Source of the DNA: Streptococcus lutetiensis
Lineage (GTDB): Bacteria; Bacillota; Bacilli; Lactobacillales; Streptococcaceae
DNA: 64,000 nucleotides
NCBI RefSeq assembly: GCF_900475675.1
Contig: NZ_LS483403.1
Coordinates: 1,488,001-1,552,000, forward strand
Direction: 5' to 3'
Both the position numbers and the translations under genes were made by a program. Positions 1 to 64,000 of the stretch are shown in pieces (position 1 is the first letter of the stretch; every line of letters begins with the position of its first letter). The notes under the pieces are model-generated. The model was given only the letters and a program-made list of their open reading frames with translations. It was not told where the DNA came from and did not search any database.

Positions 1-537
1 CCCTTTGTGGAATGGGCAAACGCCGCTAAAGTTATTAGCAACATCATGTGGATGTGGAGCAACATAGACGTGACCTGCTTCTGTGTGACCAAGACCACCG
101 ATGAATTGAACATTTTGAATAGCGCCAGCACCGATACCAGTACCGATTGTGTAGTAAACAAGGCTCTTAACACCTTTACGGACAATTATTTCACCGTAAG
201 CTGAGCTATTAACGTCAGTTGTGAAATAAAATGGGACTTTGAAGTGTTTTGAAATCAAGCCAACCAAATCAACATTAGCCCAATGTGGTTTTGGAGTTGA
301 TGTAATATAACCATAAGTTTCTGAATTTTGGTCGATATCAATCGGACCAAAAGAACCAATGGCAATACCAGCCAAATCTTCTTCAAAACGTTTGAAGAAA
401 GCTACTGTTTTATCAATTGTTTCGTAAGGTGTTGTTGTTGGAAATTGAACTTTTTCAACAACTTGGAAATTTTCGTCACCAACAGCACAAACAAATTTTG
501 TTCCACCTGCTTCTACACTACCGTATAATTTAGTCAT
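1..537 (-). CDS. scrK: Fructokinase ScrK (ROK family), 3' end cut by window
   Basis: Cytoplasmic ROK-family fructokinase. It phosphorylates the free fructose left after sucrose-6-phosphate cleavage and feeds glycolysis. Only the first 179 codons are in the window; the gene runs off the left edge with no stop. Visible are the N-terminal phosphate-binding segment VEAGGTKF (residues 8-15), a glycine-rich IGTGIGAGA turn near residues 130-138, GHTEAGH near 150, and CPFHKG at the very edge, which starts the Cys/His zinc site typical of ROK kinases. The ATG at 537 follows a GGGAGATAAC ribosome site. It lies downstream of scrA on the same strand but has its own promoter and a candidate cre, so it may be transcribed both with scrA and alone. 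Confidence 0.93.
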   Translation of the reverse strand, partial: MTKLYGSVEAGGTKFVCAVGDENFQVVEKVQFPTTTPYETIDKTVAFFKRFEEDLAGIAIGSFGPIDIDQNSETYGYITSTPKPHWANVDLVGLISKHFKVPFYFTTDVNSSAYGEIIVRKGVKSLVYYTIGTGIGAGAIQNVQFIGGLGHTEAGHVYVAPHPHDVANNFSGVCPFHKG

Positions 538-572
538 GTTATCTCCCTTTTAAATGCTATTTTATACACAAT

Positions 573-619
573 ATTATACAAAATTTCAAAAGATATATCA
601 AGTATAAAAGCGCTTATAT
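573..619 (-). promoter_or_regulatory. scrK promoter with candidate cre
   Basis: On the minus strand, TTGATA (601-596), 17 bp, then TATAAT (578-573), followed by the scrK start at 537. Just upstream, 605-619 reads ATATAAGCGCTTTTA, a palindrome matching the CcpA cre consensus with two mismatches. Catabolite control is inferred from the site only. Confidence 0.6.
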
Positions 620-652
620 TTCTTTATTTACAAGGTTTTAACTCCATTTAAA

Positions 653-674
653 AAGAGGTATCAAAGTACCTCTT
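653..674 (-). terminator. Terminator after scrA
   Basis: Inverted repeat AAGAGGTA (653-660) and TACCTCTT (667-674), 6-nt loop. On the minus strand the second arm runs into a T-rich tract just after the scrA stop codon. Confidence 0.75.
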
Positions 675-691
675 AAAATATACATATATAT

Positions 692-2650
692 TTATTCAAG
701 TTCAAGTAACGCAACACCTTCAGAAACTTTTCCTTGAGCAACTGGAGTTACTTCAGAGTAATTTGCAGTATTTGTAACAATAATCATTGTTGTATCATCA
801 AGACCTGCTTGTGCGATAGCTGAGCTATCAAATGTCGCAAGAACATCACCTTTTTTAACTTTTTGGTTAGTAGTAACTTTTTGTTCGAAACCTTTACCTG
901 CCATTGATACAGTATCGATACCGATGTGGATAAGGATTTCTGCACCGTTGTCAGATTTCAAACCGTAAGCATGACCAGTTTCAAATGCAAGTTGAACAGT
1001 ACCATCAACTGGTGAGTAAACTGTGTTGCCTTCAGGCTTTACAGCGATACCTTTTCCCATAGCTCCTGATGAGAAAACTGGGTCATTTACTGATGAAAGT
1101 TCTACAACTTGACCAGCAAGTGGGCTTACAACTGTTTCTTCAGAAACACCTGCTTGTGAAAGAGCTGATACTTCTTTAGCAACTTCTTTGCCATCTTTAA
1201 CAGCGTGTTCATCTGATTCGACTTGAGCTTTAGCAGCGTCTGCTGCTTCAGCCGCAAAGACACCTGCTGCTTTTGTTTTTCCGTAGAAGTATGTAAGAGC
1301 AAATGCAACAGCGAAGCTGATTAATTCACATACAACGTAGAATGGGATTGAAGAAGCGTTGATTGAAAGGAATCCAAGGAAACTTGCTGAACCAAGTGAA
1401 ACAGCAACTACTTTAACCAAACCTGCAACTGCTGCTGCAACTCCTGAACCAATCAAAGCACAGAAGAATGGGAAACGGTATTTCAAGTTAACACCGAACA
1501 AAGCTGGTTCTGTAATACCAAGAAGCGCTGATACACCTGCTGAAGATGTAAGACTCTTAGTTTTAGAGCTTTTAGTCAAGAACCAAATTGCAAATGTTGC
1601 TGCACCTTGTGCAACGTTAGCCATTGAAGCAACTACGAAGATGAAGTCACCATAACCAACACCTTTGGTCCATGCTGACAACAATTGTGTTTCAATAGCT
1701 GGGAATGACTGATGAAGACCAGTCATAACGATTAGTGAATAAGCACCACCAAAGATACCCATTCCGATAAAGCCTGTTGTGTTATACAACCAAACAATAA
1801 TATCAGTAATAGCGTTAGAAACGACCATCATTACTGGACCAATGACTGTAAATGTCAAGAATCCTGTAATCATTACTGACAACAATGGGGTGAATGTAAA
1901 GTCAACTGATGATGGAAGTTTTTTGTGGAAGAATTTTTCCAATACAGATAGCAACCAAACAGCAACCAATACTGGGATAACTTGGTAAGCGTAGTTTGTT
2001 TGTGCAACATGGTAACCAAAGATATTCCAGAATTCAGAAGCACCACCAAGATCTGGTGTTGTCATGATCATACCAATAGCAGCACCCAAGAATTGGTTAG
2101 CTCCGAAACGTTTAGCAGCTGAGATACCTACTAAAATTGGCAAGAACATGAATGGTGCAGCTGACATCAATTGAATCATGGCAGAAATACCATCAATAGC
2201 TGGGAACATTTCTTCAATTGATTTAGGGCCGAATAATCCTTCAGCTGTCAAGAAGTTACGTAATGCCATCAAAAGACCACCTGCAACAAGCGCAGGAATA
2301 ATTGGTACGAAGATATCTGATAGCAATTTAATCAACGCCATGATTGGGTTGAATTTTTTACCACTACTTGCAATTTGTTTCAAGTCATCAGTAGAAACTT
2401 CTGAAAGTCCAGTTTCTTTGATTAATTCATCATAAACAAAGTTGACATCACCTGCACCGATGATTACTTGATATTGACCATCAATTTTAAAAGTACCTTT
2501 TACATCTGGATTGTTATCCAAAGCTGCTTGGTCAACTTTTGTATCATCCTTAAGTACGAGACGAAGACGTGTCGCACAGTGTGCAGCTGCAATAAGATTG
2601 TCTTTTCCGACTGCCTTAACGACGTCAGATGCTACCTTACCATAATCCAT
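692..2650 (-). CDS. scrA: Sucrose-specific PTS permease EIIBCA
   Basis: Membrane phosphotransferase permease that imports sucrose as sucrose-6-phosphate. The 652-residue protein has the full EIIB-EIIC-EIIA order. EIIB has the phosphocysteine motif [10 protein letters not shown] at about 22-31. A multi-spanning EIIC region covers roughly 105-460 and contains [12 protein letters not shown] linker rich in A/E/K leads into EIIA, which has the conserved HIGIDT histidine near 575 and is fused at the C terminus. Length and order match streptococcal ScrA. The ATG at 2650 has an AAGGAGT ribosome site. The gene is divergent from scrB across an operator region, as in other streptococci. Confidence 0.96.
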
Positions 2651-2685
2651 TACAGTAACTCCTTTATAAAAAAATTTGTGAACTA

Positions 2686-2752
2686 TTTTGTAAGCGTTTC
2701 ACTTAACTACATTTACATTTTATCATAAAAACATTCTATGTCAAGCGTTCAT
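2686..2752 (-). promoter_or_regulatory. scrA promoter and operator-like dyads
   Basis: On the minus strand TTGACA (2744-2739), 16 bp, TAAAAT (2722-2717). LacI-family half-site dyads flank it: GTAAGCGTTTCAC at about 2690-2702 just downstream of the expected start, and CAAGCGTTCA at 2742-2751 overlapping the -35. Either ScrR or CcpA could bind such sites; the sequence alone does not separate them. Confidence 0.6.
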
Positions 2753-2781
2753 CATATTTTTTTCTTTTTGGACGAAAATAA

Positions 2782-2811
2782 TTGATTTTTAGGGCGAAAA
2801 CGTTTACTATA
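2782..2811 (+). promoter_or_regulatory. scrB promoter overlapped by ScrR-type operator
   Basis: TTGATT (2782-2787), 17 bp, TACTAT (2805-2810). The spacer and -10 are covered by GCGAAAACGTTTAC (2794-2807), an ACGT-centred LacI-type dyad. Repression by ScrR encoded downstream is the simplest reading. Confidence 0.65.
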
Positions 2812-2844
2812 TTACTATAGATAGTATTTAAAAAGGAGAAAAAT

Positions 2845-4284
2845 ATGGATTTACCAAGAGAAGTGCGTTACCGTCCTTATGAGGATTGGAGCACCGAAGA
2901 ATTAGCAAAAATTAACAACAATGTCAAAAAATCTCCTTGGCATGTTAGTTACCACATCGAACCAAAATCAGGACTTTTAAATGACCCTAACGGTTTTTCA
3001 TTCTTTAATGGAAAATACACATTGTTCTACCAAAACTGGCCATTTGCTGCTGCTCATGGACTTAAACAATGGGTTCACACTGAATCTGAAGACTTAGTTC
3101 ACTTCCATGAAACAAACGTAGAACTTCGTCCAGATACTAAAAACGATAGCCACGGTGCTTATTCTGGTTCAGCCTACGAAATCGACGACAAACTCTTCCT
3201 ATTCTATACAGGAAATGTCCGCGATGAAAATTGGGTACGTGACCCGCTTCAAATTAGCGCATGGATGGACAAAGACCGCAACATCACTAAGATTGAGAAC
3301 GTTCTTATCCACCAACCAAAAGACGTTACAGAACACTTCCGTGACCCACAAATCTTCAACTACAAAGGTCAATTCTACGCAATCGTAGGTGCTCAAAACC
3401 TTGACGAATCAGGCTTCGTAAAACTTTACAAAGCTGTTAACAAAAACGTCGAAAATTGGGAAGAAGTTGGAAACCTTGACTTTGATAACAGTGGTTCAGA
3501 GTACATGATTGAGTGTCCAAACCTTGTTTTTGTTGATGATAAACCAGTTCTTATCTACTGCCCACAAGGACTTGATAAAGCTGAACTTGATTATCGCAAC
3601 ATTTACCCAAATACCTACAAAGTATGTCAATCGTTTGACACAGAAAATGCAAAACTAGTCGGGGCTTCTGACATTCAAAATCTTGATTATGGTTTTGAAG
3701 CCTATGCGACTCAAGCATTCAACGCCCCTGATGGACGTGCGCTTGCTATTAGCTGGATTGGACTTCCTGACATCGACTATCCAACTGACCAATACGATTA
3801 CCAAGGTGCTCTTAGTCTTGTTAAAGAACTTTCTATTAAAGATGGTAAACTTTATCAATACCCAGTTGAAGCAATCACTTCTCTTCGTGATTCTTCTGAA
3901 ACATTCGCTGACAAAGCACAAACCAACAATACTTATGAGTTAGAGTTAACATTCCCTGCAAATCAAAAATCAGAACTTCTGCTTTTTGCTGACGACAAAG
4001 GAAATGGACTAAGCTTGACTGTAGATACTAAAGACTGTAAAATTATCCTTGACCGCAGTAAAGCCGGTGTTCAATACGCTACAAAATTTGGTATTACTCG
4101 TGAATGTACAATCGATACGAAAGAAACAACAGCCAATATTTTTGTAGATAATTCGATCATTGAAATCTTTATCAATAAAGGAGAAAAAGTATTTACTAGC
4201 CGTATCTTCCCAGAAGCTGGTCAAAATGGAATTACACTTAAATCTGGAGACGTCACTGGTACATACTTTGATTTGAAATACTAA
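2845..4284 (+). CDS. scrB: Sucrose-6-phosphate hydrolase (GH32)
   Basis: Cytoplasmic glycoside hydrolase family 32 enzyme that splits sucrose-6-phosphate into glucose-6-phosphate and fructose. The 479-residue product shows the three GH32 signatures: LLNDPNG near 44-50 carrying the nucleophile Asp, FRDPQIF near 166 carrying the transition-state Asp, and MIECPN near 225 carrying the acid/base Glu, followed by a C-terminal beta-sandwich. The ATG follows AAAGGAG. The stop is one base from the scrR start, so scrB and scrR form one transcript ending at the hairpin at 5248-5274. Confidence 0.96.
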   Translation: MDLPREVRYRPYEDWSTEELAKINNNVKKSPWHVSYHIEPKSGLLNDPNGFSFFNGKYTLFYQNWPFAAAHGLKQWVHTESEDLVHFHETNVELRPDTKNDSHGAYSGSAYEIDDKLFLFYTGNVRDENWVRDPLQISAWMDKDRNITKIENVLIHQPKDVTEHFRDPQIFNYKGQFYAIVGAQNLDESGFVKLYKAVNKNVENWEEVGNLDFDNSGSEYMIECPNLVFVDDKPVLIYCPQGLDKAELDYRNIYPNTYKVCQSFDTENAKLVGASDIQNLDYGFEAYATQAFNAPDGRALAISWIGLPDIDYPTDQYDYQGALSLVKELSIKDGKLYQYPVEAITSLRDSSETFADKAQTNNTYELELTFPANQKSELLLFADDKGNGLSLTVDTKDCKIILDRSKAGVQYATKFGITRECTIDTKETTANIFVDNSIIEIFINKGEKVFTSRIFPEAGQNGITLKSGDVTGTYFDLKY

Positions 4285-4285
4285 T

Positions 4286-5248
4286 ATGGTAGCAAAATTA
4301 ACTGACGTTGCTGAACTTGCTGGGGTAAGCCCAACAACCGTTTCACGCGTTATCAACAACAAAGGTTATTTGTCAGAGAAGACAAAACAAAAAGTCCAAG
4401 AGGCCATGAGAACTTTGGGATATAAACCAAACAACCTCGCCCGTGGACTCCAAGGAAAATCAGCCCAACTTATCGGTTTAATCTTCCCTAATATTAGCAA
4501 TATCTTTTATTCTGAGTTAATTGAATATCTTGAAATCGAGTTATTCAAACATGGTTATAAAACGATTATCTGCAATAGCGAAAATGACCCAGCCAAAGAA
4601 CGTGAATACATTGAAATGCTTGAAGCTAACCAAGTTGACGGCATCATTTCATCTAGTCACAACCTTGGCATCGATGATTACGAGCGCGTCAGTGCACCAA
4701 TTATTGCTTTCGATAGGAACCTAGCTCCAAACGTCCCTATCGTTGCTTCAGACAACTTTGAAGGTGGAAAACTAGCTGCTCGCACACTTCAAAAAAATGG
4801 TTGCGAAAATATCATTATGATTACCGGACACGATAACACTGACTCACCAACCGAATTACGTGCCCTTGGTTTTACATTTCAAATTCCGCACGGTGAAGTT
4901 TTCAAAGTTCCTAACAACTTATCCACAATTCGCCGTGAAATGGAAATCAAATCCATCATCGCAAGCAATCGTCCAGACGGGATATTTGTTTCAGATGATT
5001 TGACAGCCATTTTGACAATGAAAATCGCTAAACAGCTAGATATGAACATCCCTGATGATTTGAAAATCATTGGTTATGATGGCACATCATTCATTGAAAG
5101 TTACTTCCCACAGTTGACTACTATCCGTCAACCAATCGATGAAATTGCAAGTCTACTTGTCGATATTCTCCTAAAACGCATCAAAGGTGAAAAAACAAAC
5201 AAAGACTACATTTTACCTATCTCATTGATTCCTGGGGGAAGCATTTAA
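4286..5248 (+). CDS. scrR: LacI-family sucrose operon repressor
   Basis: DNA-binding repressor of the sucrose genes, 320 residues, the usual LacI-family length. The N-terminal helix-turn-helix is LTDVAELAGVSPTTVSRVIN (residues 4-23). It is followed by a hinge with a short NLARGLQ segment and a periplasmic-binding-like effector domain from about residue 60. The dyads around the scrA and scrB promoters are its expected targets. The effector is not visible from sequence; related proteins respond to fructose or sucrose phosphates. Translationally coupled to scrB with 1 bp between stop and ATG. Confidence 0.93.
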   Translation: MVAKLTDVAELAGVSPTTVSRVINNKGYLSEKTKQKVQEAMRTLGYKPNNLARGLQGKSAQLIGLIFPNISNIFYSELIEYLEIELFKHGYKTIICNSENDPAKEREYIEMLEANQVDGIISSSHNLGIDDYERVSAPIIAFDRNLAPNVPIVASDNFEGGKLAARTLQKNGCENIIMITGHDNTDSPTELRALGFTFQIPHGEVFKVPNNLSTIRREMEIKSIIASNRPDGIFVSDDLTAILTMKIAKQLDMNIPDDLKIIGYDGTSFIESYFPQLTTIRQPIDEIASLLVDILLKRIKGEKTNKDYILPISLIPGGSI

Positions 5249-5274
5249 AAAGAACAGGGTAAGCCTGTTCTTTT
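5248..5274 (+). terminator. Terminator after scrBR
   Basis: Perfect inverted repeat AAAAGAACAGG / CCTGTTCTTTT with a GTAAG loop immediately after the scrR stop. Confidence 0.85.
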
Positions 5275-5305
5275 ATATTACTCTTTTTACTTATGCACAC
5301 AACAA

Positions 5306-5334
5306 AAAGAGAGATGTGTATAACATCTCTCTTT
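5306..5334 (-). terminator. Terminator after nusB
   Basis: Perfect 12-bp arms AAAGAGAGATGT / ACATCTCTCTTT with a 5-nt loop. On the minus strand the last arm continues into TTTTTG, ending the efp/asp23/nusB side. Confidence 0.85.
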
Positions 5335-5340
5335 CATTTA

Positions 5341-5769
5341 TTATTCAGTAACAAACTGACTCAACAATCCATTGACGAATTTTGCTGATGTTTCGTCTGA
5401 ATATTTCTTAGCGATTTCAATAATTTCATTGACCGCAACACGACCTGGTGTTTCTTCGAAATATTTTACTTCGTAAAGACCTAAACGAAGTAAAGCTTTA
5501 TCAGTCAACATTAAACGTTCTAGTGACCAGCCTGCTTTTAAGTGACCTTCAATTTGTTGGTCAAGCTCTGCTTGCATGTCGCAAACACCCTTAACAAGAT
5601 TAAGAAGAAAGACTGGAACTTGAACATCTTCATCTTCTTCGATTGTCTTATCATAAGTATATGCAAATTCAGCAGCCGCTAAATATTCTCCACCAAATTC
5701 TAGGCTAAAGAGTGCTTGGAACGCACGCTCACGGAGGTCACGTCTTGAATTTGTAAAATTATTAGTCAT
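5341..5769 (-). CDS. nusB: Transcription antitermination factor NusB
   Basis: RNA-binding component of the antitermination complex used on rRNA operons, partner of NusE (S10). Chosen start is the ATG at 5769 ([18 protein letters not shown]); a longer reading from 5787 adds six residues lying inside the upstream gene. NusB hallmarks are [13 protein letters not shown] at the N terminus and [17 protein letters not shown] near 105-121, a core helix of the family. It overlaps the Asp23-like gene by 8 bp, so the two are translationally coupled. Confidence 0.95.
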
Positions 5770-6151
5770 CCAAGAAATCCTCGTCAAACAATGCTTTCAA
5801 ATCAGGTTTTGGCGTTTTCTCAGGAACGATTCCTTCAACGTGGATATTTACAGATGAAATAGTCACTTCTGCCATATCGTAAACCGCAGTTTTAACAGCT
5901 TGTTGAATTGCGATTGAAACAGCAGGAACGTTGACACCGTATTGAAGATAAACATAGATATCAGCGTTAACTGTTCCGTCTTCTTCAGTGTGAAGATATA
6001 CACCTTTACCTAAAACTGTTTTGCTGAAGCTGTCTGCCATGGCTTTGTTATGAAGTGAATGAACACCATCAACTTTTGCTGCAGCGATACCTGTGATAAC
6101 TTCTAGTACTCGTGGTGAAATAACAATATCACCGATATTTTCAGTTGTCAT
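5762..6151 (-). CDS. Asp23/Gls24 family envelope stress protein
   Basis: Small Asp23/Gls24-family protein. Members associate with the membrane and are linked to cell-envelope and alkaline stress; the biochemical role is unknown. The ATG at 6151 is preferred over 6157 because AGGA then sits 7 nt upstream instead of touching the start. Family features: [21 protein letters not shown] near the N terminus, then a beta-rich segment [12 protein letters not shown]. It lies between efp and nusB, a conserved firmicute arrangement. Confidence 0.9.
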
Positions 6152-6190
6152 AAGCATTTCCTTTCTAATTAATTTTAAGGATTAAAAGTA

Positions 6191-6219
6191 AAGAGAGCGG
6201 TACCCTCTCTACCCGCTCT
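6191..6219 (-). terminator. Weak hairpin between efp and asp23-like gene
   Basis: AGAGCGG (6194-6200) pairs with CCGCTCT (6213-6219) around a 12-nt loop. There is no clear T-run, so it is probably a partial terminator or RNA-stability element rather than a full stop. Confidence 0.45.
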
Positions 6220-6229
6220 AATGGCAAGC

Positions 6230-6790
6230 TTAGGCACGTGATACGTAAGTACCTTCTTGCGTATTGATTACCAATTTTTGACCAATTTCGATGAAGTCTG
6301 GCACGTTAACAACAAGACCTGTTTCAAGAGTTGCAGGTTTACCAGAACCAGTAACTGTAGCACCTTTGATTGATGGTTGAGTGTCAGTAACTGTCAATTC
6401 AACTGTTGTAGGAACAGTAACACCGATAACTTCAGTTCCGTAGAATTGGATTTTAACTTCTGAGTTTTCAAGGATGTAAAACAATTCTTGTTCTACGTTA
6501 GCAACTGGGATTTCGTATTGCTCGTAGCTTTCAGTATCCATGAAGTATGCTGTATCATCCATTTTGTAAAGGTATTGTGCAGCACGTGTTTCAATGATAG
6601 CTTGTTCGAATTTTTCTTCTGGACGGTAAGTTGTATCAAAAGTTGAACCAGAACGTACGTCACGGAGTTTCATACGCATAACTGTGTTACCTTTACCTGG
6701 TTTGTGGTGGCTTGCTTCGAGAACTTTGATGAGTTTTCCATCAGCTGTTACGAAAGTCATACCTGCTCTAAGCTTACTTGCTTCAATCAT
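6230..6790 (-). CDS. efp: Elongation factor P
   Basis: Ribosome-binding factor that relieves stalling at consecutive prolines. The 186-residue protein has the three-domain KOW/OB/OB architecture. The functional loop of domain I is HHKPGKGN near residues 28-35, with Lys at the position that is modified in many bacteria; no modification enzyme is seen nearby. The terminal segment [20 protein letters not shown] is typical. The start codon is preceded by AGAGGTAATGAATAA. Followed by the Asp23-like protein and nusB. Confidence 0.95.
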
Positions 6791-6880
6791 TTATTCATTA
6801 CCTCTTATAAATTATTTATCACTTCATTTTACCATAAAATAAGCTTGGGCTCAAATCTTTTATGGTCTTACTATGGGATA

Positions 6881-6900
6881 AGACAGTGTTAGCACTGTCT
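6881..6900 (-). terminator. Hairpin after dCMP deaminase gene
   Basis: Perfect repeat AGACAGTG / CACTGTCT with a 4-nt loop. It sits 14 bp past the 6915 stop on the minus strand. The T-run is weak, so it may be a partial terminator upstream of efp. Confidence 0.55.
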
Positions 6901-6914
6901 AAAACTTATTCTTC

Positions 6915-7370
6915 TTAGTCAGCCATACCAAGTCTTACTTCTGGAATATCATGCTGAACGTATTCGACACCTTTTTGTTCCATTAATTCAATCGCAAATG
7001 GATGCATGCGATAGGCAGTTTTATAAGTGATTTTCTTAATGCCTGCTTGAAGGAGAGCTTTCGTGCAGTTAATACACGGAAAATGTGTCACATAAATCTC
7101 TGTTCCTTTAGTTGAAATGCCTTCTTTAGCACACTGGATAAGCGCATTCATCTCGGCATGAACAGTGCGGATACAATGCCCATCTTCCATTTTGTGTCCT
7201 GCTTCGCTACAGTTATCTGTTTCAGAAACACCACCATTGTAACCAGTCGCAATGATACGATTATCTTTGACCAAAACAGCGCCAACAAAGGCACGATCAC
7301 AAGTTGAACGTTTTGAAATCAACTCTGCATTTGCCATAAAATAATCTTCCCAAGAAAGTCTATCAGTCAT
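6915..7370 (-). CDS. dCMP deaminase family protein (ComEB-like)
   Basis: Zinc-dependent cytidine/deoxycytidylate deaminase family, 151 residues. Zinc and catalytic residues are visible: HAEMN near 85-89 (His ligand and catalytic Glu) and [10 protein letters not shown] near 108-117 (two Cys ligands). An extra CSEAGH...HC segment at 54-68 matches the second metal-binding insert of dCMP deaminases. Expected reaction is dCMP to dUMP, supplying thymidylate synthesis. The gene overlaps the upstream membrane-protein gene by 3 bp and probably shares its transcript with pepP. Confidence 0.9.
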
Positions 7371-7713
7371 TGATTTTTTCCTTTACTACACGATTTTTAA
7401 GATAAATTATAATCAGCCCAAGCACAGCAATTGCCATACAGAAATACGAAGCAATTTTGTATATGCCACCTGGTGCTTCAATAAAAAATGTTAACCCAAC
7501 AAGTCCAAGCGCAACATAATGAACAATGCCATTAATTCCAAACTGACGTGATTGACTTAAGGCTGACAAGAAAAGAACTAGAATGAATTCCAAAATGAAA
7601 TAATTCTTACTACTTCCCTGCATTAAATCAATAACAACCGTAAAAGAGAGCATCGCAGATAAAATCATCACAAGGATAACTTGTAATTTATCTTTAATAG
7701 TCAGTGGTTTCAT
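7363..7713 (-). CDS. Small membrane protein, unknown function
   Basis: Not recognised. A 116-residue protein with four hydrophobic spans (roughly residues 10-28, 40-54, 62-78 and 85-103) and a basic tail [11 protein letters not shown]. The ATG at 7713 is chosen because GGAGAGATGTT precedes it; the longer reading from 7734 starts inside the pepP end. It lies between pepP and the dCMP deaminase gene with overlaps on one side and 10 bp on the other, so it is in the same operon. No catalytic motif is visible. Confidence 0.75.
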
Positions 7714-7723
7714 AACATCTCTC

Positions 7724-8785
7724 CTACAAAACAATCAATTCTTTGGGTGCTAAAGTTAAGACTTCACAACCATTTTCAGTAACGACAAGGTCGTCTTCAA
7801 TACGAACACCGTATTTGTTATCAAGGTAAATTCCTGGTTCATCCGTAATAGTCATGCCAACTTCAACCAACTCATCTGAATTGCCAAAGAATGGAATTTC
7901 ATGAATATCAAGCCCAATGCCATGACCAATTCCGTGTGTGAAGTGCTCACCATAACCAGCTTTTTCAATCACATCACGCGCCAACTTATCGTAATCACGG
8001 CGAGTCATTCCAGTCTTAACCGAATCAATAACCGATTGATTAGCACGCAAAACCACATCATAAATCTCACGCTCCTCATCAGTCGTATCACCAATGTGAA
8101 TTGTACGCGTCATATCGCTGACGTAGTGATTGTAATAACATCCAAAATCAAGCGTCAAGTTTTCACCAGATTGGATGACTTTCTCACTGGCTACGCCGTG
8201 AGGCATGGCAGAGCGGTAACCTGATGCTGCAATAGTCTCAAAAGATACCCCAGATGCACCGTATTCACGCATACGAAAATCAAGAAAATTTGCCACTTGC
8301 AATTCTGTTGTCTGACCTGGTTTGATGAAATCAAGCATGTCAGCAAAAGCGCGGTCGGAAATCGAGCAAGCCTTACGAATCGTTGCAATCTCAGAAGCAT
8401 CTTTAATCATGCGCAATTTTTCCATGAAGTTCGTCATAGGTGCCAAGTCATACCCTGCAAATACACCTTGCAGCATTTGATAATAAGCAAAAGATACTTG
8501 GCTGTCAAAACCGATTTTATCCAAATTATCAGATGCAATCACCTTAGCAATCTCAGAAAGAGCATCTCTACTTTCGATGATATCAAATCCTTGAACCGTT
8601 TGCTTAGCAATCAAGGTATATCGAGCATCTGTCACAAACAAACGGCGTGTTTTGGAAATAAAGACAGTCGCTGATGTTCCCCAAAATCCTGTCAAATAAT
8701 AAACATTATTTTGGCCAGTCACCAAAAACGCATCTAATCCTTTTTCATCTAACTTTGCATCAAATCTTTTCAGTCTTGCAAGCAT
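7724..8785 (-). CDS. pepP: Xaa-Pro peptidase of the M24 family (PepP/PepQ type)
   Basis: Cytoplasmic metallopeptidase cleaving X-Pro bonds. The 353-residue protein has an N-terminal creatinase-like domain (residues 1-125) and a C-terminal pita-bread domain. Metal ligands are visible: Asp in LTLDFG near 211, Asp in YVSDMTRT near 222, His in THGIGHGIGLDIHE near 290, Glu in ITDEPGIY near 319, Glu in RIEDDL near 333. The short form fits aminopeptidase P or prolidase of lactic acid bacteria; which substrate length it prefers cannot be read from sequence. First gene of a three-gene minus-strand set with the small membrane protein and dCMP deaminase. Confidence 0.92.
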   Translation of the reverse strand: MLARLKRFDAKLDEKGLDAFLVTGQNNVYYLTGFWGTSATVFISKTRRLFVTDARYTLIAKQTVQGFDIIESRDALSEIAKVIASDNLDKIGFDSQVSFAYYQMLQGVFAGYDLAPMTNFMEKLRMIKDASEIATIRKACSISDRAFADMLDFIKPGQTTELQVANFLDFRMREYGASGVSFETIAASGYRSAMPHGVASEKVIQSGENLTLDFGCYYNHYVSDMTRTIHIGDTTDEEREIYDVVLRANQSVIDSVKTGMTRRDYDKLARDVIEKAGYGEHFTHGIGHGIGLDIHEIPFFGNSDELVEVGMTITDEPGIYLDNKYGVRIEDDLVVTENGCEVLTLAPKELIVL

Positions 8786-8888
8786 GTCCCTCTCCCTCTC
8801 GCTTTTTTAAGATAATTATACCAGAAAATCCTTGATATAATCGCTTTTTTCACGTATTTTTACAAAATATTTAACTGGTAAACAAATT

Positions 8889-10167
8889 TTATCGCAAAAA
8901 AACATCAGGTTCTTTTAAGTTATTGAAGTTACTTTTTTTGATAAATAAAATACTCAAAATAGCAAGACTTATGCCGTAAACAAAATAAAGTGTTTGGTAA
9001 GTTTGAAAACCTAAAACTTGAATCACCAATAAAATATCAGTGCTCATGATATTAACTAGAGCGGTTAAACTAACCACCCATTTTTCAGCATGGCTACTTT
9101 GTAAAAGCATTTTTAAACTTTCGTAAAGTGGTGTGGCTGCCATGATTAGCATAGTAAATGCCGTAAGTGCAATGATATTTGTATTGATTTGGCTTAATAA
9201 GAATTCAGCAAAGATATTAGCACAAAGCGTCACTATCACAGCAAATCCGAAACTCATTAGATAACTATTTCGATAAATCACGCGCATAAATGACTTTTTT
9301 TCATGCTTTTGACTAGCCTGTGGCAAAAAGACAGAAACCGTACCAGCATACATATAAGCAGGCAAACGAACTATTGAAAATAGCTGACTAATCACTGCAT
9401 AGATAGAGAGAATTTCTAACCCCTATCTTCCCATCAAAGCATCAAATGCCATGATAAAAAGAACACTCTCAAAAATTGCCTGAATGGTTAAAGGAATCCC
9501 AAAAAGAATTAACTCTTTTTTACAAGTTGACTGAGATTTCAAAGCCTCAAAAATCACATCATGAACTAAATAAAAATAAGCCAAAACCACTAAAAACAAA
9601 GAAGTTATAGCCGAAATCGCTGCGCCCTTCACTCCAAAAATTAGAACCAGATAGTAATTCATCACCACATCAAGCAGCGAGCTAACAAGCCCAATCCAAA
9701 AAATCGGTTTGGTTTTCAACTTTTAAAACATTTGTCAACAAAAATGTTAACAAGGTCAGAAGAATATACGGTGACATAATAACGAGATAAAGTGTTGATA
9801 AGCCAAGCAATTCTCCTGAAAATCCATAAAATAAACGTAAAAAAGATTTTCTAAAAACTACACATAGAACTAAAAAGCTAGCACCTATCACCACATCAAG
9901 TAATAAAGAGGACTTAAACAAATCTTTAAAATGCTTCTTGTCATTTTCCGCAAAAGCTTGCGCCCCTTTGATATTAAAGGATAAGCTAAAAGCGCCTAAA
10001 ATCCCACCAAAGTCAAACAAGAAATTTTGAATCACAGATATTCCAGAAAGTGCCACGCTTGAGTCATTAACCGCAAAATGCAGTGACAATTGATTAATCA
10101 AAAGCTGTGCAATATTTGTTGCAATCAACGGAAAAACATACCGATTAACTTCTTTTGAATAAGACAT
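8889..10167 (-). pseudogene. MATE-family efflux transporter, broken
   Basis: Remnant of a MATE-type drug/sodium antiporter of about 426 codons. The ATG at 10167 follows GGAGGATTT and the first ~150 residues read normally (MSYSKEVNRYVFPLIA). A frameshift near 9700-9722 moves reading into the next frame, which continues with KPIFWIGLVSSLLDVV. An in-frame TAG at 9425-9423 then interrupts ALMGR-stop-GLEILSIYA, and the same frame runs on to 8889. One indel plus one nonsense codon mean no full-length transporter. The gene is followed on the other side by pepP in the same orientation. Confidence 0.88.
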
Positions 10168-10240
10168 AAATCCTCCAATAAATCTCAACAGCAGCAGAAC
10201 TGCGCCGTTCCCCATAAATTGGCTCCATATAACACAAAAG

Positions 10241-10262
10241 CCAGGCAAGATAACTTACCTGG
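10241..10262 (-). terminator. Terminator after uvrA
   Basis: Arms CCAGGCAAG and CTTACCTGG (one G-U pair in RNA), 4-nt loop, followed by CTTTTG on the minus strand just past the uvrA stop. Confidence 0.75.
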
Positions 10263-10268
10263 ACTTTT

Positions 10269-13094
10269 TTACTTCAATTTATCTTTCAAATATTGTCCTG
10301 TGAAGGATTCTTTGACTTTGGCGACTTCTTCTGGTGTGCCTGTGGCAACGATTTGTCCGCCACCAACACCGCCTTCTGGTCCAAGGTCGATAATATAGTC
10401 AGCTGTCTTAATCACATCAAGATTGTGTTCAATAACAAGCACGGTATTTCCATCATCCACGAAACGTTGAAGGACTTTAAGTAGACGAGCAATGTCATCT
10501 GTGTGAAGACCTGTCGTTGGTTCATCAAGGATATAAAGGCTCTTACCAGTTGAGCGTTTGTGAAGTTCACTCGCCAATTTCATACGCTGTGCTTCACCAC
10601 CAGAAAGGGTTGTGGCTGGTTGTCCAAGTGTGACATAACCAAGTCCAACGTCTTTGATAGTTTGCAATTTGCGTGCGATTTTAGGAATTGGTGCAAAGAA
10701 TTCAACGGCATCGTTGACTGTCATATCAAGGATTTCAGCGATATTTTTATCTTTGTAATGAACTTCAAGCGTTTCACTGTTATAACGTGTACCGTGGCAA
10801 ACTTCACATGGTACGTAAACATCTGGCAAGAAGTGCATTTCAATCTTGATAATACCATCACCAGAACAAGCCTCACAACGTCCACCTTTGACGTTAAATG
10901 AGAAGCGCCCTTTCTTGTAACCACGAATTTTAGCTTCATTGGTCTTAGCAAAAAGGTCACGAATATCATCAAAAACACCTGTATAAGTTGCAGGATTTGA
11001 ACGCGGTGTACGACCGATTGGGCTTTGGTCAATGTCAATCAAGCGTTCGATGTTTTCCACACCTTCAAGTGCTTTGTGTTTACCAGGTTTGGCAGAATTT
11101 CGGTTTAATTTTTGAGCGACAGCTTTTTTCAAAATACTATTGACCAAGGTTGATTTTCCAGAACCTGAAACACCTGTGACTGCGATAAATTTACCAAGTG
11201 GGAAAGTCACATCGATATTTTGCAAGTTATTTTCGCAAGCACCAAGCACTCGTAGGAAACGTCCGTTACCTTTACGACGCTCAAGCGGAACTGGAATTTC
11301 TTTAGCACCAGACAAATATTGTCCAGTGATTGATTTTTTGTTTTTAGCCACTTCTCCTGGTGTCCCAGAGGCAACGATTTGCCCACCAAATTCACCTGCA
11401 CCTGGTCCAACATCAATCAACCAGTCAGCTTGACACATGGTGTCTTCATCGTGTTCAACGACAATCAAGGTATTACCAAGATCACGCATTTTCTTCAAAC
11501 TATCAATCAAACGGTCATTATCACGTTGGTGAAGTCCGATTGACGGTTCATCAAGAATATAAAGGACACCTGATAGATTTGAACCAATTTGCGTTGCCAA
11601 ACGGATACGTTGGCTTTCACCACCTGACAAAGTCCCCGCAGAACGTGACAAAGTCAAATAATTCAAGCCGACATTATTTAAGAAAGTCAAGCGGTCTTTG
11701 ATTTCTTTGACAATCGGTGTAGCAATTGTTTTTTCATTTTCAGAGAGTTCTAGGTGATTTAGAAGTTCCAAATGGTCAGCTACTGACAAATCAGAAACTT
11801 GTCCAATGTTCATGCCATTTTCACCGCCCACGCGCACACAAAGCGCTTGATTATTCAAACGATAACCGTGACATGTTGGACATGGCAACTCATTCATGTA
11901 ACCGCGCATGACATTACGAGTGAAGTCGCTGTTTGTCTCGTGGTAACGACGATTGATATTGTTGACAACACCTTCAAATGGTAGGTCAATGTTGCGTTCG
12001 CCACCAAAATCATTGACATAATGGAAGTGGAATTCACGCTCACCTGAACCGTAAAGCACAAGATTTTGCTCTTCTTCGCTCAAGTCTTCAAAAGGTGTAT
12101 CCATATCAACACCAAAAGCTTCCATAGCTTGCCCAAGCATAGCAGGATAATAGTTTGATGAAATTGGATTCCATGGTGCTAGCGCACCTTCACGAAGAGT
12201 CTTACTACGATCAGGAATCACCAAATCCAAGTCAACTTCCAGTTTATTTCCTAAACCATCACAGGTTGGACATGAACCAAATGGCGCATTAAATGAAAAC
12301 AAACGTGGCTCCAATTCGGGAACAGTAAAGCCACAGACTGGGCAAGAATAGTGTTCTGAGAAAAGCAATTCATTGCCATCCATAGTGTCGATAATGATAT
12401 AACCATCAGCCAAACGAAGCGCAGCTTCCACAGAATCAAAGAGACGTGAACGAATGCCGTCTTTATTAATCAAGCGATCAACAACGATTTCGATATTGTG
12501 CATTTTACTCTTAGAAAGTTCAGGCACCCCTGAAATATCATAAATCTCACCGTCCACGCGCACACGTACATAACCGTCTTTTTGAATGCGGTCAAAAATC
12601 GTTTTGTGTTGTCCTTTTTTACGACGAACTACAGGCGCCAAAATCTGCATACGGGTACGTTCTGGCAATTCCAAAACTTGGTCAACAATCTGTTCAACAG
12701 ATGATGCCGTAATAACACCGTGCCCATTAATACAGTAAGGCGTCCCCACACGCGCGTACAAAAGGCGCAGATAATCATTGATTTCTGTCGTTGTTCCTAC
12801 AGTAGAGCGCGGGTTTTTACTAGTTGTTTTTTGGTCAATAGAAATCGCTGGGCTAAGTCCTTCAATCGAATCCACATCAGGTTTTTCCATATTTCCAAGA
12901 AACATGCGGGCATAAGCAGACAAGCTTTCAACGTAACGACGTTGCCCTTCTGCGTAAATCGTATCAAATGCCAAACTTGATTTTCCAGACCCCGACAAAC
13001 CGGTCACAACAACTAATTTATCCCGCGGAATCTCAACATTGACATTTTTTAAATTGTGGGCACGAGCCCCACGAATAATCAATTTATCTTGCAT
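10269..13094 (-). CDS. uvrA: Excinuclease ABC subunit A
   Basis: DNA damage-recognition ATPase of nucleotide excision repair, acting with UvrB on the nucleoid. The 941-residue protein has tandem ABC modules. The first Walker A is [20 protein letters not shown] near 33-52 and the second is [10 protein letters not shown] near 645. Zinc-finger cysteines occur in CPVCGF...CPTCDG and CEACSGDG...CEVCHG. Both ABC signatures are present ([12 protein letters not shown] and [12 protein letters not shown]). Length and order are standard. It is read alone, with a terminator just past its stop. Confidence 0.97.
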
Positions 13095-13228
13095 GATCTA
13101 TGAGATAAGCTAAGCTTGACACTAGGCCACGCTTAGCTTTCCATCCTTTCTTTACGAGTACTTTTTCTTCTTATTTCATTATAACAAATTTTCTACTTTT
13201 CTCTGTCCCCAAAAACTGCTAATTGTAG

Positions 13229-13234
13229 TATAAT
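13229..13234 (+). promoter_or_regulatory. Probable -10 of corA transcript
   Basis: TATAAT at 13229-13234 in the 296-bp gap between divergent uvrA and corA, giving a 5' leader of about 150 nt. The -35 is poor. Confidence 0.45.
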
Positions 13235-13296
13235 AGACTAGTATGTAGAATTTTGTCTAAAAAGAGATTATTTTACAACTTAAAAAAATCATTGAA

Positions 13297-13360
13297 CAAG
13301 AACTAAAGACGGCACTTTCGCTGGTGGTCCTAACTAGTTATCATAGTTTAATAGTTCTTG
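13297..13360 (+). promoter_or_regulatory. Structured leader candidate upstream of corA
   Basis: CAAGAACTA (13297-13305) is perfectly complementary to TAGTTCTTG (13352-13360), closing a 46-nt loop that contains AACTAGTT and a GC-richer GGCAC...GGTGGTCC patch. It ends about 15 nt before the corA ribosome site, so folding could affect expression. No known riboswitch class is recognised. Confidence 0.4.
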
Positions 13361-13390
13361 CATCTCATCGCAAAAGGAGGGGTTGTTTTT

Positions 13391-14335
13391 ATGGAACAAA
13401 TGTTTCTATCAACAGCGTTAGAGTTTAAAGAAATCAATACATTCGAGCCAGGAGCTTGGATTAATTTGGTTAACCCCTCCCAGGAAGAGTCTGTGAGTTT
13501 AGCCGAACAATTTAATATCGATATCACAGACCTTCGTGCGCCACTCGACCTTGAAGAAACATCACGTATCTCTGTCGAAGACGATTACACTTTGATTATC
13601 GTCGACGTTCCAACCTACGAAGAACGTAATAATAAAAGCTATTATGTAACAATTCCGCTAGGTATCATCGTAACTGACAACGCCGTTATCACAACGTGTT
13701 TGCAAGAATTAACCCTATTTGATAACTTCTTCAATCGTCGTGTGAAAAACTTCTATACCTTCATGAAGACACGTTTTGTTTTCCAACTGCTTTATCGTAA
13801 CGCAGAGCTATTCCTAACAGCCCTTCGTTCTATCGACCGTCAAAGTGACCGAATCGAAGCTGAATTGGAAAATGCTACACGTAACGAACAATTAATCGAC
13901 ATGATGGAGCTTGAAAAATCTATCGTCTACTTGAAAGCCTCATTGAAATTCAATGAACGTATCGTTAAAAAACTTTCAAGTAGTACCAGCTCTTTGAAAA
14001 AATACATCGAAGATGAAGATTTGCTTGAAGATACTTTGATTGAAACACAACAGGCGATTGAGATGGCTGGCATTTATGAAAATGTCTTGAATGCCATGAC
14101 TGAAACAACCGCTTCAATCATCAACAACAACCAGAATACCATCATGAAAACCTTGGCTCTGATGACCATGGCACTTGATATTCCAACGGTTATCTTCTCT
14201 GCCTACGGGATGAACTTCCAAAACAACTGGTTACCATTAAACGGTCTACCACATGCCTTTTGGTACATCGTCTTCATCGCTGCTGCCATGAGCTTGTCTG
14301 TGGTGTTCTACTTCTTCAGGAAGAAATGGTTTTAA
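13391..14335 (+). CDS. corA: CorA-family divalent cation transporter
   Basis: Pentameric magnesium/divalent cation channel of the membrane. Starting at the ATG at 13391 (after AAAGGAGG; the reading from 13358 adds 11 unsupported residues) the protein has 314 residues. The N-terminal cytoplasmic domain and long helices fill residues 1-250. The signature YGMNF lies just after the first of two C-terminal membrane segments, and the chain ends with a basic FFRKKWF. It has about a 150-nt leader with an inverted repeat and is followed by an unusually hairpin-rich spacer. Confidence 0.92.
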   Translation: MEQMFLSTALEFKEINTFEPGAWINLVNPSQEESVSLAEQFNIDITDLRAPLDLEETSRISVEDDYTLIIVDVPTYEERNNKSYYVTIPLGIIVTDNAVITTCLQELTLFDNFFNRRVKNFYTFMKTRFVFQLLYRNAELFLTALRSIDRQSDRIEAELENATRNEQLIDMMELEKSIVYLKASLKFNERIVKKLSSSTSSLKKYIEDEDLLEDTLIETQQAIEMAGIYENVLNAMTETTASIINNNQNTIMKTLALMTMALDIPTVIFSAYGMNFQNNWLPLNGLPHAFWYIVFIAAAMSLSVVFYFFRKKWF

Positions 14336-14341
14336 CCTGCC

Positions 14342-14568
14342 AATTTCTGTTGCGACTACAGTCTCTAACAGAAATACGGAAGAATCTATCAGGATTCTTC
14401 CTAGGCAGCTCACTAATTCGTAATTTTGTTAGCGATTCCCTAACTCTCTTACTAGCTCGAAATTTGATTATTATCGAATCAAATTTCTCTCGTTGTGACT
14501 TTATTGAAAATGAATTTTAGGCATTTACTAGTTAGAAAAAGCAAAGGTTTTGTTTTCTCTAACTAATA
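14342..14568 (+). repeat. Run of four hairpins between corA and DUF1129 gene
   Basis: The 273-bp spacer holds successive inverted repeats: ATTTCTGTT (14343-14351)/AACAGAAAT (14367-14375); GGAAGAATC (14378-14386)/GATTCTTCC (14393-14401); GAAATTTGATT (14459-14469)/AATCAAATTTC (14477-14487), all perfect; and a looser TTAGTTAGA-type pair at about 14530-14568. None ends in a clean T-run. Together they could be a small RNA or a structured leader of the next gene. Confidence 0.6.
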
Positions 14569-14608
14569 ACTGACTTTATCTTATAAAACCTTATATAGGA
14601 GAATATTT

Positions 14609-15265
14609 ATGGATTTAACTAATCTTACTAAAAAGAACCAAGAATTTATTCACATCGCTACTAATCAATTGATTGAAGATGGTAAATCTGACGAAGAAAT
14701 CCAAGCAATTTTGGAAGAAGTTTTACCAACAATCATTGAAAACCAGAAAAAAGGCTTAACTGCTCGTACCCTTCTTGGTGCACCAACAGTTTGGGCTGCT
14801 TCTTTCACTGAAAAAGCTTCCGATGCCAAAGCAAACCAAGAAAAGAAAAACGATAACCCTTGGTTAATGTGGTTAGATACATCACTTCTTTTCATCGGAA
14901 TCGTTGCTCTTCTTAATGCACTTATGGGATTCTTCAATTCAGCAACAACTAGCTCTGGGCTTTTCTCACTTCTTGCCCTTGGTTTTGGTGGGGGTGCTGC
15001 TATGTACGCAACTTACCACTTCATCTATCGCTTCGCTGGTAAACCTAAGAGCGAACGACCAGGTTGGAAAAAAACTTTCCTTGTACTTGGTTTAGCAATG
15101 CTTGGTTGGGTTCTCCTATACACAGCAACTGCATTCTTACCAACCGTTCTTAACCCACAATTACCACCAATCGTCATGTTAATCATCGGTGCTGTGTCAC
15201 TTGTCGGACGTTATTTCCTACAAAAGAAATACAATATCCTAAACGCAATGACACCACAACAATAA
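14609..15265 (+). CDS. DUF1129 family membrane protein
   Basis: 218-residue protein of the DUF1129 family. The N-terminal 90 residues are soluble and acidic/polar (LTKKNQEFIHIATNQLIEDG). Four to five hydrophobic spans follow, at about residues 92-110, 118-140, 155-177 and 185-203. A repeated KGLTARTLLGAPT segment near 50 is typical of these streptococcal proteins. Function is unknown. The ATG follows ATAGGAGAATATTT. A strong terminator follows at 15266-15304, so it is monocistronic or expressed with corA. Confidence 0.85.
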   Translation: MDLTNLTKKNQEFIHIATNQLIEDGKSDEEIQAILEEVLPTIIENQKKGLTARTLLGAPTVWAASFTEKASDAKANQEKKNDNPWLMWLDTSLLFIGIVALLNALMGFFNSATTSSGLFSLLALGFGGGAAMYATYHFIYRFAGKPKSERPGWKKTFLVLGLAMLGWVLLYTATAFLPTVLNPQLPPIVMLIIGAVSLVGRYFLQKKYNILNAMTPQQ

Positions 15266-15304
15266 AAATAACCTCACTAAGCATAAGGTTTAGTGAGGTT
15301 ATTT
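15266..15304 (+). terminator. Terminator after DUF1129 gene
   Basis: AAATAACCTCACTAA (15266-15280) and TTAGTGAGGTTATTT (15290-15304) form a 15-bp stem followed by T residues. It also serves the minus-strand lipoprotein remnant. Confidence 0.9.
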
Positions 15305-15305
15305 T

Positions 15306-15750
15306 TTATTTAGAACGCAAACTCAAAACAACGTCATCTGACCAAGTTGAGGTCATTTTAATCTGATCAAGATTTTCAATCGTAATTTTGTTAGCTGAGA
15401 AATATGTTTTCTTGTGGTAACGAATATTGAAATCATCCTGACTGTCTTCTTTAACATCTGTTAATGATTTGTCATTCAGTAAAAAATCAGTCTTCAGACC
15501 TTTTTTCAGATCTTCTTTTGTAAACATGATATACACTATCCCAGAAAAGTGATTCTCTAAAGGTAAAACCTCGTCTTTATTTACCACCAAAATATTTTTA
15601 ACATTTAGTTATTCTTCACTTTGATAAGCTTGACTACTTTCAGTTTTTAATGGCACCAGCGGTATCATAAGTAGCTTCTGAGATAATGCCACAACCCGAT
15701 AACAGTCCAAATAATAAAGTCACTCCCAAAACCTCAATTACTTTCATCAT
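15306..15750 (-). pseudogene. Small lipoprotein, frameshifted and with internal stop
   Basis: Remnant of a secreted lipoprotein gene. The ATG at 15750 follows AGGAGAGATT and starts a signal peptide with lipobox LLSGC. After GAIKN the frame ends. The adjacent frame continues as PLKTESSQAYQSEE, then TAA at 15611-15609, and then to the 94-residue open tail ending SLRSK at 15306. One indel near 15655 plus one nonsense codon separate head and tail. The start overlaps the HTH gene end by 17 bp, so it was the last gene of the HTH/DUF2975 module. Function unknown. Confidence 0.75.
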
Positions 15751-15958
15751 AATCTCTCCTATATTCTAAAATATCTCCCGGCTGACAATCCAACTCTCTA
15801 CAAATACTCATCAAGGTATTAAACCTGACCCCTTTTGCCTTTCCAGTCTTCAGAATAGACAAATTTGCCTCAGTGATTCCTATTTTCTCAGCCAGCTCCT
15901 TAGAGGTAATATTTCTTGATTTTAACACCTTATCTAAATGTACTTTTATTTCTTCCAT
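15734..15958 (-). CDS. XRE/YozG-like HTH regulator
   Basis: 74-residue helix-turn-helix protein from the ATG at 15958 (MEEIKVHLDKVLKSRNITSK). The HTH is ELAEKIGITEANLSILKTGK at about 22-41, of the short Cro/YozG type usually paired with DUF2975 membrane proteins, as here. It presumably represses the module promoter; two palindromes at 16499-16551 are candidate operators. It is intact although both partner genes are broken. Confidence 0.85.
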   Translation of the reverse strand: MEEIKVHLDKVLKSRNITSKELAEKIGITEANLSILKTGKAKGVRFNTLMSICRELDCQPGDILEYRRDYDESN

Positions 15959-15959
15959 A

Positions 15960-16484
15960 TCAAATAATCTCATCGTGGTCTTTTTGCAATTTATAACCAC
16001 GTTTTAGCATAATAATAGCAATATCATTGATAATGATAAAAACAATATTCACAAGATAATCTTTTAAAGATAAATCAAATAAGCTACTTGCATCAGCTAT
16101 TTTAGAAAAATTAAGTGATATGTTAACAAGTAATTGAATACCTGTGAATAAAATCTGGTAAAGAAGAACTTTAGAAAGCAAATTGATGTTTTCGGAGCAA
16201 AAATACTCTTCATCTTGAAAATTTATCAACAACTTATCCAAAGCTCGCATTATCCTAAACAGAAGGTAAAAAATAATCATAGCCATTATTAAAACAACAA
16301 TCGAAATCTAGACAGAGACTTGGATACTTTGATAACCATAATCCAAAGTAAATAAGCCACCGTAATTTTGCCTAGCAAAAAATACTGCAAAGATACCAAA
16401 TCCCATCAAAATCATACCTACAAGCGATAGATAGTGTATTATTTTAACAACTTCTCTTCCAACTTTTAAAGCAACCTCTTTCAT
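15960..16484 (-). pseudogene. DUF2975 membrane protein with internal TAG
   Basis: 174-codon reading frame from the ATG at 16484 (MKEVALKVGREVVK, after GGGAGACTT) to the TGA at 15962-15960, encoding a four-span membrane protein of the DUF2975 type. It is interrupted only by an in-frame TAG at 16310-16308 (SIQVSV-stop-ISIVVLIMAM). The downstream 108 codons stay open. Either the gene is inactivated or a shorter protein restarts at MAM. It precedes the HTH gene with 1 bp between them. Confidence 0.8.
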
Positions 16485-16498
16485 AAGTCTCCCTCTAA

Positions 16499-16551
16499 AT
16501 TATTGTTTTACAATAATCATATTTTTGGAATTATTATAAAATAATAATTCC
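16499..16551. promoter_or_regulatory. Two palindromes upstream of DUF2975/HTH module
   Basis: ATTATTGT-TTT-ACAATAAT (16499-16517) and GGAATTATTAT-AAA-ATAATAATTCC (16527-16551) are both perfect dyads with 3-nt centres, immediately upstream of the module start. They are probable operator sites for the encoded HTH protein, or the second could act as a transcription stop. Confidence 0.5.
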
Positions 16552-16583
16552 AACTTGTAAACTCAAAAAAGATTTTTCCACAC

Positions 16584-16613
16584 AAAAAACGACCTCTTTC
16601 GAAGTCGTTTTTT
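16584..16613 (-). terminator. rpsR operon terminator, displaced by IS insertion
   Basis: AAAAAACGAC (16584-16593) and GTCGTTTTTT (16604-16613) form a strong stem. Read on the minus strand it ends in TTTTTTG and would lie about 30 bp past rpsR if the ISL3 element were removed. The IS now puts it 1.44 kb from the rpsR stop. Confidence 0.8.
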
Positions 16614-16614
16614 T

Positions 16615-18025
16615 GGCTCTATAATTTCTGTAGTGGGTAACTCCACTGTGGAATTATAGGGCTTTTTGAATATACACAAAAAGTCCCATATGACTTATAA
16701 TGAAAAGCGACCAAACTCACATTAGAAAGCATCATATGGAACAACTCTATCATACTACACAATTGATTGGAATTAAAGACAAAAATATCACGTTGAACAA
16801 AGTTTTGAAACACAAGACACACATTGAGATGATAGCTACACTGGACTACGCTCCTGGAAACTGTAATCACTGTCAGGGAAAACAGATAAAATATGACTTC
16901 CAAAAGCCATCGAAAATACCATTTCTTGAGGTGGCTGGCTTCCCCAGTCTTATTAGGCTCAAGAAACGGCGTTTTCAATGCAAGAATTGTCGTAAGGTAA
17001 CCGTCTCTGAAACCAGCTTGATACAGAAAAACTGTCAAATCTCTGAACCTCTCAGACAGAAGGTCGCGCAAGCCTTGGTCAATCGTCAAGCCTTAACACA
17101 CATTGCTCAGGATTTAGCGATTTCAACCTCTACCGTACACCGAAAACTCAAGGAATTCACTTTCAAAGAGGACTTCTCTCGTCTGCCTGAAATCCTCTCC
17201 ATCGATGAGTTTTCGTATCAAAAAGGAAAGCTTGCCTTCATTGCACAGGATTTTGAGACCAAGAAAATCATCACCATCCTTGAGAATCGGACACAAACAA
17301 CCATTCGCAATCATTTCTTCAGGTATTCTAAAGAGGCTAGGAACAGCGTGAAAGTCGTTACCGTTGATATGTCTGGCAGTTACATCCCAATGATTCCAAA
17401 ACTCTTTCCTAACGCTAAGATTGTTATTGATAGATTTCATATCGTGCAGCACATGAGCCGTGCTCTTAATCACACACGTATTCAACTTATGACACAGTTC
17501 GACAAGAAATCTTTAGAATATCGTGCCCTCAAATACTACTGGAAATCCGTGCTGAAAGACAGTCGTAAACTCTCTCTAAACAGCTTTCGTTCAAGGACTT
17601 TTGGAGAAACGCTCACACCAAAAGAATGTTTGACCGAGATATTCCACCTTGTCCCTGAGTTGAAAGGGTATTATGACCTCTACCAGTTCCTACTGTTCCA
17701 CCTGCAAGAGAAAAACGCTGACTACTTCTTTGACTTGATTGAAGAAGCCTTACCACATCTCAATCAAACCTTTAAAACAGCTCTGAGAACTATCCTTCAC
17801 CACAAGCAACACGTCATAAACGCTATTGAGCTTCCTTATTCTAACGCCAAACTGGAGGCAACCAACAAACTCATCAAAGACATCAAGCGTAATGCCTTTG
17901 GATTCAGGAACTTTGACAACTTTAAAAAACGTATCTTTATCGCTTTAAACATGCAAAAAGAGAAGACGCATTTCGTCTCCTCTCGTGCTTAGCTATAAGT
18001 CACCCACTACAGTTGACAAAGAGCC
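16615..18025 (+). mobile_element. ISL3-family insertion sequence (1411 bp)
   Basis: Complete element. The left end GGCTCTATAATTTCTGTAGT and the right end (reverse strand) GGCTCTTTGTCAACTGTAGT start terminal repeats that match at 20 of 27 positions. The flanks carry a perfect 8-bp duplication GTTTTTTT at 16607-16614 and 18026-18033, the size expected for ISL3 transposition. It carries one transposase gene reading away from rpsR's direction. Related to the IS1167/IS1193 group by transposase sequence features; the exact IS name was not determined. Confidence 0.93.
16736..17992 (+). CDS. ISL3-family transposase
   Basis: 418-residue DDE transposase. From the ATG at 16736 (MEQLYHTTQLIGIKDKNI) it shows an N-terminal zinc-binding segment CNHCQGKQ...CKNCRK, a central HTH (ALTHIAQDLAISTSTVHRKL near 118-137), and the catalytic region: SIDEFS near 158, VTVDMSGSY near 206, VIDRFHI near 229 and KLEATNKLIKD near 384 containing the last acidic residue. 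Full length, no lesion, so the element may be active. The upstream ATG at 16700 adds 12 residues not typical of the family. Confidence 0.93.
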   Translation: MEQLYHTTQLIGIKDKNITLNKVLKHKTHIEMIATLDYAPGNCNHCQGKQIKYDFQKPSKIPFLEVAGFPSLIRLKKRRFQCKNCRKVTVSETSLIQKNCQISEPLRQKVAQALVNRQALTHIAQDLAISTSTVHRKLKEFTFKEDFSRLPEILSIDEFSYQKGKLAFIAQDFETKKIITILENRTQTTIRNHFFRYSKEARNSVKVVTVDMSGSYIPMIPKLFPNAKIVIDRFHIVQHMSRALNHTRIQLMTQFDKKSLEYRALKYYWKSVLKDSRKLSLNSFRSRTFGETLTPKECLTEIFHLVPELKGYYDLYQFLLFHLQEKNADYFFDLIEEALPHLNQTFKTALRTILHHKQHVINAIELPYSNAKLEATNKLIKDIKRNAFGFRNFDNFKKRIFIALNMQKEKTHFVSSRA

Positions 18026-18050
18026 GTTTTTTTCTGATCACCGCAACGAA

Positions 18051-18290
18051 TTAGTCTTCGTTTACGAATGGCATAAGAGCCATAACGCGAGCGCGTTTGA
18101 TAGCTGTTGTTACTTTACGTTGGTTTTTAGCTGAAGTTCCAGTTACGCGACGTGGAAGAATTTTACCACGTTCTGAAACGAAACGGCTAAGAAGCTCAGT
18201 ATCTTTGTAATCAACATATTCAATTTTATTAGCTGCGATGTAATCAACTTTTTTACGGCGTTTGAATCCGCCACGACGTTGTTGAGCCAT
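18051..18290 (-). CDS. rpsR: 30S ribosomal protein S18
   Basis: 79-residue S18, which pairs with S6 on the 30S platform. Typical sequence [20 protein letters not shown] at the N terminus and [20 protein letters not shown] in the core. Third gene of rpsF-ssb-rpsR, with AAAGGAG before the ATG. Its transcript now runs into the ISL3 element 25 bp past the stop codon. Confidence 0.97.
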
Positions 18291-18350
18291 GTTTTATTCT
18301 CCTTTATATTATTGTTGTTTCAAGTTTAACACTTGAGGTGTCCATATACA

Positions 18351-18857
18351 TTAGAATGGAAGATCGTCATCTGAAATGTCCATTGGGTTTGAATTACCAA
18401 ATGGGCTTTCGTCACGACCAAAGTTAGGTGTTTGTTGTGAAGGTTGTGATGAGAAACCACCATTAGAAGATCCACCAAATGATGAATTGTTGTTAAATTC
18501 ACCGTTGTAAGAACCACCTGATTGACCTTCACGTGTAGCACGACTTTCCAAGATTTGGAAATTATCTGCAACGACCTCAGTTACGTAAACACGTTGGCCT
18601 TGTTGGTTTTCATAGTTACGAGTCTGAATACGACCAGTAACACCAACCAATGTGCCTTTTTTAGCCCAGTTAGCCAAGTTTTCAGCTTGCTGACGCCAAA
18701 TAACACAGTTAATAAAATCTGCTTCGCGTTCACCATTTTGATTCTTGAAGTTACGGTTTACAGCAAGTGTAAATGTCGCAACTGCTTGATTAGATGGTGT
18801 GTAACGGAGTTCTGCATCGCGGGTCATGCGACCGACAAGTACTACATTATTAATCAT
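18351..18857 (-). CDS. ssb: Single-stranded DNA-binding protein
   Basis: 168-residue OB-fold protein that coats single-stranded DNA during replication, repair and competence. OB domain covers residues 1-110 ([20 protein letters not shown], then [20 protein letters not shown]). A flexible Gly/Ser/Asn/Gln-rich linker follows, and the chain ends with the acidic partner-binding tip DISDDDLPF. Located between rpsF and rpsR as in other firmicutes. Confidence 0.97.
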
Positions 18858-18868
18858 AAAATACCTTC

Positions 18869-19159
18869 TTACGCGTCAAGTTTAACGATCATGTGACGAA
18901 GAATGTCACCGTTGATTTTTGAAAGACGGTCGAACTCGTTAAGAGCTACAGCATCTTCTGCTTCAACGTTAACAACGTGGTAAAGTCCTTCACGGAAATC
19001 TTTGATTTCATATGCAAGACGACGTTTTTCCCAGTCTTTTGATTCAACAACAGTTGCACCATTGTCAGTCAAGATAGAGTCAAAGCGTGCTACCAAAGCG
19101 TTTTTAGCTTCTTCTTCAATGTTTGGACGAATAATGTAAAGAATTTCGTATTTAGCCAT
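18869..19159 (-). CDS. rpsF: 30S ribosomal protein S6
   Basis: 96-residue S6, binding partner of S18. Sequence [18 protein letters not shown] at the start and the [19 protein letters not shown] segment near 45-63 are diagnostic. First gene of the operon, 11 bp before ssb, with AAAGGAGG 10 nt before the ATG. A hairpin-containing leader and a good promoter lie upstream. Confidence 0.97.
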
Positions 19160-19178
19160 TGATATTTTTCCTCCTTTT

Positions 19179-19226
19179 GGTCTAATGACCCGTGACCGAA
19201 ATCACGAGTAAGTGAGGTATACTCAC
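19179..19226 (-). promoter_or_regulatory. Candidate S6:S18 autoregulatory leader
   Basis: Three small stems precede the rpsF ribosome site on the minus strand: GTGAG/CTCAC (19212-19226), CGTGA/TCACG (19191-19206) and GGTC/GACC (19179-19190), with CCG-containing loops. S6 or the S6:S18 complex is known to bind leaders of this operon in many bacteria. That this sequence is such a site is inference. Confidence 0.4.
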
Positions 19227-19234
19227 AATAAACT

Positions 19235-19263
19235 ATTATACTATAGCTTCAGAAATTGCGCAA
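19235..19263 (-). promoter_or_regulatory. rpsF operon promoter
   Basis: Minus strand TTGCGC (19263-19258), 17 bp, TATAAT (19240-19235). The IS30-family element begins only 42 bp upstream of the -35. Confidence 0.7.
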
Positions 19264-19304
19264 GATATATACGGAAAAGAAAGTGTTTTTATCCTAAATT
19301 TTTT

Positions 19305-20376
19305 GGAAAGTTCTAAAATGAAGTTAGCCACCTAAGGGTATCAAAAAACATCTCAGAGAGATATAATTGTAATCACCACAACAACAATTAGAAAGACTCT
19401 GAGATGCAAAACTATTATACACCAAAAAGTAAACATTTAACACTAACTGAACGTAGAATGATTGAACGTTGGCTTCAAGAAGGGCTCTCAAATCGTGAAA
19501 TCGCTAGGAGATTAGCTAAAGCTCCTCAAACCATTAACAACGAGGTCAAACGTGGTCAGGTTAGACAACAAGTGCGTAAAGGAAAATTTGAAGTGATCTA
19601 CTCAGCTGATTTTGCTCAAAAAGCCTATCAAAACAATCGCAAACGTTCTGTTAAACAAGCCTCCCTAACCAAGGGACTCAAAGAAAAGATAACTCACTAC
19701 ATCGAACAGAAATACTCTCCCGAGATGATGGTAAAGTCAAAAGGGATACCTGTTCCCATCTCCACCATTTACTACTGGATTTATCATGGACACTTAGGAT
19801 TGACCAAGGCTGATATGCTTTATCCTCGACAAGAGAAAGCTAAGAAAAAGCATGCTAGTCCCCATTTTAAGCCAGCTGGAAAGTCTATTGAGGAACGACC
19901 AGAAAGCATTAATAAGCGTGAGAATATCGGTGATTTTGAAATTGATACGGTTATTCAAACACGGGCAAAAAACGAGTGTCTGTTGACTCTAACCGATAGA
20001 AAGAGTCGTTATCAAATCATTCGAGTCATTCCCGATAAGTCCGCGGTTTCAGTCAATCAAGCTCTGAAAGCAATCCTCAAGGATTATCAAATGAATTCTA
20101 TCACAGCTGATAACGGGGCTGAGTTCAGTCGTTTAGCGGAAGTTTTTGACCCTACTCATATCTATTATGCTCACCCGTATTCTTCTTGGGAGCGTGGTAC
20201 TAATGAGAATCATAATAGACTCATCCGGCGTTGGTTGCCTAAGGGAAGCAAAAATGCGACTCAACAACAAGTCGCATTTATTGAAAACTGGATTAACAAC
20301 TATCCAAAGAAACTATTCAATTATAAATCTCCTAAAAAGTTTTTACAGACTGGCTAATTTGAACTTGAAATTTGGC
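19305..20376 (+). mobile_element. IS30-family insertion sequence (1072 bp)
   Basis: The boundaries are set by a perfect 13-bp direct repeat TCCTAAATTTTTT at 19292-19304 and 20377-20389. Immediately inside, the ends form imperfect inverted repeats (GGAAAGTTCTAAAATGAAGT versus GCCAAATTTCAAGTTCAAAT), agreeing at about 17 of 26 positions and converging on TTAGCCA in both. One transposase gene fills it. IS30 elements often duplicate only 2-3 bp, so the 13-bp repeat is notable; it may be a true long duplication or partly a preferred target. Confidence 0.85.
19404..20357 (+). CDS. IS30-family transposase
   Basis: 317-residue transposase with IS30 features: N-terminal HTH LTLTERRMIERWLQEGLSNR plus EIARRLAKAPQTINNEVKRG near 31-50, then the integrase core with GDFEIDTVI near 176 (first Asp), ITADNGAEFS near 233 (second Asp) and RGTNENHNRLIRRWLPKGS near 271 (catalytic Glu). 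Intact, so potentially active. Confidence 0.95.
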   Translation: MQNYYTPKSKHLTLTERRMIERWLQEGLSNREIARRLAKAPQTINNEVKRGQVRQQVRKGKFEVIYSADFAQKAYQNNRKRSVKQASLTKGLKEKITHYIEQKYSPEMMVKSKGIPVPISTIYYWIYHGHLGLTKADMLYPRQEKAKKKHASPHFKPAGKSIEERPESINKRENIGDFEIDTVIQTRAKNECLLTLTDRKSRYQIIRVIPDKSAVSVNQALKAILKDYQMNSITADNGAEFSRLAEVFDPTHIYYAHPYSSWERGTNENHNRLIRRWLPKGSKNATQQQVAFIENWINNYPKKLFNYKSPKKFLQTG

Positions 20377-20410
20377 TCCTAAATTTTTTACCATTTTATT
20401 TTCCCCAAAA

Positions 20411-20437
20411 CAAAAAAGCAGGTGTGCTCTGCTTCTT
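20411..20437. terminator. Bidirectional hairpin next to IS30 element
   Basis: AAAAAAGCAG and CTGCTTCTTT form a stem around GTGTGCT. Located just after the small ORF at 20441-20605 on the minus strand. Confidence 0.55.
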
Positions 20438-20440
20438 TGC

Positions 20441-20605
20441 TTAAAAATCGCCTTTATTAGAAACGGCTAAGTTTGTCTCATAAATCTCCGTTGCAAAATC
20501 TAATTCTTTTCTAAAAGCATTTGCTTCTTCGCGACTTTCAAAAATCTTTTGTGCTTGAACATACTGTTGACCACTGCGCCAGTACATCTTCCTAACAACC
20601 CACAT
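20441..20605 (-). CDS. 54-residue hypothetical protein
   Basis: Not recognised. ATG at 20605 with GAGGTAAGGAT upstream; stop at 20443-20441 followed directly by a hairpin terminator. The peptide begins MWVVRKMYWRSGQQYVQAQK and continues with an acidic/basic helix SREEANAFRKELDFATEI, giving a compact soluble protein with pI near neutral. Coding is supported by ribosome site, normal codon use and terminator placement. It lies between the IS30 element and the pilus remnant. Confidence 0.65.
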   Translation of the reverse strand: MWVVRKMYWRSGQQYVQAQKIFESREEANAFRKELDFATEIYETNLAVSNKGDF

Positions 20606-20777
20606 ATCCTTACCTCGCTTTTCGCTACTATAACTCCAATTATAGCATAAATTTTATGAATTGTTGCAAAATTAAGTCTTGTATTTAACTTTTAATATAA
20701 ACTTCAAATTGACTTAACAAAAAATTTGTGAAAGCGTAACAAAAAAAGATGAGCTTATCGATCATCTTCAATCTTTT

Positions 20778-21125
20778 TTAATTATCCTTAAAAATTATTT
20801 TTAATTGATTAATCGTTTCTTGGTAGTTTTTAGAGTTCATTTGCGGTCGTTTAAGTCCCTTTTGACTGAGGTATTTACCAACTAGGTCACCATGACGTTT
20901 GAGGTACCTGCTACTTGTTATAACAAAGATATAGATAACAATAGCAAGGCAGATTGGAATACCGATAAACGGTGCAATATATAACGCATTGAGCTGCATG
21001 GCATCGGAAGTGGTCTTATCTTCACCATCAGCATTTGGAATGCGATGCCCGCGTACCAGTAGACGTTGGGTATTTATCCCATAAGGTGTACATGTCACTA
21101 AAGTCAGATAATCTTGATTGGGAAG
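20778..21125 (-). pseudogene. Class C (pilus) sortase, C-terminal remnant
   Basis: C-terminal 115 codons of a pilin-polymerising sortase. The conserved end of the catalytic domain is present: PNQDYLTLVTCTPYGINTQR with the active-site Cys in TLVTC, the catalytic Arg in LLVRGHRI, then the C-terminal membrane anchor (LYIAPFIGIPICLAIVIYIFVI) and a basic tail. The whole N-terminal half including the lid and catalytic His is missing. The DNA instead joins a pilin/adhesin gene in another frame at about 21118-21126, so this is a deletion scar, not a gene with a start of its own. Confidence 0.88.
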
Positions 21126-21991
21126 ACTGAAATTGTTCCTCCATCGACAATTTGTGCGGTTACCATTTCATGTTCAACACCTGCATTATCAGTGTACTTG
21201 AAGGTTATATTATGAGTAGTTGTTGATCTCGGACCACCAACTTTATTAAGATTTGCTTTTGACTCAGAAAGATTGCTTGATGTTACCAAGGCATAAGCTG
21301 AAAATTGACTATTATCAAAAGAAACTGATGTAATCTTATGATCGATTTCTTTAACATCTTTTTGCGAAATATTTTCTTGTGAACCATCATCAGGAAAATG
21401 TAAAACATCAAAGTTATCTTTGGCATCCATAGCTTCTTTCGGTATGATTGTCACCTTAACGTCAGCTTTTGGTTCAACTTTTTCACCTTTTGATTCAAAA
21501 GTAATGTCATAGAAAAGGACACTATCAATCGTCTTTTCTGTTAAAGAGTTTTTGACTTTTTCATAATTTGATTGATAAGCTTCATCATCAGTTTTGATTT
21601 CTTTAACAGTCAAGCTTGTATCTTTAGGCAATTGCGCATCCGCATTAACATCAGCTGTAATCATATAATCTTGATTAGTTGCTGTTAATGTTGTTGCCAG
21701 TGTAATTAAGTCATTCTCAGTTGATTCTGTCTGAGAAGTATCTGCTTCTTGTGAACTTTCAGTTGCAGAGCCTAGATTGCTATCAGAATCTCCCAGAGCT
21801 GGAAGGCTTGGTGGCAATTGACTACTTTGTTCTACTTCAACACCAGGTTCTTCTCTAGCTCTTTCCATATCTAATGTGATAGCAGGCAAGATTAGAAGGT
21901 ATGTCGTTACCAGAGCTACCATTACTGCAAGGAAAGTCGCAAGTTTTTTATGCTTTTTAATTAAATTACTTTTTCTAAAAAAATTTCCCAT
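21104..21991 (-). pseudogene. Pilin/adhesin N-terminal remnant fused to sortase tail
   Basis: First ~290 codons of a large surface protein. A long signal peptide (KKHKKLATFLAVMVALVTTY...LPAITLD) is followed by a Ser/Glu/Gln-rich low-complexity stretch (45-90) and a beta-rich domain with KVTIIPKEAM and FSAYALV. It ends at SVFP, where reading passes into sortase-C DNA out of frame and stops at IKII. No repeat region, LPXTG motif or anchor remains. The ATG at 21991 has GGAGG 13 nt upstream. Similar heads occur in accessory pilins/adhesins of streptococcal pilus loci; exact family not assigned. Confidence 0.85.
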
Positions 21992-22046
21992 CGGCTCTCA
22001 CTTTCCTCCCATCCTAAAACACAGTGAATAAGCTTCGATAATACTT

Positions 22047-22643
22047 TTAATTTAGAGTTCCAATATCTGATAAAGACCAGATTCTAACAATTAGTTTACC
22101 AACTAATTGTTCATCCGAAACCGCACCGACAGAAGCATTTCGCGAGTCAATAGAAACTTTACGGTTATCTCCTAAAACAAAGATACGATCTTCTGGAACT
22201 TAGTAAGGGAACTTGATGGTTATCTCACCATAAGCCTTGTTCTCGATGTAGGGTTCATTTATTTTCTTGTCATTGACGTAAACCGTACCATCTTTTGTGA
22301 TGTTGACCCAGTCGCCAGATTCAGCAATGACACGTTTAACTAAGATATTATTATTATAAAACGCGACGATGTCTCCTATCTTAAAGTGATTACTCTTAAC
22401 AGCTAATACGATATCCCCGCTTTCTAGCATCCCCTTCATGGATTTCCCATAGATCCTGAGGGTTGGAAGGTAAAGCATAGCTACCAAAATCGCAAAGGCG
22501 ACTACTACAATTAACATAAAAACCGTGCTTCTTATCTTCTCGGTAAAAAGTTTACGGTATTTCGCTTTTTTATATAACTCTTCAATCTCACTGGTTGTGG
22601 GAAGAGTAATTTCGTTATCCTTTTTCATACTCCGCTTCTCCAT
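22047..22643 (-). pseudogene. Pilus-linked signal peptidase I, nonsense codon
   Basis: Signal peptidase I homologue of the kind found in pilus loci. One membrane segment (FMLIVVVAFAILVAMLY) is followed by catalytic-Ser box YGKSMKGMLESGD and catalytic-Lys box VKRVIAESGD. Translation stops at a TAA (22202-22200) after IKFPY, but the same frame continues VPEDRIFVLGDNR...SIDSRNASVG to a proper end at 22047, giving about 195 codons. The likely change is CAA to TAA. The catalytic pair survives; the conserved GDNR/SRD box is cut off. Best start is ATG 22628. Confidence 0.88.
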
Positions 22644-22884
22644 TCATTTGTTTGACATTCTTAAAGTACAAGTCTGCTGCTCTTTGGCTTTCTTCAAAAG
22701 CCTTTGTCAAACTAAGGGAAGCTTCTGCGATAGAACCAGCGTTGGCTAGTTTTATCTCTTGATTTTCTAATTTTTCATTGGCTTTTGCCAATTCATCTCT
22801 TAATCGGTCGATTTCTTTACTCTGCGCTAGCATGATTTCATATAGTTCGATACGTTTTAATCTTCGAAAATTACTTCTACTCAC
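22615..22884 (-). CDS. Small coiled-coil protein of pilus locus
   Basis: 89-residue protein, not assigned to a named family. It is highly charged and predicted helical throughout: SRSNFRRLKRIELYEIMLAQ, then heptad-like SKEIDRLRDELAKANEKLEN and a second helix SLTKAFEESQRAADLYF. It overlaps the start of the signal-peptidase remnant and heads the pilus remnant cluster. Similar short coiled-coil genes precede signal peptidase/pilin genes in other streptococcal pilus loci (recollection of context, not a search). Confidence 0.6.
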   Translation of the reverse strand: MSRSNFRRLKRIELYEIMLAQSKEIDRLRDELAKANEKLENQEIKLANAGSIAEASLSLTKAFEESQRAADLYFKNVKQMNGEAEYEKG

Positions 22885-23038
22885 ATAAATCGCCTCGATT
22901 CTTCTTATTATTAAGCGTTCTTCTTTAATCTCATTTTAGTACTTTTGACCTTTATTTTTTAATTATTTTCTGTAGATTTTATTAAAAAATTTCGGCATTT
23001 TTGGTTTTATGAAAAAATTTCTTATGAATACAAAAAAG

Positions 23039-23063
23039 AAGCTGAGAATTTTTATCTCAGCTT
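23039..23063 (-). terminator. Terminator closing the micro-ORF array
   Basis: AAGCTGAGA / TCTCAGCTT stem with an AT loop, followed on the minus strand by CTTTTTTG. It sits about 50 bp after the last peptide ORF and separates the array from the pilus remnant. Confidence 0.85.
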
Positions 23064-23110
23064 CAAAAAATTTTTTCATATGTTATCTAACATACCATTC
23101 TCATAAGGAG

Positions 23111-23167
23111 TTAGGCTGTTAGATTATTATCTCCGTTTTTATAGCGATTTAAATTCATTTTCAGCAT
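23111..23167 (-). CDS. RYKNGD micro-peptide 6 (18 aa)
   Basis: Encodes MLKMNLNRYKNGDNNLTA. GGAGG lies 10 nt before the ATG at 23167; stop TAA. The core L-N-R-Y-K-N-G-D aligns with the other copies, with its own codons (CGC TAT AAA AAC GGA GAT). It has a five-residue tail after the core. An alternative overlapping start at TATATG gives an 11-residue out-of-frame peptide and is not preferred. Confidence 0.75.
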   Translation of the reverse strand: MLKMNLNRYKNGDNNLTA

Positions 23168-23247
23168 TGTACATATACCTCCACGAGTTTTTTTACCTCC
23201 ATGAGTTTTTTAGTCACTACTTTTTTACATTGGTATCACTCCTTTAG

Positions 23248-23301
23248 CTATTTTATGCAACTAGCTAAAGTATCACCATTTTTATATCTTGCTACGTTCA
23301 T
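23248..23301 (-). CDS. RYKNGD micro-peptide 5 (17 aa)
   Basis: Encodes MNVARYKNGDTLASCIK. GGAGG is 6 nt before the ATG at 23301. Shortest N terminus of the set: the core starts directly after Met. Core codons are AGA TAT AAA AAT GGT GAT. After its stop, a second site AAAGGAGTGATACCA leads to ATG-TAA, an aborted start. Confidence 0.78.
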   Translation of the reverse strand: MNVARYKNGDTLASCIK

Positions 23302-23347
23302 AAGATACCTCCATTAATTGAAAATACTCACATAACAACGATAATAA

Positions 23348-23461
23348 TCAAATTTTTTCTGTTTTTTTGATAGGGCGATTGACTCGTCGCCATATCTTTT
23401 TTGAGTCTCCATTTTTGTAACGGCCTACATTGATTGCTTTCACATCTATTACAACTTTCAT
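23348..23461 (-). pseudogene. RYKNGD micro-peptide 4, degenerate copy
   Basis: Open frame of 37 codons starting MKVVIDVKAINVGRYKNGD and continuing with a basic tail (SKKIWRRVNRP...). No Shine-Dalgarno precedes the ATG at 23461. Inside it, ATG-TG-AAAGCAATCAAT looks like the ATG-TTG-AAA start of copies 2 and 3 with one T lost, so the native start was probably ruined by a 1-bp deletion. Core codons match copy 3 except GGC for GGT. It may be silent. Confidence 0.6.
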
Positions 23462-23652
23462 TAAAAAATTAAAAGCTTTTTTTCAAACATGGAAGCAATA
23501 TGATTAGAAGCCCTTTCGATTACTACTGTTACTAGCAACAAAATCAACCGGTATTATTTCTTGCGCTAGCTATTTCTAATCGTTCACTTCCAATTAATAT
23601 CTTCATCTAAAATGTGACATCACTCCTTCATTGACCTAAATTCAACTAGTTG

Positions 23653-23694
23653 TTAGTCTCCATTTTTGTAACGACCTACATTCATCATCAACAT
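23653..23694 (-). CDS. RYKNGD micro-peptide 3 (13 aa)
   Basis: Encodes MLMMNVGRYKNGD, ending exactly at the core Asp. GGAGG is 8 nt before the ATG at 23694. Core codons are GGT CGT TAC AAA AAT GGA GAC. After its stop comes AAGGAGTGATGTCA and a short frame ending in ARNNTG, possibly another decayed unit. Confidence 0.78.
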   Translation of the reverse strand: MLMMNVGRYKNGD

Positions 23695-23772
23695 AAGACG
23701 TTCCTCCGATGTTTCTTTTGTTACAATTTTTTTGAGATTTGAGGTATAAATCTTTATGGCTAATCAAAGTGA

Positions 23773-23814
23773 CTAATCACCATTTTTATAGTGTCCTAAG
23801 TTTAATTTCAACAT
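23773..23814 (-). CDS. RYKNGD micro-peptide 2 (13 aa)
   Basis: Encodes MLKLNLGHYKNGD, the only copy with His instead of Arg before Tyr, and again ending at the core Asp. GGAGG is 8 nt before the ATG at 23814; stop TAG. Core codons are GGA CAC TAT AAA AAT GGT GAT. Confidence 0.78.
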   Translation of the reverse strand: MLKLNLGHYKNGD

Positions 23815-23852
23815 AAGCGCCACCTCCATAACGTAAAGTTAACTGTGCCTAC

Positions 23853-23912
23853 TTAACTCCGACTAGAGACTTTATCACCATTTTTATACCGGGCAACATG
23901 TGGCTTCATCAT
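23853..23912 (-). CDS. RYKNGD micro-peptide 1 (19 aa)
   Basis: Encodes MMKPHVARYKNGDKVSSRS; first ORF of the transcript. AAGGAGG lies 11 nt before the first ATG at 23912 (14 nt before the second). Core codons are GCC CGG TAT AAA AAT GGT GAT. It has a short basic/Ser tail. Confidence 0.78.
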   Translation of the reverse strand: MMKPHVARYKNGDKVSSRS

Positions 23913-23965
23913 AAGAATTGTTACCTCCTTATTCCGTTTCTTCTGTCATCCTTCTTTACACTTTT

Positions 23966-23995
23966 ATTATAATGTATCCGCTTACCTTTTGCCAA
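23966..23995 (-). promoter_or_regulatory. Promoter of the micro-ORF array
   Basis: Minus strand TTGGCA (23995-23990), 18 bp, TATAAT (23971-23966), 54 bp before peptide 1. It is divergent from the mutY promoter about 90 bp away. Confidence 0.7.
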
Positions 23996-24061
23996 GAGAT
24001 ATGTGCTTTTTATTAAAAATTTTTTTCCAAGAACTTTTATTACCCTTAAGATATGAACTTT

Positions 24062-24078
24062 GCTAAAATGGAAACATG
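24062..24078 (+). promoter_or_regulatory. mutY extended -10, leaderless start
   Basis: TGCTAAAAT (24061-24069) is an extended -10; only 6 nt (GGAAAC) separate it from the mutY ATG at 24076, so the transcript would begin at or next to the start codon. Confidence 0.5.
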
Positions 24079-25224
24079 ATTAATTTAACTGATTATGGGA
24101 TTAAGATGTGGGACGATGAAAAAATCGCTTCTTTTCGCCGTACCCTGCTCAATTGGTATGATAATGAAAAACGCGACCTGCCTTGGCGCAGAACTAAGAA
24201 TCCTTACTTTATATGGATTTCTGAAATTATGCTGCAACAGACACAAGTGGTTACGGTAATCCCCTATTATGAACGCTTCTTAGAATGGTTCCCAACGATT
24301 GAAGATTTAGCCAATGCTCCTGAAGAGAAATTGCTAAAAGCTTGGGAAGGACTAGGTTACTACTCTCGCGTACGCAATATGCAAAAAGCTGCTCAGGAAA
24401 TCATGGAAAAATTTGATGGTGTCTTTCCTGATAATCACAAGGATATTCTTTCTTTAAAAGGAATTGGCCCTTATACGGCTGGTGCTATCGCAAGTATTGC
24501 CTTCGGTTTGCCTGAACCTGCTGTTGATGGGAATGTCATGCGCGTGATGGCGCGCCTTTTTGAAGTCAATTATGATATTGGTGACCCCAAAAACCGCAAA
24601 ATTTTTCAAGCGATTATGGAAATTTTGATTGACCCAGAGCGCCCTGGAGACTTCAACCAAGCACTGATGGATCTGGGGACTGATATCGAATCAGCCAAGA
24701 ATCCTCGTCCAGATGAGTCTCCGATTCGCTTTTTCAGTGCAGCTTATTTACACGGGACTTACGATAAATATCCGATTAAACTTCCTAAGAAAAAGCCCAA
24801 GCCGCTACAACTTCAAGCTTTTGTCATTCGAAATAGCAAAGGTGATTTCTTATTAGAAAAAAATCTTGATGGGCGCTTGCTTGGCGGCTTCTGGTCATTT
24901 CCAATCGTGGAAATAGACTTTATCGGACAGCAGCTAGATTTGTTTGAAAAATATACCACTTCCCTTCAAACCGTCTCACAAAAAGCACTTTTCGAAAGAA
25001 ATTATCAAGTCGCTCCTGACTGGACTAAGCGAGAATTTAACCTAGTCAAGCACACCTTTAGCCACCAAAAATGGACTATTGAACTTCTTGAAGGATTAGT
25101 GAATTCAAACAAAGTAACTACAAGTAAAGAACTCCGCTGGGTCTCACAAGACCAACTTCAAGATTATCCCATGGCTACACCACAGAAGAAGATGCTAGCA
25201 GAATATCTTAAGAAAATTGATTAA
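24076..25224 (+). CDS. mutY: A/G-specific adenine glycosylase lacking Fe-S cysteines
   Basis: Removes adenine mispaired with 8-oxoguanine. The 382-residue protein has the HhH-GPD domain with catalytic Glu in SEIMLQQTQV near 49-58, hairpin LSLKGIGPYTAGAIAS near 126-141, catalytic Asp in AVDGNVMRV near 157-165, and a C-terminal NUDIX-like 8-oxoG domain (GRLLGGFWSFP). The family's usual Cys-X6-Cys-X2-Cys-X5-Cys cluster should follow at about 205-222, but the segment reads GTDIESAKNPRPDESPIRFF and the protein has no cysteine at all. Cluster-free MutY is known in some lactic acid bacteria. The first ATG fits streptococcal homologues (xxLxxYGIxMW). Confidence 0.96.
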   Translation: MINLTDYGIKMWDDEKIASFRRTLLNWYDNEKRDLPWRRTKNPYFIWISEIMLQQTQVVTVIPYYERFLEWFPTIEDLANAPEEKLLKAWEGLGYYSRVRNMQKAAQEIMEKFDGVFPDNHKDILSLKGIGPYTAGAIASIAFGLPEPAVDGNVMRVMARLFEVNYDIGDPKNRKIFQAIMEILIDPERPGDFNQALMDLGTDIESAKNPRPDESPIRFFSAAYLHGTYDKYPIKLPKKKPKPLQLQAFVIRNSKGDFLLEKNLDGRLLGGFWSFPIVEIDFIGQQLDLFEKYTTSLQTVSQKALFERNYQVAPDWTKREFNLVKHTFSHQKWTIELLEGLVNSNKVTTSKELRWVSQDQLQDYPMATPQKKMLAEYLKKID

Positions 25225-25322
25225 GACCAATTTAAGCAAAGCTTTCTATAATATAGCCATTCCTAATGATAATATCTCAAGATGAATCGTTTACGGATAT
25301 TAAAAACGTATCCTCAAGTAAG

Positions 25323-25349
25323 AGCCCTGATGTTTCAGGGCTTTTTTTC
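25323..25349 (+). terminator. Terminator after mutY
   Basis: AGCCCTGA-TGTT-TCAGGGCT followed by TTTTTT. Confidence 0.9.
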
Positions 25350-25466
25350 TTGTCATACTATATTCTTAAAAAATGATACTTTCCTCTCTTATAACAAAAA
25401 CGTTTTCAATTATTTTGAAAAAGGAGTATGATAAAGGTAATTATTTGTGTAAAAAGAGTTGACTAT

Positions 25467-27880
25467 ATGTAATTAGTTGCTATTGTTGGGACAAATTCAA
25501 CTCGTTCAACAAACCGTAAGTTGTTGAAATTTATGGCTAAGCATTTTGCTGATGTGGCCGACATTGAGCTGCTTGAAATCAAGGATTTGCCTGCCTTCAA
25601 TGAACCTGAGGATAAGATTGCTCCTGCTGTTGTTGCTGTCTTTGCTCAAAAAATTGCTAGCGTAGACGGGGGTTATCATCGCTACACCTAAGTATGACCA
25701 TACCATTCCAGCACCACTATCTTCTGCTCTTGAATGGATTGCCTGCACAAGTCGCGCGCTAATCAATAAACCAACCATGATCGTGGGAGCTTCTCTTGGA
25801 GCACTAGGAACATCACGCGCACAACTTCACCTGCATCAAATTTTGGACGCCTCAGGCGTTAATGCCGTTGTCATGCCTGGTAGTGAATTTTTACTTGGGC
25901 GTGTCCAACATGCCTTTGATGAAAATGGCGACCTCAAAGACCAAGGAACCATTGATTTCTTAGAATCTTGCTTCTTCCGCTTTATTCACTTTGCCAATAT
26001 TGCTAATCAGCTCAACCAACCTGAAGACGTACGATTTGAACCCGGTACTTATCATGTCACTACTGTCGGTCACAATGGTGATTTACCGATGTCTGTGACT
26101 TTGTCAGAGGATCGCATTGAAGCTATAGATATTGATTCTTCTGGTGAAACTGGTGGTATTGCTGACGTGGTCTTCACTCGTATTCCAGATGAAATCATCG
26201 AAGGGCAAACTTTGAATGTCGATGCCATTTCTGGAGCTTCAGTCACTTCAAAAGGTGTTCTAAATGGAGTCGCGCGTGCGGTTCGTCAAGCTGGTGCTAA
26301 TCCCGATGCTCTTCGTTCACGTCCAAAAGCACCATCAGCTCTAGACAAAGAAGATAAGACTTATGACACTGACCTTGTCATTGTCGGCGGTGGTGGTGCT
26401 GGACTTACTGCAGCTGCACGTGCCCTTCAAGCTGGAAAAAAGTCATTCTTGTTGAAAAATTCCCAGCTGTCGGCGGAAACACTGTTCGTGCTGGTGGGCC
26501 AATGAATGATCCTAACCCTGCTTGGCAATATACATTTCCTGCTAATCCTGGTGAAGCGTATAATTTACAAGAACTTCACGACATTGATGAATCAACTATC
26601 GATCCTGAATTCTTGTCTGATTTCCGTTCTCTTAAGACCGAAATTGAAGAATACCTCAAAGACCCAACTTACCTCTTTGACTCAAAACTTCTCTATCGTA
26701 TCCAAACTTATCTTGGTGGTAAACGCAAAGACCTCAAAGGTCACGAAATTCACGGAAACTACGAACTCATTAGCGTCTTAACAGAACGTGCTCTTGAATC
26801 TGTTCGTTGGCTTGAAAATATCGGTGTTGAATTCTTACGCGATGAAGTAACTATGCCAGTTGGTGCTATTTGGCGTCGTGGTCATAAACCAAAAGTTTCG
26901 ATGGGAGTTACTTATATCGCTGTCTTGAAAGATTTCGTTTTGAAAATGGCGGTATTATTCTAACAGATACCCAAGTTAAAGAACGCGTTGTGACCGATGG
27001 TATCATCACAGGTGTCAAAGGTAGCGGACGCAATGGACAAACTATTACCGTCAATGGTAAAGATGTGATTTTAACAACAGGTGGATTCGCAGCCAATACT
27101 AAAATGCTTCAAAAATACAACACTTACTGGTCAGAAATTGATGATAATATTGCCACTCCAAATACGCCTGCTGCAACTAGGGACGGTATTTTACTTGGTC
27201 AATCTGTCGGCGCCGACCTTGTCGGTATGGGCTTTAGCCAAATGATGGCAGTATCTGACCCAGTGACTGGTGCACTTTTCACCGGTCTTCAAGTGCCTCC
27301 AGCAAACTTTATCATGATCAACACCAAAGGTAAACGTTTTGTCGATGAATACGGTAGCTGTGACCAATTATCACAAGCGGCTATTGACAACGGAGGTCTC
27401 TTCTATCTTATCGCCGATGAAAATATCAAAGAAACAGCCTACAATACCAGTCAAGAAAAAATTGATGCTCAAGTTGAAGCAGGTACCCTCTTTAAGGCTG
27501 ATACCTTGGAAGAATTGGCTGAGCAAATCAACATTGACCCAGCTACTTTGGTAGAAACAATCACCAATTACAATTCTTACGTTAACACTGGGCATGACCC
27601 TGAATTTGATAAAGGTGCCTTTGACCTTAAAGTCGAAAAAGCACCATTTTACGCGACACCACGTAAACCAGCCACACACCACACCATGGGTGGTTGGAAA
27701 ATCGATACACATGATCATATTATTAACGAAGATGGCAAAGTTATTAAAGAACTCTTTGCCGCTAGTGAAGTCGCAGGTGGTCTTCACGCAGGTAAACATC
27801 TCGGTGGTAACTCATTAACAAACATCTTCACATTTGGACGTATCGCAACTGATACAGCTATCAATGAATATCTTGATTAA
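25467..27880 (+). pseudogene. NADPH-FMN reductase / flavocytochrome fumarate reductase fusion, broken
   Basis: Remnant of an ~800-residue soluble flavoprotein: NADPH-dependent FMN reductase domain (VAIVGTNSTRSTNRK...), FMN-binding domain with GASVTSKGV motif, then FAD-dependent fumarate-reductase domain ([18 protein letters not shown], later [20 protein letters not shown]). Expected role is NADH-linked fumarate reduction in the cytosol. Lesions: codon 2 is TAA (25470-25472) directly after the ATG; a G-run at 25668-25672 has one base too many; the A-run at 26436-26441 is one short; a further 1-bp loss lies near 26931-26941. Four independent hits make expression of an intact enzyme impossible. 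A cre-like AAAACGTTTTC lies upstream near 25399. Confidence 0.93.
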
Positions 27881-27914
27881 ATTGAAAAAATAAATACCAC
27901 CAAAACATGTTTCT

Positions 27915-27944
27915 TTGACAATAAAAGTTAGTTCATGCTATAAT
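27915..27944 (+). promoter_or_regulatory. Strong promoter with no intact gene behind it
   Basis: Consensus TTGACA (27915-27920), 18 bp, TATAAT (27939-27944), 35 bp after the fumarate-reductase remnant. Expected start near 27951. Confidence 0.7.
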
Positions 27945-27950
27945 GCAGTC

Positions 27951-28030
27951 AACAATAAGGAGAATGTTTAGAATTAATCTTCTAGGCATAAGAAAAGCAC
28001 CCTATCCGCCAAGACTAAGGGTGCTTTTTT
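27951..28030 (+). ncRNA. Candidate ~80-nt small RNA
   Basis: The region between the promoter and a strong terminator hairpin AAAAGCACCCT / AGGGTGCTTTTTT (27993-28030). It holds AATAAGGAGAATG, a Shine-Dalgarno-like stretch, and AGAATTAATCTTCT, a small stem. The only ORF would start 2 nt after the AAGGAGA and run through the terminator, so an untranslated RNA (or attenuated leader of a lost gene) is more likely. Confidence 0.45.
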
Positions 28031-28088
28031 CGTTATTCACAATCTTTTAACAGCTTAGAAAAAAACATCAAATCCTTTTACATACAAA

Positions 28089-28115
28089 AAATTCCAGATT
28101 TAAAATCTGGAATTT
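28089..28115 (-). terminator. Terminator of minus-strand genes from 28646
   Basis: Perfect 12-bp arms AAATTCCAGATT / AATCTGGAATTT with a 3-nt loop; on the minus strand the stem is followed by TTTTG. The rest of 28116-28265 holds direct repeats of CAACAGCT and a truncated start (MKKKVYLGLTIV then stop) but no gene. Confidence 0.7.
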
Positions 28116-28265
28116 CTAGGAGATTCGCAACAGCTACTTTATGTCAACAGCTGCTACAACTATGAAAAAGAAAGTTTATTTAGGATTGACTATAGTATAG
28201 CCAGACTAGCTTAAGTAAAGCTGAATTTTTTCTTATAGAAAACTTAACTCAGAAAAACTTTAACC

Positions 28266-28646
28266 TCAAACTGCGAAAAATCCTGCTAGGTCAGCTGTTA
28301 GGACATTAGCTACTGCAAACTGATACTTTCCACGAAAATGCGCTAAGTGTGTCATGGTTCTGATATTGTATTTCTTGGCAAATTTTTTGTAAGCAACATA
28401 ATCAATATCTTTGGTATCAAGGCAATAAATCACTTGATCAATTTGACTGAGTCTGTCTAAAGCATTTTGAGTATCAACATTATCAAGTCGACCAATCAAC
28501 AAATAAAAATCCTCTTTAGCTACCATTTTCCCCTTGACCTCATCAAGACTTACAAATTGAATATTATCTGCCGTTTCAGCTTTAGCATCCCCACAATGAA
28601 ATAAAAAGGCTAGCAATAACAAGCCAAAAATCGTTACAAGTCGCAT
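28266..28646 (-). CDS. Secreted thioredoxin-fold-like protein, unknown role
   Basis: 126-residue protein with a signal peptide (MRLVTIFGLLLLAFLFHCGDAKAE). The mature part resembles bacteriocin transport accessory/thioredoxin-like proteins in pattern (DFYLLIGRLDN, then a helix, then VIYCLDTKD and YNIRTMTHLAHFRG), but no CXXC active site is present, only a single Cys. Redox activity is therefore unlikely. An internal basis for function is not visible. Followed by a terminator 150 bp downstream. Confidence 0.55.
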   Translation of the reverse strand: MRLVTIFGLLLLAFLFHCGDAKAETADNIQFVSLDEVKGKMVAKEDFYLLIGRLDNVDTQNALDRLSQIDQVIYCLDTKDIDYVAYKKFAKKYNIRTMTHLAHFRGKYQFAVANVLTADLAGFFAV

Positions 28647-28718
28647 CTCTTTTCCTCCTACTTATTTATTCGAAAAAGAAAAGAAAAAACACTAGAAAAT
28701 CTGGTGATTTTATCAATT

Positions 28719-29354
28719 TTATTTTTCTGAATAGGGAACCAGGTACAATTTTCTATTTAAGTATTCAGCTAAAAAGATTTCTCTAGGGTTATCAATATTT
28801 TGTTCCTTAAGTTTTTCTAGCAGCCACTCTTCATCCTGATTGATTAATTCTAAGACATCATAATTAATGCGACCATTACTAATCAGTAGGAATCTCGGAT
28901 TTTCCGAATTTTTATCTAGAATCGTTAGCTTGCCATTTGGCTCCATAATGGCACTCTTGACATCTTGGGTCGAATTCAAACCTTCCATTCTCAAATGGAG
29001 CATCAGCTGGTCTGCTGTAACACCTAGTTGTGCACAATTTTCCACATTCACTTTGCCGTCTTTGATCAAAATCACTGGATTTCCCACAACAAGGGATTTA
29101 ATGTATTTATTGTTAATCAAAAGTTTTACGATAATAACCACCAAAGACCAAATCAACAAAATAATCAAAAAGGTCGAAATGGAAATCGAACTGTTGTAAA
29201 TCACACCACCGATAATGCCACCAAGGACAAAGTTTTGAATCTGATTTAACGGTGTGTTTGCTGAAAATTCATATTTTCCGAGAACGTTAATCTGTAAAAT
29301 CGTCGCTAAAATTCCTAGAAAAAATTTAATACTTATCAACACGTACATATTCAT
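28719..29354 (-). CDS. DUF421 membrane protein (YetF-like)
   Basis: 211-residue protein with three N-terminal membrane spans (about 5-22, 42-58, 60-80) followed by two small cytoplasmic YetF-type domains containing PVILIKDGKVN, MEGLNSTQDVKSAIMEPNGK and LLISNGRINYDVL. Function is unknown; the family is often linked to stress or sporulation genes. It follows the DUF3290 gene by 3 bp, the usual pairing in lactic acid bacteria. Confidence 0.88.
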   Translation of the reverse strand: MNMYVLISIKFFLGILATILQINVLGKYEFSANTPLNQIQNFVLGGIIGGVIYNSSISISTFLIILLIWSLVVIIVKLLINNKYIKSLVVGNPVILIKDGKVNVENCAQLGVTADQLMLHLRMEGLNSTQDVKSAIMEPNGKLTILDKNSENPRFLLISNGRINYDVLELINQDEEWLLEKLKEQNIDNPREIFLAEYLNRKLYLVPYSEK

Positions 29355-29357
29355 CGG

Positions 29358-29807
29358 CTACTTTCCTCCATTAACGTAAACACGGTGGTCAATCACGTGT
29401 GTGCGCTCAAGTGTATAAGAATTATTATCATCATTCAGATGAACAGTGTAGTCTTCCTTATTATAACGAACGATGATACCATCTTTTAAAGTTGTTGAAT
29501 TGACTAAGACATCCTCAGGTTTTAAATCCTTATCCGTAGCCACACTTTTGATGAATTTGACAAGAACTTGTGACTGCGAAAAATCATGGTTATTTTGCAT
29601 GTAATCTTCAACTTGAATCCCCAGAAGAATGAACATCAACACCACGATACCAATACTAATATCCCGAAGACGCGTCTTCAGCCTATTTCGCATGTAGTGC
29701 AGACTTGTCAGCATCACAATAGCAAGCAAGACAATCAAAATCACAGATCTCAAAACCAGATTAAAAGACTGATGCTGCGTAATGTAATCTAAATTATAGA
29801 AATTCAT
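29358..29807 (-). CDS. DUF3290 membrane protein
   Basis: 149-residue protein with two N-terminal membrane spans (LVLRSVILIVLLAIVMLTSL, then DISIGIVVLMFILLGIQV) and a small extracytoplasmic or cytoplasmic beta domain (VLVNSTTLKDGIIVRYNKED). The ATG at 29807 is chosen for the AGGAGGACGTGAG before it; the reading from 29849 is longer without support. Forms an operon with the DUF421 gene. Role unknown. Confidence 0.85.
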   Translation of the reverse strand: MNFYNLDYITQHQSFNLVLRSVILIVLLAIVMLTSLHYMRNRLKTRLRDISIGIVVLMFILLGIQVEDYMQNNHDFSQSQVLVKFIKSVATDKDLKPEDVLVNSTTLKDGIIVRYNKEDYTVHLNDDNNSYTLERTHVIDHRVYVNGGK

Positions 29808-29868
29808 CTCACGTCCTCCTAAAATCCTTTTCTTTAGCTTTTTTACCATTATACTATTTCTAACACCA

Positions 29869-29896
29869 AAAAACTCCCGAAAAATTTCAGGAGTTT
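29869..29896 (-). terminator. Terminator after trxA
   Basis: AAACTCCCGAAA / TTTCAGGAGTTT, nearly perfect, followed by TTTTTTGG on the minus strand. Confidence 0.8.
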
Positions 29897-29915
29897 ATCA
29901 TCTATAAATGCTTGA

Positions 29916-30230
29916 TTAGCTCAATTCAGCAACGATTGCTTTGATTTGGTCTTTAGTGTGAACACCAGCAACTTGTTTCACAACTTCACCATCTTTTTTG
30001 AAAAGTAATGTTGGAATTGACATGATACCAAATTTTTGAGCTGTTTCTGGATTTTCGTCAACATCGATTTTAACGATTTTAAGTTCGTCTTCGTCCATTT
30101 CTTCTGATAATTGTTCCAAGATTGGAGCTTGCATCATACATGGACCACACCATGTTGCCCAAAAGTCAACAAGGACAAGACCTTCATTAGTTTCTGCTTC
30201 AAATGTAGCATCAGTAATATTGTGTGCCAT
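29916..30230 (-). CDS. trxA: Thioredoxin
   Basis: 104-residue cytoplasmic disulfide reductase substrate of thioredoxin reductase. Active site WATWCGPCMMQAP near 27-39, cis-Pro loop SIPTLLFKKDG near 72-82. Single gene with AAGGTAATT before the ATG. Confidence 0.96.
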   Translation of the reverse strand: MAHNITDATFEAETNEGLVLVDFWATWCGPCMMQAPILEQLSEEMDEDELKIVKIDVDENPETAQKFGIMSIPTLLFKKDGEVVKQVAGVHTKDQIKAIVAELS

Positions 30231-30472
30231 AATATAATTACCTTGAACTCCCAGATGGGCTGACTTGTTTTTTCAATAAAAAACGGATACGAATCAACCA
30301 AGCATCTCAAAGTTCTTTTTCCTTTTCTATTAGCTTATGAGCCTATTTTACGGGAAATTTACCATTTTGACAACTAATTGCTACGGAATTTTCTTTTTTT
30401 GGAAAAATTATCATTTTCCCCCTATTCTAGCTCATGTGCTATAATAAAATTATCATTACTCAGAGGAATCCT

Positions 30473-30970
30473 ATGAAAAATTACGCTGATTTTTATGCCA
30501 AAATAACTGACCCAATCCGAAAAAATCCACGCGCTGTTCACAGTTTGAGACTTATCAACAGACTATTAACAGCGGTCATGTATCTGGTCTATCCGCTACT
30601 GCTTATTTACCTTTTTCTCAAACAGCAAAGCCAACTTATCCCAGCTATCTTTATCCCCGGAGTGTCGTTTATCCTTGTATCCTTGATGCGAAAGATGATT
30701 AACGTACCACGTCCTTACGAGGCTTGGCAGATTAATCCCCTCATCCAAAAAGATACCCAAGGGCAATCCATGCCAAGTCGCCACGTCTTTTCAGCAACGA
30801 TTATCAGCATGGCTGTTTTGCGACTAAATCCGATTTTAGGAATTCTTTTCCTTGTTTTATCGCTAGTCATCGCTATTTGCCGTGTCATTGGTGGAGTTCA
30901 CTACCCGCATGATGTTGCAGCTGGTTATCTTATTGGCATCATCTGTGGATTATTACTTTTTCTTTTTTAG
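30473..30970 (+). CDS. PAP2-family membrane phosphatase
   Basis: 165-residue membrane protein of the type 2 phosphatidic acid phosphatase superfamily, with about five spans. Catalytic motifs are visible: KMINVPRPYE (KX6RP-type), PSRHVFSA (PSGH-type, here SRH) and CRVIGGVHYPHDVAAG (SRX5HX3D-type). It probably dephosphorylates undecaprenyl pyrophosphate or another lipid phosphate at the outer face. The ATG at 30473 follows AGAGGAATCCT; the longer reading from 30434 has no ribosome site. Confidence 0.88.
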   Translation: MKNYADFYAKITDPIRKNPRAVHSLRLINRLLTAVMYLVYPLLLIYLFLKQQSQLIPAIFIPGVSFILVSLMRKMINVPRPYEAWQINPLIQKDTQGQSMPSRHVFSATIISMAVLRLNPILGILFLVLSLVIAICRVIGGVHYPHDVAAGYLIGIICGLLLFLF

Positions 30971-30981
30971 TTATCAACATC

Positions 30982-31012
30982 AAATCCCCAACTCAGTCGA
31001 GCTGGGGATTTT
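30982..31012 (+). terminator. Terminator after PAP2 gene
   Basis: AAATCCCCA-ACTC / GAGC-TGGGGATT stem followed by TTTTTT; also usable by nadC on the other strand. Confidence 0.85.
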
Positions 31013-31040
31013 TTTATCATTTCTTCAAAAGATTTTCCAC

Positions 31041-31901
31041 TTAGTTTTCAACAGGATGCAAATTTTTAAGCGATAAATCCAGAATCTTCGCTGAATGCGT
31101 AATCGCTCCGCTTGACACGTATTGAACTGCCAAATCTGCGTAAGAAGCAAGATTTTCTCGAGTGACATTTCCTGAAATTTCGATTTCAGCTCTGCCATCA
31201 ATCAAAGCTATCGCTTCTTTCATAACATCGTGTTCCATATTATCAAGCATAATGATATCAGCTCCAGCTTCGACCGCCTCTTTAACCATACCAAGTGTTT
31301 CCACTTCGATTTCGATTTTACGGACAGAGGGAGCGTAAGCTTTAGCAGCAAGAACGGCTTCTTTAACACCACCAGCTGCACCGATGTGATTATCTTTCAA
31401 AAGAACACCGTCTGATAAGTTATAACGATGGTTTTTACCGCCACCGATTTTAACAGCGTATTTTTCAAAAACACGGTTATTAGGTGTGGTCTTACGTGAA
31501 TCAAGAAGCGTGATCGGACTGTCTTTTAGAAGCTCAGCCATTTCACGGGTGTAAGTGGCAATCCCACTCATGCGTTGCAAATAATTCAGTGCTGTACGTT
31601 CTCCTGAAAGAAGCACGCGAATGTCACCATAGACTGTGCCAAGCTTTTGTCCTGCCTTAACAGCATCACCATCTTTCACCAAAACGTCAAATTGAGTACT
31701 TGGGTCAAGTAAATAAAAGACACGCTCGAAAACAGGTAAACCACAGATGATTCCGTCTTCTTTACAAATCAAGTCAACTTGTCCAGCCACATTTTCAGGC
31801 ATCACACTGTTTGTTGACACATCTTCGTTATTGATGTCTTCAGAAAGAGCGTTCAAAATAAGTGGGTCGACATTTAATTTTAGGGTAATTGGATCTAACA
31901 T
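31041..31901 (-). CDS. nadC: Nicotinate-nucleotide pyrophosphorylase (carboxylating)
   Basis: Cytoplasmic quinolinate phosphoribosyltransferase; makes nicotinate mononucleotide from quinolinate and PRPP, third step of de novo NAD synthesis. 286 residues from the second ATG (31901), chosen because AAAGGA then sits at normal spacing. Motifs: LSGERTALNYLQRMSGIATY (PRPP/quinolinate site) near 98, DSRKTTPNNRVFEKYAVKIG near 137, GKNHRYNLSDGVLLKDNHIG near 155, and DIIMLDNM near 214. Downstream of nadB with 28 bp between. Confidence 0.96.
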   Translation of the reverse strand: MLDPITLKLNVDPLILNALSEDINNEDVSTNSVMPENVAGQVDLICKEDGIICGLPVFERVFYLLDPSTQFDVLVKDGDAVKAGQKLGTVYGDIRVLLSGERTALNYLQRMSGIATYTREMAELLKDSPITLLDSRKTTPNNRVFEKYAVKIGGGKNHRYNLSDGVLLKDNHIGAAGGVKEAVLAAKAYAPSVRKIEIEVETLGMVKEAVEAGADIIMLDNMEHDVMKEAIALIDGRAEIEISGNVTRENLASYADLAVQYVSSGAITHSAKILDLSLKNLHPVEN

Positions 31902-31929
31902 CATTATCCTTTCTCATATCTTGCAACCA

Positions 31930-33234
31930 TTAACCAATAACAGTTTCCAGTTGCTTTTCTTCTGTTAATTTTTCAACAACTAATTTTTTATAATCATCTG
32001 CCAAGATATCATTGTCTTGGCAATCCAGTAAATCAAGCTCAGCTAGAGTTGTTGGAAGTTCTACCACGCTCTCATACTTAGCAACCAAGTCCTTAGCTGC
32101 GCGTTTTGCAAAAACAAGACTTTCAAGAAGAGAATTACTTGCTAGACGGTTTTGACCGTGAACCCCATTACAAGCTGTTTCACCAACAGCATAAAGAAAG
32201 TCCATACTTGTCTTACTATGATAGTTAACCTTGATACCGCCCATGAAATAATGCTGTGCTGGCACAACTGGAATACATTCTGTAAATGGATCATAACCAG
32301 CCTCACGACAGTGTGCCAAGATATTTGGAAAATGTTCTTCCAATTCTTTTTTCGGAATGGTACGCAAATCTTCCCAGACGTGGTCTGTCCCATCTTTTTC
32401 CATTTGTTTTAAAATGGCTTGCGCTACCACATCACGCGGCTGCAATTCATCGACGAAACGATTCATATTTTTATCGTAAAGAAGAGCTCCTTCACCACGA
32501 ACGGACTCAGAAATCAAGAATGAACGTTCTTTTGGATTTTCTTTGTAAAGGGTTGTTGGGTGAATTTGTACATAAGACATGTCCTTAAGCTCAATATTAT
32601 GTTTTAGGGAAATAGCTAGCGCATCACCAGTCAAATGCTTAAAGTTGGTACTATTTTTGTACAAACCACCGACACCACCACTAGCAAGAACAGTCACATC
32701 AGCTGTGATTTTTTCTAAATCACCATTTTCAAGACGGGCCACACCACCATAACAACGGTTATCTTCTTCCATGATATCAAGAAGACAAGTGTGTTCCATC
32801 AAAGTAACGTTTGGCAATTTCTTAACAGCAGCTAAAAGTCGACTAGTAATTTCTTTACCTGTAGTATCTTGGTAAAAAAGAATACGTTTATCAGAGTGAG
32901 CACCTTCACGAGTGAAAGCAAGGTTACCATTTTCATCACGTTGAAAATCAACACCATAACCAATCAAATCTTTGATAACATCAGGTGATGACTTAATCAT
33001 CAAATCAACAGAAATTTTGTTATTTTTGTAGTGACCAGCACGCAAAGTATCTTCAAAAAATGAATCATAATCCGATTCATCTTTTAGCATACAAATACCA
33101 CCTTGGGCTAAGAATGAATCACTGTGTTCTAATGTATCTTTAGAGATAATAGTAATGTGAAGTTCTTGTGGCAAATTCAGGGCTGTATAAAGTCCTGAAC
33201 AACCACTACCGACAATAAGTACATTTGTTTTCAT
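31930..33234 (-). CDS. nadB: L-aspartate oxidase
   Basis: FAD enzyme oxidising aspartate to iminoaspartate, first step of de novo NAD synthesis. 434 residues, shorter than the ~530 of E. coli but common in firmicutes. FAD-binding LIVGSGCSGLYTALNLP near 6-22, active-site and flavin contacts EGAHSDKRILFYQDTTGKE near 110-128, HPTTLYK near 244, RGEGALLYD near 262, and NRLASNSLLESLVFAKRAA near 361. First gene of nadBC, divergent from nadA across NiaR-like operators. Confidence 0.95.
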   Translation of the reverse strand: MKTNVLIVGSGCSGLYTALNLPQELHITIISKDTLEHSDSFLAQGGICMLKDESDYDSFFEDTLRAGHYKNNKISVDLMIKSSPDVIKDLIGYGVDFQRDENGNLAFTREGAHSDKRILFYQDTTGKEITSRLLAAVKKLPNVTLMEHTCLLDIMEEDNRCYGGVARLENGDLEKITADVTVLASGGVGGLYKNSTNFKHLTGDALAISLKHNIELKDMSYVQIHPTTLYKENPKERSFLISESVRGEGALLYDKNMNRFVDELQPRDVVAQAILKQMEKDGTDHVWEDLRTIPKKELEEHFPNILAHCREAGYDPFTECIPVVPAQHYFMGGIKVNYHSKTSMDFLYAVGETACNGVHGQNRLASNSLLESLVFAKRAAKDLVAKYESVVELPTTLAELDLLDCQDNDILADDYKKLVVEKLTEEKQLETVIG

Positions 33235-33439
33235 ACAAACCTTCTTTTTTAACGATTGTTAATTAAACAATCCATTTGGCGAGTCAGATAAAAAAAGAAT
33301 TCCTAGAATACCATCATCAACTAACTTAAGCATAAGCTTCTCATTTTCTGTATGATATCAATGCGAGGCTTACTTAAATCAGTCTTTAGGAACTTTTTCA
33401 ATCAACTCTTATCAATTAAAATCATACGACTTAGAACAT

Positions 33440-33475
33440 ATTTTACCACCAATCAAGACACCTGACAAGACACCT
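33440..33475 (-). promoter_or_regulatory. nadBC promoter with NiaR-like operator
   Basis: Minus strand TTGTCA (33468-33463), 17 bp, TAAAAT (33445-33440). The -35 is covered by GACACCTGACAAGACACCT (33457-33475), an operator-like dyad/direct repeat with the GACACCT half-site shared with the nadA site. NiaR (YrxA) is the known niacin-responsive repressor of nadABC in firmicutes; assignment is by motif resemblance. Confidence 0.65.
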
Positions 33476-33492
33476 AACTAAAATTTATTTAC

Positions 33493-33528
33493 AGGTGTCT
33501 TGACACCTTCTTGACTCGGTACTATAAT
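33493..33528 (+). promoter_or_regulatory. nadA promoter with NiaR-like operator
   Basis: TTGACA (33500-33505), 17 bp, TATAAT (33523-33528), full consensus. AGGTGTC-TT-GACACCT (33493-33508) is a perfect dyad lying over the -35, so a bound repressor would block RNA polymerase. Confidence 0.7.
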
Positions 33529-33568
33529 ATATAACTAAGACAATCTAGGAGGATCCCATAAACATATA

Positions 33569-34489
33569 ATGAATACAAGAGAGATGCAAGACGAAATTTT
33601 ACGTCTCAAAAAAGAAAAAGGGGTTTGTATTTTAGCACACGCCTACCAAAGTCACGACATTTGGGAAGTTGCCGATTTTGTAGGCGATTCTTTTGCTTTA
33701 AGTAAATATGCTGCCAAAGCACCACAAGATACCATCATGATGTGTGGGGTGCGCTTTATGGCAGAAACCGTTAAAGTTTTATCACCTGAAAAAACAGCTC
33801 TTCTAGCCAACCCAATGGCTGGTTGCCCAATGGCTGCGCAAATTGATAAAAAAATCGTTACATGGCTAAAAGATGCTCACCCAGACTACGCTACCGTTGC
33901 TTACATCAACACCACTTCAGAAGTGAAAACAATGGTCGATGTCTGCGTTACCTCTTCTTCAGCTGTCAAAATTATCAACAACATTGATAACGACAAGATT
34001 CTTTTTGTTCCAGACCGCAATCTTGGACAATGGGTCGCTAAGCAATGTCCTGATAAGCAATTTGAGTTTTTCAAAGGTGGCTGTCCAACGCATATGCGCA
34101 TGCGTAAACGTGATGTCATTCGTGCGCGTAAAGAACATCCAAATGCTAAAGTACTGGTTCACCCAGAATGCCTAGCTGAAGTTACTGAGTTAGCTGATTT
34201 TGCTGGAAGCACAACAGAAATCATGGCTTACGCTAAAAATAGCAGTGATAAAGAATTTGTCATTGGTACTGAAAGCAGCATTGTTGAACACTTACAATTT
34301 GAATGCCCTGATAAACGCTTCTATCTTCTATCAACTGAATGTGTTTGTCACAACATGAAAATGACAACTCTAGCTGATATTTACAACTGTTTACTTGGAC
34401 GAGCAGGTGAAGAGATTGAGCTTGACGAAGACACTATCAAAGGTGCTCGTCATGCGATTGACCAAATGATCCTGCTTGGACAAAAATAA
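33569..34489 (+). CDS. nadA: Quinolinate synthase A
   Basis: Fe-S enzyme condensing iminoaspartate with dihydroxyacetone phosphate to quinolinate. 306 residues. Substrate residues CILAHAYQSHDIWEVADFVG near 19-38 and the three cluster cysteines in MMCGVRFMAE, GGCPTHMRMR and STECVCHNMKM are visible. The GGAGG at 33548-33552 is 16 nt before this ATG, unusually far; the next Met (33584) is even further, so the start is chosen by homology to the family. Complements nadBC across the shared operator region. Confidence 0.95.
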   Translation: MNTREMQDEILRLKKEKGVCILAHAYQSHDIWEVADFVGDSFALSKYAAKAPQDTIMMCGVRFMAETVKVLSPEKTALLANPMAGCPMAAQIDKKIVTWLKDAHPDYATVAYINTTSEVKTMVDVCVTSSSAVKIINNIDNDKILFVPDRNLGQWVAKQCPDKQFEFFKGGCPTHMRMRKRDVIRARKEHPNAKVLVHPECLAEVTELADFAGSTTEIMAYAKNSSDKEFVIGTESSIVEHLQFECPDKRFYLLSTECVCHNMKMTTLADIYNCLLGRAGEEIELDEDTIKGARHAIDQMILLGQK

Positions 34490-34517
34490 ATTTATTTGCA
34501 TTTTCTACATTTAAAAA

Positions 34518-34535
34518 ACCTGCAAAATTGCAGGT
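34518..34535 (+). terminator. Hairpin after nadA
   Basis: ACCTGC / GCAGGT with a 6-nt loop followed by ATTTG; weak terminator for nadA. Confidence 0.5.
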
Positions 34536-34551
34536 ATTTGTCTATTCACAG

Positions 34552-34580
34552 AAAAAAACTGTCCAGTGGACAGTTTTTTT
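34552..34580 (-). terminator. Strong terminator after mutS2
   Basis: AAAAAAACTGTCC (34552-34564) and GGACAGTTTTTTT (34568-34580) with an AGT loop; perfect 13-bp arms usable in both directions, overlapping the mutS2 stop codon. Confidence 0.9.
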
Positions 34581-36915
34581 ACCCTAGATTTGCAATAGTA
34601 CAACCGCTACCACCTGCATTTTGTGGGGCGTAGCCGAATGATTTGACATGTTTGTTGCGGCTAAGGTATTTTGTGACCCCTTCACGGATAACACCTGTTC
34701 CGATACCGTGAATGATATCAACTTGAGCTATGTTATTGAGCAAGGCTTGATCGATAAATTCATCCAATTCTTGCATGGCTTCTTCGTAACGTTTACCACG
34801 AAGGTCAAGTCGGGCACGTGGTCCAGCAGATTTCTTGCTTTTCTTAACCACATGGACTTGTTTTTTCTTAGGTTTTTGCGCTTCTTCTTGAACTTTGACA
34901 AGGCTAAATTCGTCTTCTTTAAGCATCATCTTAATGAGACCAACTTGCACTTCCCATTTACCGTTTTTCGTTTGGTTAATCAAGGTTCCGCGTTGACCAT
35001 AAGCTGTGACGATAATATCATCACCCACGCGCGGTGCACGCAATTTCTTGGCTTTCTTAAGAACTTTATTTTTCGATAAATCAACTTCAGGCGCTAATTT
35101 TTTCAACTGGCTTTTAGCTTCGATCACTTCGTGCGGTTTAAGGCCAGCTTTGTGATGAAGATTTTTGAGGATTTCTTCACTTTCAGCCATGGCTTTATCC
35201 ACAATTTCTTGTGCCTTGTCAGAAGCTTTTTCAAGTTCTTTATCTTTGGCGTGTGAGAATTCGTTATAAAGTTTCTTGACTGCACGGTTGAATTTGAGGT
35301 TATCTTGTTCCACTTCTTTGATGTGGTCAAGACGTTTGCGGCTTTCGTGCGTTTGCTCTTCCAAACGTTCGATGATGCGGTTAACATCCGTATCAGAATC
35401 CATCAAACGCTCTGCTTCATTGACAATCACTTCTGCAAGACCTAATCGACGAGCGATTTCAAAAGCATTTGAGCGTCCTGGCACACCTTGCATGAAATGA
35501 TAAGTCGGGCTCAAAGTCTCTGTGTCAAATTCCATGCTGGCATTTTCAACAAACTCTGTCTCGATACCGTAAGCTTTTAACTCAGGATAATGGGTTGTCG
35601 CCATGGTTTTGACTTGCATCAAACGCAAATGTTCCAAGATAGAAATGGCAAGACTTGCCCCTTCTTGTGGGTCAGTTCCTGCCCCCAATTCATCCACAAG
35701 GACCAAGCTATCTTTATCAGCAGCTGCCAAGATATCCACAATATTTGTCATATGGCTTGAGAATGTTGACAGGCTTTGCTCGATAGATTGTTCATCACCG
35801 ATGTCAGCAAAAATCTCATTAAAAACAGCCACTTTACTACCTTTATCAGCAAGAATTGGTAGACCAGATTGCGCCATTAATTGTGCCAATCCCAAAGTTT
35901 TCAACATGACGGTTTTACCACCGGTATTTGGACCAGTGATAACGATAACTGTCAATTCATCTAAGAAATGCAAGTCATTTGCGACTGGATTTGTCAACAG
36001 CGGGTGACGAGCTTGCAAGAGTTGCACAGTCTTATCTGTGGATAACTGTGGGACAACTGCTTTGTTTTCTTGCATGAAGAGAAATTTTGCATGCACAAAA
36101 TCCAAATGTCCCAAAACCCAAGCATTATTTCGAATAATATTAGTATGAGGGCGAAGCATATTTGACAATTCGCGTAAAATACGAGCCATTTCATGGCGTT
36201 CATCTGCGCGTAATTGTGTGATTTCTTCATTTAGTTGCACCACTGCACGTGGCTCAATATAAACGGTGCTTCCTGATGCTGAAATATCATGCACAACCCC
36301 TGAGATACGGTTGCGGTAGCTATTTTTCACAGGTAAAACTGCTCGACCATTACGACTAGCAATCAAAGTCTCTGTCAAATGGTCAGCTTGCTTTTTCAAG
36401 ATATCCTGCAAGACTTGACGAACTCTGCTTTCATCATGATTGATTTGACGACGAATACGGTCTAATTCATGACTTGCAAAATTCTCAATAAATCCACCAT
36501 CGTTAATGGCTTGTAAACTTCCTTGCAGACTTGGCAAAAGCTCAATTTTCTCAAAAAGAGTATTTAAAGCCGTCAAGTTAACATTTTCCAAATCGTTATA
36601 GAAATGCTTAACTTCTGCTGATACTTGCAAGATTTTTTTAATATCAATAATCTCTGAAACGTTAACATCAGCATCCAATTCTAAGCGACGCATACTTTCA
36701 GAAATATCACGCAAACTGCCAAGACCAAATCCGTGTTGCTCAATGAAAATCTGCTCCATATCAGACATTTCATCAAATGAACGTGAGATACGATCTGATT
36801 CAGTCATTGGAGAAAGTTGACGTAATTCCTCCTGCCCTTGCTCAGTTTGTAAATAGCCAGCAAAAAGTTGCTTGACCTTATCAAATTCTAACTGTTCTAA
36901 AATTCTGTTATTCAT
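34579..36915 (-). CDS. mutS2: Endonuclease MutS2
   Basis: Branched-DNA/ribosome-associated MutS paralogue. 778 residues: N-terminal helical clamp ([20 protein letters not shown]), ABC ATPase with Walker [20 protein letters not shown] near 326, Walker [20 protein letters not shown] near 400, long coiled coil 515-610, KOW-like segment, and C-terminal Smr nuclease domain ([32 protein letters not shown]). Full length. No ribosome site precedes the ATG; a TATAAT ends 6 nt upstream. Confidence 0.96.
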
Positions 36916-36930
36916 ATCACTATTATACCA
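36913..36930 (-). promoter_or_regulatory. mutS2 extended -10, leaderless start
   Basis: Minus strand TGGTATAAT with the hexamer at 36927-36922; 6 nt (AGTGAT) then the ATG at 36915. No Shine-Dalgarno can be present in so short a leader. Confidence 0.55.
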
Positions 36931-37023
36931 AAACTCATCTCATCAAGCGCCATTTGGCACTTGTGTTTTCCTTTAAATATAAACTGAATAAGTCTGAGAT
37001 AAACTACCCCAGACTCTCTTACA

Positions 37024-37572
37024 TTATCCTAAAATTGCTGTCACCCATAGTGACTTAATGATTCCCGCTAATGGCTGAAAATCATTAATAATTAGACGTG
37101 CTAACCAACTACTTGATAGCAAATTCTGCACCATTGACATAGGAACAGTTGCAAGTAATGTCAACAAGAGATTGCAAGATATCAGTGTTACTAAAATCGC
37201 CAAAACGCCACTGACACAATTAACCTTGACATTATCAAAATGATGAAGTGGCAATAAATGCACAACAATCCCCAGTAAACGAAAAAGCGCATAGACAACC
37301 ACATAAATAGCTATGAAAGCCACCCCAGCATAATAAACTCTATCTAAATCAAAAATATTAACATCCGTGAAGAAATTCATGCTGGCACCTTGCCCTGCAT
37401 TTGAATAAGGAATCCATAAAGTAATCTCTTCAGATAATGCTTGATAAAAGCGGCTAGCCACGACTAATGACACAATACTTGCTACAAAATAGTAAGCTTG
37501 TAAAATAATACCTCGTGAATAGCCAATGTAAAAATGCCAAGCTAAAATCAGCAAAATAAAAACTGATAACAT
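37024..37572 (-). CDS. CvpA-family membrane protein
   Basis: 182-residue integral membrane protein with four to five spans (LSVFILLILAWHFYIGYSRG, YYFVASIVSLVVASRFY, VAFIAIYVVVYALFRLLGIV, VLAILVTLISCNLLLTLLA). The first-span GYSRGI motif and spacing match the CvpA/colicin V production family. In firmicutes this gene sits between zapA-like and mutS2 as here. Molecular role is not established. Starts 4 bp after the zapA-like stop. Confidence 0.85.
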   Translation of the reverse strand: MLSVFILLILAWHFYIGYSRGIILQAYYFVASIVSLVVASRFYQALSEEITLWIPYSNAGQGASMNFFTDVNIFDLDRVYYAGVAFIAIYVVVYALFRLLGIVVHLLPLHHFDNVKVNCVSGVLAILVTLISCNLLLTLLATVPMSMVQNLLSSSWLARLIINDFQPLAGIIKSLWVTAILG

Positions 37573-37575
37573 ATA

Positions 37576-37884
37576 TTATTCCTCATCAGAATCAGATTTG
37601 CTGGCTTTCTCCTTGATATCGTCAATCGCCTCAGAGCGGAGAGCCGTCAATTCTTTTTCCATTTTTTCAACTTCAATCTCACGACTAAGCTGAGTTGAAA
37701 GCAAATTGAGAGCCATCAAAATAGCAATCGTTTCATTATCAGCTTGTGGTAATTTTTCTTTGATTGTATTATATTTTTCTTTGGCTACACGCTCAACTTC
37801 CTCCATGAAGAGGTTATCCTTATCTGTTGTCAATGTGAGCGACTTTTCTCCAAAGACGAATTTATAACGATTTTTGCTTTCCAT
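37576..37884 (-). CDS. zapA: ZapA-like cell division protein
   Basis: 102-residue small protein with N-terminal beta/alpha part (NRYKFVFGEKSLTLTTDKDN) and a C-terminal coiled coil (LSREIEVEKMEKELTALRSE), matching ZapA-type FtsZ-ring stabilisers in size and design. In streptococci it is encoded beside cvpA and mutS2 and opposite rnhC, as seen here. It ends in an acidic DSDEE. Confidence 0.8.
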   Translation of the reverse strand: MESKNRYKFVFGEKSLTLTTDKDNLFMEEVERVAKEKYNTIKEKLPQADNETIAILMALNLLSTQLSREIEVEKMEKELTALRSEAIDDIKEKASKSDSDEE

Positions 37885-37991
37885 ATAGTCACCTCTTTGA
37901 CATTATACCTTAAAATAAACATTTCGTAAAATGAAAGCGTGAAAATCCCAGTTTCAACAGGCTATTTTGCCACCTTGTCATCTTTTTATGT

Positions 37992-38006
37992 TACAATAAA
38001 ATTATG
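37992..38006 (+). promoter_or_regulatory. rnhC extended -10, leaderless start
   Basis: TGTTACAAT with the hexamer at 37992-37997; 6 nt (AAAATT) then the ATG at 38004. Same geometry as mutS2, mutY and the flavoprotein gene. Confidence 0.5.
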
Positions 38007-38903
38007 AATACAATTGTTATGAAACTAGGGAAAATTGACTTGCAAAACCTCATTAAAACACTAGCTGGCAAACAAGTTACAAACAATAATCCCTACGTCA
38101 CTTTTGCCGCAAAAGTAAATGGCGCCACAGTGCTTGTGTACACCTCTGATAAAGTCGTTTTTCAGGGAAATGCTGCACAAGAAATCGCAAGCCAATTTGG
38201 CTATCAAGCGTCAGAAGACACACAAGATACTAAGGCTGGTCAAGCCATGCCTTTAATCGGTTCAGATGAAGTCGGCAACGGTTCTTACTTTGGTGGCTTA
38301 GCGGTTGTTGCTAGTTTTGTAACTCCTGATGACCATGCACTTCTAAAGAAACTTGGTGTCGATGATTCTAAGAATTTAACAGACAGCAAAATTCGCCAAA
38401 TCGCCCCAATCTTAGAAGAGAAAATCAAGCATAAGGCTCTGCTATTGTCCCCTCAAAAATACAACCAAGTCGTTGGAAAAGGCAAGACGCATAATGCAGT
38501 CTCTGTAAAAGTAGCACTTCACAATCAAGCTATTTATCTGCTACTGCAAGATGGTGTAAAACCTGAAAAAATCGTGATTGACGCTTTTACTAGCCGTCAA
38601 AATTACGAAAAATACCTCAAAAACGAGGTAAATCACTTTGACAATCCTTTAACCTTAGAAGAAAAGGCTGAAGGAAAATACTTAGCTGTCGCAGTTAGCT
38701 CCATTATCGCCCGTAACCTTTTCTTAGAAAATTTAGATAAACTAAGCCAAGAAGTACAGTACAAACTCCCAAGTGGTGCTGGTAACAAATCTGATAAAGT
38801 AGCTAGTCAAATCCTAGCAGCTTACGGCATGCCTGGCTTAGAACACACTGCAAAACTCCACTTTGCAAACACCCAAAAAGCACAAAATTTATTAAAAAAA
38901 TAA
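38004..38903 (+). CDS. rnhC: Ribonuclease HIII
   Basis: Removes RNA from RNA:DNA hybrids. 299 residues: N-terminal TBP-like substrate-binding domain (1-85) typical of HIII, then the RNase H fold with [20 protein letters not shown] near 87-106 (catalytic DE), [12 protein letters not shown] near 118, IDAFTS near 191 and the late acidic residue in [20 protein letters not shown] near 219. Followed after 16 bp by lepB, likely co-transcribed. Confidence 0.95.
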
Positions 38904-38919
38904 CATCGAGGAACCAATT

Positions 38920-39513
38920 ATGAAACAATTCATCAAAGAATGGGGACCTTTTATCCTCTTTTTCATCGCCCTTGGTCTTGTTCGTCTTTTCCTTATCCAG
39001 CCTGTGAGTGTTGACGGTCACTCTATGGACCCTACACTAGCTGATGGTGAACGCCTAATCGTTCTAAGAACTGCCAAAATTGATCGCTTTGATATTGTTG
39101 TAGCGAAAGAAAAAGAAGGTAACAAAACTAAAGAAATCGTTAAACGTGTTATCGGACTCCCAGGTGATACCATTACCTATAAAGACGATGTTCTTTACGT
39201 CAACGGTAAAAAGACAGACGAACCTTACCTAGACAAGTACCAAAAAGCTTTCGAAGATGATGAGTTGCAAGACATTTACTCTTACAACACCTTATTCCAA
39301 CAACTAGCTGAAAGCTCTGATGCCTTCACCACTGCTAAAGACGGCAGTACTGAGTTTACTGTCAAAGTTCCAAAAAATCAGTATTTCTTGCTTGGAGATG
39401 ACCGCATCGTTTCAAAAGACAGCCGTGAAGTCGGTTCCTTCAAAAAATCAGCTATCGTTGGCGAAGTCAAATTCCGCTTCTGGCCACTCTCAAAAATTGG
39501 AGGCGTCAACTAA
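38920..39513 (+). CDS. lepB: Signal peptidase I
   Basis: Membrane protease that removes signal peptides of exported proteins. 197 residues: N-terminal anchor FILFFIALGLVRLFLIQPV, catalytic Ser in GHSMDPTL near 39, catalytic Lys in KRVIGLPGD near 77, and GDDRIVSKDSREVG near 163. Complete, so the broken pilus-linked homologue at 22 kb is dispensable for general secretion. Shares a transcript with rnhC and is closed by the hairpin at 39522. Confidence 0.95.
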   Translation: MKQFIKEWGPFILFFIALGLVRLFLIQPVSVDGHSMDPTLADGERLIVLRTAKIDRFDIVVAKEKEGNKTKEIVKRVIGLPGDTITYKDDVLYVNGKKTDEPYLDKYQKAFEDDELQDIYSYNTLFQQLAESSDAFTTAKDGSTEFTVKVPKNQYFLLGDDRIVSKDSREVGSFKKSAIVGEVKFRFWPLSKIGGVN

Positions 39514-39521
39514 GTTCAATG

Positions 39522-39552
39522 AAGACTTAACTCATACGAGTTAGGTCTTTTT
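39522..39552 (+). terminator. Terminator after rnhC-lepB
   Basis: AAGACTTAACTC-ATAC-GAGTTAGGTCTT followed by TTTAAT. Confidence 0.85.
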
Positions 39553-39624
39553 AATGCGATGTTTGTCTATCCCATTGGCGAATGATATAATAAAGCCACT
39601 ATAACAATCAAGTAAGGATGACTT

Positions 39625-42087
39625 ATGGAATACTTCTTTTCTGGCACTATTGACCGTATTATTTTTGAAAATGCCAGTAACTTCTTTAAAATCATATTAC
39701 TCGAAATCGCAGATACCGATTCTGACTTTGATGATTTTGAGATCATTGTCACAGGAACCATCGCTGATGTCATCGAAGGCGAAAACTACACCTTCTGGGG
39801 AGAATTAACCCAGCATCCAAAATATGGTGAACAGCTCAAAGTAACCCGATACGAGCGAACAAAACCAACATCTTCTGGACTCATCAAGTACTTTTCAAGT
39901 GACCACTTTAAAGGCATCGGTAAAAAGACAGCTGAAAAAATCGTCCAACTCTATGGTGATGATACAATTGATAAAATTCTAGAAGACCCTAGTAAGCTTG
40001 ATAGTATTTCTGGACTCTCTAAAGAAAATCGTGACAATTTTGTTGCCAAATTAAAACTCAACTACGGTACTGAACAAATTCTCTCAAAGCTCGCTGAATA
40101 CGGCTTAACTAATCGCGTAGCCATTGACATTTTCAATCATTGTAAGGAAGAAAGTTTAGAGATTATCCAAGAAAATCCTTATCAACTGGTCGAAGATATT
40201 CAAGGTATCGGCTTTAAAATTGCGGACCAGCTCGCCGAACAATTGGGCATTGAGGCCGATGCACCGCAGCGTTTTCGTGCCGCACTCGTTCACAGCTTAT
40301 TTGAAACCTCGGTTGAAAATGGGGATACTTACGTTGAGGCGCGTGATTTACTAGAAAATGCTATTACCATTTTGGAAGAAGCCCGCCAAATTGAGCTAGA
40401 TGCTGCTGCCGTCGCTAAGGAATTATCAACACTTATCGCTGAAGACAAGGTGCAAAACATCGGTACAAAAATCTTTGATAATACACTGTTTTATGCCGAA
40501 GCTGGTATCAAGAAAAATCTAACACGTATCCTTGACACTCCACTAACTAAACAGTTTTCAGATCAAGACTTACAAGAAGAAATTGAAGACATCGAAAACA
40601 CCTTTGGCATTTCTTATGATGCTGTCCAAAAAAATGCCATTAAAGAAGCGCTTCAAAGCAAAGTTTTCATTCTAACTGGTGGACCAGGAACTGGTAAAAC
40701 AACCGTTATTAACGGTCTGATTGCTGCTTATGCTGATTTACATGGCATTGATTTAGAGAAAAAGGATATCCCAATTGTTCTTGCTGCGCCAACTGGCCGC
40801 GCGGCACGTCGTATGAACGAATTAACCGGCCTTCCAAGTGCAACCATTCACCGCCATCTTGGTTTAAATGGCGACAATGACTATCAAGCCATGGATGATT
40901 ATTTGGACTGTGATTTGATTATCATCGATGAATTTTCAATGGTAGATACTTGGCTAGCTAATCAGCTCTTTAGCTCCATTTCATCAAATACCCAAGTCAT
41001 TATCGTTGGGGATAGTGACCAACTTCCATCCGTTGGGCCTGGGCAAGTGCTAGCTGATTTACTCAAAATCAAAACACTGCCACAAATAGCACTCACAAAA
41101 ATCTTTAGGCAATCTGAAGAATCGACCATTGTCACACTGGCTAATCAGATGAGGCAAGGTATCTTGCCAGCTGATTTTACCCAGAAAAAAGCTGACCGTT
41201 CTTACTTTGAAGCTGGTGCTCAGTATATTCCTGAGATGATTCCAAAAATCGTCAGCGCAGCTATTAAAAGTGGCATCAACCCTCAAGAAATTCAAATTCT
41301 AGCGCCTATGTACCGTGGCGCTGCTGGTATTAACCACCTCAATACAATCATTCAAGATTTGCTTAATCCGCTCGGTGACCAATTATCATTTGCCTTTGGT
41401 GATATGAATTTCCGTAAAGGGGACAAAGTTCTTCATTTAATTAATGATGCCGAGCTCAATGTCTTTAATGGAGATATTGGCTATATCACAGACTTGATTT
41501 CAGCCAAATACACAGAATCAAAACAAGATGAACTCTACATGTCTTTTGACGGGACTGAAGTGATTTACCCTCGTAACGAATGGCACAAAATTACGCTTGC
41601 CTATGCTATGTCCATTCACAAATCACAAGGGAGCGAATTCCAAGTAGTTATTCTGCCAATCACGCGCCAAAGTCGTCGTCTTCTACAACGCAATCTGATT
41701 TACACAGCCATTACCCGCTCTAAAAGCAAATTGGTTATGTTGGGAGAAATTGCTGCCTTTGATTACGCCATAAAAAATGAAGGCTCTAAACGCAAGACTT
41801 ATCTCGTCCAACGCTTCACAGCAAATCCAGAAGGCCTTGACAACTCAGAAGCGATAGAAAATCCAGACGAGGCAAAAGAGAGCCAAAATGAGCCAAATAA
41901 AGCATGTTCTTCCACTGCTCACGTTGAAGAAGAAAAATCCGACAAGGATGTTCAACTTATCCTTGATTTTGACGAAGACAAACCAGATAACGTCAAAGAA
42001 TACCGACTAACAGAAGAAAATCTTCCATTCATCGATCCAATGATCGGTATCACTCAAGAAGATATCGAACAATTTTTCAAAAAATAA
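39625..42087 (+). CDS. recD2: RecD2-type DNA helicase
   Basis: 820-residue SF1 5'-3' helicase of the RecD2 class, not part of a RecBCD complex. N-terminal OB-like and HhH regions (SDHFKGIGKKTAEKIVQLYG near 92; VEDIQGIGFKIADQLAEQ near 187), Walker A LTGGPGTGKTTVINGL near 350, DEFSMVDTWLANQL near 434, GDSDQLPSVGPGQVLADL near 461, and motif VI AITRSKSKLVMLG near 696. An acidic low-complexity tail (720-800) follows. The ATG follows AAGGATGACTT. Confidence 0.93.
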   Translation: MEYFFSGTIDRIIFENASNFFKIILLEIADTDSDFDDFEIIVTGTIADVIEGENYTFWGELTQHPKYGEQLKVTRYERTKPTSSGLIKYFSSDHFKGIGKKTAEKIVQLYGDDTIDKILEDPSKLDSISGLSKENRDNFVAKLKLNYGTEQILSKLAEYGLTNRVAIDIFNHCKEESLEIIQENPYQLVEDIQGIGFKIADQLAEQLGIEADAPQRFRAALVHSLFETSVENGDTYVEARDLLENAITILEEARQIELDAAAVAKELSTLIAEDKVQNIGTKIFDNTLFYAEAGIKKNLTRILDTPLTKQFSDQDLQEEIEDIENTFGISYDAVQKNAIKEALQSKVFILTGGPGTGKTTVINGLIAAYADLHGIDLEKKDIPIVLAAPTGRAARRMNELTGLPSATIHRHLGLNGDNDYQAMDDYLDCDLIIIDEFSMVDTWLANQLFSSISSNTQVIIVGDSDQLPSVGPGQVLADLLKIKTLPQIALTKIFRQSEESTIVTLANQMRQGILPADFTQKKADRSYFEAGAQYIPEMIPKIVSAAIKSGINPQEIQILAPMYRGAAGINHLNTIIQDLLNPLGDQLSFAFGDMNFRKGDKVLHLINDAELNVFNGDIGYITDLISAKYTESKQDELYMSFDGTEVIYPRNEWHKITLAYAMSIHKSQGSEFQVVILPITRQSRRLLQRNLIYTAITRSKSKLVMLGEIAAFDYAIKNEGSKRKTYLVQRFTANPEGLDNSEAIENPDEAKESQNEPNKACSSTAHVEEEKSDKDVQLILDFDEDKPDNVKEYRLTEENLPFIDPMIGITQEDIEQFFKK

Positions 42088-42092
42088 TAATA

Positions 42093-42130
42093 AAAAACTA
42101 GGATTTTTTAGCCATAAATTCCTAGTTTTT
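42093..42130 (+). terminator. Terminator after recD2
   Basis: AAAAACTAGGA (42093-42103) with TCCTAGTTTTT (42120-42130). The following 42131-42267 shows no ORF or repeat that I can support. Confidence 0.8.
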
Positions 42131-42267
42131 CTTATGTATTTATTTTGTATAAATATAAATTTTTAGATGATAGAATAGCTTTATACTTAAAATATTTAGA
42201 GACTTAAAACGATTTAATCCTTGAAACTAAAGGGTTTCTTGATGTAACATCTCTTGATAGAAAAGTG

Positions 42268-42295
42268 TTTACATATAAGGAAATTGTGTTATAAT
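42268..42295 (+). promoter_or_regulatory. Promoter of membrane-protein gene 42343
   Basis: TTTACA (42268-42273), 16 bp, TATAAT (42290-42295), then a 47-nt leader with AGGAGGTTTGAA before the ATG. Confidence 0.65.
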
Positions 42296-42342
42296 ATCTG
42301 TACTATCATAATAGGATTACCATTGTTTTTAGGAGGTTTGAA

Positions 42343-42843
42343 ATGGTTTCTTATGAAAAAATTCGTCAATCTTTGCGTTCTTGGACGCTTTTTATCGCTT
42401 GGGTAAATGTTCTTGCTGCTTTAAGTAAGGTTTGGAGTATTATTAGCTATTATGTCTTAGTTAATAACTTTGATACCTTTAAAGAACAACTTGATGCTGA
42501 AAAAATCAAGGTTCTTGAAGCTACTACTAATGTTGGTAACGTTATTATTGCTGTTATCGCTCTTGTAGTTAACATCATTGTAGCTGTTTTAGCATTCAAA
42601 AACTTATCAAAAATCAAAGACAATGCTCCAAGTTTATCACCTTACCGCATTGCCTTGATTTATACTGTTGTTTACAGTCTTGCAAGCTTTGCCTTGACTG
42701 TATATCTTAATATCCCACTTTCACCATTCAATATCGTTTTGCCACTTGTCTTTTTGGGACTTTATTCTTATGTGTACAACAAAGCAGCGCAGCTATTAGA
42801 CAAAGAAGACGATGAGACTGATTCTGAAAGTGTTAATCAATAA
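42343..42843 (+). CDS. Four-span membrane protein, unknown function
   Basis: Not recognised. 166 residues with four hydrophobic spans (about 15-35, 66-85, 101-118, 124-142), a polar loop KEQLDAEKIKVLEATTN between spans 1 and 2, and an acidic C-terminal tail KEDDETDSESVNQ. AGGAGG precedes the ATG; own promoter and terminator, so monocistronic. No enzymatic motif. Confidence 0.8.
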   Translation: MVSYEKIRQSLRSWTLFIAWVNVLAALSKVWSIISYYVLVNNFDTFKEQLDAEKIKVLEATTNVGNVIIAVIALVVNIIVAVLAFKNLSKIKDNAPSLSPYRIALIYTVVYSLASFALTVYLNIPLSPFNIVLPLVFLGLYSYVYNKAAQLLDKEDDETDSESVNQ

Positions 42844-42860
42844 ACTTTTAAGAAATCAAA

Positions 42861-42897
42861 TACCGTCTCAGACCTTGAGCTAAGACGGTACTTTAAT
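42861..42897. terminator. Shared terminator, 42343 gene and dinB
   Basis: TACCGTCT (42861-42868) pairs with AGACGGTA (42883-42890); T-rich on both sides; lies between convergent genes. Confidence 0.75.
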
Positions 42898-42899
42898 TT

Positions 42900-43991
42900 T
42901 TAAAAGAGATTTAATGGACGAATATTATCTTCTAATCCTGTGATAGTAACCCCAAGAAGACGCACACCAGATTTTGATTCTTCTAAACTGTCAAATAGCG
43001 CATGAACAGCTTGGTCAATCACCTCAAAATCATTGGTGACATCATCTAGTGTTTTACGCTTGGTTAAAGTCGAAAAATCCGCGTATCGAACCTTCAAAAC
43101 GACAGTGCGACCAACTTTATTATTTCGCATTAAACTGTCCACAACTCGACGTGTATTTTTTGAAATCTCCGACTTAATATCAGCATCCTCGTACAGTAAT
43201 TTACTATAGGTCCGTTCACTCCCAATAGATTTTCGAATACGATTGGGTCTGACTGGTGAATTTGAAATACCTCGCGCTTTGCGGTACAAATCATAACCAA
43301 AGCGCCCGAAATGATCAATCAAGGTCATCTCTGGTATTTCTAATAAATCCGCCCCCGTAAAAACACTCATTTGATGTAGTTTTTCAACCGATTTTTTACC
43401 AACACCATGAAATTTTTCAATTGATAATTTTTTCAAAAAATCCTGCGCATCTTCTGGCAATACTAAGATTAAACCTTTCGGTTTATCATAATCCGAAGCT
43501 AGTTTAGCTAGAAATTTGTTATAAGAGACACCGGCTGAACAAGTCAGGTGAACTTCTTGCCAAATATCATATTGAATCATTTTAGCAATTTTAATCGCTG
43601 ACTTGATGCCGAGTTTATTTTCAGTCACATCCAAGTAAGCCTCATCAATCGACATGGGCTCAACAAGATCAGTGTAACGTCTGAAAATCTCACGAATTTG
43701 CATTCCTATTTCTCGGTATTTCTGATAATTTCCAGAAATAAAAATAGCCTGTGGACAACGTTCATAAGCGTCTTTTGAAGACATAGCCGAATGAACGCCG
43801 AATTTTCTGGCTTCATAGTTACATGTCGATACGACGCCTCGTCCACCCGTCTTACGCGGATCAGAGCCGATAATCACAGGCTTTCCTTTGAGGTCTGGAT
43901 TATCCCTTTCTTCTACTGATGCAAAAAAGGCATCCATATCAATGTGAATAATTTTTCGAGAAGTGTCATTAATTAATGGAAAAATAAGCAT
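42900..43991 (-). CDS. dinB: DNA polymerase IV
   Basis: Y-family translesion polymerase. 363 residues from the ATG at 43991 ([20 protein letters not shown]), chosen because it fits streptococcal DinB and has AAAGGA upstream; the reading from 44042 adds 17 unsupported residues. Catalytic acidic residues in [14 protein letters not shown] and [12 protein letters not shown], steric-gate region ASVEER, palm [20 protein letters not shown], and little-finger LLGVTITGL near the end. Convergent with the preceding gene, divergent from pflB. Confidence 0.95.
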
Positions 43992-44051
43992 CATCCAGTC
44001 CTTTCTGACTCTATTATAACAATTTTCATTGCTCTCAAGCAAAACTTACAA

Positions 44052-44095
44052 TTTTCTAGTACAGTTATCTTAGTTTTTAAAACTGTACTAGAAAA
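44052..44095. repeat. 15-bp perfect inverted repeat between dinB and pflB
   Basis: TTTTCTAGTACAGTT (44052-44066) and AACTGTACTAGAAAA (44081-44095), 14-nt centre. Just upstream of the dinB promoter (TATAAT near 44016 on the minus strand) and 110 bp before pflB. It could be an operator for either gene or an RNA hairpin. Confidence 0.7.
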
Positions 44096-44123
44096 GATTC
44101 TTGTTTTTTCCAATTTTTTTGCT

Positions 44124-44140
44124 TGGGAAAACGCTTCCTT
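44124..44140 (+). promoter_or_regulatory. cre-like site upstream of pflB
   Basis: TTGGGAAAACGCTTCC resembles the CcpA cre consensus with one or two mismatches; a possible -10 TATACT lies at 44152-44157. CcpA control of pflB fits other streptococci; binding here is inference. Confidence 0.5.
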
Positions 44141-44207
44141 TGTGCTACACTTATACTTGTAAATGTAACAGATGACTTGTTACTAGAATTTAAGGAGAAA
44201 TCTCATT

Positions 44208-46532
44208 ATGGCGACTGTTAAAACAAATGCAGATGTTTTTGAAAAAGCCTGGGAAGGCTTTAAAGGTACTGACTGGAAAGAAAAAGCCAGCGTTTCTCGC
44301 TTCGTTCAAGCTAACTACACACCATATGATGGTGATGAAAGCTTCTTAGCGCCAGCTACTGAACGCTCTCTTAAAATCAAGAAAATCATTGAAGACACTA
44401 AAGCTAAATACGAAGCAACGCGTTTCCCAATGGACATTCGTCCAACATCAATCGCAGATATTCCTGCCGGCTATATTTCAAAAGACGATGAATTAATCTA
44501 CGGTATTCAAAATGATGAGTTATTCAAATTGAATTTCATGCCAAAAGGTGGTATCCGTATGGCAGAAACAGCACTTAAAGAACATGGTTATGAACCAGAT
44601 CCTGCTATTCACGAAATTTTCACAAAATACACTACTACAGTAAATGACGGAATTTTCCGCGCTTATACATCTAATATTCGCCGTGCCCGTCACGCTCACA
44701 CAGTAACTGGTCTTCCAGATGCTTACTCACGCGGACGTATCATCGGTGTTTATGCTCGTCTTGCTCTTTATGGTGCAGACTACTTGATGCAAGAAAAAGT
44801 TAACGACTGGAACGCTATCACAGAAATCGACGAAGAATCTATTCGTCTTCGCGAAGAAGTTAACATGCAATACCAAGCTCTTGGTGAAGTTGTTAAACTT
44901 GGTGACCTTTACGGTGTTGATGTCCGTAAACCAGCCATGAACGTTAAAGAAGCTATCCAATGGGTAAACATCGCCTTCATGGCCGTATGTCGTGTTATCA
45001 ACGGTGCTGCTACTTCTCTTGGACGTGTGCCAATCGTTCTTGATATCTTTGCTGAACGTGACCTTGCTCGTGGTACTTTCACAGAATCAGAAATCCAAGA
45101 ATTTGTCGATGACTTTGTCTTGAAACTTCGTACTGTAAAATTTGCTCGTACTAAAGCTTACGACGAGCTTTACTCTGGTGACCCAACATTCATCACTACA
45201 TCTATGGCTGGTATGGGTGCTGACGGTCGTCACCGTGTTACTAAAATGGACTACCGTTTCTTGCACACACTTGATAATATCGGTAACGCTCCAGAACCAA
45301 ACTTGACAGTTCTTTGGACTGATAAATTGCCATATTCATTCCGTCGCTACTGTATGAAAATGTCACACAAACACTCTTCAATCCAATACGAGGGTGTGAC
45401 AACAATGGCTAAAGATGGTTACGGTGAAATGTCATGTATCTCATGTTGTGTATCACCACTTGACCCAGAAAACGAAGAACAACGTCACAACATCCAATAC
45501 TTTGGTGCTCGTGTAAACGTCCTTAAAGCTCTTCTTACTGGTTTGAACGGTGGTTACGATGATGTTCACAAAGACTACAAAGTATTTGACATCGAACCAG
45601 TTCGTGACGAAATCCTTGATTTCGAAACGGTCAAAGCTAACTTTGAAAAATCTCTTGATTGGTTGACTTCAACTTACGTAGATGCCCTTAACATCATTCA
45701 CTACATGACTGATAAATACAACTACGAAGCTGTTCAAATGGCATTCTTGCCAACTAAACAACGTGCCAACATGGGATTCGGTATCTGTGGTTTCGCTAAT
45801 ACCGTTGATACTTTGTCAGCAATCAAATACGCTACTGTTAAACCAATCCGTGACGAAGATGGTTACATTTACGACTACGAAACAACTGGTGACTTCCCTC
45901 GTTGGGGTGAAGATGATCCTCGTTCTAACGAACTTGCTGAATGGTTGGTAGAAGCTTACACTACTCGTCTTCGTAGCCACGAACTTTACAAGAACGCTGA
46001 AGCTACTGTATCACTTCTTACAATCACTTCAAACGTCGCTTACTCTAAACAAACTGGTAACTCTCCAGTTCACAAAGGTGTTTACCTCAACGAAGATGGT
46101 ACCGTAAACCTTTCTAAACTTGAATTCTTCTCACCAGGTGCCAACCCATCTAACAAAGCTCGTGGTGGTTGGTTGCAAAACTTGAACTCTCTTGCAAGCC
46201 TTGACTTCTCATATGCTGCAGACGGTATCTCACTTACAACTCAAGTTTCTCCACGCGCTCTTGGTAAGACATTTGATGAACAAGTTGATAACTTGGTAAC
46301 TATCCTTGATGGTTACTTCGAAAACGGTGGACAACACGTTAACTTGAACGTCATGGACCTTAAAGATGTTTATGACAAGATTATGAATGGTGAAGATGTT
46401 ATCGTTCGTATCTCAGGTTACTGTGTCAACACTAAATACCTTACTAAAGAACAAAAGACAGAATTGACACAACGCGTCTTCCACGAAGTTCTTTCAATGG
46501 ATGATGTTGCTGAAACTGTTGCTGCTAAATAA
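44208..46532 (+). CDS. pflB: Formate acetyltransferase (pyruvate formate-lyase)
   Basis: Glycyl-radical enzyme converting pyruvate and CoA to acetyl-CoA and formate in anaerobic mixed-acid fermentation. 774 residues. The adjacent active cysteines are in [12 protein letters not shown] near 408-419, and the glycyl-radical site is VRISGYCVN near 742. Highly codon-biased as expected for an abundant protein. AAGGAG precedes the ATG. The activating enzyme (pflA) is not in this window. Confidence 0.97.
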
Positions 46533-46541
46533 TAAATATCG

Positions 46542-46575
46542 AAAAAGACTTTGTCAGTTGACAGAGTCTTTTTTT
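46542..46575 (+). terminator. Terminator after pflB
   Basis: AAAAAGACTTTGTC-AGTT-GACAGAGTCTTTTTTT. Its right arm doubles as the -35 of the next gene. Confidence 0.9.
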
Positions 46576-46595
46576 GTCCTTAAAATAGAGCTATG
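46558..46595 (+). promoter_or_regulatory. GNAT promoter inside pflB terminator, leaderless start
   Basis: TTGACA (46558-46563), 17 bp, TAAAAT (46581-46586), 6 nt, ATG at 46593. The -35 is part of the terminator loop and right arm. Confidence 0.6.
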
Positions 46596-47030
46596 AGAAT
46601 CAAACAAACCAGAAATACACTTTCAAACACCTATTTAGATGCCATGAAAATCCGTCAAATCGTTTTTGTAAAAGGCCAAGGCGTTCCTTTATCTCTTGAA
46701 ATCGATGAAAACGAAGCTTATTGCCTGCATTTTGTTCTTTATAATGACTTAGGAAATGCTGTCGCTACCTGCCGTATTTTGCCAAATCAAGACCACAGCA
46801 AAGCCACCTTGCAGCGCATGGCTGTTCTTCCTGACCAACAAGGAAAGCATTTGGGAAAACACCTTCTAGAAGAAGTCATCACTTTTTGTAAACAACAAGG
46901 ATTTAAAGAAATGATTCTTCATGCGCAGTTAACAGCAAAAGGCTTTTACGATAAACTTGGCTTTATTCCTTTTGGTGAAGAATTTGAGGAAGCAGGCATC
47001 CAACATATCAGTATGATGAAAACTTTATAA
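46593..47030 (+). CDS. GNAT-family N-acetyltransferase
   Basis: 145-residue acetyl-CoA-dependent acetyltransferase of the ElaA/YjdJ-like GNAT type; substrate unknown. Acetyl-CoA loop MAVLPDQQGKHLGKHLLEEV near 82-101 with the Q/RxxGxG/H pattern, and FYDKLGFIPFGEEFEEAGIQ near 119-138. No ribosome site; start supported by the promoter geometry and family N terminus. Confidence 0.88.
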   Translation: MRIKQTRNTLSNTYLDAMKIRQIVFVKGQGVPLSLEIDENEAYCLHFVLYNDLGNAVATCRILPNQDHSKATLQRMAVLPDQQGKHLGKHLLEEVITFCKQQGFKEMILHAQLTAKGFYDKLGFIPFGEEFEEAGIQHISMMKTL

Positions 47031-47040
47031 AATAAAAAAG

Positions 47041-47066
47041 CACTCCTGACCAAAAGTCAAGAGTGT
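47041..47066. terminator. Hairpin between convergent GNAT and DUF1269 genes
   Basis: CACTCCTGAC / GTCAAGAGTG with a CAAAA loop; T-rich flank on the plus strand. Confidence 0.65.
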
Positions 47067-47112
47067 TTATTTTCACTGTTTAGAGATGAATAGTATATCT
47101 GACTGCTTAGGA

Positions 47113-47727
47113 CTATTCTTTTCCTCTTAAGCGACGGAATTTAGCCTTAATGGCTTCTGCAATATCATTTCCCTGCTCTTTTAAATGATTGACACGACGT
47201 TCATTCATGTCTTCTTGAACCTTATCATAAAGTTCATCTTGAACTTGACCTGCAAGTTCAACTTCACGAGCAAGGGCAACAGCATCCCAACGCATAATAT
47301 TAGTCTTATAAGGAGCAAAGACATGGTTCAATATATTTTCGTCCTCTTCATGCACCAAAGCAATAACAGCAACATCGCCATCAAGTAACTTAGTTGTCAC
47401 TTCTTCAATCAAGCTATTGTCAGTAGCGTCTGTCATACTACCACTTGCAGCACCAGCAAGACTTCCGATACCATAGCCGAGAATAACACCAATTGGTCCA
47501 CTCAAGATACCAATCAAACCACCAACAATGCCACCAATCGTTGCATATTCACGGCTGGTGTCATCGAAATCAACAGAATCTTTGATAGTGATTTTACCAT
47601 TTTCATTCTTGACCAAGGCAATTTGTGCGATTTGGGTGTGGTTGTCTTGCTTGAAAGCTTTTAATTCTGAAAATGCTTGATAAGCTTCACTTTCAATATT
47701 GAAAACAACAGTAAGTACATCTGCCAT
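47113..47727 (-). CDS. DUF1269 family protein with glycine-zipper span
   Basis: 204 residues from the ATG at 47727 (MADVLTVVFNIESEAYQAFS), preceded by AAAGGAGGATAAGGTT; the 47760 reading begins before this site. A glycine-rich amphipathic segment GGIVGGLIGILSGPIGVILG continues to about residue 95 and suggests membrane insertion, flanked by a ferredoxin-like part and a charged tail. DUF1269 members are of unknown role and often stress-induced. A cre-like TGAAAACGTTTTAA lies upstream (47795-47808). Confidence 0.82.
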   Translation of the reverse strand: MADVLTVVFNIESEAYQAFSELKAFKQDNHTQIAQIALVKNENGKITIKDSVDFDDTSREYATIGGIVGGLIGILSGPIGVILGYGIGSLAGAASGSMTDATDNSLIEEVTTKLLDGDVAVIALVHEEDENILNHVFAPYKTNIMRWDAVALAREVELAGQVQDELYDKVQEDMNERRVNHLKEQGNDIAEAIKAKFRRLRGKE

Positions 47728-47825
47728 AACCTTATCCTCCTTTTCTCTGGTTACTTTCATTATAGCACTTTCACGCTAAAAAAGCCGAGAAAAATTAAAA
47801 CGTTTTCACAATAATAGCAATCTTT

Positions 47826-48746
47826 TTAAAAATTTTCCTGAATCCAGTTAGAAATTTTCTGACGTTCTTTAATCCAAAGCGGACGGTCATCGTAAGAATA
47901 GGTCCTATTAGTTAAGAAAATAGCCGCTTTTTGCTCTTTATGGTTACTAGCCACATAAGTCCCCGTATAACCCGTGTGGTCTAGCCAATCTCCTTCTTTA
48001 TTCCAAGCAAGTGAACGTTCCTTATTAGCATGACTAAAGTTTTGCCAAATATCACTCGCAAAATCATCCGTCAGATAATGCTGACACAGCTTTTCAAGAT
48101 CAGCTAGATTAGAAAATAGCCCAGCTGAGCCAGCGTGATTTTTAAGCACCTTAGCTTTAGGGTCATGGACAACTCCGTCAGAAATCCCTGCTACCGTTGG
48201 CACAGCACCTTTAACTGGTCCAAAACCTGTCTTAGTCATGTCAAAAGGTTCAAAGACAGTTTCTTTGAAAATCCCATCTAAAGATTTCCCAAAAATACCT
48301 TCTAACATGAAACCAAGTAATAAAAAGTTAATATCTGTGTACAAGAAATCTTTTTTATCTTCTACCGTAATGTGATTAATAGCCTCTTTTAACTCCTTGG
48401 CGTTAAGTGCATCACGATTCGGAATAAAAGGATTAATTCCACTGCTATGTGTTAAGAGCTGGCGAAGCGTCAGTTTTTCCTCATGAAAATCAGGATAGTA
48501 CTGCTTAAGTGGCGCATCAATATCCAACTTTCCTTCGCGAACGAGCGAAATAAGAACCGTTCCGACACCAACAACCTTAGATACAGAGGCCAAATCATAA
48601 ATTAAATCAGGAACAACAGGAGCCTTACCATCAATCGTTCCAATATAATGCTCTGTCCATTGATTGTCTTTAAAAAGAGCTAAACTAGCTCCATGATAAA
48701 TATTGCGATCAATTTGATCATTGATAATGTCTAGCAAATCTGTCAT
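47826..48746 (-). CDS. Serine hydrolase of the beta-lactamase/PBP4* family
   Basis: 306-residue class C beta-lactamase-like hydrolase without a signal peptide, so probably a cytoplasmic esterase or peptidase. Active-site S-X-X-K is SVSKVVG near 55-61 (DLASVSK), and the HTGYTG box near 270 takes the KTG position. The ATG at 48746 overlaps the cppA stop by 4 bp; the TTG at 48758 is not needed. Substrate not predictable. Confidence 0.85.
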   Translation of the reverse strand: MTDLLDIINDQIDRNIYHGASLALFKDNQWTEHYIGTIDGKAPVVPDLIYDLASVSKVVGVGTVLISLVREGKLDIDAPLKQYYPDFHEEKLTLRQLLTHSSGINPFIPNRDALNAKELKEAINHITVEDKKDFLYTDINFLLLGFMLEGIFGKSLDGIFKETVFEPFDMTKTGFGPVKGAVPTVAGISDGVVHDPKAKVLKNHAGSAGLFSNLADLEKLCQHYLTDDFASDIWQNFSHANKERSLAWNKEGDWLDHTGYTGTYVASNHKEQKAAIFLTNRTYSYDDRPLWIKERQKISNWIQENF

Positions 48747-49489
48747 TTGATAAACCAAATTTCAACTTGACTAGGATCTGAAAGAACCAAAACACTTTCT
48801 TTTTTATCTAAATAGATAGATTGTCCTTTAGCCTCTAAATAATCAGCCAAAGCTTTAAGATTGTAGTTCTTAGGAACCTTAAATTCTAGGATTTCTAAAT
48901 CCCATGTTTTTTGAGGATCAACAGTTAAATTTGCTCCATTTCCTTGTTCAAACTGAAGATCTAACGGCAATTTACCTCCGAATACGGTTTGATAAAAGGC
49001 TTGTGTGCCAGCTTTGTCAGCAACATTTAGTGTCAAACTTTCAAAATGGAACTCAGAAACTTCTTTTAAATCATCATTTTCAGGAAATGTTTTGTTCTCA
49101 ATTTCTCTTAATTCATGGATGTTATCTTCTGAATGCAAGAGGAAAAGGTCACCTTCTGGAGATACTGTTTCAAAAGCATAACCACGTTTACCTTTGAAAA
49201 GTCGTTCCACATCGATGCCGTTACCTAAAATACCTTCAATTTCAGCTGCTTTAGGAATTTTAACGACAATTCTATTAATCTTTTTGTCACCTTCAACAGC
49301 ACAAGTATCTGGTGCTGGTGATTCTTCAATGACAAAATGAGCATTTCGTTGTTTTGTTGAAAATACAGCAATAGCATTTTCTTCATTCACTAACTTAAAG
49401 CCTAATTTTTGATAAAAATCGATGTTATGATCACGATTGTTGATACGTAAAACGGGATGCCTAAACGTGACTCCGTTAAATAAAGTCAT
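48743..49489 (-). CDS. cppA: CppA-family glyoxalase-fold protein
   Basis: 248 residues with two glyoxalase/bleomycin-resistance-like halves: FRHPVLRINNRDHNIDFYQK near 9-28 and FHFESLTLNVADKAGTQAFY near 147-166, the latter with FYQTVFGGKLP. In streptococci this is CppA, reported as a C3-degrading protein; whether it is a protease or an enzyme of small molecules is unsettled. Located beside glpF and pepX as in related species. Starts with AGGAGATAATT before the ATG. Confidence 0.85.
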   Translation of the reverse strand: MTLFNGVTFRHPVLRINNRDHNIDFYQKLGFKLVNEENAIAVFSTKQRNAHFVIEESPAPDTCAVEGDKKINRIVVKIPKAAEIEGILGNGIDVERLFKGKRGYAFETVSPEGDLFLLHSEDNIHELREIENKTFPENDDLKEVSEFHFESLTLNVADKAGTQAFYQTVFGGKLPLDLQFEQGNGANLTVDPQKTWDLEILEFKVPKNYNLKALADYLEAKGQSIYLDKKESVLVLSDPSQVEIWFIK

Positions 49490-49618
49490 AATTATCTCCT
49501 CACAGTGTTTTTTGTTAGATTATGTTGTACAAGTTCTTACAAAAATAAGGACCGAGCCTTTTCTATTTTAGAAAAAAATAGTCAGTTTGACAAGAAATTA
49601 TGCTCTCCTGGCATAATA

Positions 49619-49640
49619 AAAAAGAACCCGAAGGTTCTTT
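49619..49640 (-). terminator. Terminator after glpF
   Basis: AAAGAACC-TTCG-GGTTCTTT read on the minus strand, a stable tetraloop hairpin followed by TTTATT. Confidence 0.85.
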
Positions 49641-49662
49641 TCTGGTTTATTATCTGGTTATC

Positions 49663-50508
49663 TTATAGGTATAAGAATTTGAACAAGGCAACTGCAGCTA
49701 CACCAGCAAGGATTGGAGCTACAACTGGTACCCATGAATACCACCATTTAGAATCGCCTTTATATTCACCAAGAATTGATTTTGGAAGCAACGCATGGAC
49801 GATACGTGGACCAAGATCACGTGCAGGGTTAAGACCAGGACCAGTAGGACCACCAAGTGATGCAACAAGTGTCATTACAAGGAAACCAAGTCCTAAGTGA
49901 GCAACAGCAAGTGAACCTGTAGTGAAAGGAGCAACTTGAGTTGCAGCTGTAGAAGCATCATAACCTACAGCAGTCAATTTTGCAACTAATTCTGCACCGA
50001 AGTAGTTTTTAGTAAGTGCCATAGCACCGAAGAAAAGTACGAATGAACCTAGGAACTCATTCAAGAAACCATTAATCCAAGCAGCTTTGTGACTTTCTTT
50101 TGTACCGTCGTCAACAGCTGAGATAGTTGAGAATGAACCAAGGATAGCATTTGGATTTTCAGTTTTAAGGTAGTATGGCTTGTGTGTCATAACGACAAGC
50201 AATTGACCAAACATTGCACCAAGTAATTGAGCAATGATGTACTGTGGAACGTGTGACCAGTCAAACAAACCTGAAACTGCAAGTGCAAGTGTGAAGGCTG
50301 GATTAATGTGGTTACCTGAAACGTTACCAAACATGAGTGCAGGAATCATAACACCAAAACCATACCCAAGTGCGATGATAACCCACCCAGAGTTATTCCC
50401 TTTTGTCCCCTTAAGTTCCACATTAGCAACTGCACCATTACCAAGAATGATGAGTAAAGCTGTCCCGATAAATTCTGTGATGTATTTCACAGTCCATGAA
50501 AAGTCCAT
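49663..50508 (-). CDS. glpF: Aquaglyceroporin / glycerol facilitator
   Basis: 281-residue MIP-family channel with six spans and two half-helices. NPA boxes GNHINPAFTLALAV near 64-77 and GLNPARDLGPRIVHAL near 223-238. The Asp after NPAR and the residues around it are those of glycerol-permeable (GlpF/Gla) rather than strict water channels. Divergent from pepX with a shared intergenic region carrying an AAAACGTTTAC cre-like site. Confidence 0.92.
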   Translation of the reverse strand: MDFSWTVKYITEFIGTALLIILGNGAVANVELKGTKGNNSGWVIIALGYGFGVMIPALMFGNVSGNHINPAFTLALAVSGLFDWSHVPQYIIAQLLGAMFGQLLVVMTHKPYYLKTENPNAILGSFSTISAVDDGTKESHKAAWINGFLNEFLGSFVLFFGAMALTKNYFGAELVAKLTAVGYDASTAATQVAPFTTGSLAVAHLGLGFLVMTLVASLGGPTGPGLNPARDLGPRIVHALLPKSILGEYKGDSKWWYSWVPVVAPILAGVAAVALFKFLYL

Positions 50509-50590
50509 GTCTTTTTGTTTCCTCCAAAAAAAAATATAGCTTAGACAACTAACATTTTATCAAGTATAATAGATAATGTAAAGGTTATCT

Positions 50591-50610
50591 GTAAAATTAA
50601 AACGTTTACT
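50591..50610 (+). promoter_or_regulatory. cre-like site upstream of pepX
   Basis: TTAAAACGTTTACTTT, matching the ACGT-centred cre pattern, 20 bp before the pepX ribosome site. Could affect pepX or the divergent glpF. Confidence 0.4.
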
Positions 50611-50629
50611 TTTAGAAGGAGAAATTTTC

Positions 50630-52921
50630 ATGAAATATAACCAATTCTCTTACATACCAAGGCCTGCCGATACTTGTGAACAAGAATTACAAGCTCTTGG
50701 ATTTGAGCTTAACAAACGTCAATCTGATAAAGAGACACTGGAGCACTTCTGTCGTAAGATTTTCTTTAATTATAAAGACACGGATTACCCACTTCACAAT
50801 CTTATTGCAGATTTTGAGACAGATTTACTGACATTTTTTAAATCTGATCGTCCTCTAACGGCAGATATTTTTTATACCATCACCCTTCAATTACTCGGAT
50901 TCACACCACACGTTGATTTTACAGATACAACTGACTTTTTAGAGAAAATCGATTTTCCAATCAATTACCAAAAAGGTCACATCATCGAGGCACTTTACCA
51001 GCTTCTTCTTAGTCGTCAAAAAAATGGTATGACTTTGCTTGATGACTTGATTAGTAAAGGACTTATCCCAGTTGATAATGATTATCATTTTTTCAATGGT
51101 AAATCTTTAGCAACCTTTAATACAAATGATTTAATTCGTGAAGTTGTTTATGTACAAGCTCCGCTTGATACTGACAATGATTGTCAATTAGATTTGGTTA
51201 AAGTTAATATCATTCGTCCTAAAACTAGCCACAAAGTACCAACAATGATGACTGCTAGCCCTTATCACGAAGGGACAAATATCGTTGCTAACGATAAAAA
51301 ACTTTACAAAATGGAAGGCAACTTAGCTATCAAGCAAGCAGGTAAAATCAGTGTGGAGACACGTAACTTCGAGCCACTTGAAACTCCTGAGCTAGACCTT
51401 CCAGTCGGTGATGCTGAAGAAAGTTTTAGCTTTATCGATCCTTATACCTTGAATGACTATTTCTTAGCTCGTGGATTTGCAAATATTTACGTTTCAGGAG
51501 TAGGGACTGCTGGTTCAAATGGTTTTATGACAAGTGGTGACTACGCTCAGGTAGAAAGTTTTAAAGCTGTTATCGATTGGTTAAATGGCAGAGCAATCGC
51601 CTTTTCTAGCCACCGTCGTGATCAAAAAGTGCTAGCTGATTGGTCAAATGGTTTAGTTTGTACCACTGGTAAATCTTATCTCGGAACTATGTCAACTGCC
51701 CTTGCCACAACCGGCGTTGAAGGACTAAAAGTCATCATTGCCGAATCAGCTATTTCATCTTGGTATGACTACTACCGTGAAAATGGTCTTGTCTGCAGCC
51801 CTGGTGGTTACCCTGGTGAAGACCTCGATGTCCTTACCGAATTGACTTACTCACGTAATTTGCTTTCTGGTGATTATCTCCGTAACAACGCACACTATCA
51901 AGAACTTTTAGATAAACAATCTTTAGAACTTGATCGTACTTCTGGTGATTATAATCAGTTCTGGCATGACCGCAACTATCTTCCTCATGCTGATAAAGTG
52001 AAAGCTACTTGTGTTTACACACATGGTCTTCAAGACTGGAACGTTAAACCGCGTCACATTTTTAACATTTTTAACGCATTGCCAAGCTCTGTTGAAAAGC
52101 ATGCCTTCCTTCACAATGGAGAACATGTCTACATGCACAACTGGCAATCTATTGATTTTCGTGAAAGTATGAATGCTTTGCTCTCTCAAAAACTCTTAGG
52201 TCAAGATAATCATTTCGTTTTGCCAACACTTATCTGGCAAGATAATAGCCAAGAACAAGCTTGGACAAGCTTAGCTGAATTTGGCAGTAACAATCAATCA
52301 ACTTTAGCCCTTGGTACAGACCAAAAAATCATTGACAATCATTACGCCAAAGCTGAATTTGAACGTTATAGCAAGAATTTCAGAACTTTTAAGAGTGAGT
52401 TATTTACTGGAAAAGCAAATGCCATTTGCCTCGATTTACCAATTGAACACGATTACCATATCAATGGGCAAATCACTCTACACCTAACCGTCAAATCTAG
52501 TGAAAATAAAGGAATTCTGTCTGCCCAAGTCTTAGACTATGGCGAAAAGAAACGTTTTAAAGATGTTCCTTCTGTACTTGATTTATACGCTATTGATAAT
52601 GGACGCAATTTCTCACGTGAAGCTCTCAAAGAATTGCCATTTACCAAAACCAGAGAACGTGTCATCACAAAAGGTGTTCTAAATCTTCAAAATCGTACAG
52701 ATTTGTTAACAATTGAAGATATCCCTGCCAATGAATGGATGACCATTGATTTCACCCTTCAACCAAGCATCTACAAATTGAAAAAAGGCGACACTCTCCG
52801 CGTACTTCTCTACACAACAGACTTTGAGCACACTATCCGTGACAATAGCAATTACATTTTGACAGTTGATTTAGACAAATCAACTTTGGAAATTCCTATA
52901 GAGAATAACGTGAGGCTTTGA
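50630..52921 (+). CDS. pepX: X-prolyl dipeptidyl aminopeptidase
   Basis: Removes N-terminal X-Pro dipeptides during casein/peptide use. 763 residues, the family length. Alpha/beta-hydrolase nucleophile GKSYLGTMS near 346, catalytic Asp in [10 protein letters not shown] near 467 and His in [10 protein letters not shown] near 497. N-terminal oligomerisation domain and C-terminal jelly-roll are both present. AGAAGGAGAAATTTTC precedes the ATG. Confidence 0.96.
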
Positions 52922-53041
52922 CACATAAGCATCCTCCTATCATTCTTAGAAGAAAAAATCCTTTCTAATCTATCACATAGGTTTACAAATTTTAATAAGA
53001 CCCCTGCTTACTTTAAAAAATCAAAGAATATCATCTCATAC

Positions 53042-53081
53042 AAAAACCTCCTCTATATCTTATGAACAAGAGGAGGTTTTT
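53042..53081 (+). terminator. Terminator after pepX
   Basis: Perfect 12-bp arms AAAAACCTCCTC / GAGGAGGTTTTT with a 16-nt loop; T-tract continues. Confidence 0.85.
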
Positions 53082-53092
53082 GTGTTTTTATA

Positions 53093-53240
53093 CTCAACGA
53101 AAATCAAAATTAGACTGGGTGACGTAGATTCAGATAAAACTCCGTTATTTTATAATTTGGAATAATAAGCTAAAAACTTCCGTTGAAGATTTTCACACCT
53201 CAAATCAAGTCACAAACGTCTGGGTTTAATTTTCAAAGAG
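53093..53240. repeat. MITE-like 148-bp element
   Basis: The ends CTCAACGAAAATCAAAATTA (left) and CTCTTTGAAAATTAAACCCA (right, reverse strand) form terminal inverted repeats matching at 16 of 23 positions. No ORF inside. The left end resembles a dispersed streptococcal repeat beginning ACTCAACGAAAATCAAA (recollection). The element ends 2 bp beyond the histidine-kinase stop codon. Confidence 0.5.
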
Positions 53241-53242
53241 GG

Positions 53243-54895
53243 TTACTTATAAAAGGTCACAGTCATTTTAGTTCCTAATCCTAGCTGACTTTCCACCTTA
53301 ATATCAGCATGATGTTGATTGACTGCGTGCTTAACAATGGAGAGCCCCAAACCAGTGCCACCCAACTTCTTCGAGCGACTCTTATCAACTCGATAGAAAC
53401 GCTCAAAAATGCGTTCCTGCTCATCTTTGGCGATACCAACTCCAGTATCCTGTACTGTCAGAACAATATCGTCCTCATTCGAAGTGATATCGACAGTCAC
53501 ATCCCCCTTATCACGGTTATAGATGATAGCATTATCACAAAGATTATAAATCAAAGAATGAATAAGGGCATGGTTACCAGTAATATAAGCTGGTTCCCCT
53601 AATAAATGCAAGTTGATATGACGCTCATTTGCCTTAGCAGATAAACTATCTAAAACTTCCTCTGATATCTGATAGAGATTGACGGGTTCCATAGCTAACT
53701 CTTCTGACTCATCAAGATGTGACAGTTTAATAATATCTTCTACCAATTGGATCATACGTTGAGACTCACTGTGGATTTTCTCAGCGAATTGTGGAACATC
53801 TTTTTGCGCAACAACATCACTAGCCAGCATTTCAGAATATCCAGAAATCAAATGTAACGGCGTTTTCAGTTCATGAGAAACGTTTGCCGTAAATTCGCGG
53901 CGCAGCTGCTCTGCCTGAAGTTGCTCTGTAACATCAAAGAAAAGAATTGCTAAACCAGTCACCTTATCCTCAGAGTGAATAGGACGTACCATAACTTTGT
54001 AATGCGCGTCATCTAATTGCAAAACCCCTTCTTGTTTGCGACCCTGAAGACCTTTTTCTAGCCAATTATTTAGTGACAGGTTACGGAGAATTTGCAACAT
54101 ATCTTTACCCAAACAAGTTTGATCAGTCTGCAAAATATCCTGTGCTGCTTGGTTGATACTGATGATACGACAGTTATTGTCTAACAAAATCATACCTTCT
54201 TTAATTTTAGAAATAATGGTATCAAATTCTGATTGACGTTGTTCTATCACAACTTCCCGCTCAGTGACTTCCTTTTGATGTCTGGCAATCCGTCTTAGAA
54301 GGGGTGAAATTTCTTCATAGGCATCATTTTCAAGCGGATGGTCAAGATCCAGTCGATTCAATGGTAACACAATACTCTTAGCAATAGAGTGTGAAAGCCA
54401 CAGAGAGAGTAAGAAGGCCAATATAAGAATAAGAACCAAAGGCTGGAACATACGAAATAAAAGCACTAAAATACTGTGTCTAGTAACAGATAAGCGAATA
54501 ACGGTTCCATTATCCAAGCGCTGAGCAGAATAAAGTGACTGAGTGGTTAAGGTTTTCGAGTATCTAACACTCTCACCGTAACCATCTTTCAAAGCTTCTT
54601 TGATTTCTTCTCTATTAGCATGATTGTCCATGATCTGTGCATCAGACTCATTATCATAGAGAACTTTTCCTTGATTGTCAACCCAAGTGATTCTGACATT
54701 TGACATCTTGAGCTCATTAAAATAATCTTGGCCTTCCAGAGAAACCCCTTGAGCAGCTAAGGCTGTCTCTGTCTGCAACTGTTCCTTTTGTACTTGAGTA
54801 AAGTAGCCATAAAGCAAGCCAACAACCATAAATAGAGTTACAAGAAGAACACCTAGCGTGGCAAAAAAAGTTGAACGAAAGATTTTCTTAATCAT
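53243..54895 (-). CDS. pnpS: Phosphate-responsive sensor kinase (PnpS/PhoR type)
   Basis: 550-residue membrane histidine kinase. N-terminal span (FFATLGVLLVTLFMVVGLLYGY), extracytoplasmic loop 32-145, second span (LILILAFLLSLWLSH), HAMP-like linker, PAS domain (ILLDNNCRIISINQAAQDIL near 230), H box FTANVSHELKTPLHL near 330 with phospho-His, N box NLCDNAIIYN, G boxes DTGVGIAKDE and GGTGLGLSIVKHA. Terminal gene of the pst operon; overlaps pnpR by 8 bp. Confidence 0.92.
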   Translation of the reverse strand: MIKKIFRSTFFATLGVLLVTLFMVVGLLYGYFTQVQKEQLQTETALAAQGVSLEGQDYFNELKMSNVRITWVDNQGKVLYDNESDAQIMDNHANREEIKEALKDGYGESVRYSKTLTTQSLYSAQRLDNGTVIRLSVTRHSILVLLFRMFQPLVLILILAFLLSLWLSHSIAKSIVLPLNRLDLDHPLENDAYEEISPLLRRIARHQKEVTEREVVIEQRQSEFDTIISKIKEGMILLDNNCRIISINQAAQDILQTDQTCLGKDMLQILRNLSLNNWLEKGLQGRKQEGVLQLDDAHYKVMVRPIHSEDKVTGLAILFFDVTEQLQAEQLRREFTANVSHELKTPLHLISGYSEMLASDVVAQKDVPQFAEKIHSESQRMIQLVEDIIKLSHLDESEELAMEPVNLYQISEEVLDSLSAKANERHINLHLLGEPAYITGNHALIHSLIYNLCDNAIIYNRDKGDVTVDITSNEDDIVLTVQDTGVGIAKDEQERIFERFYRVDKSRSKKLGGTGLGLSIVKHAVNQHHADIKVESQLGLGTKMTVTFYK

Positions 54896-55565
54896 CTGTT
54901 ACCTCCAAACGATAACCAACACCACGAACTGTCTTAATCAGATGACTAGCATCTCCAAGCTTCATACGAAGGGTTCCAATATGAACATCAACTGTCCGTG
55001 TTTCTCCGATAAAGTGTTCTCCCCAAACTTTATCCAAAAGTTCTTGCCGCGTAAAAACACGGCCAGGATTTAACATCAATAAAGATAGCAGATCAAATTC
55101 TTTCAAAGTTAATTCGATTTTTTGTCCATTATTTCTAACCGTGTAATTCTTTGCATCCAGAGAGAGGTTTTTTATTGTCAAATGAGTTTCCTGTTCCTGA
55201 TTGGATGTACGTCTGAGAACTGCTTTGATGCGAGAAATCATTTCCATCATACCAAACGGCTTAACCAAATAATCATCGGCACCCAAATCTAATCCTTTGA
55301 CTTTATCAAATTCTGTTCCTTTAGCAGTTGTCATGATTACTGGAATATCTTTTGTCATACCATTTGATCGTAGGGATTTTAAAATGGTCAATCCATCATC
55401 TACAGGCAACATGATATCTAACAGTATAAGCTTAGGTTGCTCTTCTTCCATGGCTTTCCAAAATAGAACGGAGTCAGGAAACCCCTGAGCCTCAAACCCT
55501 GCTGTTCGTAAAGTATAAAGCATCAGTTCTCGAATATCATCATCATCTTCAACGCAGTAAATCAT
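54888..55565 (-). CDS. pnpR: OmpR-type response regulator (PnpR/PhoP)
   Basis: 225-residue phosphate regulator. Receiver residues: acidic VEDDDD near 5-10, phospho-acceptor Asp in LILLDIMLP near 53, Lys in LVKPFG near 102. The C-terminal winged helix has GRVFTRQELLDKVWG near 168 and ETRTVDVHIGTLRMKLG near 189. Expected to bind TTTACA direct repeats at pstS. Overlaps phoU by 4 bp. Confidence 0.93.
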   Translation of the reverse strand: MIYCVEDDDDIRELMLYTLRTAGFEAQGFPDSVLFWKAMEEEQPKLILLDIMLPVDDGLTILKSLRSNGMTKDIPVIMTTAKGTEFDKVKGLDLGADDYLVKPFGMMEMISRIKAVLRRTSNQEQETHLTIKNLSLDAKNYTVRNNGQKIELTLKEFDLLSLLMLNPGRVFTRQELLDKVWGEHFIGETRTVDVHIGTLRMKLGDASHLIKTVRGVGYRLEVTDD

Positions 55566-56215
55566 GTTTCTTCTCCATTCAGTTCACCAGTGATTGAAAA
55601 AATTACCCACTTAGCGACATTGACGGTATGGTCACCAATTCTTTCCAAATATTTGGCAATCATCAAAACATCAATAGTATATTCACCATCATTTCCAAGT
55701 TCAGCAATATGGGCAATTAAACTTGCCTTTATTGTATCAAATTCTTTATCCACTGTGACATCTTTTTGGATAACTTTTAAAGCTAAAGTCTCATCATCAT
55801 GGACAAAGGCATCCACACTATCTGTTACCATATGGACAACGTGTTTGACCATTTGCTTGAGATGACGAAACTCAGCTCCTTCATGAACATGACCATCACC
55901 AATAATATCAACAATTTCAGCAGATTGAGCACCAATACGCTTCATATCATAAACCATTTTCAAAGCAGCTGAAATACGTCGCAAATCCTTGGCAACCGGC
56001 TGTTGACGAAGCAGTAACTTAAGACATTGTGATTCAATATCTCTTTCCATCTGCTCAATTTTTTGATAAGTTTTGCCAACATCATTAACCAGATGCTGAT
56101 CATTTTCACTGATGAGCATTAAGGATTTTGAAATAATTTCCTCACATAACGACCCCATCAAAATTAAATTGGTATTGAGTGCATGCAGTTGATTTTCAAA
56201 GGCTGAGCGTATCAT
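55562..56215 (-). CDS. phoU: Phosphate transport regulator PhoU
   Basis: 217-residue two-PhoU-domain helical protein that couples the Pst transporter to the sensor kinase. Repeated metal-binding motif [20 protein letters not shown] (EXXXD-type) near 70-90 and [19 protein letters not shown] near 188-206. Overlaps both neighbours by 4 bp. Confidence 0.94.
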
Positions 56216-56961
56216 CCGAATCTCCCTGTTATATAATTTTCTGTGCGTTCGTCTTGTGGCATTGAAAATAGTTGGCTTGTTTTATTGTACTCAACAATTT
56301 CGCCCAATAAGAAGAAGGCCGTCTTGTCGGAAATCCGCACAGCTTGTTGCATGTTGTGGGTCACCATGACGATAGTATATTTTTTCTTGAGTTCAATAAC
56401 CAAATCTTCAATTTTTGCTGTTGAAATCGGATCTAAGGCACTTGTTGGTTCATCCATGAGGAGAACTTCAGGTTCAATGGCCAAAGCTCTAGCAATGCAA
56501 AGCCGTTGCTGTTGACCACCAGACATACCAAGAGCAGATTTATTGAGGCGATCTTTGACTTCGTCCCAGATAGCGGCTTGTTTTAAGGAACGCTCCACAA
56601 TTTCATCCAATTGAACTTTATTGTGAATACCGTGAGTTCTAGGCCCGAAGGCAATGTTGTCATAGATGCTCATCGGAAATGGATTGGGTTTTTGGAAAAC
56701 CATACCTACTTTTTTACGAAGGACATTGATGTCTAAATCACGGTAAACATTTTCTTTATCTAATGTGACCTCTCCGGTAATGCGGCAATTTTTCACCAAG
56801 TCATTCATTCGGTTAAGACTTTTTAGCAAGGTCGATTTTCCACATCCTGATGGACCAATGAAAGCTGTAATTTCATTGCTGGCAATTTCCAGATTAATGT
56901 TTTTTAAAGCTTTGAAGTCTCCGTAGTAGAGATCCAAATTTTTAATTTCTATTTTATTCAT
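56212..56961 (-). CDS. pstB: Phosphate ABC transporter ATPase
   Basis: 249 residues. Walker [20 protein letters not shown] near 36-54, Q loop [16 protein letters not shown], signature [18 protein letters not shown] near 145, Walker [17 protein letters not shown] near 167. Energises phosphate uptake with PstA/PstC. Overlaps pstA by 8 bp. Confidence 0.97.
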
Positions 56962-57832
56962 CGCTTGTTTTACTTCCTAATCGTCTAGCAATCAAACCTG
57001 ACACTAGATTAATGATAATAACTAATACTAAGAGAACCACTGCTGTAGCGTAGGTTTGATTGACATAAAGTCCCTCTCCTGAGATAGCATACATATGTAC
57101 AGCCAAAGTCCGTGACGAACTGAAAATACTTTTCGCCACTTCAGCAACCGTACCTGCTGTAAAAATCAAGGCGGCTGATTCTCCCACAATTCGCCCAATC
57201 GCTAAAATAATTCCTGAAAAAATTCCTGGCATGGCGCTAGGAAGGACAATTTTAAAAATTGTCCTAAGTTTACCCGCCCCAAGTGCAAAAGCCCCTTCAC
57301 GATAGGAGTCTGGTACTGAAAGCAAAGCTTCTTCTGTTGTTCGCATAATCAGTGGCAAAATCATGATACTAAGTGTAACAGCTCCTGACAGCAAGGAAAG
57401 TCCCATGTGAGCAAACTTAACAAAGAAAAGAGCGCCAAACAGTCCATAGATAATGGAGGGAATCCCAGAGAGCGTTTCAGTTGCAATCCGGATAACACTA
57501 ACAAAAGGGTTATCACGACGCGCATATTCTACCAAGTAAATAGAGGCCCCTATACCAATAGGTACGGCAACACTTAATGCCAAAATGGTCATAAAAACTG
57601 TATTGATTAAGGCCGGTAACAACGATACATTCTCACTATTGTAAGTCCAAGCAAACAAACTCATGTTTAAATTGGGCAAGCCTTTGACCAGAATATATCC
57701 GACCGTGAAAGCAATTCCGACAAATGTTATCAAGGCAGCACCATAAACTAACAAATACAACATTAATGATACCAGGTCCCGTCGGCGTGACTGCCAATCT
57801 TGCTTGAAGCTATGGTGATTGATATTTTCCAT
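56954..57832 (-). CDS. pstA: Phosphate ABC transporter permease PstA
   Basis: 292-residue integral membrane protein with about six spans and the EAA-type loop [20 protein letters not shown] near 180-199. Forms the pore with PstC. Stop and pstC gap are only 2 bp. Confidence 0.95.
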
Positions 57833-57834
57833 GT

Positions 57835-58680
57835 CTACTCCTCTTTATGTAACAACGAAAAGCTGATGTTAATGATTAGGACAAATATAAAAAGAACAAC
57901 AGCTGTCCCTATAAGAGCCTCTCTGTGAAGACCGCTAGAGTACCCCATCTCCATAACAATATTGGTTGTCATAGTTCTGACCCCTGATGTCAAGGAATCT
58001 GGCAAGACAGCTTGGTTACCTGCAACCATGATAACTGCCATAGTTTCCCCGATTGCGCGTCCAATCCCTAAAATGACAGATGCCAAAATTCCCCGCTTAG
58101 CTGCTGGCAGTACTGCAAAAAAGATGCTACGCTCATGGGAAGCCCCCAGAGCTAAACCACCTTCATAATAGGATCTAGGAACAGCACGAATAGCAGCCTC
58201 AGAGACACTGATAATAGTTGGTAAAATCATCAAACCAAGCAAAATTGAAGCGGTAAGTACCCCCATTCCAAAGCCACCGATGTTATCACGAACAAAGGGA
58301 ACTAAAACAACCAAACCAAAGAAACCATAAACAACCGATGGTATCCCTGCCATGAGGTTAATAGCCGCCTTGAGCGGTCTATAGATGGCTTCTGGACAAA
58401 AAGAAGACATAAAAACCGCTGTCAAAACTCCAACAGGTACCCCAATAATAAGCGCCCCTGCTGTCACATAAAGTGAACCGACAATCATTGGAAAAATACC
58501 AAAAAGGTTGTTAGCCGGTCTCCATACAGTTCCGAAAAGAAAGTTACCTAAACCAATTTGATGAATAGCAGGAATCCCACTCGAAAACAAAAAGATGCAG
58601 ATTAGTAGCACGGATAGAACAGAAATGCATGCGGTAAGAAAAAATACCGCTTGCATCATTTTTTCTTTTGTATGATTCAT
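57835..58680 (-). CDS. pstC: Phosphate ABC transporter permease PstC
   Basis: 281 residues, six spans, EAA loop YEGGLALGASHERSIFFAVL near 172-191. Partner of PstA. Separated from pstS by 10 bp, with GGTCATGAATG at the start. Confidence 0.95.
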   Translation of the reverse strand: MNHTKEKMMQAVFFLTACISVLSVLLICIFLFSSGIPAIHQIGLGNFLFGTVWRPANNLFGIFPMIVGSLYVTAGALIIGVPVGVLTAVFMSSFCPEAIYRPLKAAINLMAGIPSVVYGFFGLVVLVPFVRDNIGGFGMGVLTASILLGLMILPTIISVSEAAIRAVPRSYYEGGLALGASHERSIFFAVLPAAKRGILASVILGIGRAIGETMAVIMVAGNQAVLPDSLTSGVRTMTTNIVMEMGYSSGLHREALIGTAVVLFIFVLIINISFSLLHKEE

Positions 58681-58690
58681 TCATGACCCC

Positions 58691-59572
58691 TTAGTCTGAA
58701 AGACCGTCCCAGCTTGTTGTCTTACCTGTAAAAATAGTCTTGACTTGTTCGCTTGTTAAGCCATCAACTTTGTTATCTTTATTAACAATAACAGCAATAC
58801 CATCTATCGCAATAACCGTTGAGCTGACTCCTTTAGATGTTTCTTCATCTTTCAAATCACGTGACGCCATTCCAATATCAGCTGTTCCCTCGATTGCATT
58901 TGTGATACCTGTTGAGGAGTCGCTTTGTTGAATCTCTACTTCAACCTTAGAATTGACTTTGCTATAAGCTTCTTTTAATTTTTCCATAACTGGTGTGACA
59001 GAGCTTGATCCTGAAACCACAACCTTGCCAGAATCAACTGAAGATTGATAGGCTTTGGTATCGTCAAGTGGAATGTAACCATTTTCTTCTACGACAGCTT
59101 GACCATCAGAACTTAAAATAAAGTTGATGAAATCTTGAGCAGCCTCACTTATCTTATCTTTAGTCACAATGTTAAATGGTCGAGAAATCTTGTAGCTTCC
59201 GGCTTTAATATTGGTAACACTTGCCTCAGTACCATCAATTTTCAGAACCTTGACGGTATCATCCAAAGAACCTAGCGAAGTATAGCCGATAGCTGACTTA
59301 TCTCCAGCTACTGTCGTTAGCATAACAGAGGTCGAGTTAGTAACAATGGCTTTGTCCGTTGTCAAATCAACTTTTTCACCATTTTGCTCTTTTTGAACTC
59401 CGAAAAGTTCAACAAAAGCACCGCGTGTCCCAGACCCATCTTCACGGGAAACAACGCTGATGTTACCAGATGCAGATGAAGAGTCCCCGTTTGATTTGCT
59501 ACAAGCTGAAAGTCCCACTAGAGCTGTTAAGCCAGCTAGGGCCAGTACCGAAAACAATTTACATTTTTTCAT
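58691..59572 (-). CDS. pstS: Phosphate-binding lipoprotein PstS
   Basis: 293-residue extracellular binding lipoprotein. ATG at 59572 (MKKCKLFSVLALAGLTALVG) follows AAAGGAGAACATC; lipobox LSAC near 21-24. Ligand motifs GNISVVSREDGSGTRGAFVE near 34, TSVMLTTVAGD near 80, and the second half with KVVVSGSSSVTPVMEKL near 187. First gene of the operon, preceded by TTTACA repeats. Confidence 0.95.
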   Translation of the reverse strand: MKKCKLFSVLALAGLTALVGLSACSKSNGDSSSASGNISVVSREDGSGTRGAFVELFGVQKEQNGEKVDLTTDKAIVTNSTSVMLTTVAGDKSAIGYTSLGSLDDTVKVLKIDGTEASVTNIKAGSYKISRPFNIVTKDKISEAAQDFINFILSSDGQAVVEENGYIPLDDTKAYQSSVDSGKVVVSGSSSVTPVMEKLKEAYSKVNSKVEVEIQQSDSSTGITNAIEGTADIGMASRDLKDEETSKGVSSTVIAIDGIAVIVNKDNKVDGLTSEQVKTIFTGKTTSWDGLSD

Positions 59573-59641
59573 GATGTTCTCCTTTAAATTCTTTACAATG
59601 ACCATTATAGAAAGCCAACATCAAATCTATTACCATATTTT

Positions 59642-59658
59642 TGTAAAGTTTTTGTAAA
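59642..59658 (-). promoter_or_regulatory. PhoP/PnpR box upstream of pstS
   Basis: On the minus strand TTTACA (59658-59653), 5 bp, TTTACA (59647-59642): direct repeats with 11-bp period, the layout of Gram-positive Pho boxes. Located 70 bp upstream of the pstS start. Confidence 0.6.
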
Positions 59659-59823
59659 ATCATTACCAAACGCTCACTCTTATCACACAGTTAAAATAGG
59701 CAGTTACTTCAAAAAATGCTATAATAAATAAAGCTTTAAGAAATACTCAAAAAGAAACATAAGGCAATGAAAATTTGACAAGAGGGTCTAACCCCTTGCT
59801 ACGAAAGGAATCACAAAAATATT

Positions 59824-60123
59824 ATGATGAATATGCAAAATATGATGCGTCAGGCTCAAAAACTCCAAAAACAAATGGAGAAAAAACAATCTGAACTTGC
59901 TAGTACAACTTTCACTGGAAAATCAGCTCAAGATTTAGTTGTTGTTGAGTTTACAGGTGATAAAAAATTGGTGAACATCTCATTCAAAGATGCTATCGTT
60001 GACCCAGATGATGTTGAAACACTTCAAGACATGACAACACAAGCAATCAACGATGCACTTTCTCAAATCGATGATGCCACACAAAAAACACTAGGCGCAT
60101 TTGCAGGAAAATTACCATTTTAA
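59824..60123 (+). CDS. ebfC: YbaB/EbfC nucleoid-associated protein
   Basis: 99-residue DNA-binding protein. N-terminal helix [20 protein letters not shown], central [17 protein letters not shown]-terminal helix, as in the YbaB family. Starts ATGATG with CGAAAGGAATC upstream. Single gene. Confidence 0.93.
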
Positions 60124-60134
60124 TGACATAATCA

Positions 60135-60168
60135 AAAAAGCTCGAACCTTAACAGGTTCGAGCTTTTT
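60135..60168 (+). terminator. Bidirectional terminator, ebfC and MerR gene
   Basis: AAAAAGCTCGAACC / GGTTCGAGCTTTTT with a TTAACA loop; overlaps the MerR-gene stop. Confidence 0.9.
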
Positions 60169-60901
60169 AAGCTTCTTTTGCTGTTTCTAAACAATAAGAT
60201 TTTTCATGACAATGTGGGCAAGTTAATTTTCGCGTTTTAGGAGTATGACGAGCAAATACGAATTCCCTATACGTTGGTTGGAAAAGTTGGTGGCAATTGG
60301 GACAGATATAAGCTATTTTACGTAAAAAATGATAAGACAATGTTAATAATATGCCAACATACACCAAACCAATACCCATACCAACACCTTGCCAAACAAC
60401 AGATTGTAGACGACTTGCAAGCCAAGCAACACAAAGAACAAAAATAAGAATCGTTGCTAGATTACTAATCCACATCCGTTTTTGCAAACGATGCCAAACT
60501 AATTGATTTTTCATGGTAAGAGAAATGTCTGTTAAAAATTCTAGTGATTGTCCTGACTGGCTCTTAACTCTGTCAAGCAAGTTTACAGCAATGTCAAGTT
60601 TAGCTTTCTTTTCTGCAAGTTGCTCTTTAGTTTCTTTGATATGTTCTACGAGAAGAAGTTCTAAAACCTGCTTAGCATTTTTTTCGGCAAAAAGACGCTT
60701 AATTTGCTCGATTGAAAAATCTATTTCTCGTAAGAAACAAATCATGCGCAGACGTTCCAAATCACTCTCAATATAGATACGACGACCACCTTCTGTCAAT
60801 TGTGACGGTAATAGGATGCCACGCTTATCATAATACTGAACCGTACGAACAGAAACACCAGCTAACTTGGCTAAATCACCAGTAGAATAGGTTTGAGACA
60901 T
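60167..60901 (-). CDS. MerR regulator with membrane spans and zinc ribbon
   Basis: 244 residues. N-terminal MerR HTH (YSTGDLAKLAGVSVRTVQYY with wing YDKRGILLPSQLTEGGRRIY), coiled coil 85-125, then two hydrophobic spans (LATILIFVLCVAWLASRL; GMGIGLVYVGILLTLSYHFL) and a C-terminal zinc ribbon with CPNCHQLF and CPHCHEKSYC. A DNA-binding protein anchored in the membrane with a cysteine-rich end could sense metal, redox or membrane state; the signal is unknown. Start ATG 60901 with GGAGG 8 nt upstream. Own 19-bp-spacer promoter. Confidence 0.88.
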   Translation of the reverse strand: MSQTYSTGDLAKLAGVSVRTVQYYDKRGILLPSQLTEGGRRIYIESDLERLRMICFLREIDFSIEQIKRLFAEKNAKQVLELLLVEHIKETKEQLAEKKAKLDIAVNLLDRVKSQSGQSLEFLTDISLTMKNQLVWHRLQKRMWISNLATILIFVLCVAWLASRLQSVVWQGVGMGIGLVYVGILLTLSYHFLRKIAYICPNCHQLFQPTYREFVFARHTPKTRKLTCPHCHEKSYCLETAKEA

Positions 60902-60925
60902 TCCTTTCACCTCCTTTCTGCCCTT

Positions 60926-60969
60926 ATTATAGGACAGAACCTAAGGTCACAAGTAAGGGGTTACCTTAG
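60926..60969 (-). promoter_or_regulatory. MerR-type promoter of the regulator gene
   Basis: Minus strand TTACTT (60956-60951), 19 bp, TATAAT (60931-60926). The spacer contains ACCTTAGGT, and CTAAGGT lies 15 bp further up (dyad CTAAGGT...ACCTTAG). The long spacer and dyad are the hallmark of MerR-controlled promoters, suggesting autoregulation. Confidence 0.7.
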
Positions 60970-61005
60970 ATGATTTTTTCGGTTTTTGAAAAAATAGCAA
61001 AGCTC

Positions 61006-61593
61006 TTAGTCAAAAAAGTCACCCAAAGCAGCGAATGGATTGTCACCATGCTCCTCTTCTTGCTGAATCAAATAAGATTTATTCTCATCAAATTCCATAA
61101 ATTTCTCATAGACTAGTGCTGTCATGCGAGCATCTTCCATAGAATTATGCCCGTGACCAGATATTCCTAAAAAGTCAGCAACACTTGTTAATTTAAGATT
61201 AGCAATACCATTTAAATCTGAGCTACGACGTTCATAAGCTTCATCATACAAATCAACCTTGTAAAGCTCTATCAAGTCTAAATTATTTTCAGCTAACAAA
61301 GGAAGGTCTGATTTCAAAGCATTGTAGCCAACGAGAGCTGTTTTGCCAACAAAATCTTTAAAATTAGCCAAGACTTTATCTAATTTTGGCGCCTTAGCAA
61401 TTTTTTCAGACGTGATTCCTGTCAAACCATTAATAAAAGATTGTAAAGGCACATCTGTGTAAACATAAGTGTCAAAGTTGTCAACTTCTACACCATCTCG
61501 AAATTTTACAGCAGAAACCTGAATAATATGACTGATTTCAGCAACAGTATTAAATTCTAAGTCAAAGGCAATATACTCAGATAGCTTTTCCAT
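61006..61593 (-). CDS. DnaQ-like 3'-5' exonuclease
   Basis: 195-residue stand-alone DEDD exonuclease. ExoI YIAFDLEFN near 8-15 (metal Asp/Glu), ExoII VGYNALKSDLPLLAENN near 87-103, ExoIII HNSMEDARMTALVYEKF near 149-165. C-terminal 30 residues are acidic and unlike polymerase III epsilon, so a nuclease in repair or RNA turnover is more likely than a proofreading subunit. Starts 74 bp after the rocS end, probably co-transcribed through a hairpin. Confidence 0.85.
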   Translation of the reverse strand: MEKLSEYIAFDLEFNTVAEISHIIQVSAVKFRDGVEVDNFDTYVYTDVPLQSFINGLTGITSEKIAKAPKLDKVLANFKDFVGKTALVGYNALKSDLPLLAENNLDLIELYKVDLYDEAYERRSSDLNGIANLKLTSVADFLGISGHGHNSMEDARMTALVYEKFMEFDENKSYLIQQEEEHGDNPFAALGDFFD

Positions 61594-61632
61594 AATTCCT
61601 CCCTAAAAATATCATCCTTTCTTTATAAAACA

Positions 61633-61654
61633 AGCTGGAACTTTCGTCCCAGCT
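61633..61654 (-). terminator. Terminator after rocS
   Basis: Minus strand AGCTGGGAC-GAAA-GTTCCAGCT, followed by TTGTTTT. Confidence 0.7.
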
Positions 61655-61667
61655 CCGCCTAATAAGC

Positions 61668-62213
61668 CTATTTTTTACCAAAGAGACGAGCAAACAATCC
61701 TTTCGGAGCGGCTGCTTGTTCTTCTTGCTCTTGAATAGCTTCTTCTGTTTTTGTTTGAATTTCTTCAAATTCAGCCTTAGCTTCATTAAGTTCAAGTTGA
61801 AGACGTTTGCTATCTTCCATAGCAGCGAGTGTCAATTGTTGTTGTTGATCTAGTTGCTTGTCTTTCTCACCGATTTGAACATCTTTCACTCGAAGTTGTT
61901 CATCTTTTGAAGCCAATTGTTTGTCCTTAGCTTTTAGTTGTTCATAGAGACGTGTAATCTCTGTATTTTTTTCATCAACTAAAATTTCTAAAAGTTCACG
62001 TTGTTTTGTTTCTTCGTCAATTGGATCATCTTCAAAAATGGTTTTTTTATAAATTTCTTCTAATTTGATCAAGCCGCTACGATTAACTACTGTAACACCT
62101 TTTTCATTTTTATCTACATCTTCTTCTGAGAGATTCTTAACACGATTATTAACCGCTTGGCGGCTAACTCCTAGAATCTCAGCAATTTCACTAACTGTTT
62201 TCTCGATTGCCAT
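61668..62213 (-). CDS. rocS: Chromosome segregation regulator RocS (DUF536)
   Basis: 181 residues from the ATG at 62213 (MAIEKTVSEIAEILGVSRQA) after AGAGGATATT; the reading from 62339 adds 42 residues without support. N-terminal MerR/winged-type HTH (EIAEILGVSRQAVNNRVKNL), long central coiled coil with heptads (EQLKAKDKQLASKDEQLRVK...), and C-terminal basic amphipathic helix APKGLFARLFGKK, which in pneumococcal RocS binds the membrane. The layout matches RocS, which links nucleoid segregation with division. Assignment by architecture and family. Confidence 0.85.
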   Translation of the reverse strand: MAIEKTVSEIAEILGVSRQAVNNRVKNLSEEDVDKNEKGVTVVNRSGLIKLEEIYKKTIFEDDPIDEETKQRELLEILVDEKNTEITRLYEQLKAKDKQLASKDEQLRVKDVQIGEKDKQLDQQQQLTLAAMEDSKRLQLELNEAKAEFEEIQTKTEEAIQEQEEQAAAPKGLFARLFGKK

Positions 62214-62398
62214 AATATCCTCTTTTACATTGAAATACTTATGAAAAGGATAACACATGAACACTTGATTGTCAATTTTTAGCCAGTTACTTGACTGCTT
62301 AAAGCTTGAATTAATAGGCTTTTTTTGCAATCGTGTCAACTTTCTGTTATTTTCTGTAAACTCGCTACTCTATTTCAAAAATATCCATTAGCATTTGA

Positions 62399-63607
<1,209 letters not shown>

Positions 63608-63616
63608 CAATTGCTG

Positions 63617-63642
63617 AGAAATCCAATTTTGGATTTCTTTTT
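63617..63642 (+). terminator. Terminator after flavoprotein gene
   Basis: AGAAATCC-AATTTT-GGATTTCT followed by TTTTT. Confidence 0.8.
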
Positions 63643-63660
63643 TATATATTTAAAAAATAT

Positions 63661-63730
63661 TTAACTAGTTAAGGTTTTTCGCTTGATTCTTAACATAAAA
63701 GTGTTATAATTAATTTTGTTAACCAGTTAA
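63661..63730 (+). promoter_or_regulatory. Two AdcR boxes and rpsN promoter
   Basis: TTAACTAGTTAA (63661-63672) and TTAACCAGTTAA (63719-63730) both match the AdcR consensus TTAACYRGTTAA. They bracket TTGATT (63683-63688), 16 bp, TATAAT (63705-63710). AdcR represses zinc-starvation genes in streptococci, so rpsN here should be induced when zinc is low. Confidence 0.9.
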
Positions 63731-63745
63731 CTAAAAGGAGATATT

Positions 63746-64000
63746 ATGGCTAAAAAATCAAAAATCGCTAGATACAATAAACAATTAAAACTCATTGAAC
63801 AATACGAAGACTTGCGTTGCAAACTAAAAGCTAAAGGTGATTACGAAGCTCTTCGTAAATTACCACGCGACTCAAATCCAAATCGCTTGAAAAACTGTGA
63901 CCGCATTGACGGTCGTCCTCATGCTTACATGCGAAAATTTGGCATGAGCCGTATCAACTTCCGTAATCTTGCTCACGAAGGAAAAATCCCTGGGGTCACA
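63746..64000 (+). CDS. rpsN: Zinc-independent ribosomal protein S14, 3' end cut
   Basis: First 85 codons of S14; the gene leaves the window a few codons before its end (family length about 89). [20 protein letters not shown], then [20 protein letters not shown] and [20 protein letters not shown]. The CXXC pairs of the zinc-containing form are absent (single Cys), so this is the C-minus paralogue that replaces the zinc S14 under zinc limitation. AAAAGGAG precedes the ATG; two AdcR boxes lie upstream. Confidence 0.96.

What the first reader, a model, noticed from the sequence alone, without database searches (positions are those of the whole stretch)
23030..23995. Array of six micro-ORFs encoding peptides with a conserved Y-K-N-G-D core
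One promoter (23966-23995) and one terminator (23039-23063) enclose at least six tiny minus-strand ORFs, five of them with a GGAGG site at 6-11 nt. Products: MMKPHVARYKNGDKVSSRS, MLKLNLGHYKNGD, MLMMNVGRYKNGD, a 37-residue degenerate copy containing NVGRYKNGD, MNVARYKNGDTLASCIK and MLKMNLNRYKNGDNNLTA. All share (V/L)-(G/A/N)-(R/H)-Y-K-N-G-D; two end exactly at the Asp. Such tandem leaderless mini-genes are too short for standard gene callers. Possible roles: signalling peptides, precursors of a modified peptide, or regulatory leader peptides. No modification enzyme, transporter or Rgg-type regulator is adjacent in this window. I do not recognise the family.
Basis: seen in the sequence. Interest (0 to 1): 0.93.

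Follow-up and report, generated by a model that had tools for sequence, protein, structure and literature searches.

The report
Sugar-regulated array of 13-codon micro-genes
A streptococcal chromosome carries a row of six tiny genes for near-identical short peptides of a family apparently not described before; related streptococci keep such rows at the same place behind what looks like a sugar-sensing switch, and other bacteria and phages carry single copies, mostly just in front of genes for secreted proteins.

Summary
Six minus-strand micro-ORFs (window 23111-23912) share [NH]xx[RH]YKNGD between a near-consensus promoter and a terminator. Arrays occur in at least 28 of 147 sampled Streptococcus genomes; 28 of 30 arrays examined lie within 0.8 kb of divergent mutY. 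Array regions hold 121 perfect and 15 one-mismatch RYKNGD hexamers on the sense strand, none on the antisense. R is kept in 120 of 122 ORFs with six codons; tails after D look unconstrained; D is most often codon 13. In 25 of 30 arrays the promoter spacer holds a cre-like box, so CcpA control is predicted. Elsewhere in the phylum, and in two phage contigs, the micro-ORF occurs mostly singly, usually about 80 nt upstream of a secreted-type gene (23 of 26, against 12 of 84 control ORFs). There Arg is mostly AGG, and core-to-ATG distance is independent of tail length. The peptides long enough to scan match no NCBIfam, Pfam or PHROGs model. Best reading: a ribosome-acting leader-peptide family, with the array as a detached, CcpA-controlled form. 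Family and conservation are shown; the mechanism is inferred (about 0.35).

The parts
23966..23995 (-). promoter TTGGCA-18-TATAAT of the array
   Evidence: 11 of 12 consensus positions; the same promoter is conserved in 14 aligned first-ORF regions, the window included
23973..23987 (-). cre-like (CcpA) box AGGTAAGCGGATACA inside the promoter spacer
   Evidence: 9 of 10 specified positions; at least 9 of 10 at offset 7-8 in 25 of 30 arrays
23853..23912 (-). micro-ORF 1, MMKPHVARYKNGDKVSSRS (D = codon 13)
   Evidence: SD AGGAGG; paralogue O1 has 14 members, the window included
23773..23814 (-). micro-ORF 2, MLKLNLGHYKNGD (D = codon 13)
   Evidence: SD GGAGG
23653..23694 (-). micro-ORF 3, MLMMNVGRYKNGD (D = codon 13)
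   Evidence: SD GGAGG
23348..23461 (-). degenerate copy 4 (37-aa ORF with NVGRYKNGD, no SD)
   Evidence: the counterparts in L037 and L047 have changed cores
23248..23301 (-). micro-ORF 5, MNVARYKNGDTLASCIK (D = codon 10)
   Evidence: SD GGAGG; paralogue O5 has 13 members, the window included
23111..23167 (-). micro-ORF 6, MLKMNLNRYKNGDNNLTA (D = codon 13)
   Evidence: SD GGAGG; paralogue O6 has 9 members, the window included
23038..23064 (-). intrinsic terminator of the array
   Evidence: 10-pair stem then T run; a terminator-like hairpin lies within 450 nt of the last ORF in 21 of 30 arrays
24076..25224 (+). mutY, the divergent neighbour that marks the locus
   Evidence: Pfam HhH-GPD and NUDIX_4; within 0.8 kb in 28 of 30 arrays

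Best explanation
The array is a stand-alone transcript, predicted to be CcpA-repressed, that carries several members of a micro-ORF family with the peptide M-x(3)-[NHD]-x-x-R-Y-K-N-G-D. The most likely mode is action at the ribosome: the conserved nascent peptide makes the ribosome pause at or near the RYKNGD codons. Outside Streptococcus the paused ribosome would set, in cis, the expression of the secreted-protein gene that starts about 80 nt downstream. In Streptococcus the unit has been detached and multiplied; when preferred sugar runs out the array would be transcribed and act in trans, by occupying ribosomes or a factor that reads the same nascent peptide. Shown by sequence: ORFs, SD sites, peptide-level conservation, promoter with cre-like box, synteny, secreted-type genes downstream of single copies. 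Inferred: translation in vivo, CcpA control, pausing, the link to secretion, and the trans role.
For: R is kept in 120 of 122 array ORFs with six different codons (R was not imposed by the search), while tails after D have pN/pS 0.80-1.00 in three paralogue groups (1.33 in O3 on 6 codon pairs), so what matters seems to end at D. D is codon 13 in 71 of 122 array ORFs by the chosen start (87 of 122 have an ATG there) and in 25 of 37 single ORFs with an SD-supported start. Of 26 single micro-ORFs with an ORF starting within 160 nt, 23 precede a signal-peptide-like gene; control ORFs of the same loci give 10 of 84 with the longest start, 12 of 84 with an SD start and 16 of 84 if any start in the first 60 codons may score (p at most 2e-10). 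Counted as protein clusters it is 20 of 23. Core-to-ATG distance is independent of tail length (27 leaders, rho 0.22, p 0.27; 25 leaders without two doubtful ones, rho 0.16, p 0.45). In single copies Arg is AGG in 42 of 50 (background 0.20, p 1e-20) and in 38 of 46 distinct cores, one of them misframed, which is odd for a peptide made for its own sake. By eye the upstream gene differs (XRE, response regulator, kinase, large protein, or none) while micro-ORF plus secreted gene stays. Cre-like box at fixed offset in 25 of 30 array promoters.
Against: No common RNA hairpin that hides the downstream SD was seen in 31 folded leaders (read by eye). Array copies are not AGG-biased as a set: paralogues use CGG, AGA, CGT or CGC, so the codon argument rests on single copies only, whose search pattern excluded Arg codons ending in C. 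The Streptococcus array mostly ends in its own terminator and has no constant immediate downstream gene, so a purely cis leader role does not explain it. Spacing between array ORFs is loose (R codon to next start 53-494 nt, median 116). A 10-13 residue nascent chain is short for a classical arrest peptide (recalled). The effector gene can exist without the micro-ORF: 3 of 3 distant homologues of the L218 protein (a Priestia plasmid, a Paenibacillus plasmid, a Bacillus phage) show none in the 350 nt upstream. No expression data were available.
Confidence: 0.35

Rival explanations
1. The micro-ORFs make free intracellular peptides that bind one conserved protein (a regulator or translation factor). 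Arrays raise and diversify the dose; single copies are simply co-transcribed with the secreted effector.
For: Stand-alone arrays with own promoter and, in 21 of 30, a terminator-like hairpin; peptide conservation with distinct paralogues kept over species; XRE-like genes with Cys in their C-termini lie within 80 nt upstream of the core in L141, L233, L278, L280, L281, L300 and L304 (L141 confirmed as HTH_3, the others by eye).
Against: No regulator class is constant (by eye); tails of 0 to 17 residues occur in SD-bearing array copies; Arg is mostly AGG in single copies; peptides this short would be expected to be degraded quickly (recalled).
Confidence: 0.3
2. The peptides are secreted cell-cell signals or leaderless antimicrobial peptides.
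Against: Hydrophilic, mostly 10-20 residues, without signal or leader; no constant transporter, receptor or modifying enzyme by eye; variable C-terminal tails.
Confidence: 0.12
3. The transcript is a CcpA-regulated small RNA whose job is base pairing; translation of the micro-ORFs is secondary.
For: Strong promoter with cre-like box and terminator; the 5' half of paralogue O1 is conserved also at synonymous sites (CAT 13 of 14, GTC 13 of 14, CGG 13 of 14).
Against: YKNGD synonymous sites are near saturation (pS about 1 in O1 and O5) and R is kept across codon families; spacers between ORFs differ in length and sequence.
Confidence: 0.13
4. The arrays are leftovers of repeated insertions of 'micro-ORF plus cargo' units at the mutY hotspot, with no present function.
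For: Variable genes lie downstream of the array; copy 4 has changed cores in two relatives; some single copies are on phage or mobile-looking DNA.
Against: Cores, SD sites and promoter are conserved over the sampled arrays.
Confidence: 0.05

Closest known systems
Regulatory leader peptides with ribosome arrest (erm and cat attenuators, TnaC, SecM, MifM; recalled)
   Same: Short ORF with good SD in the leader of another gene; conservation of the peptide; tail after the key residue free.
   Different: No common attenuator hairpin found; the same core stands in front of unrelated secreted proteins; it exists as detached arrays with their own promoter and mostly a terminator.
CcpA-controlled small RNAs: the S. 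aureus glucose-limitation RNA cited in PMC8359418 (passage and reference seen; its name RsaI recalled) and the dual-function RNA SR1/SR1P of B. subtilis (recalled)
   Same: Stand-alone transcript with a catabolite switch (here only predicted) and, for SR1, a small peptide.
   Different: Tandem near-identical 10-13-codon cores; no resemblance known to me; no sequence comparison was run.
Small-peptide quorum systems of streptococci: SHP/Rgg, ComS/ComR, Phr/Rap (recalled)
   Same: Tiny unannotated ORFs in streptococci.
   Different: Here no export signal, no such regulator recognised by eye beside the arrays, tandem copies, and a hydrophilic conserved core.
Lactococcin-972-type bacteriocin loci (recalled; resemblance at L261 only)
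   Same: A secreted protein followed by a large membrane-like protein and an ABC ATPase lies behind one micro-ORF.
   Different: No Pfam or NCBIfam match of the secreted protein; other single copies precede different secreted proteins (23 clusters among 26 downstream proteins).

Membership tests
Ribosome-arrest leader peptide | short ORF with SD upstream of a regulated gene on the same transcript | tested here: inconclusive
   Single copies: 23 of 26 with a near downstream ORF precede a secreted-type gene; co-transcription not tested. Not met for the Streptococcus array itself (terminator, no constant next gene).
Ribosome-arrest leader peptide | peptide-level conservation up to the arrest point, free tail | tested here: met
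   R 120 of 122; tail pN/pS 0.80-1.33; arrest point itself unknown
Ribosome-arrest leader peptide | alternative RNA structure that hides the downstream SD or forms a terminator (attenuator type) | tested here: not met
   No common structure by eye in 31 leaders
Ribosome-arrest leader peptide | demonstrated ribosome stall | not testable with these tools
   needs toeprint or ribosome profiling
CcpA regulon | cre box at the promoter | tested here: met
   25 of 30 arrays with at least 9 of 10 positions at offset 7-8; for those 25, at most 11 of 300 single-base shuffles of the promoter stretch reach the score. Consensus recalled.
CcpA regulon | CcpA binding or derepression in a ccpA mutant | not testable with these tools
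   mutY and rpsF have 0 occurrences in the main text of the S. pyogenes CcpA ChIP paper PMC8359418 (find only); whether S. pyogenes has the array was not tested
SHP/Rgg or RNPP signalling | export region in the peptide and adjacent regulator | tested here: inconclusive
   none recognised by eye in the ORF lists of the window and 19 arrays; no domain search of all neighbours; XRE-like genes lie beside some single copies
RiPP precursor | modification enzyme or transporter nearby | tested here: inconclusive
   no constant neighbour by eye among 20 arrays or the tabulated single copies; a distant enzyme is not excluded
Known protein or RNA family | match in NCBIfam, Pfam, PHROGs or Rfam | tested here: not met
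   peptides of at least 20 aa: 0 of 3 in NCBIfam and Pfam, 0 of 4 in PHROGs; the typical 13-mers are too short for these scans; Rfam only below gathering scores, SpF39 25.3 bits against 60

The most novel reading that the evidence does not exclude
A new class of genetic element: a 13-codon 'ribosome address' that travels with secreted-effector genes across the phylum and its phages, and that many streptococci have multiplied into a sugar-gated chromosomal array, a tunable set of ribosome pause sites with a global role when glucose runs out.
Probability: 0.2. Interest if true: 0.92.

Novelty: categorically new. Interest (0 to 1): 0.8.

Why it matters
A strongly conserved gene family seems to have been missed because its members are mostly 10-20 codons long. 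It links three things not usually joined: predicted catabolite control in streptococci, leaders of secreted-protein genes in other members of the phylum, and phage cargo. Its codon-13 rule and codon bias make a direct, cheap test of nascent-chain action possible. If the arrays act in trans, streptococci have a mode of post-transcriptional control by micro-translation not known to me.

Tried and rejected
SpF39 sRNA: Rfam hit of 25.3 bits against a gathering score of 60; rejected on score. A passage of PMC12323649 gives coordinates 972498-972606 for F39, but I did not place mutY in that genome.

CRISPR-like or selfish repeat: rejected because cores are conserved at the peptide level.

erm-type SD-hiding hairpin: 31 leaders folded, nothing common by eye.

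tRNA-starvation sensor: considered because position -4 is mostly N, H or D (with one Y, all NAY codons); set aside because residue order is fixed.

Conserved tail (TLASCxK) as functional part: set aside, tail pN/pS 0.80.

Micro-ORF as obligate partner or immunity of the effector: distant homologues of the L218 secreted protein show none in 350 nt upstream, 3 of 3. The L261 secreted protein had no plasmid match; L141 XRE had 28 phage records under 60% identity, not pursued.

Many raw pattern hits are chance or lie inside long ORFs: 1 of 15 non-own matches in the phylum scan is a genuine micro-ORF (L202). In the viral scans, of 64 stretches and 7 plus 7, two contigs, L141 and L218, were judged genuine; L220 judged chance. 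In the order scan six of 14 matched genomes (G683, G668, G595, G609, G586, G713) gave no genuine micro-ORF.

Cre boxes upstream of non-array copies: 8 of 54 with at least 9 of 10 positions, 2.9 expected from shuffles; two of the eight are the Streptococcus copies L245 and L032, so no strong case outside Streptococcus.

Counts and dropped rows: tabulates 56 non-array core ORFs, weak ones included (e.g. L268, L279, L288, L312). 19 lack an SD-supported start by the script (several look genuine); of the other 37, 11 have no ORF within 160 nt by the script, though a wider look shows secreted-type ORFs behind L239, L284 (second copy), L291 and L296. In one search three of 26 were scored not signal-like; two of these (L280, L283) are probably mis-started. 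The first control (10 of 84) took the longest start and was unfair; one search repeats it with the same start rule (12 of 84) and a generous one (16 of 84). The signal-peptide rule and its cut-offs are my own. L289 is cut at the contig end and misframed; one search repeats the spacing test without it and L279. The fall of stop-to-ATG distance with tail length (rho -0.72; -0.68) follows arithmetically once core-to-ATG is independent of the tail, so it is not separate evidence. Copies from related genera are not independent, so p-values are optimistic. The 28 Streptococcus genomes are a lower bound because the match list was cut. YKNGD was imposed by the search pattern, so its zero pN is not evidence; one search is the unbiased check.

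Full report
WHAT IS THERE. The minus strand of window 23030-23995 holds six micro-ORFs with the core [NH]xx[RH]YKNGD. Five have SD matches of 5-6 nt; the fourth, a 37-aa ORF, has none. The promoter scores 11 of 12 and a terminator follows. In the whole 1.79-Mb chromosome the YKNGD codon pattern occurs six times, all here.

A SYNTENIC STREPTOCOCCUS LOCUS. The same pattern over 147 Streptococcus genomes showed clusters. I fetched 19 and later 8 more; with the window that is 28 of 147 genomes with at least two cores within about 1 kb, a lower bound. Two named loci, S. uberis L076 and S. thoraltensis L115, came from a mutY search; S. ictaluri L055 has the contig length of G124 (L044) and was not counted again. 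Of these 30 arrays, 28 have mutY divergent and within 0.8 kb of the first core; L317 has rpsF only, L319 neither. rpsF lies downstream within the stretch held in 15 of 30. Other genes often lie between array and rpsF; in the window these include a signal-peptidase gene and a surface-protein-like gene. In the 5 kb upstream of mutY, divergent strand, no Y[KR]NG[DE] was found in the named S. suis, mitis, oralis, cristatus, sanguinis, infantis, timonensis, xiaochunlingii, merionis or ovis loci (one S. mitis locus, L072, holds only 138 bases there).

SELECTION. Array regions hold 121 perfect, 15 one-mismatch and 2 two-mismatch RYKNGD hexamers on the sense strand against 0, 0 and 2 on the antisense strand. 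In 122 ORFs R, which the search did not impose, is R in 120 with six codons; position -4 is N 86, H 16, D 10, T 4, M 3, C 2, Y 1. Tails after D have pN/pS 0.80-1.00 in three paralogue groups (1.33 in O3 on 6 codon pairs); N-terminal parts 0.13-0.52. YKNGD shows no replacement, but the search imposed it. D is codon 13 by the chosen start in 71 of 122, and 87 of 122 have an ATG at that place; one paralogue, M[NHC]xARYKNGD, has D at codon 10. SD of at least 4 nt in 110 of 122.

REGULATION. Fourteen aligned first-ORF regions share the promoter. Scanned with the consensus WTGNAANCGNWNNCW (recalled), 25 of 30 arrays have at least 9 of 10 specified positions, at offset 7 or 8 from the -35 start, that is inside the spacer. 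The other five are L039 (6; promoter itself only 8 of 12), L044 (7), L051 (7; an RYRNGD copy lies further upstream, so the wrong stretch was probably scanned), L040 (8) and L041 (8). Terminator-like hairpins lie within 450 nt of the last ORF in 21 of 30. I infer CcpA repression; no binding data were seen.

OUTSIDE STREPTOCOCCUS. A viral-contig scan gave L141 with MIYLNPQRYKNGDIDCSI directly behind an XRE gene (HTH_3) and in front of a secreted-type gene. A second phage-like contig, L218, has MNYCIIRSMNPQRYKNGD in front of another secreted-type gene. Genome scans gave 13 of 398 (phylum), 6 of 28 (family of G343), 14 of 198 (order), 7 of 76 (family of G690) and 37 of 199 genomes (order of G343) with a match to the hexamer codon pattern; many matches are not micro-ORFs. 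I tabulated 56 non-array core ORFs. Of 37 with an SD-supported start, 26 have an ORF within 160 nt and 23 of these look signal-peptide-like; control ORFs of the same loci give 10 of 84, or 12 and 16 of 84 under fairer start rules. The 26 downstream proteins fall into 23 clusters, 20 of them signal-like. Upstream genes vary by eye: XRE-like with Cys near the C-terminus, response-regulator-like, a kinase-like end, proteins ending in INSYVR or INSYIR, or none. One genome has two micro-ORFs in tandem before one secreted-type gene (L284, also fetched as L313), a link between single and array forms.

CLUES TO MODE OF ACTION. In 27 leaders with core-to-ATG between 60 and 115 nt, that distance (median 82) does not depend on tail length (same for 25 leaders, median 81). 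Arg is AGG in 42 of 50 single cores against 0.20 in ORFs of the same loci, in 38 of 46 distinct cores, and in 11 of 47 Arg codons before Tyr in those ORFs. Arrays do not share this; paralogues keep their own Arg codon, e.g. CGG in 13 of 14 O1 and AGA in 12 of 13 O5. RNA folding of 31 leaders shows no common hairpin by eye. Together these favour an effect of the ribosome at the core over production of a free peptide, but they do not prove it, and the detached array needs a trans role.

COMPARISON WITH KNOWN THINGS. No match in NCBIfam or Pfam for three peptides, or PHROGs for four; Rfam only hits below gathering scores. The string YKNGD occurs in four unrelated papers of the PMC library (listing only); RYKNG, NPQRYKNGD and MLKMNL in none. 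Other searches of the library listed no paper whose title or abstract describes such arrays; the lists were cut. I read passages only of PMC12323649, PMC6563777 and PMC8359418 (one search found nothing). Most subscription papers are not in the library.

VERDICT. Real, conserved, and apparently undescribed; the family and its two architectures are shown by sequence; the mechanism is an inference with about one chance in three.

Noticed in passing
window 20778-22643: A signal-peptidase S26 gene and a surface-protein-like gene lie between array and rpsF; the surface-protein gene appears shortened or split compared with the longer ORFs in L037 and L039.
   Followed up: partly
window 25777-27880: Three consecutive plus-strand ORFs look like pieces of one flavoprotein gene (name recalled), possibly a pseudogene.
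   Followed up: no
window 16700-17992 and 19404-20357: Two transposase-like ORFs (ISL3- and IS30-like by recall) flank rpsR-ssb-rpsF (18051-19159).
   Followed up: no
window 23348-23461; L037, L047, L049, L322: Array copy 4 lacks an SD; relatives carry it with intact (L049, L322) or changed cores (RYKSGD in L037, RYKNGY in L047), as if one array member is decaying.
   Followed up: partly
L245 and L032: Single Streptococcus micro-ORFs MLKMNMSRYKNGD[YN] with a cre-like box about 180-200 nt upstream; in L265 and L032 a PTS-like gene (by eye) follows about 0.84-0.95 kb downstream.
   Followed up: partly
L236, L238, L283, L285: Upstream genes of different length end in a shared INSYVR or INSYIR C-terminus shortly before the micro-ORF.
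   Followed up: no
L141, L233, L278, L280, L281, L300, L304: Small XRE-like regulators with Cys near the C-terminus directly upstream of single micro-ORFs.
   Followed up: partly
arrays, paralogue O1 (e.g. window 23853-23912): The 5' half of the first ORF is conserved also at synonymous sites (CAT GTC .. CGG) while YKNGD codons vary.
   Followed up: partly
L284, L313: Two tandem micro-ORFs precede one secreted-type gene, intermediate between single and array forms.
   Followed up: no
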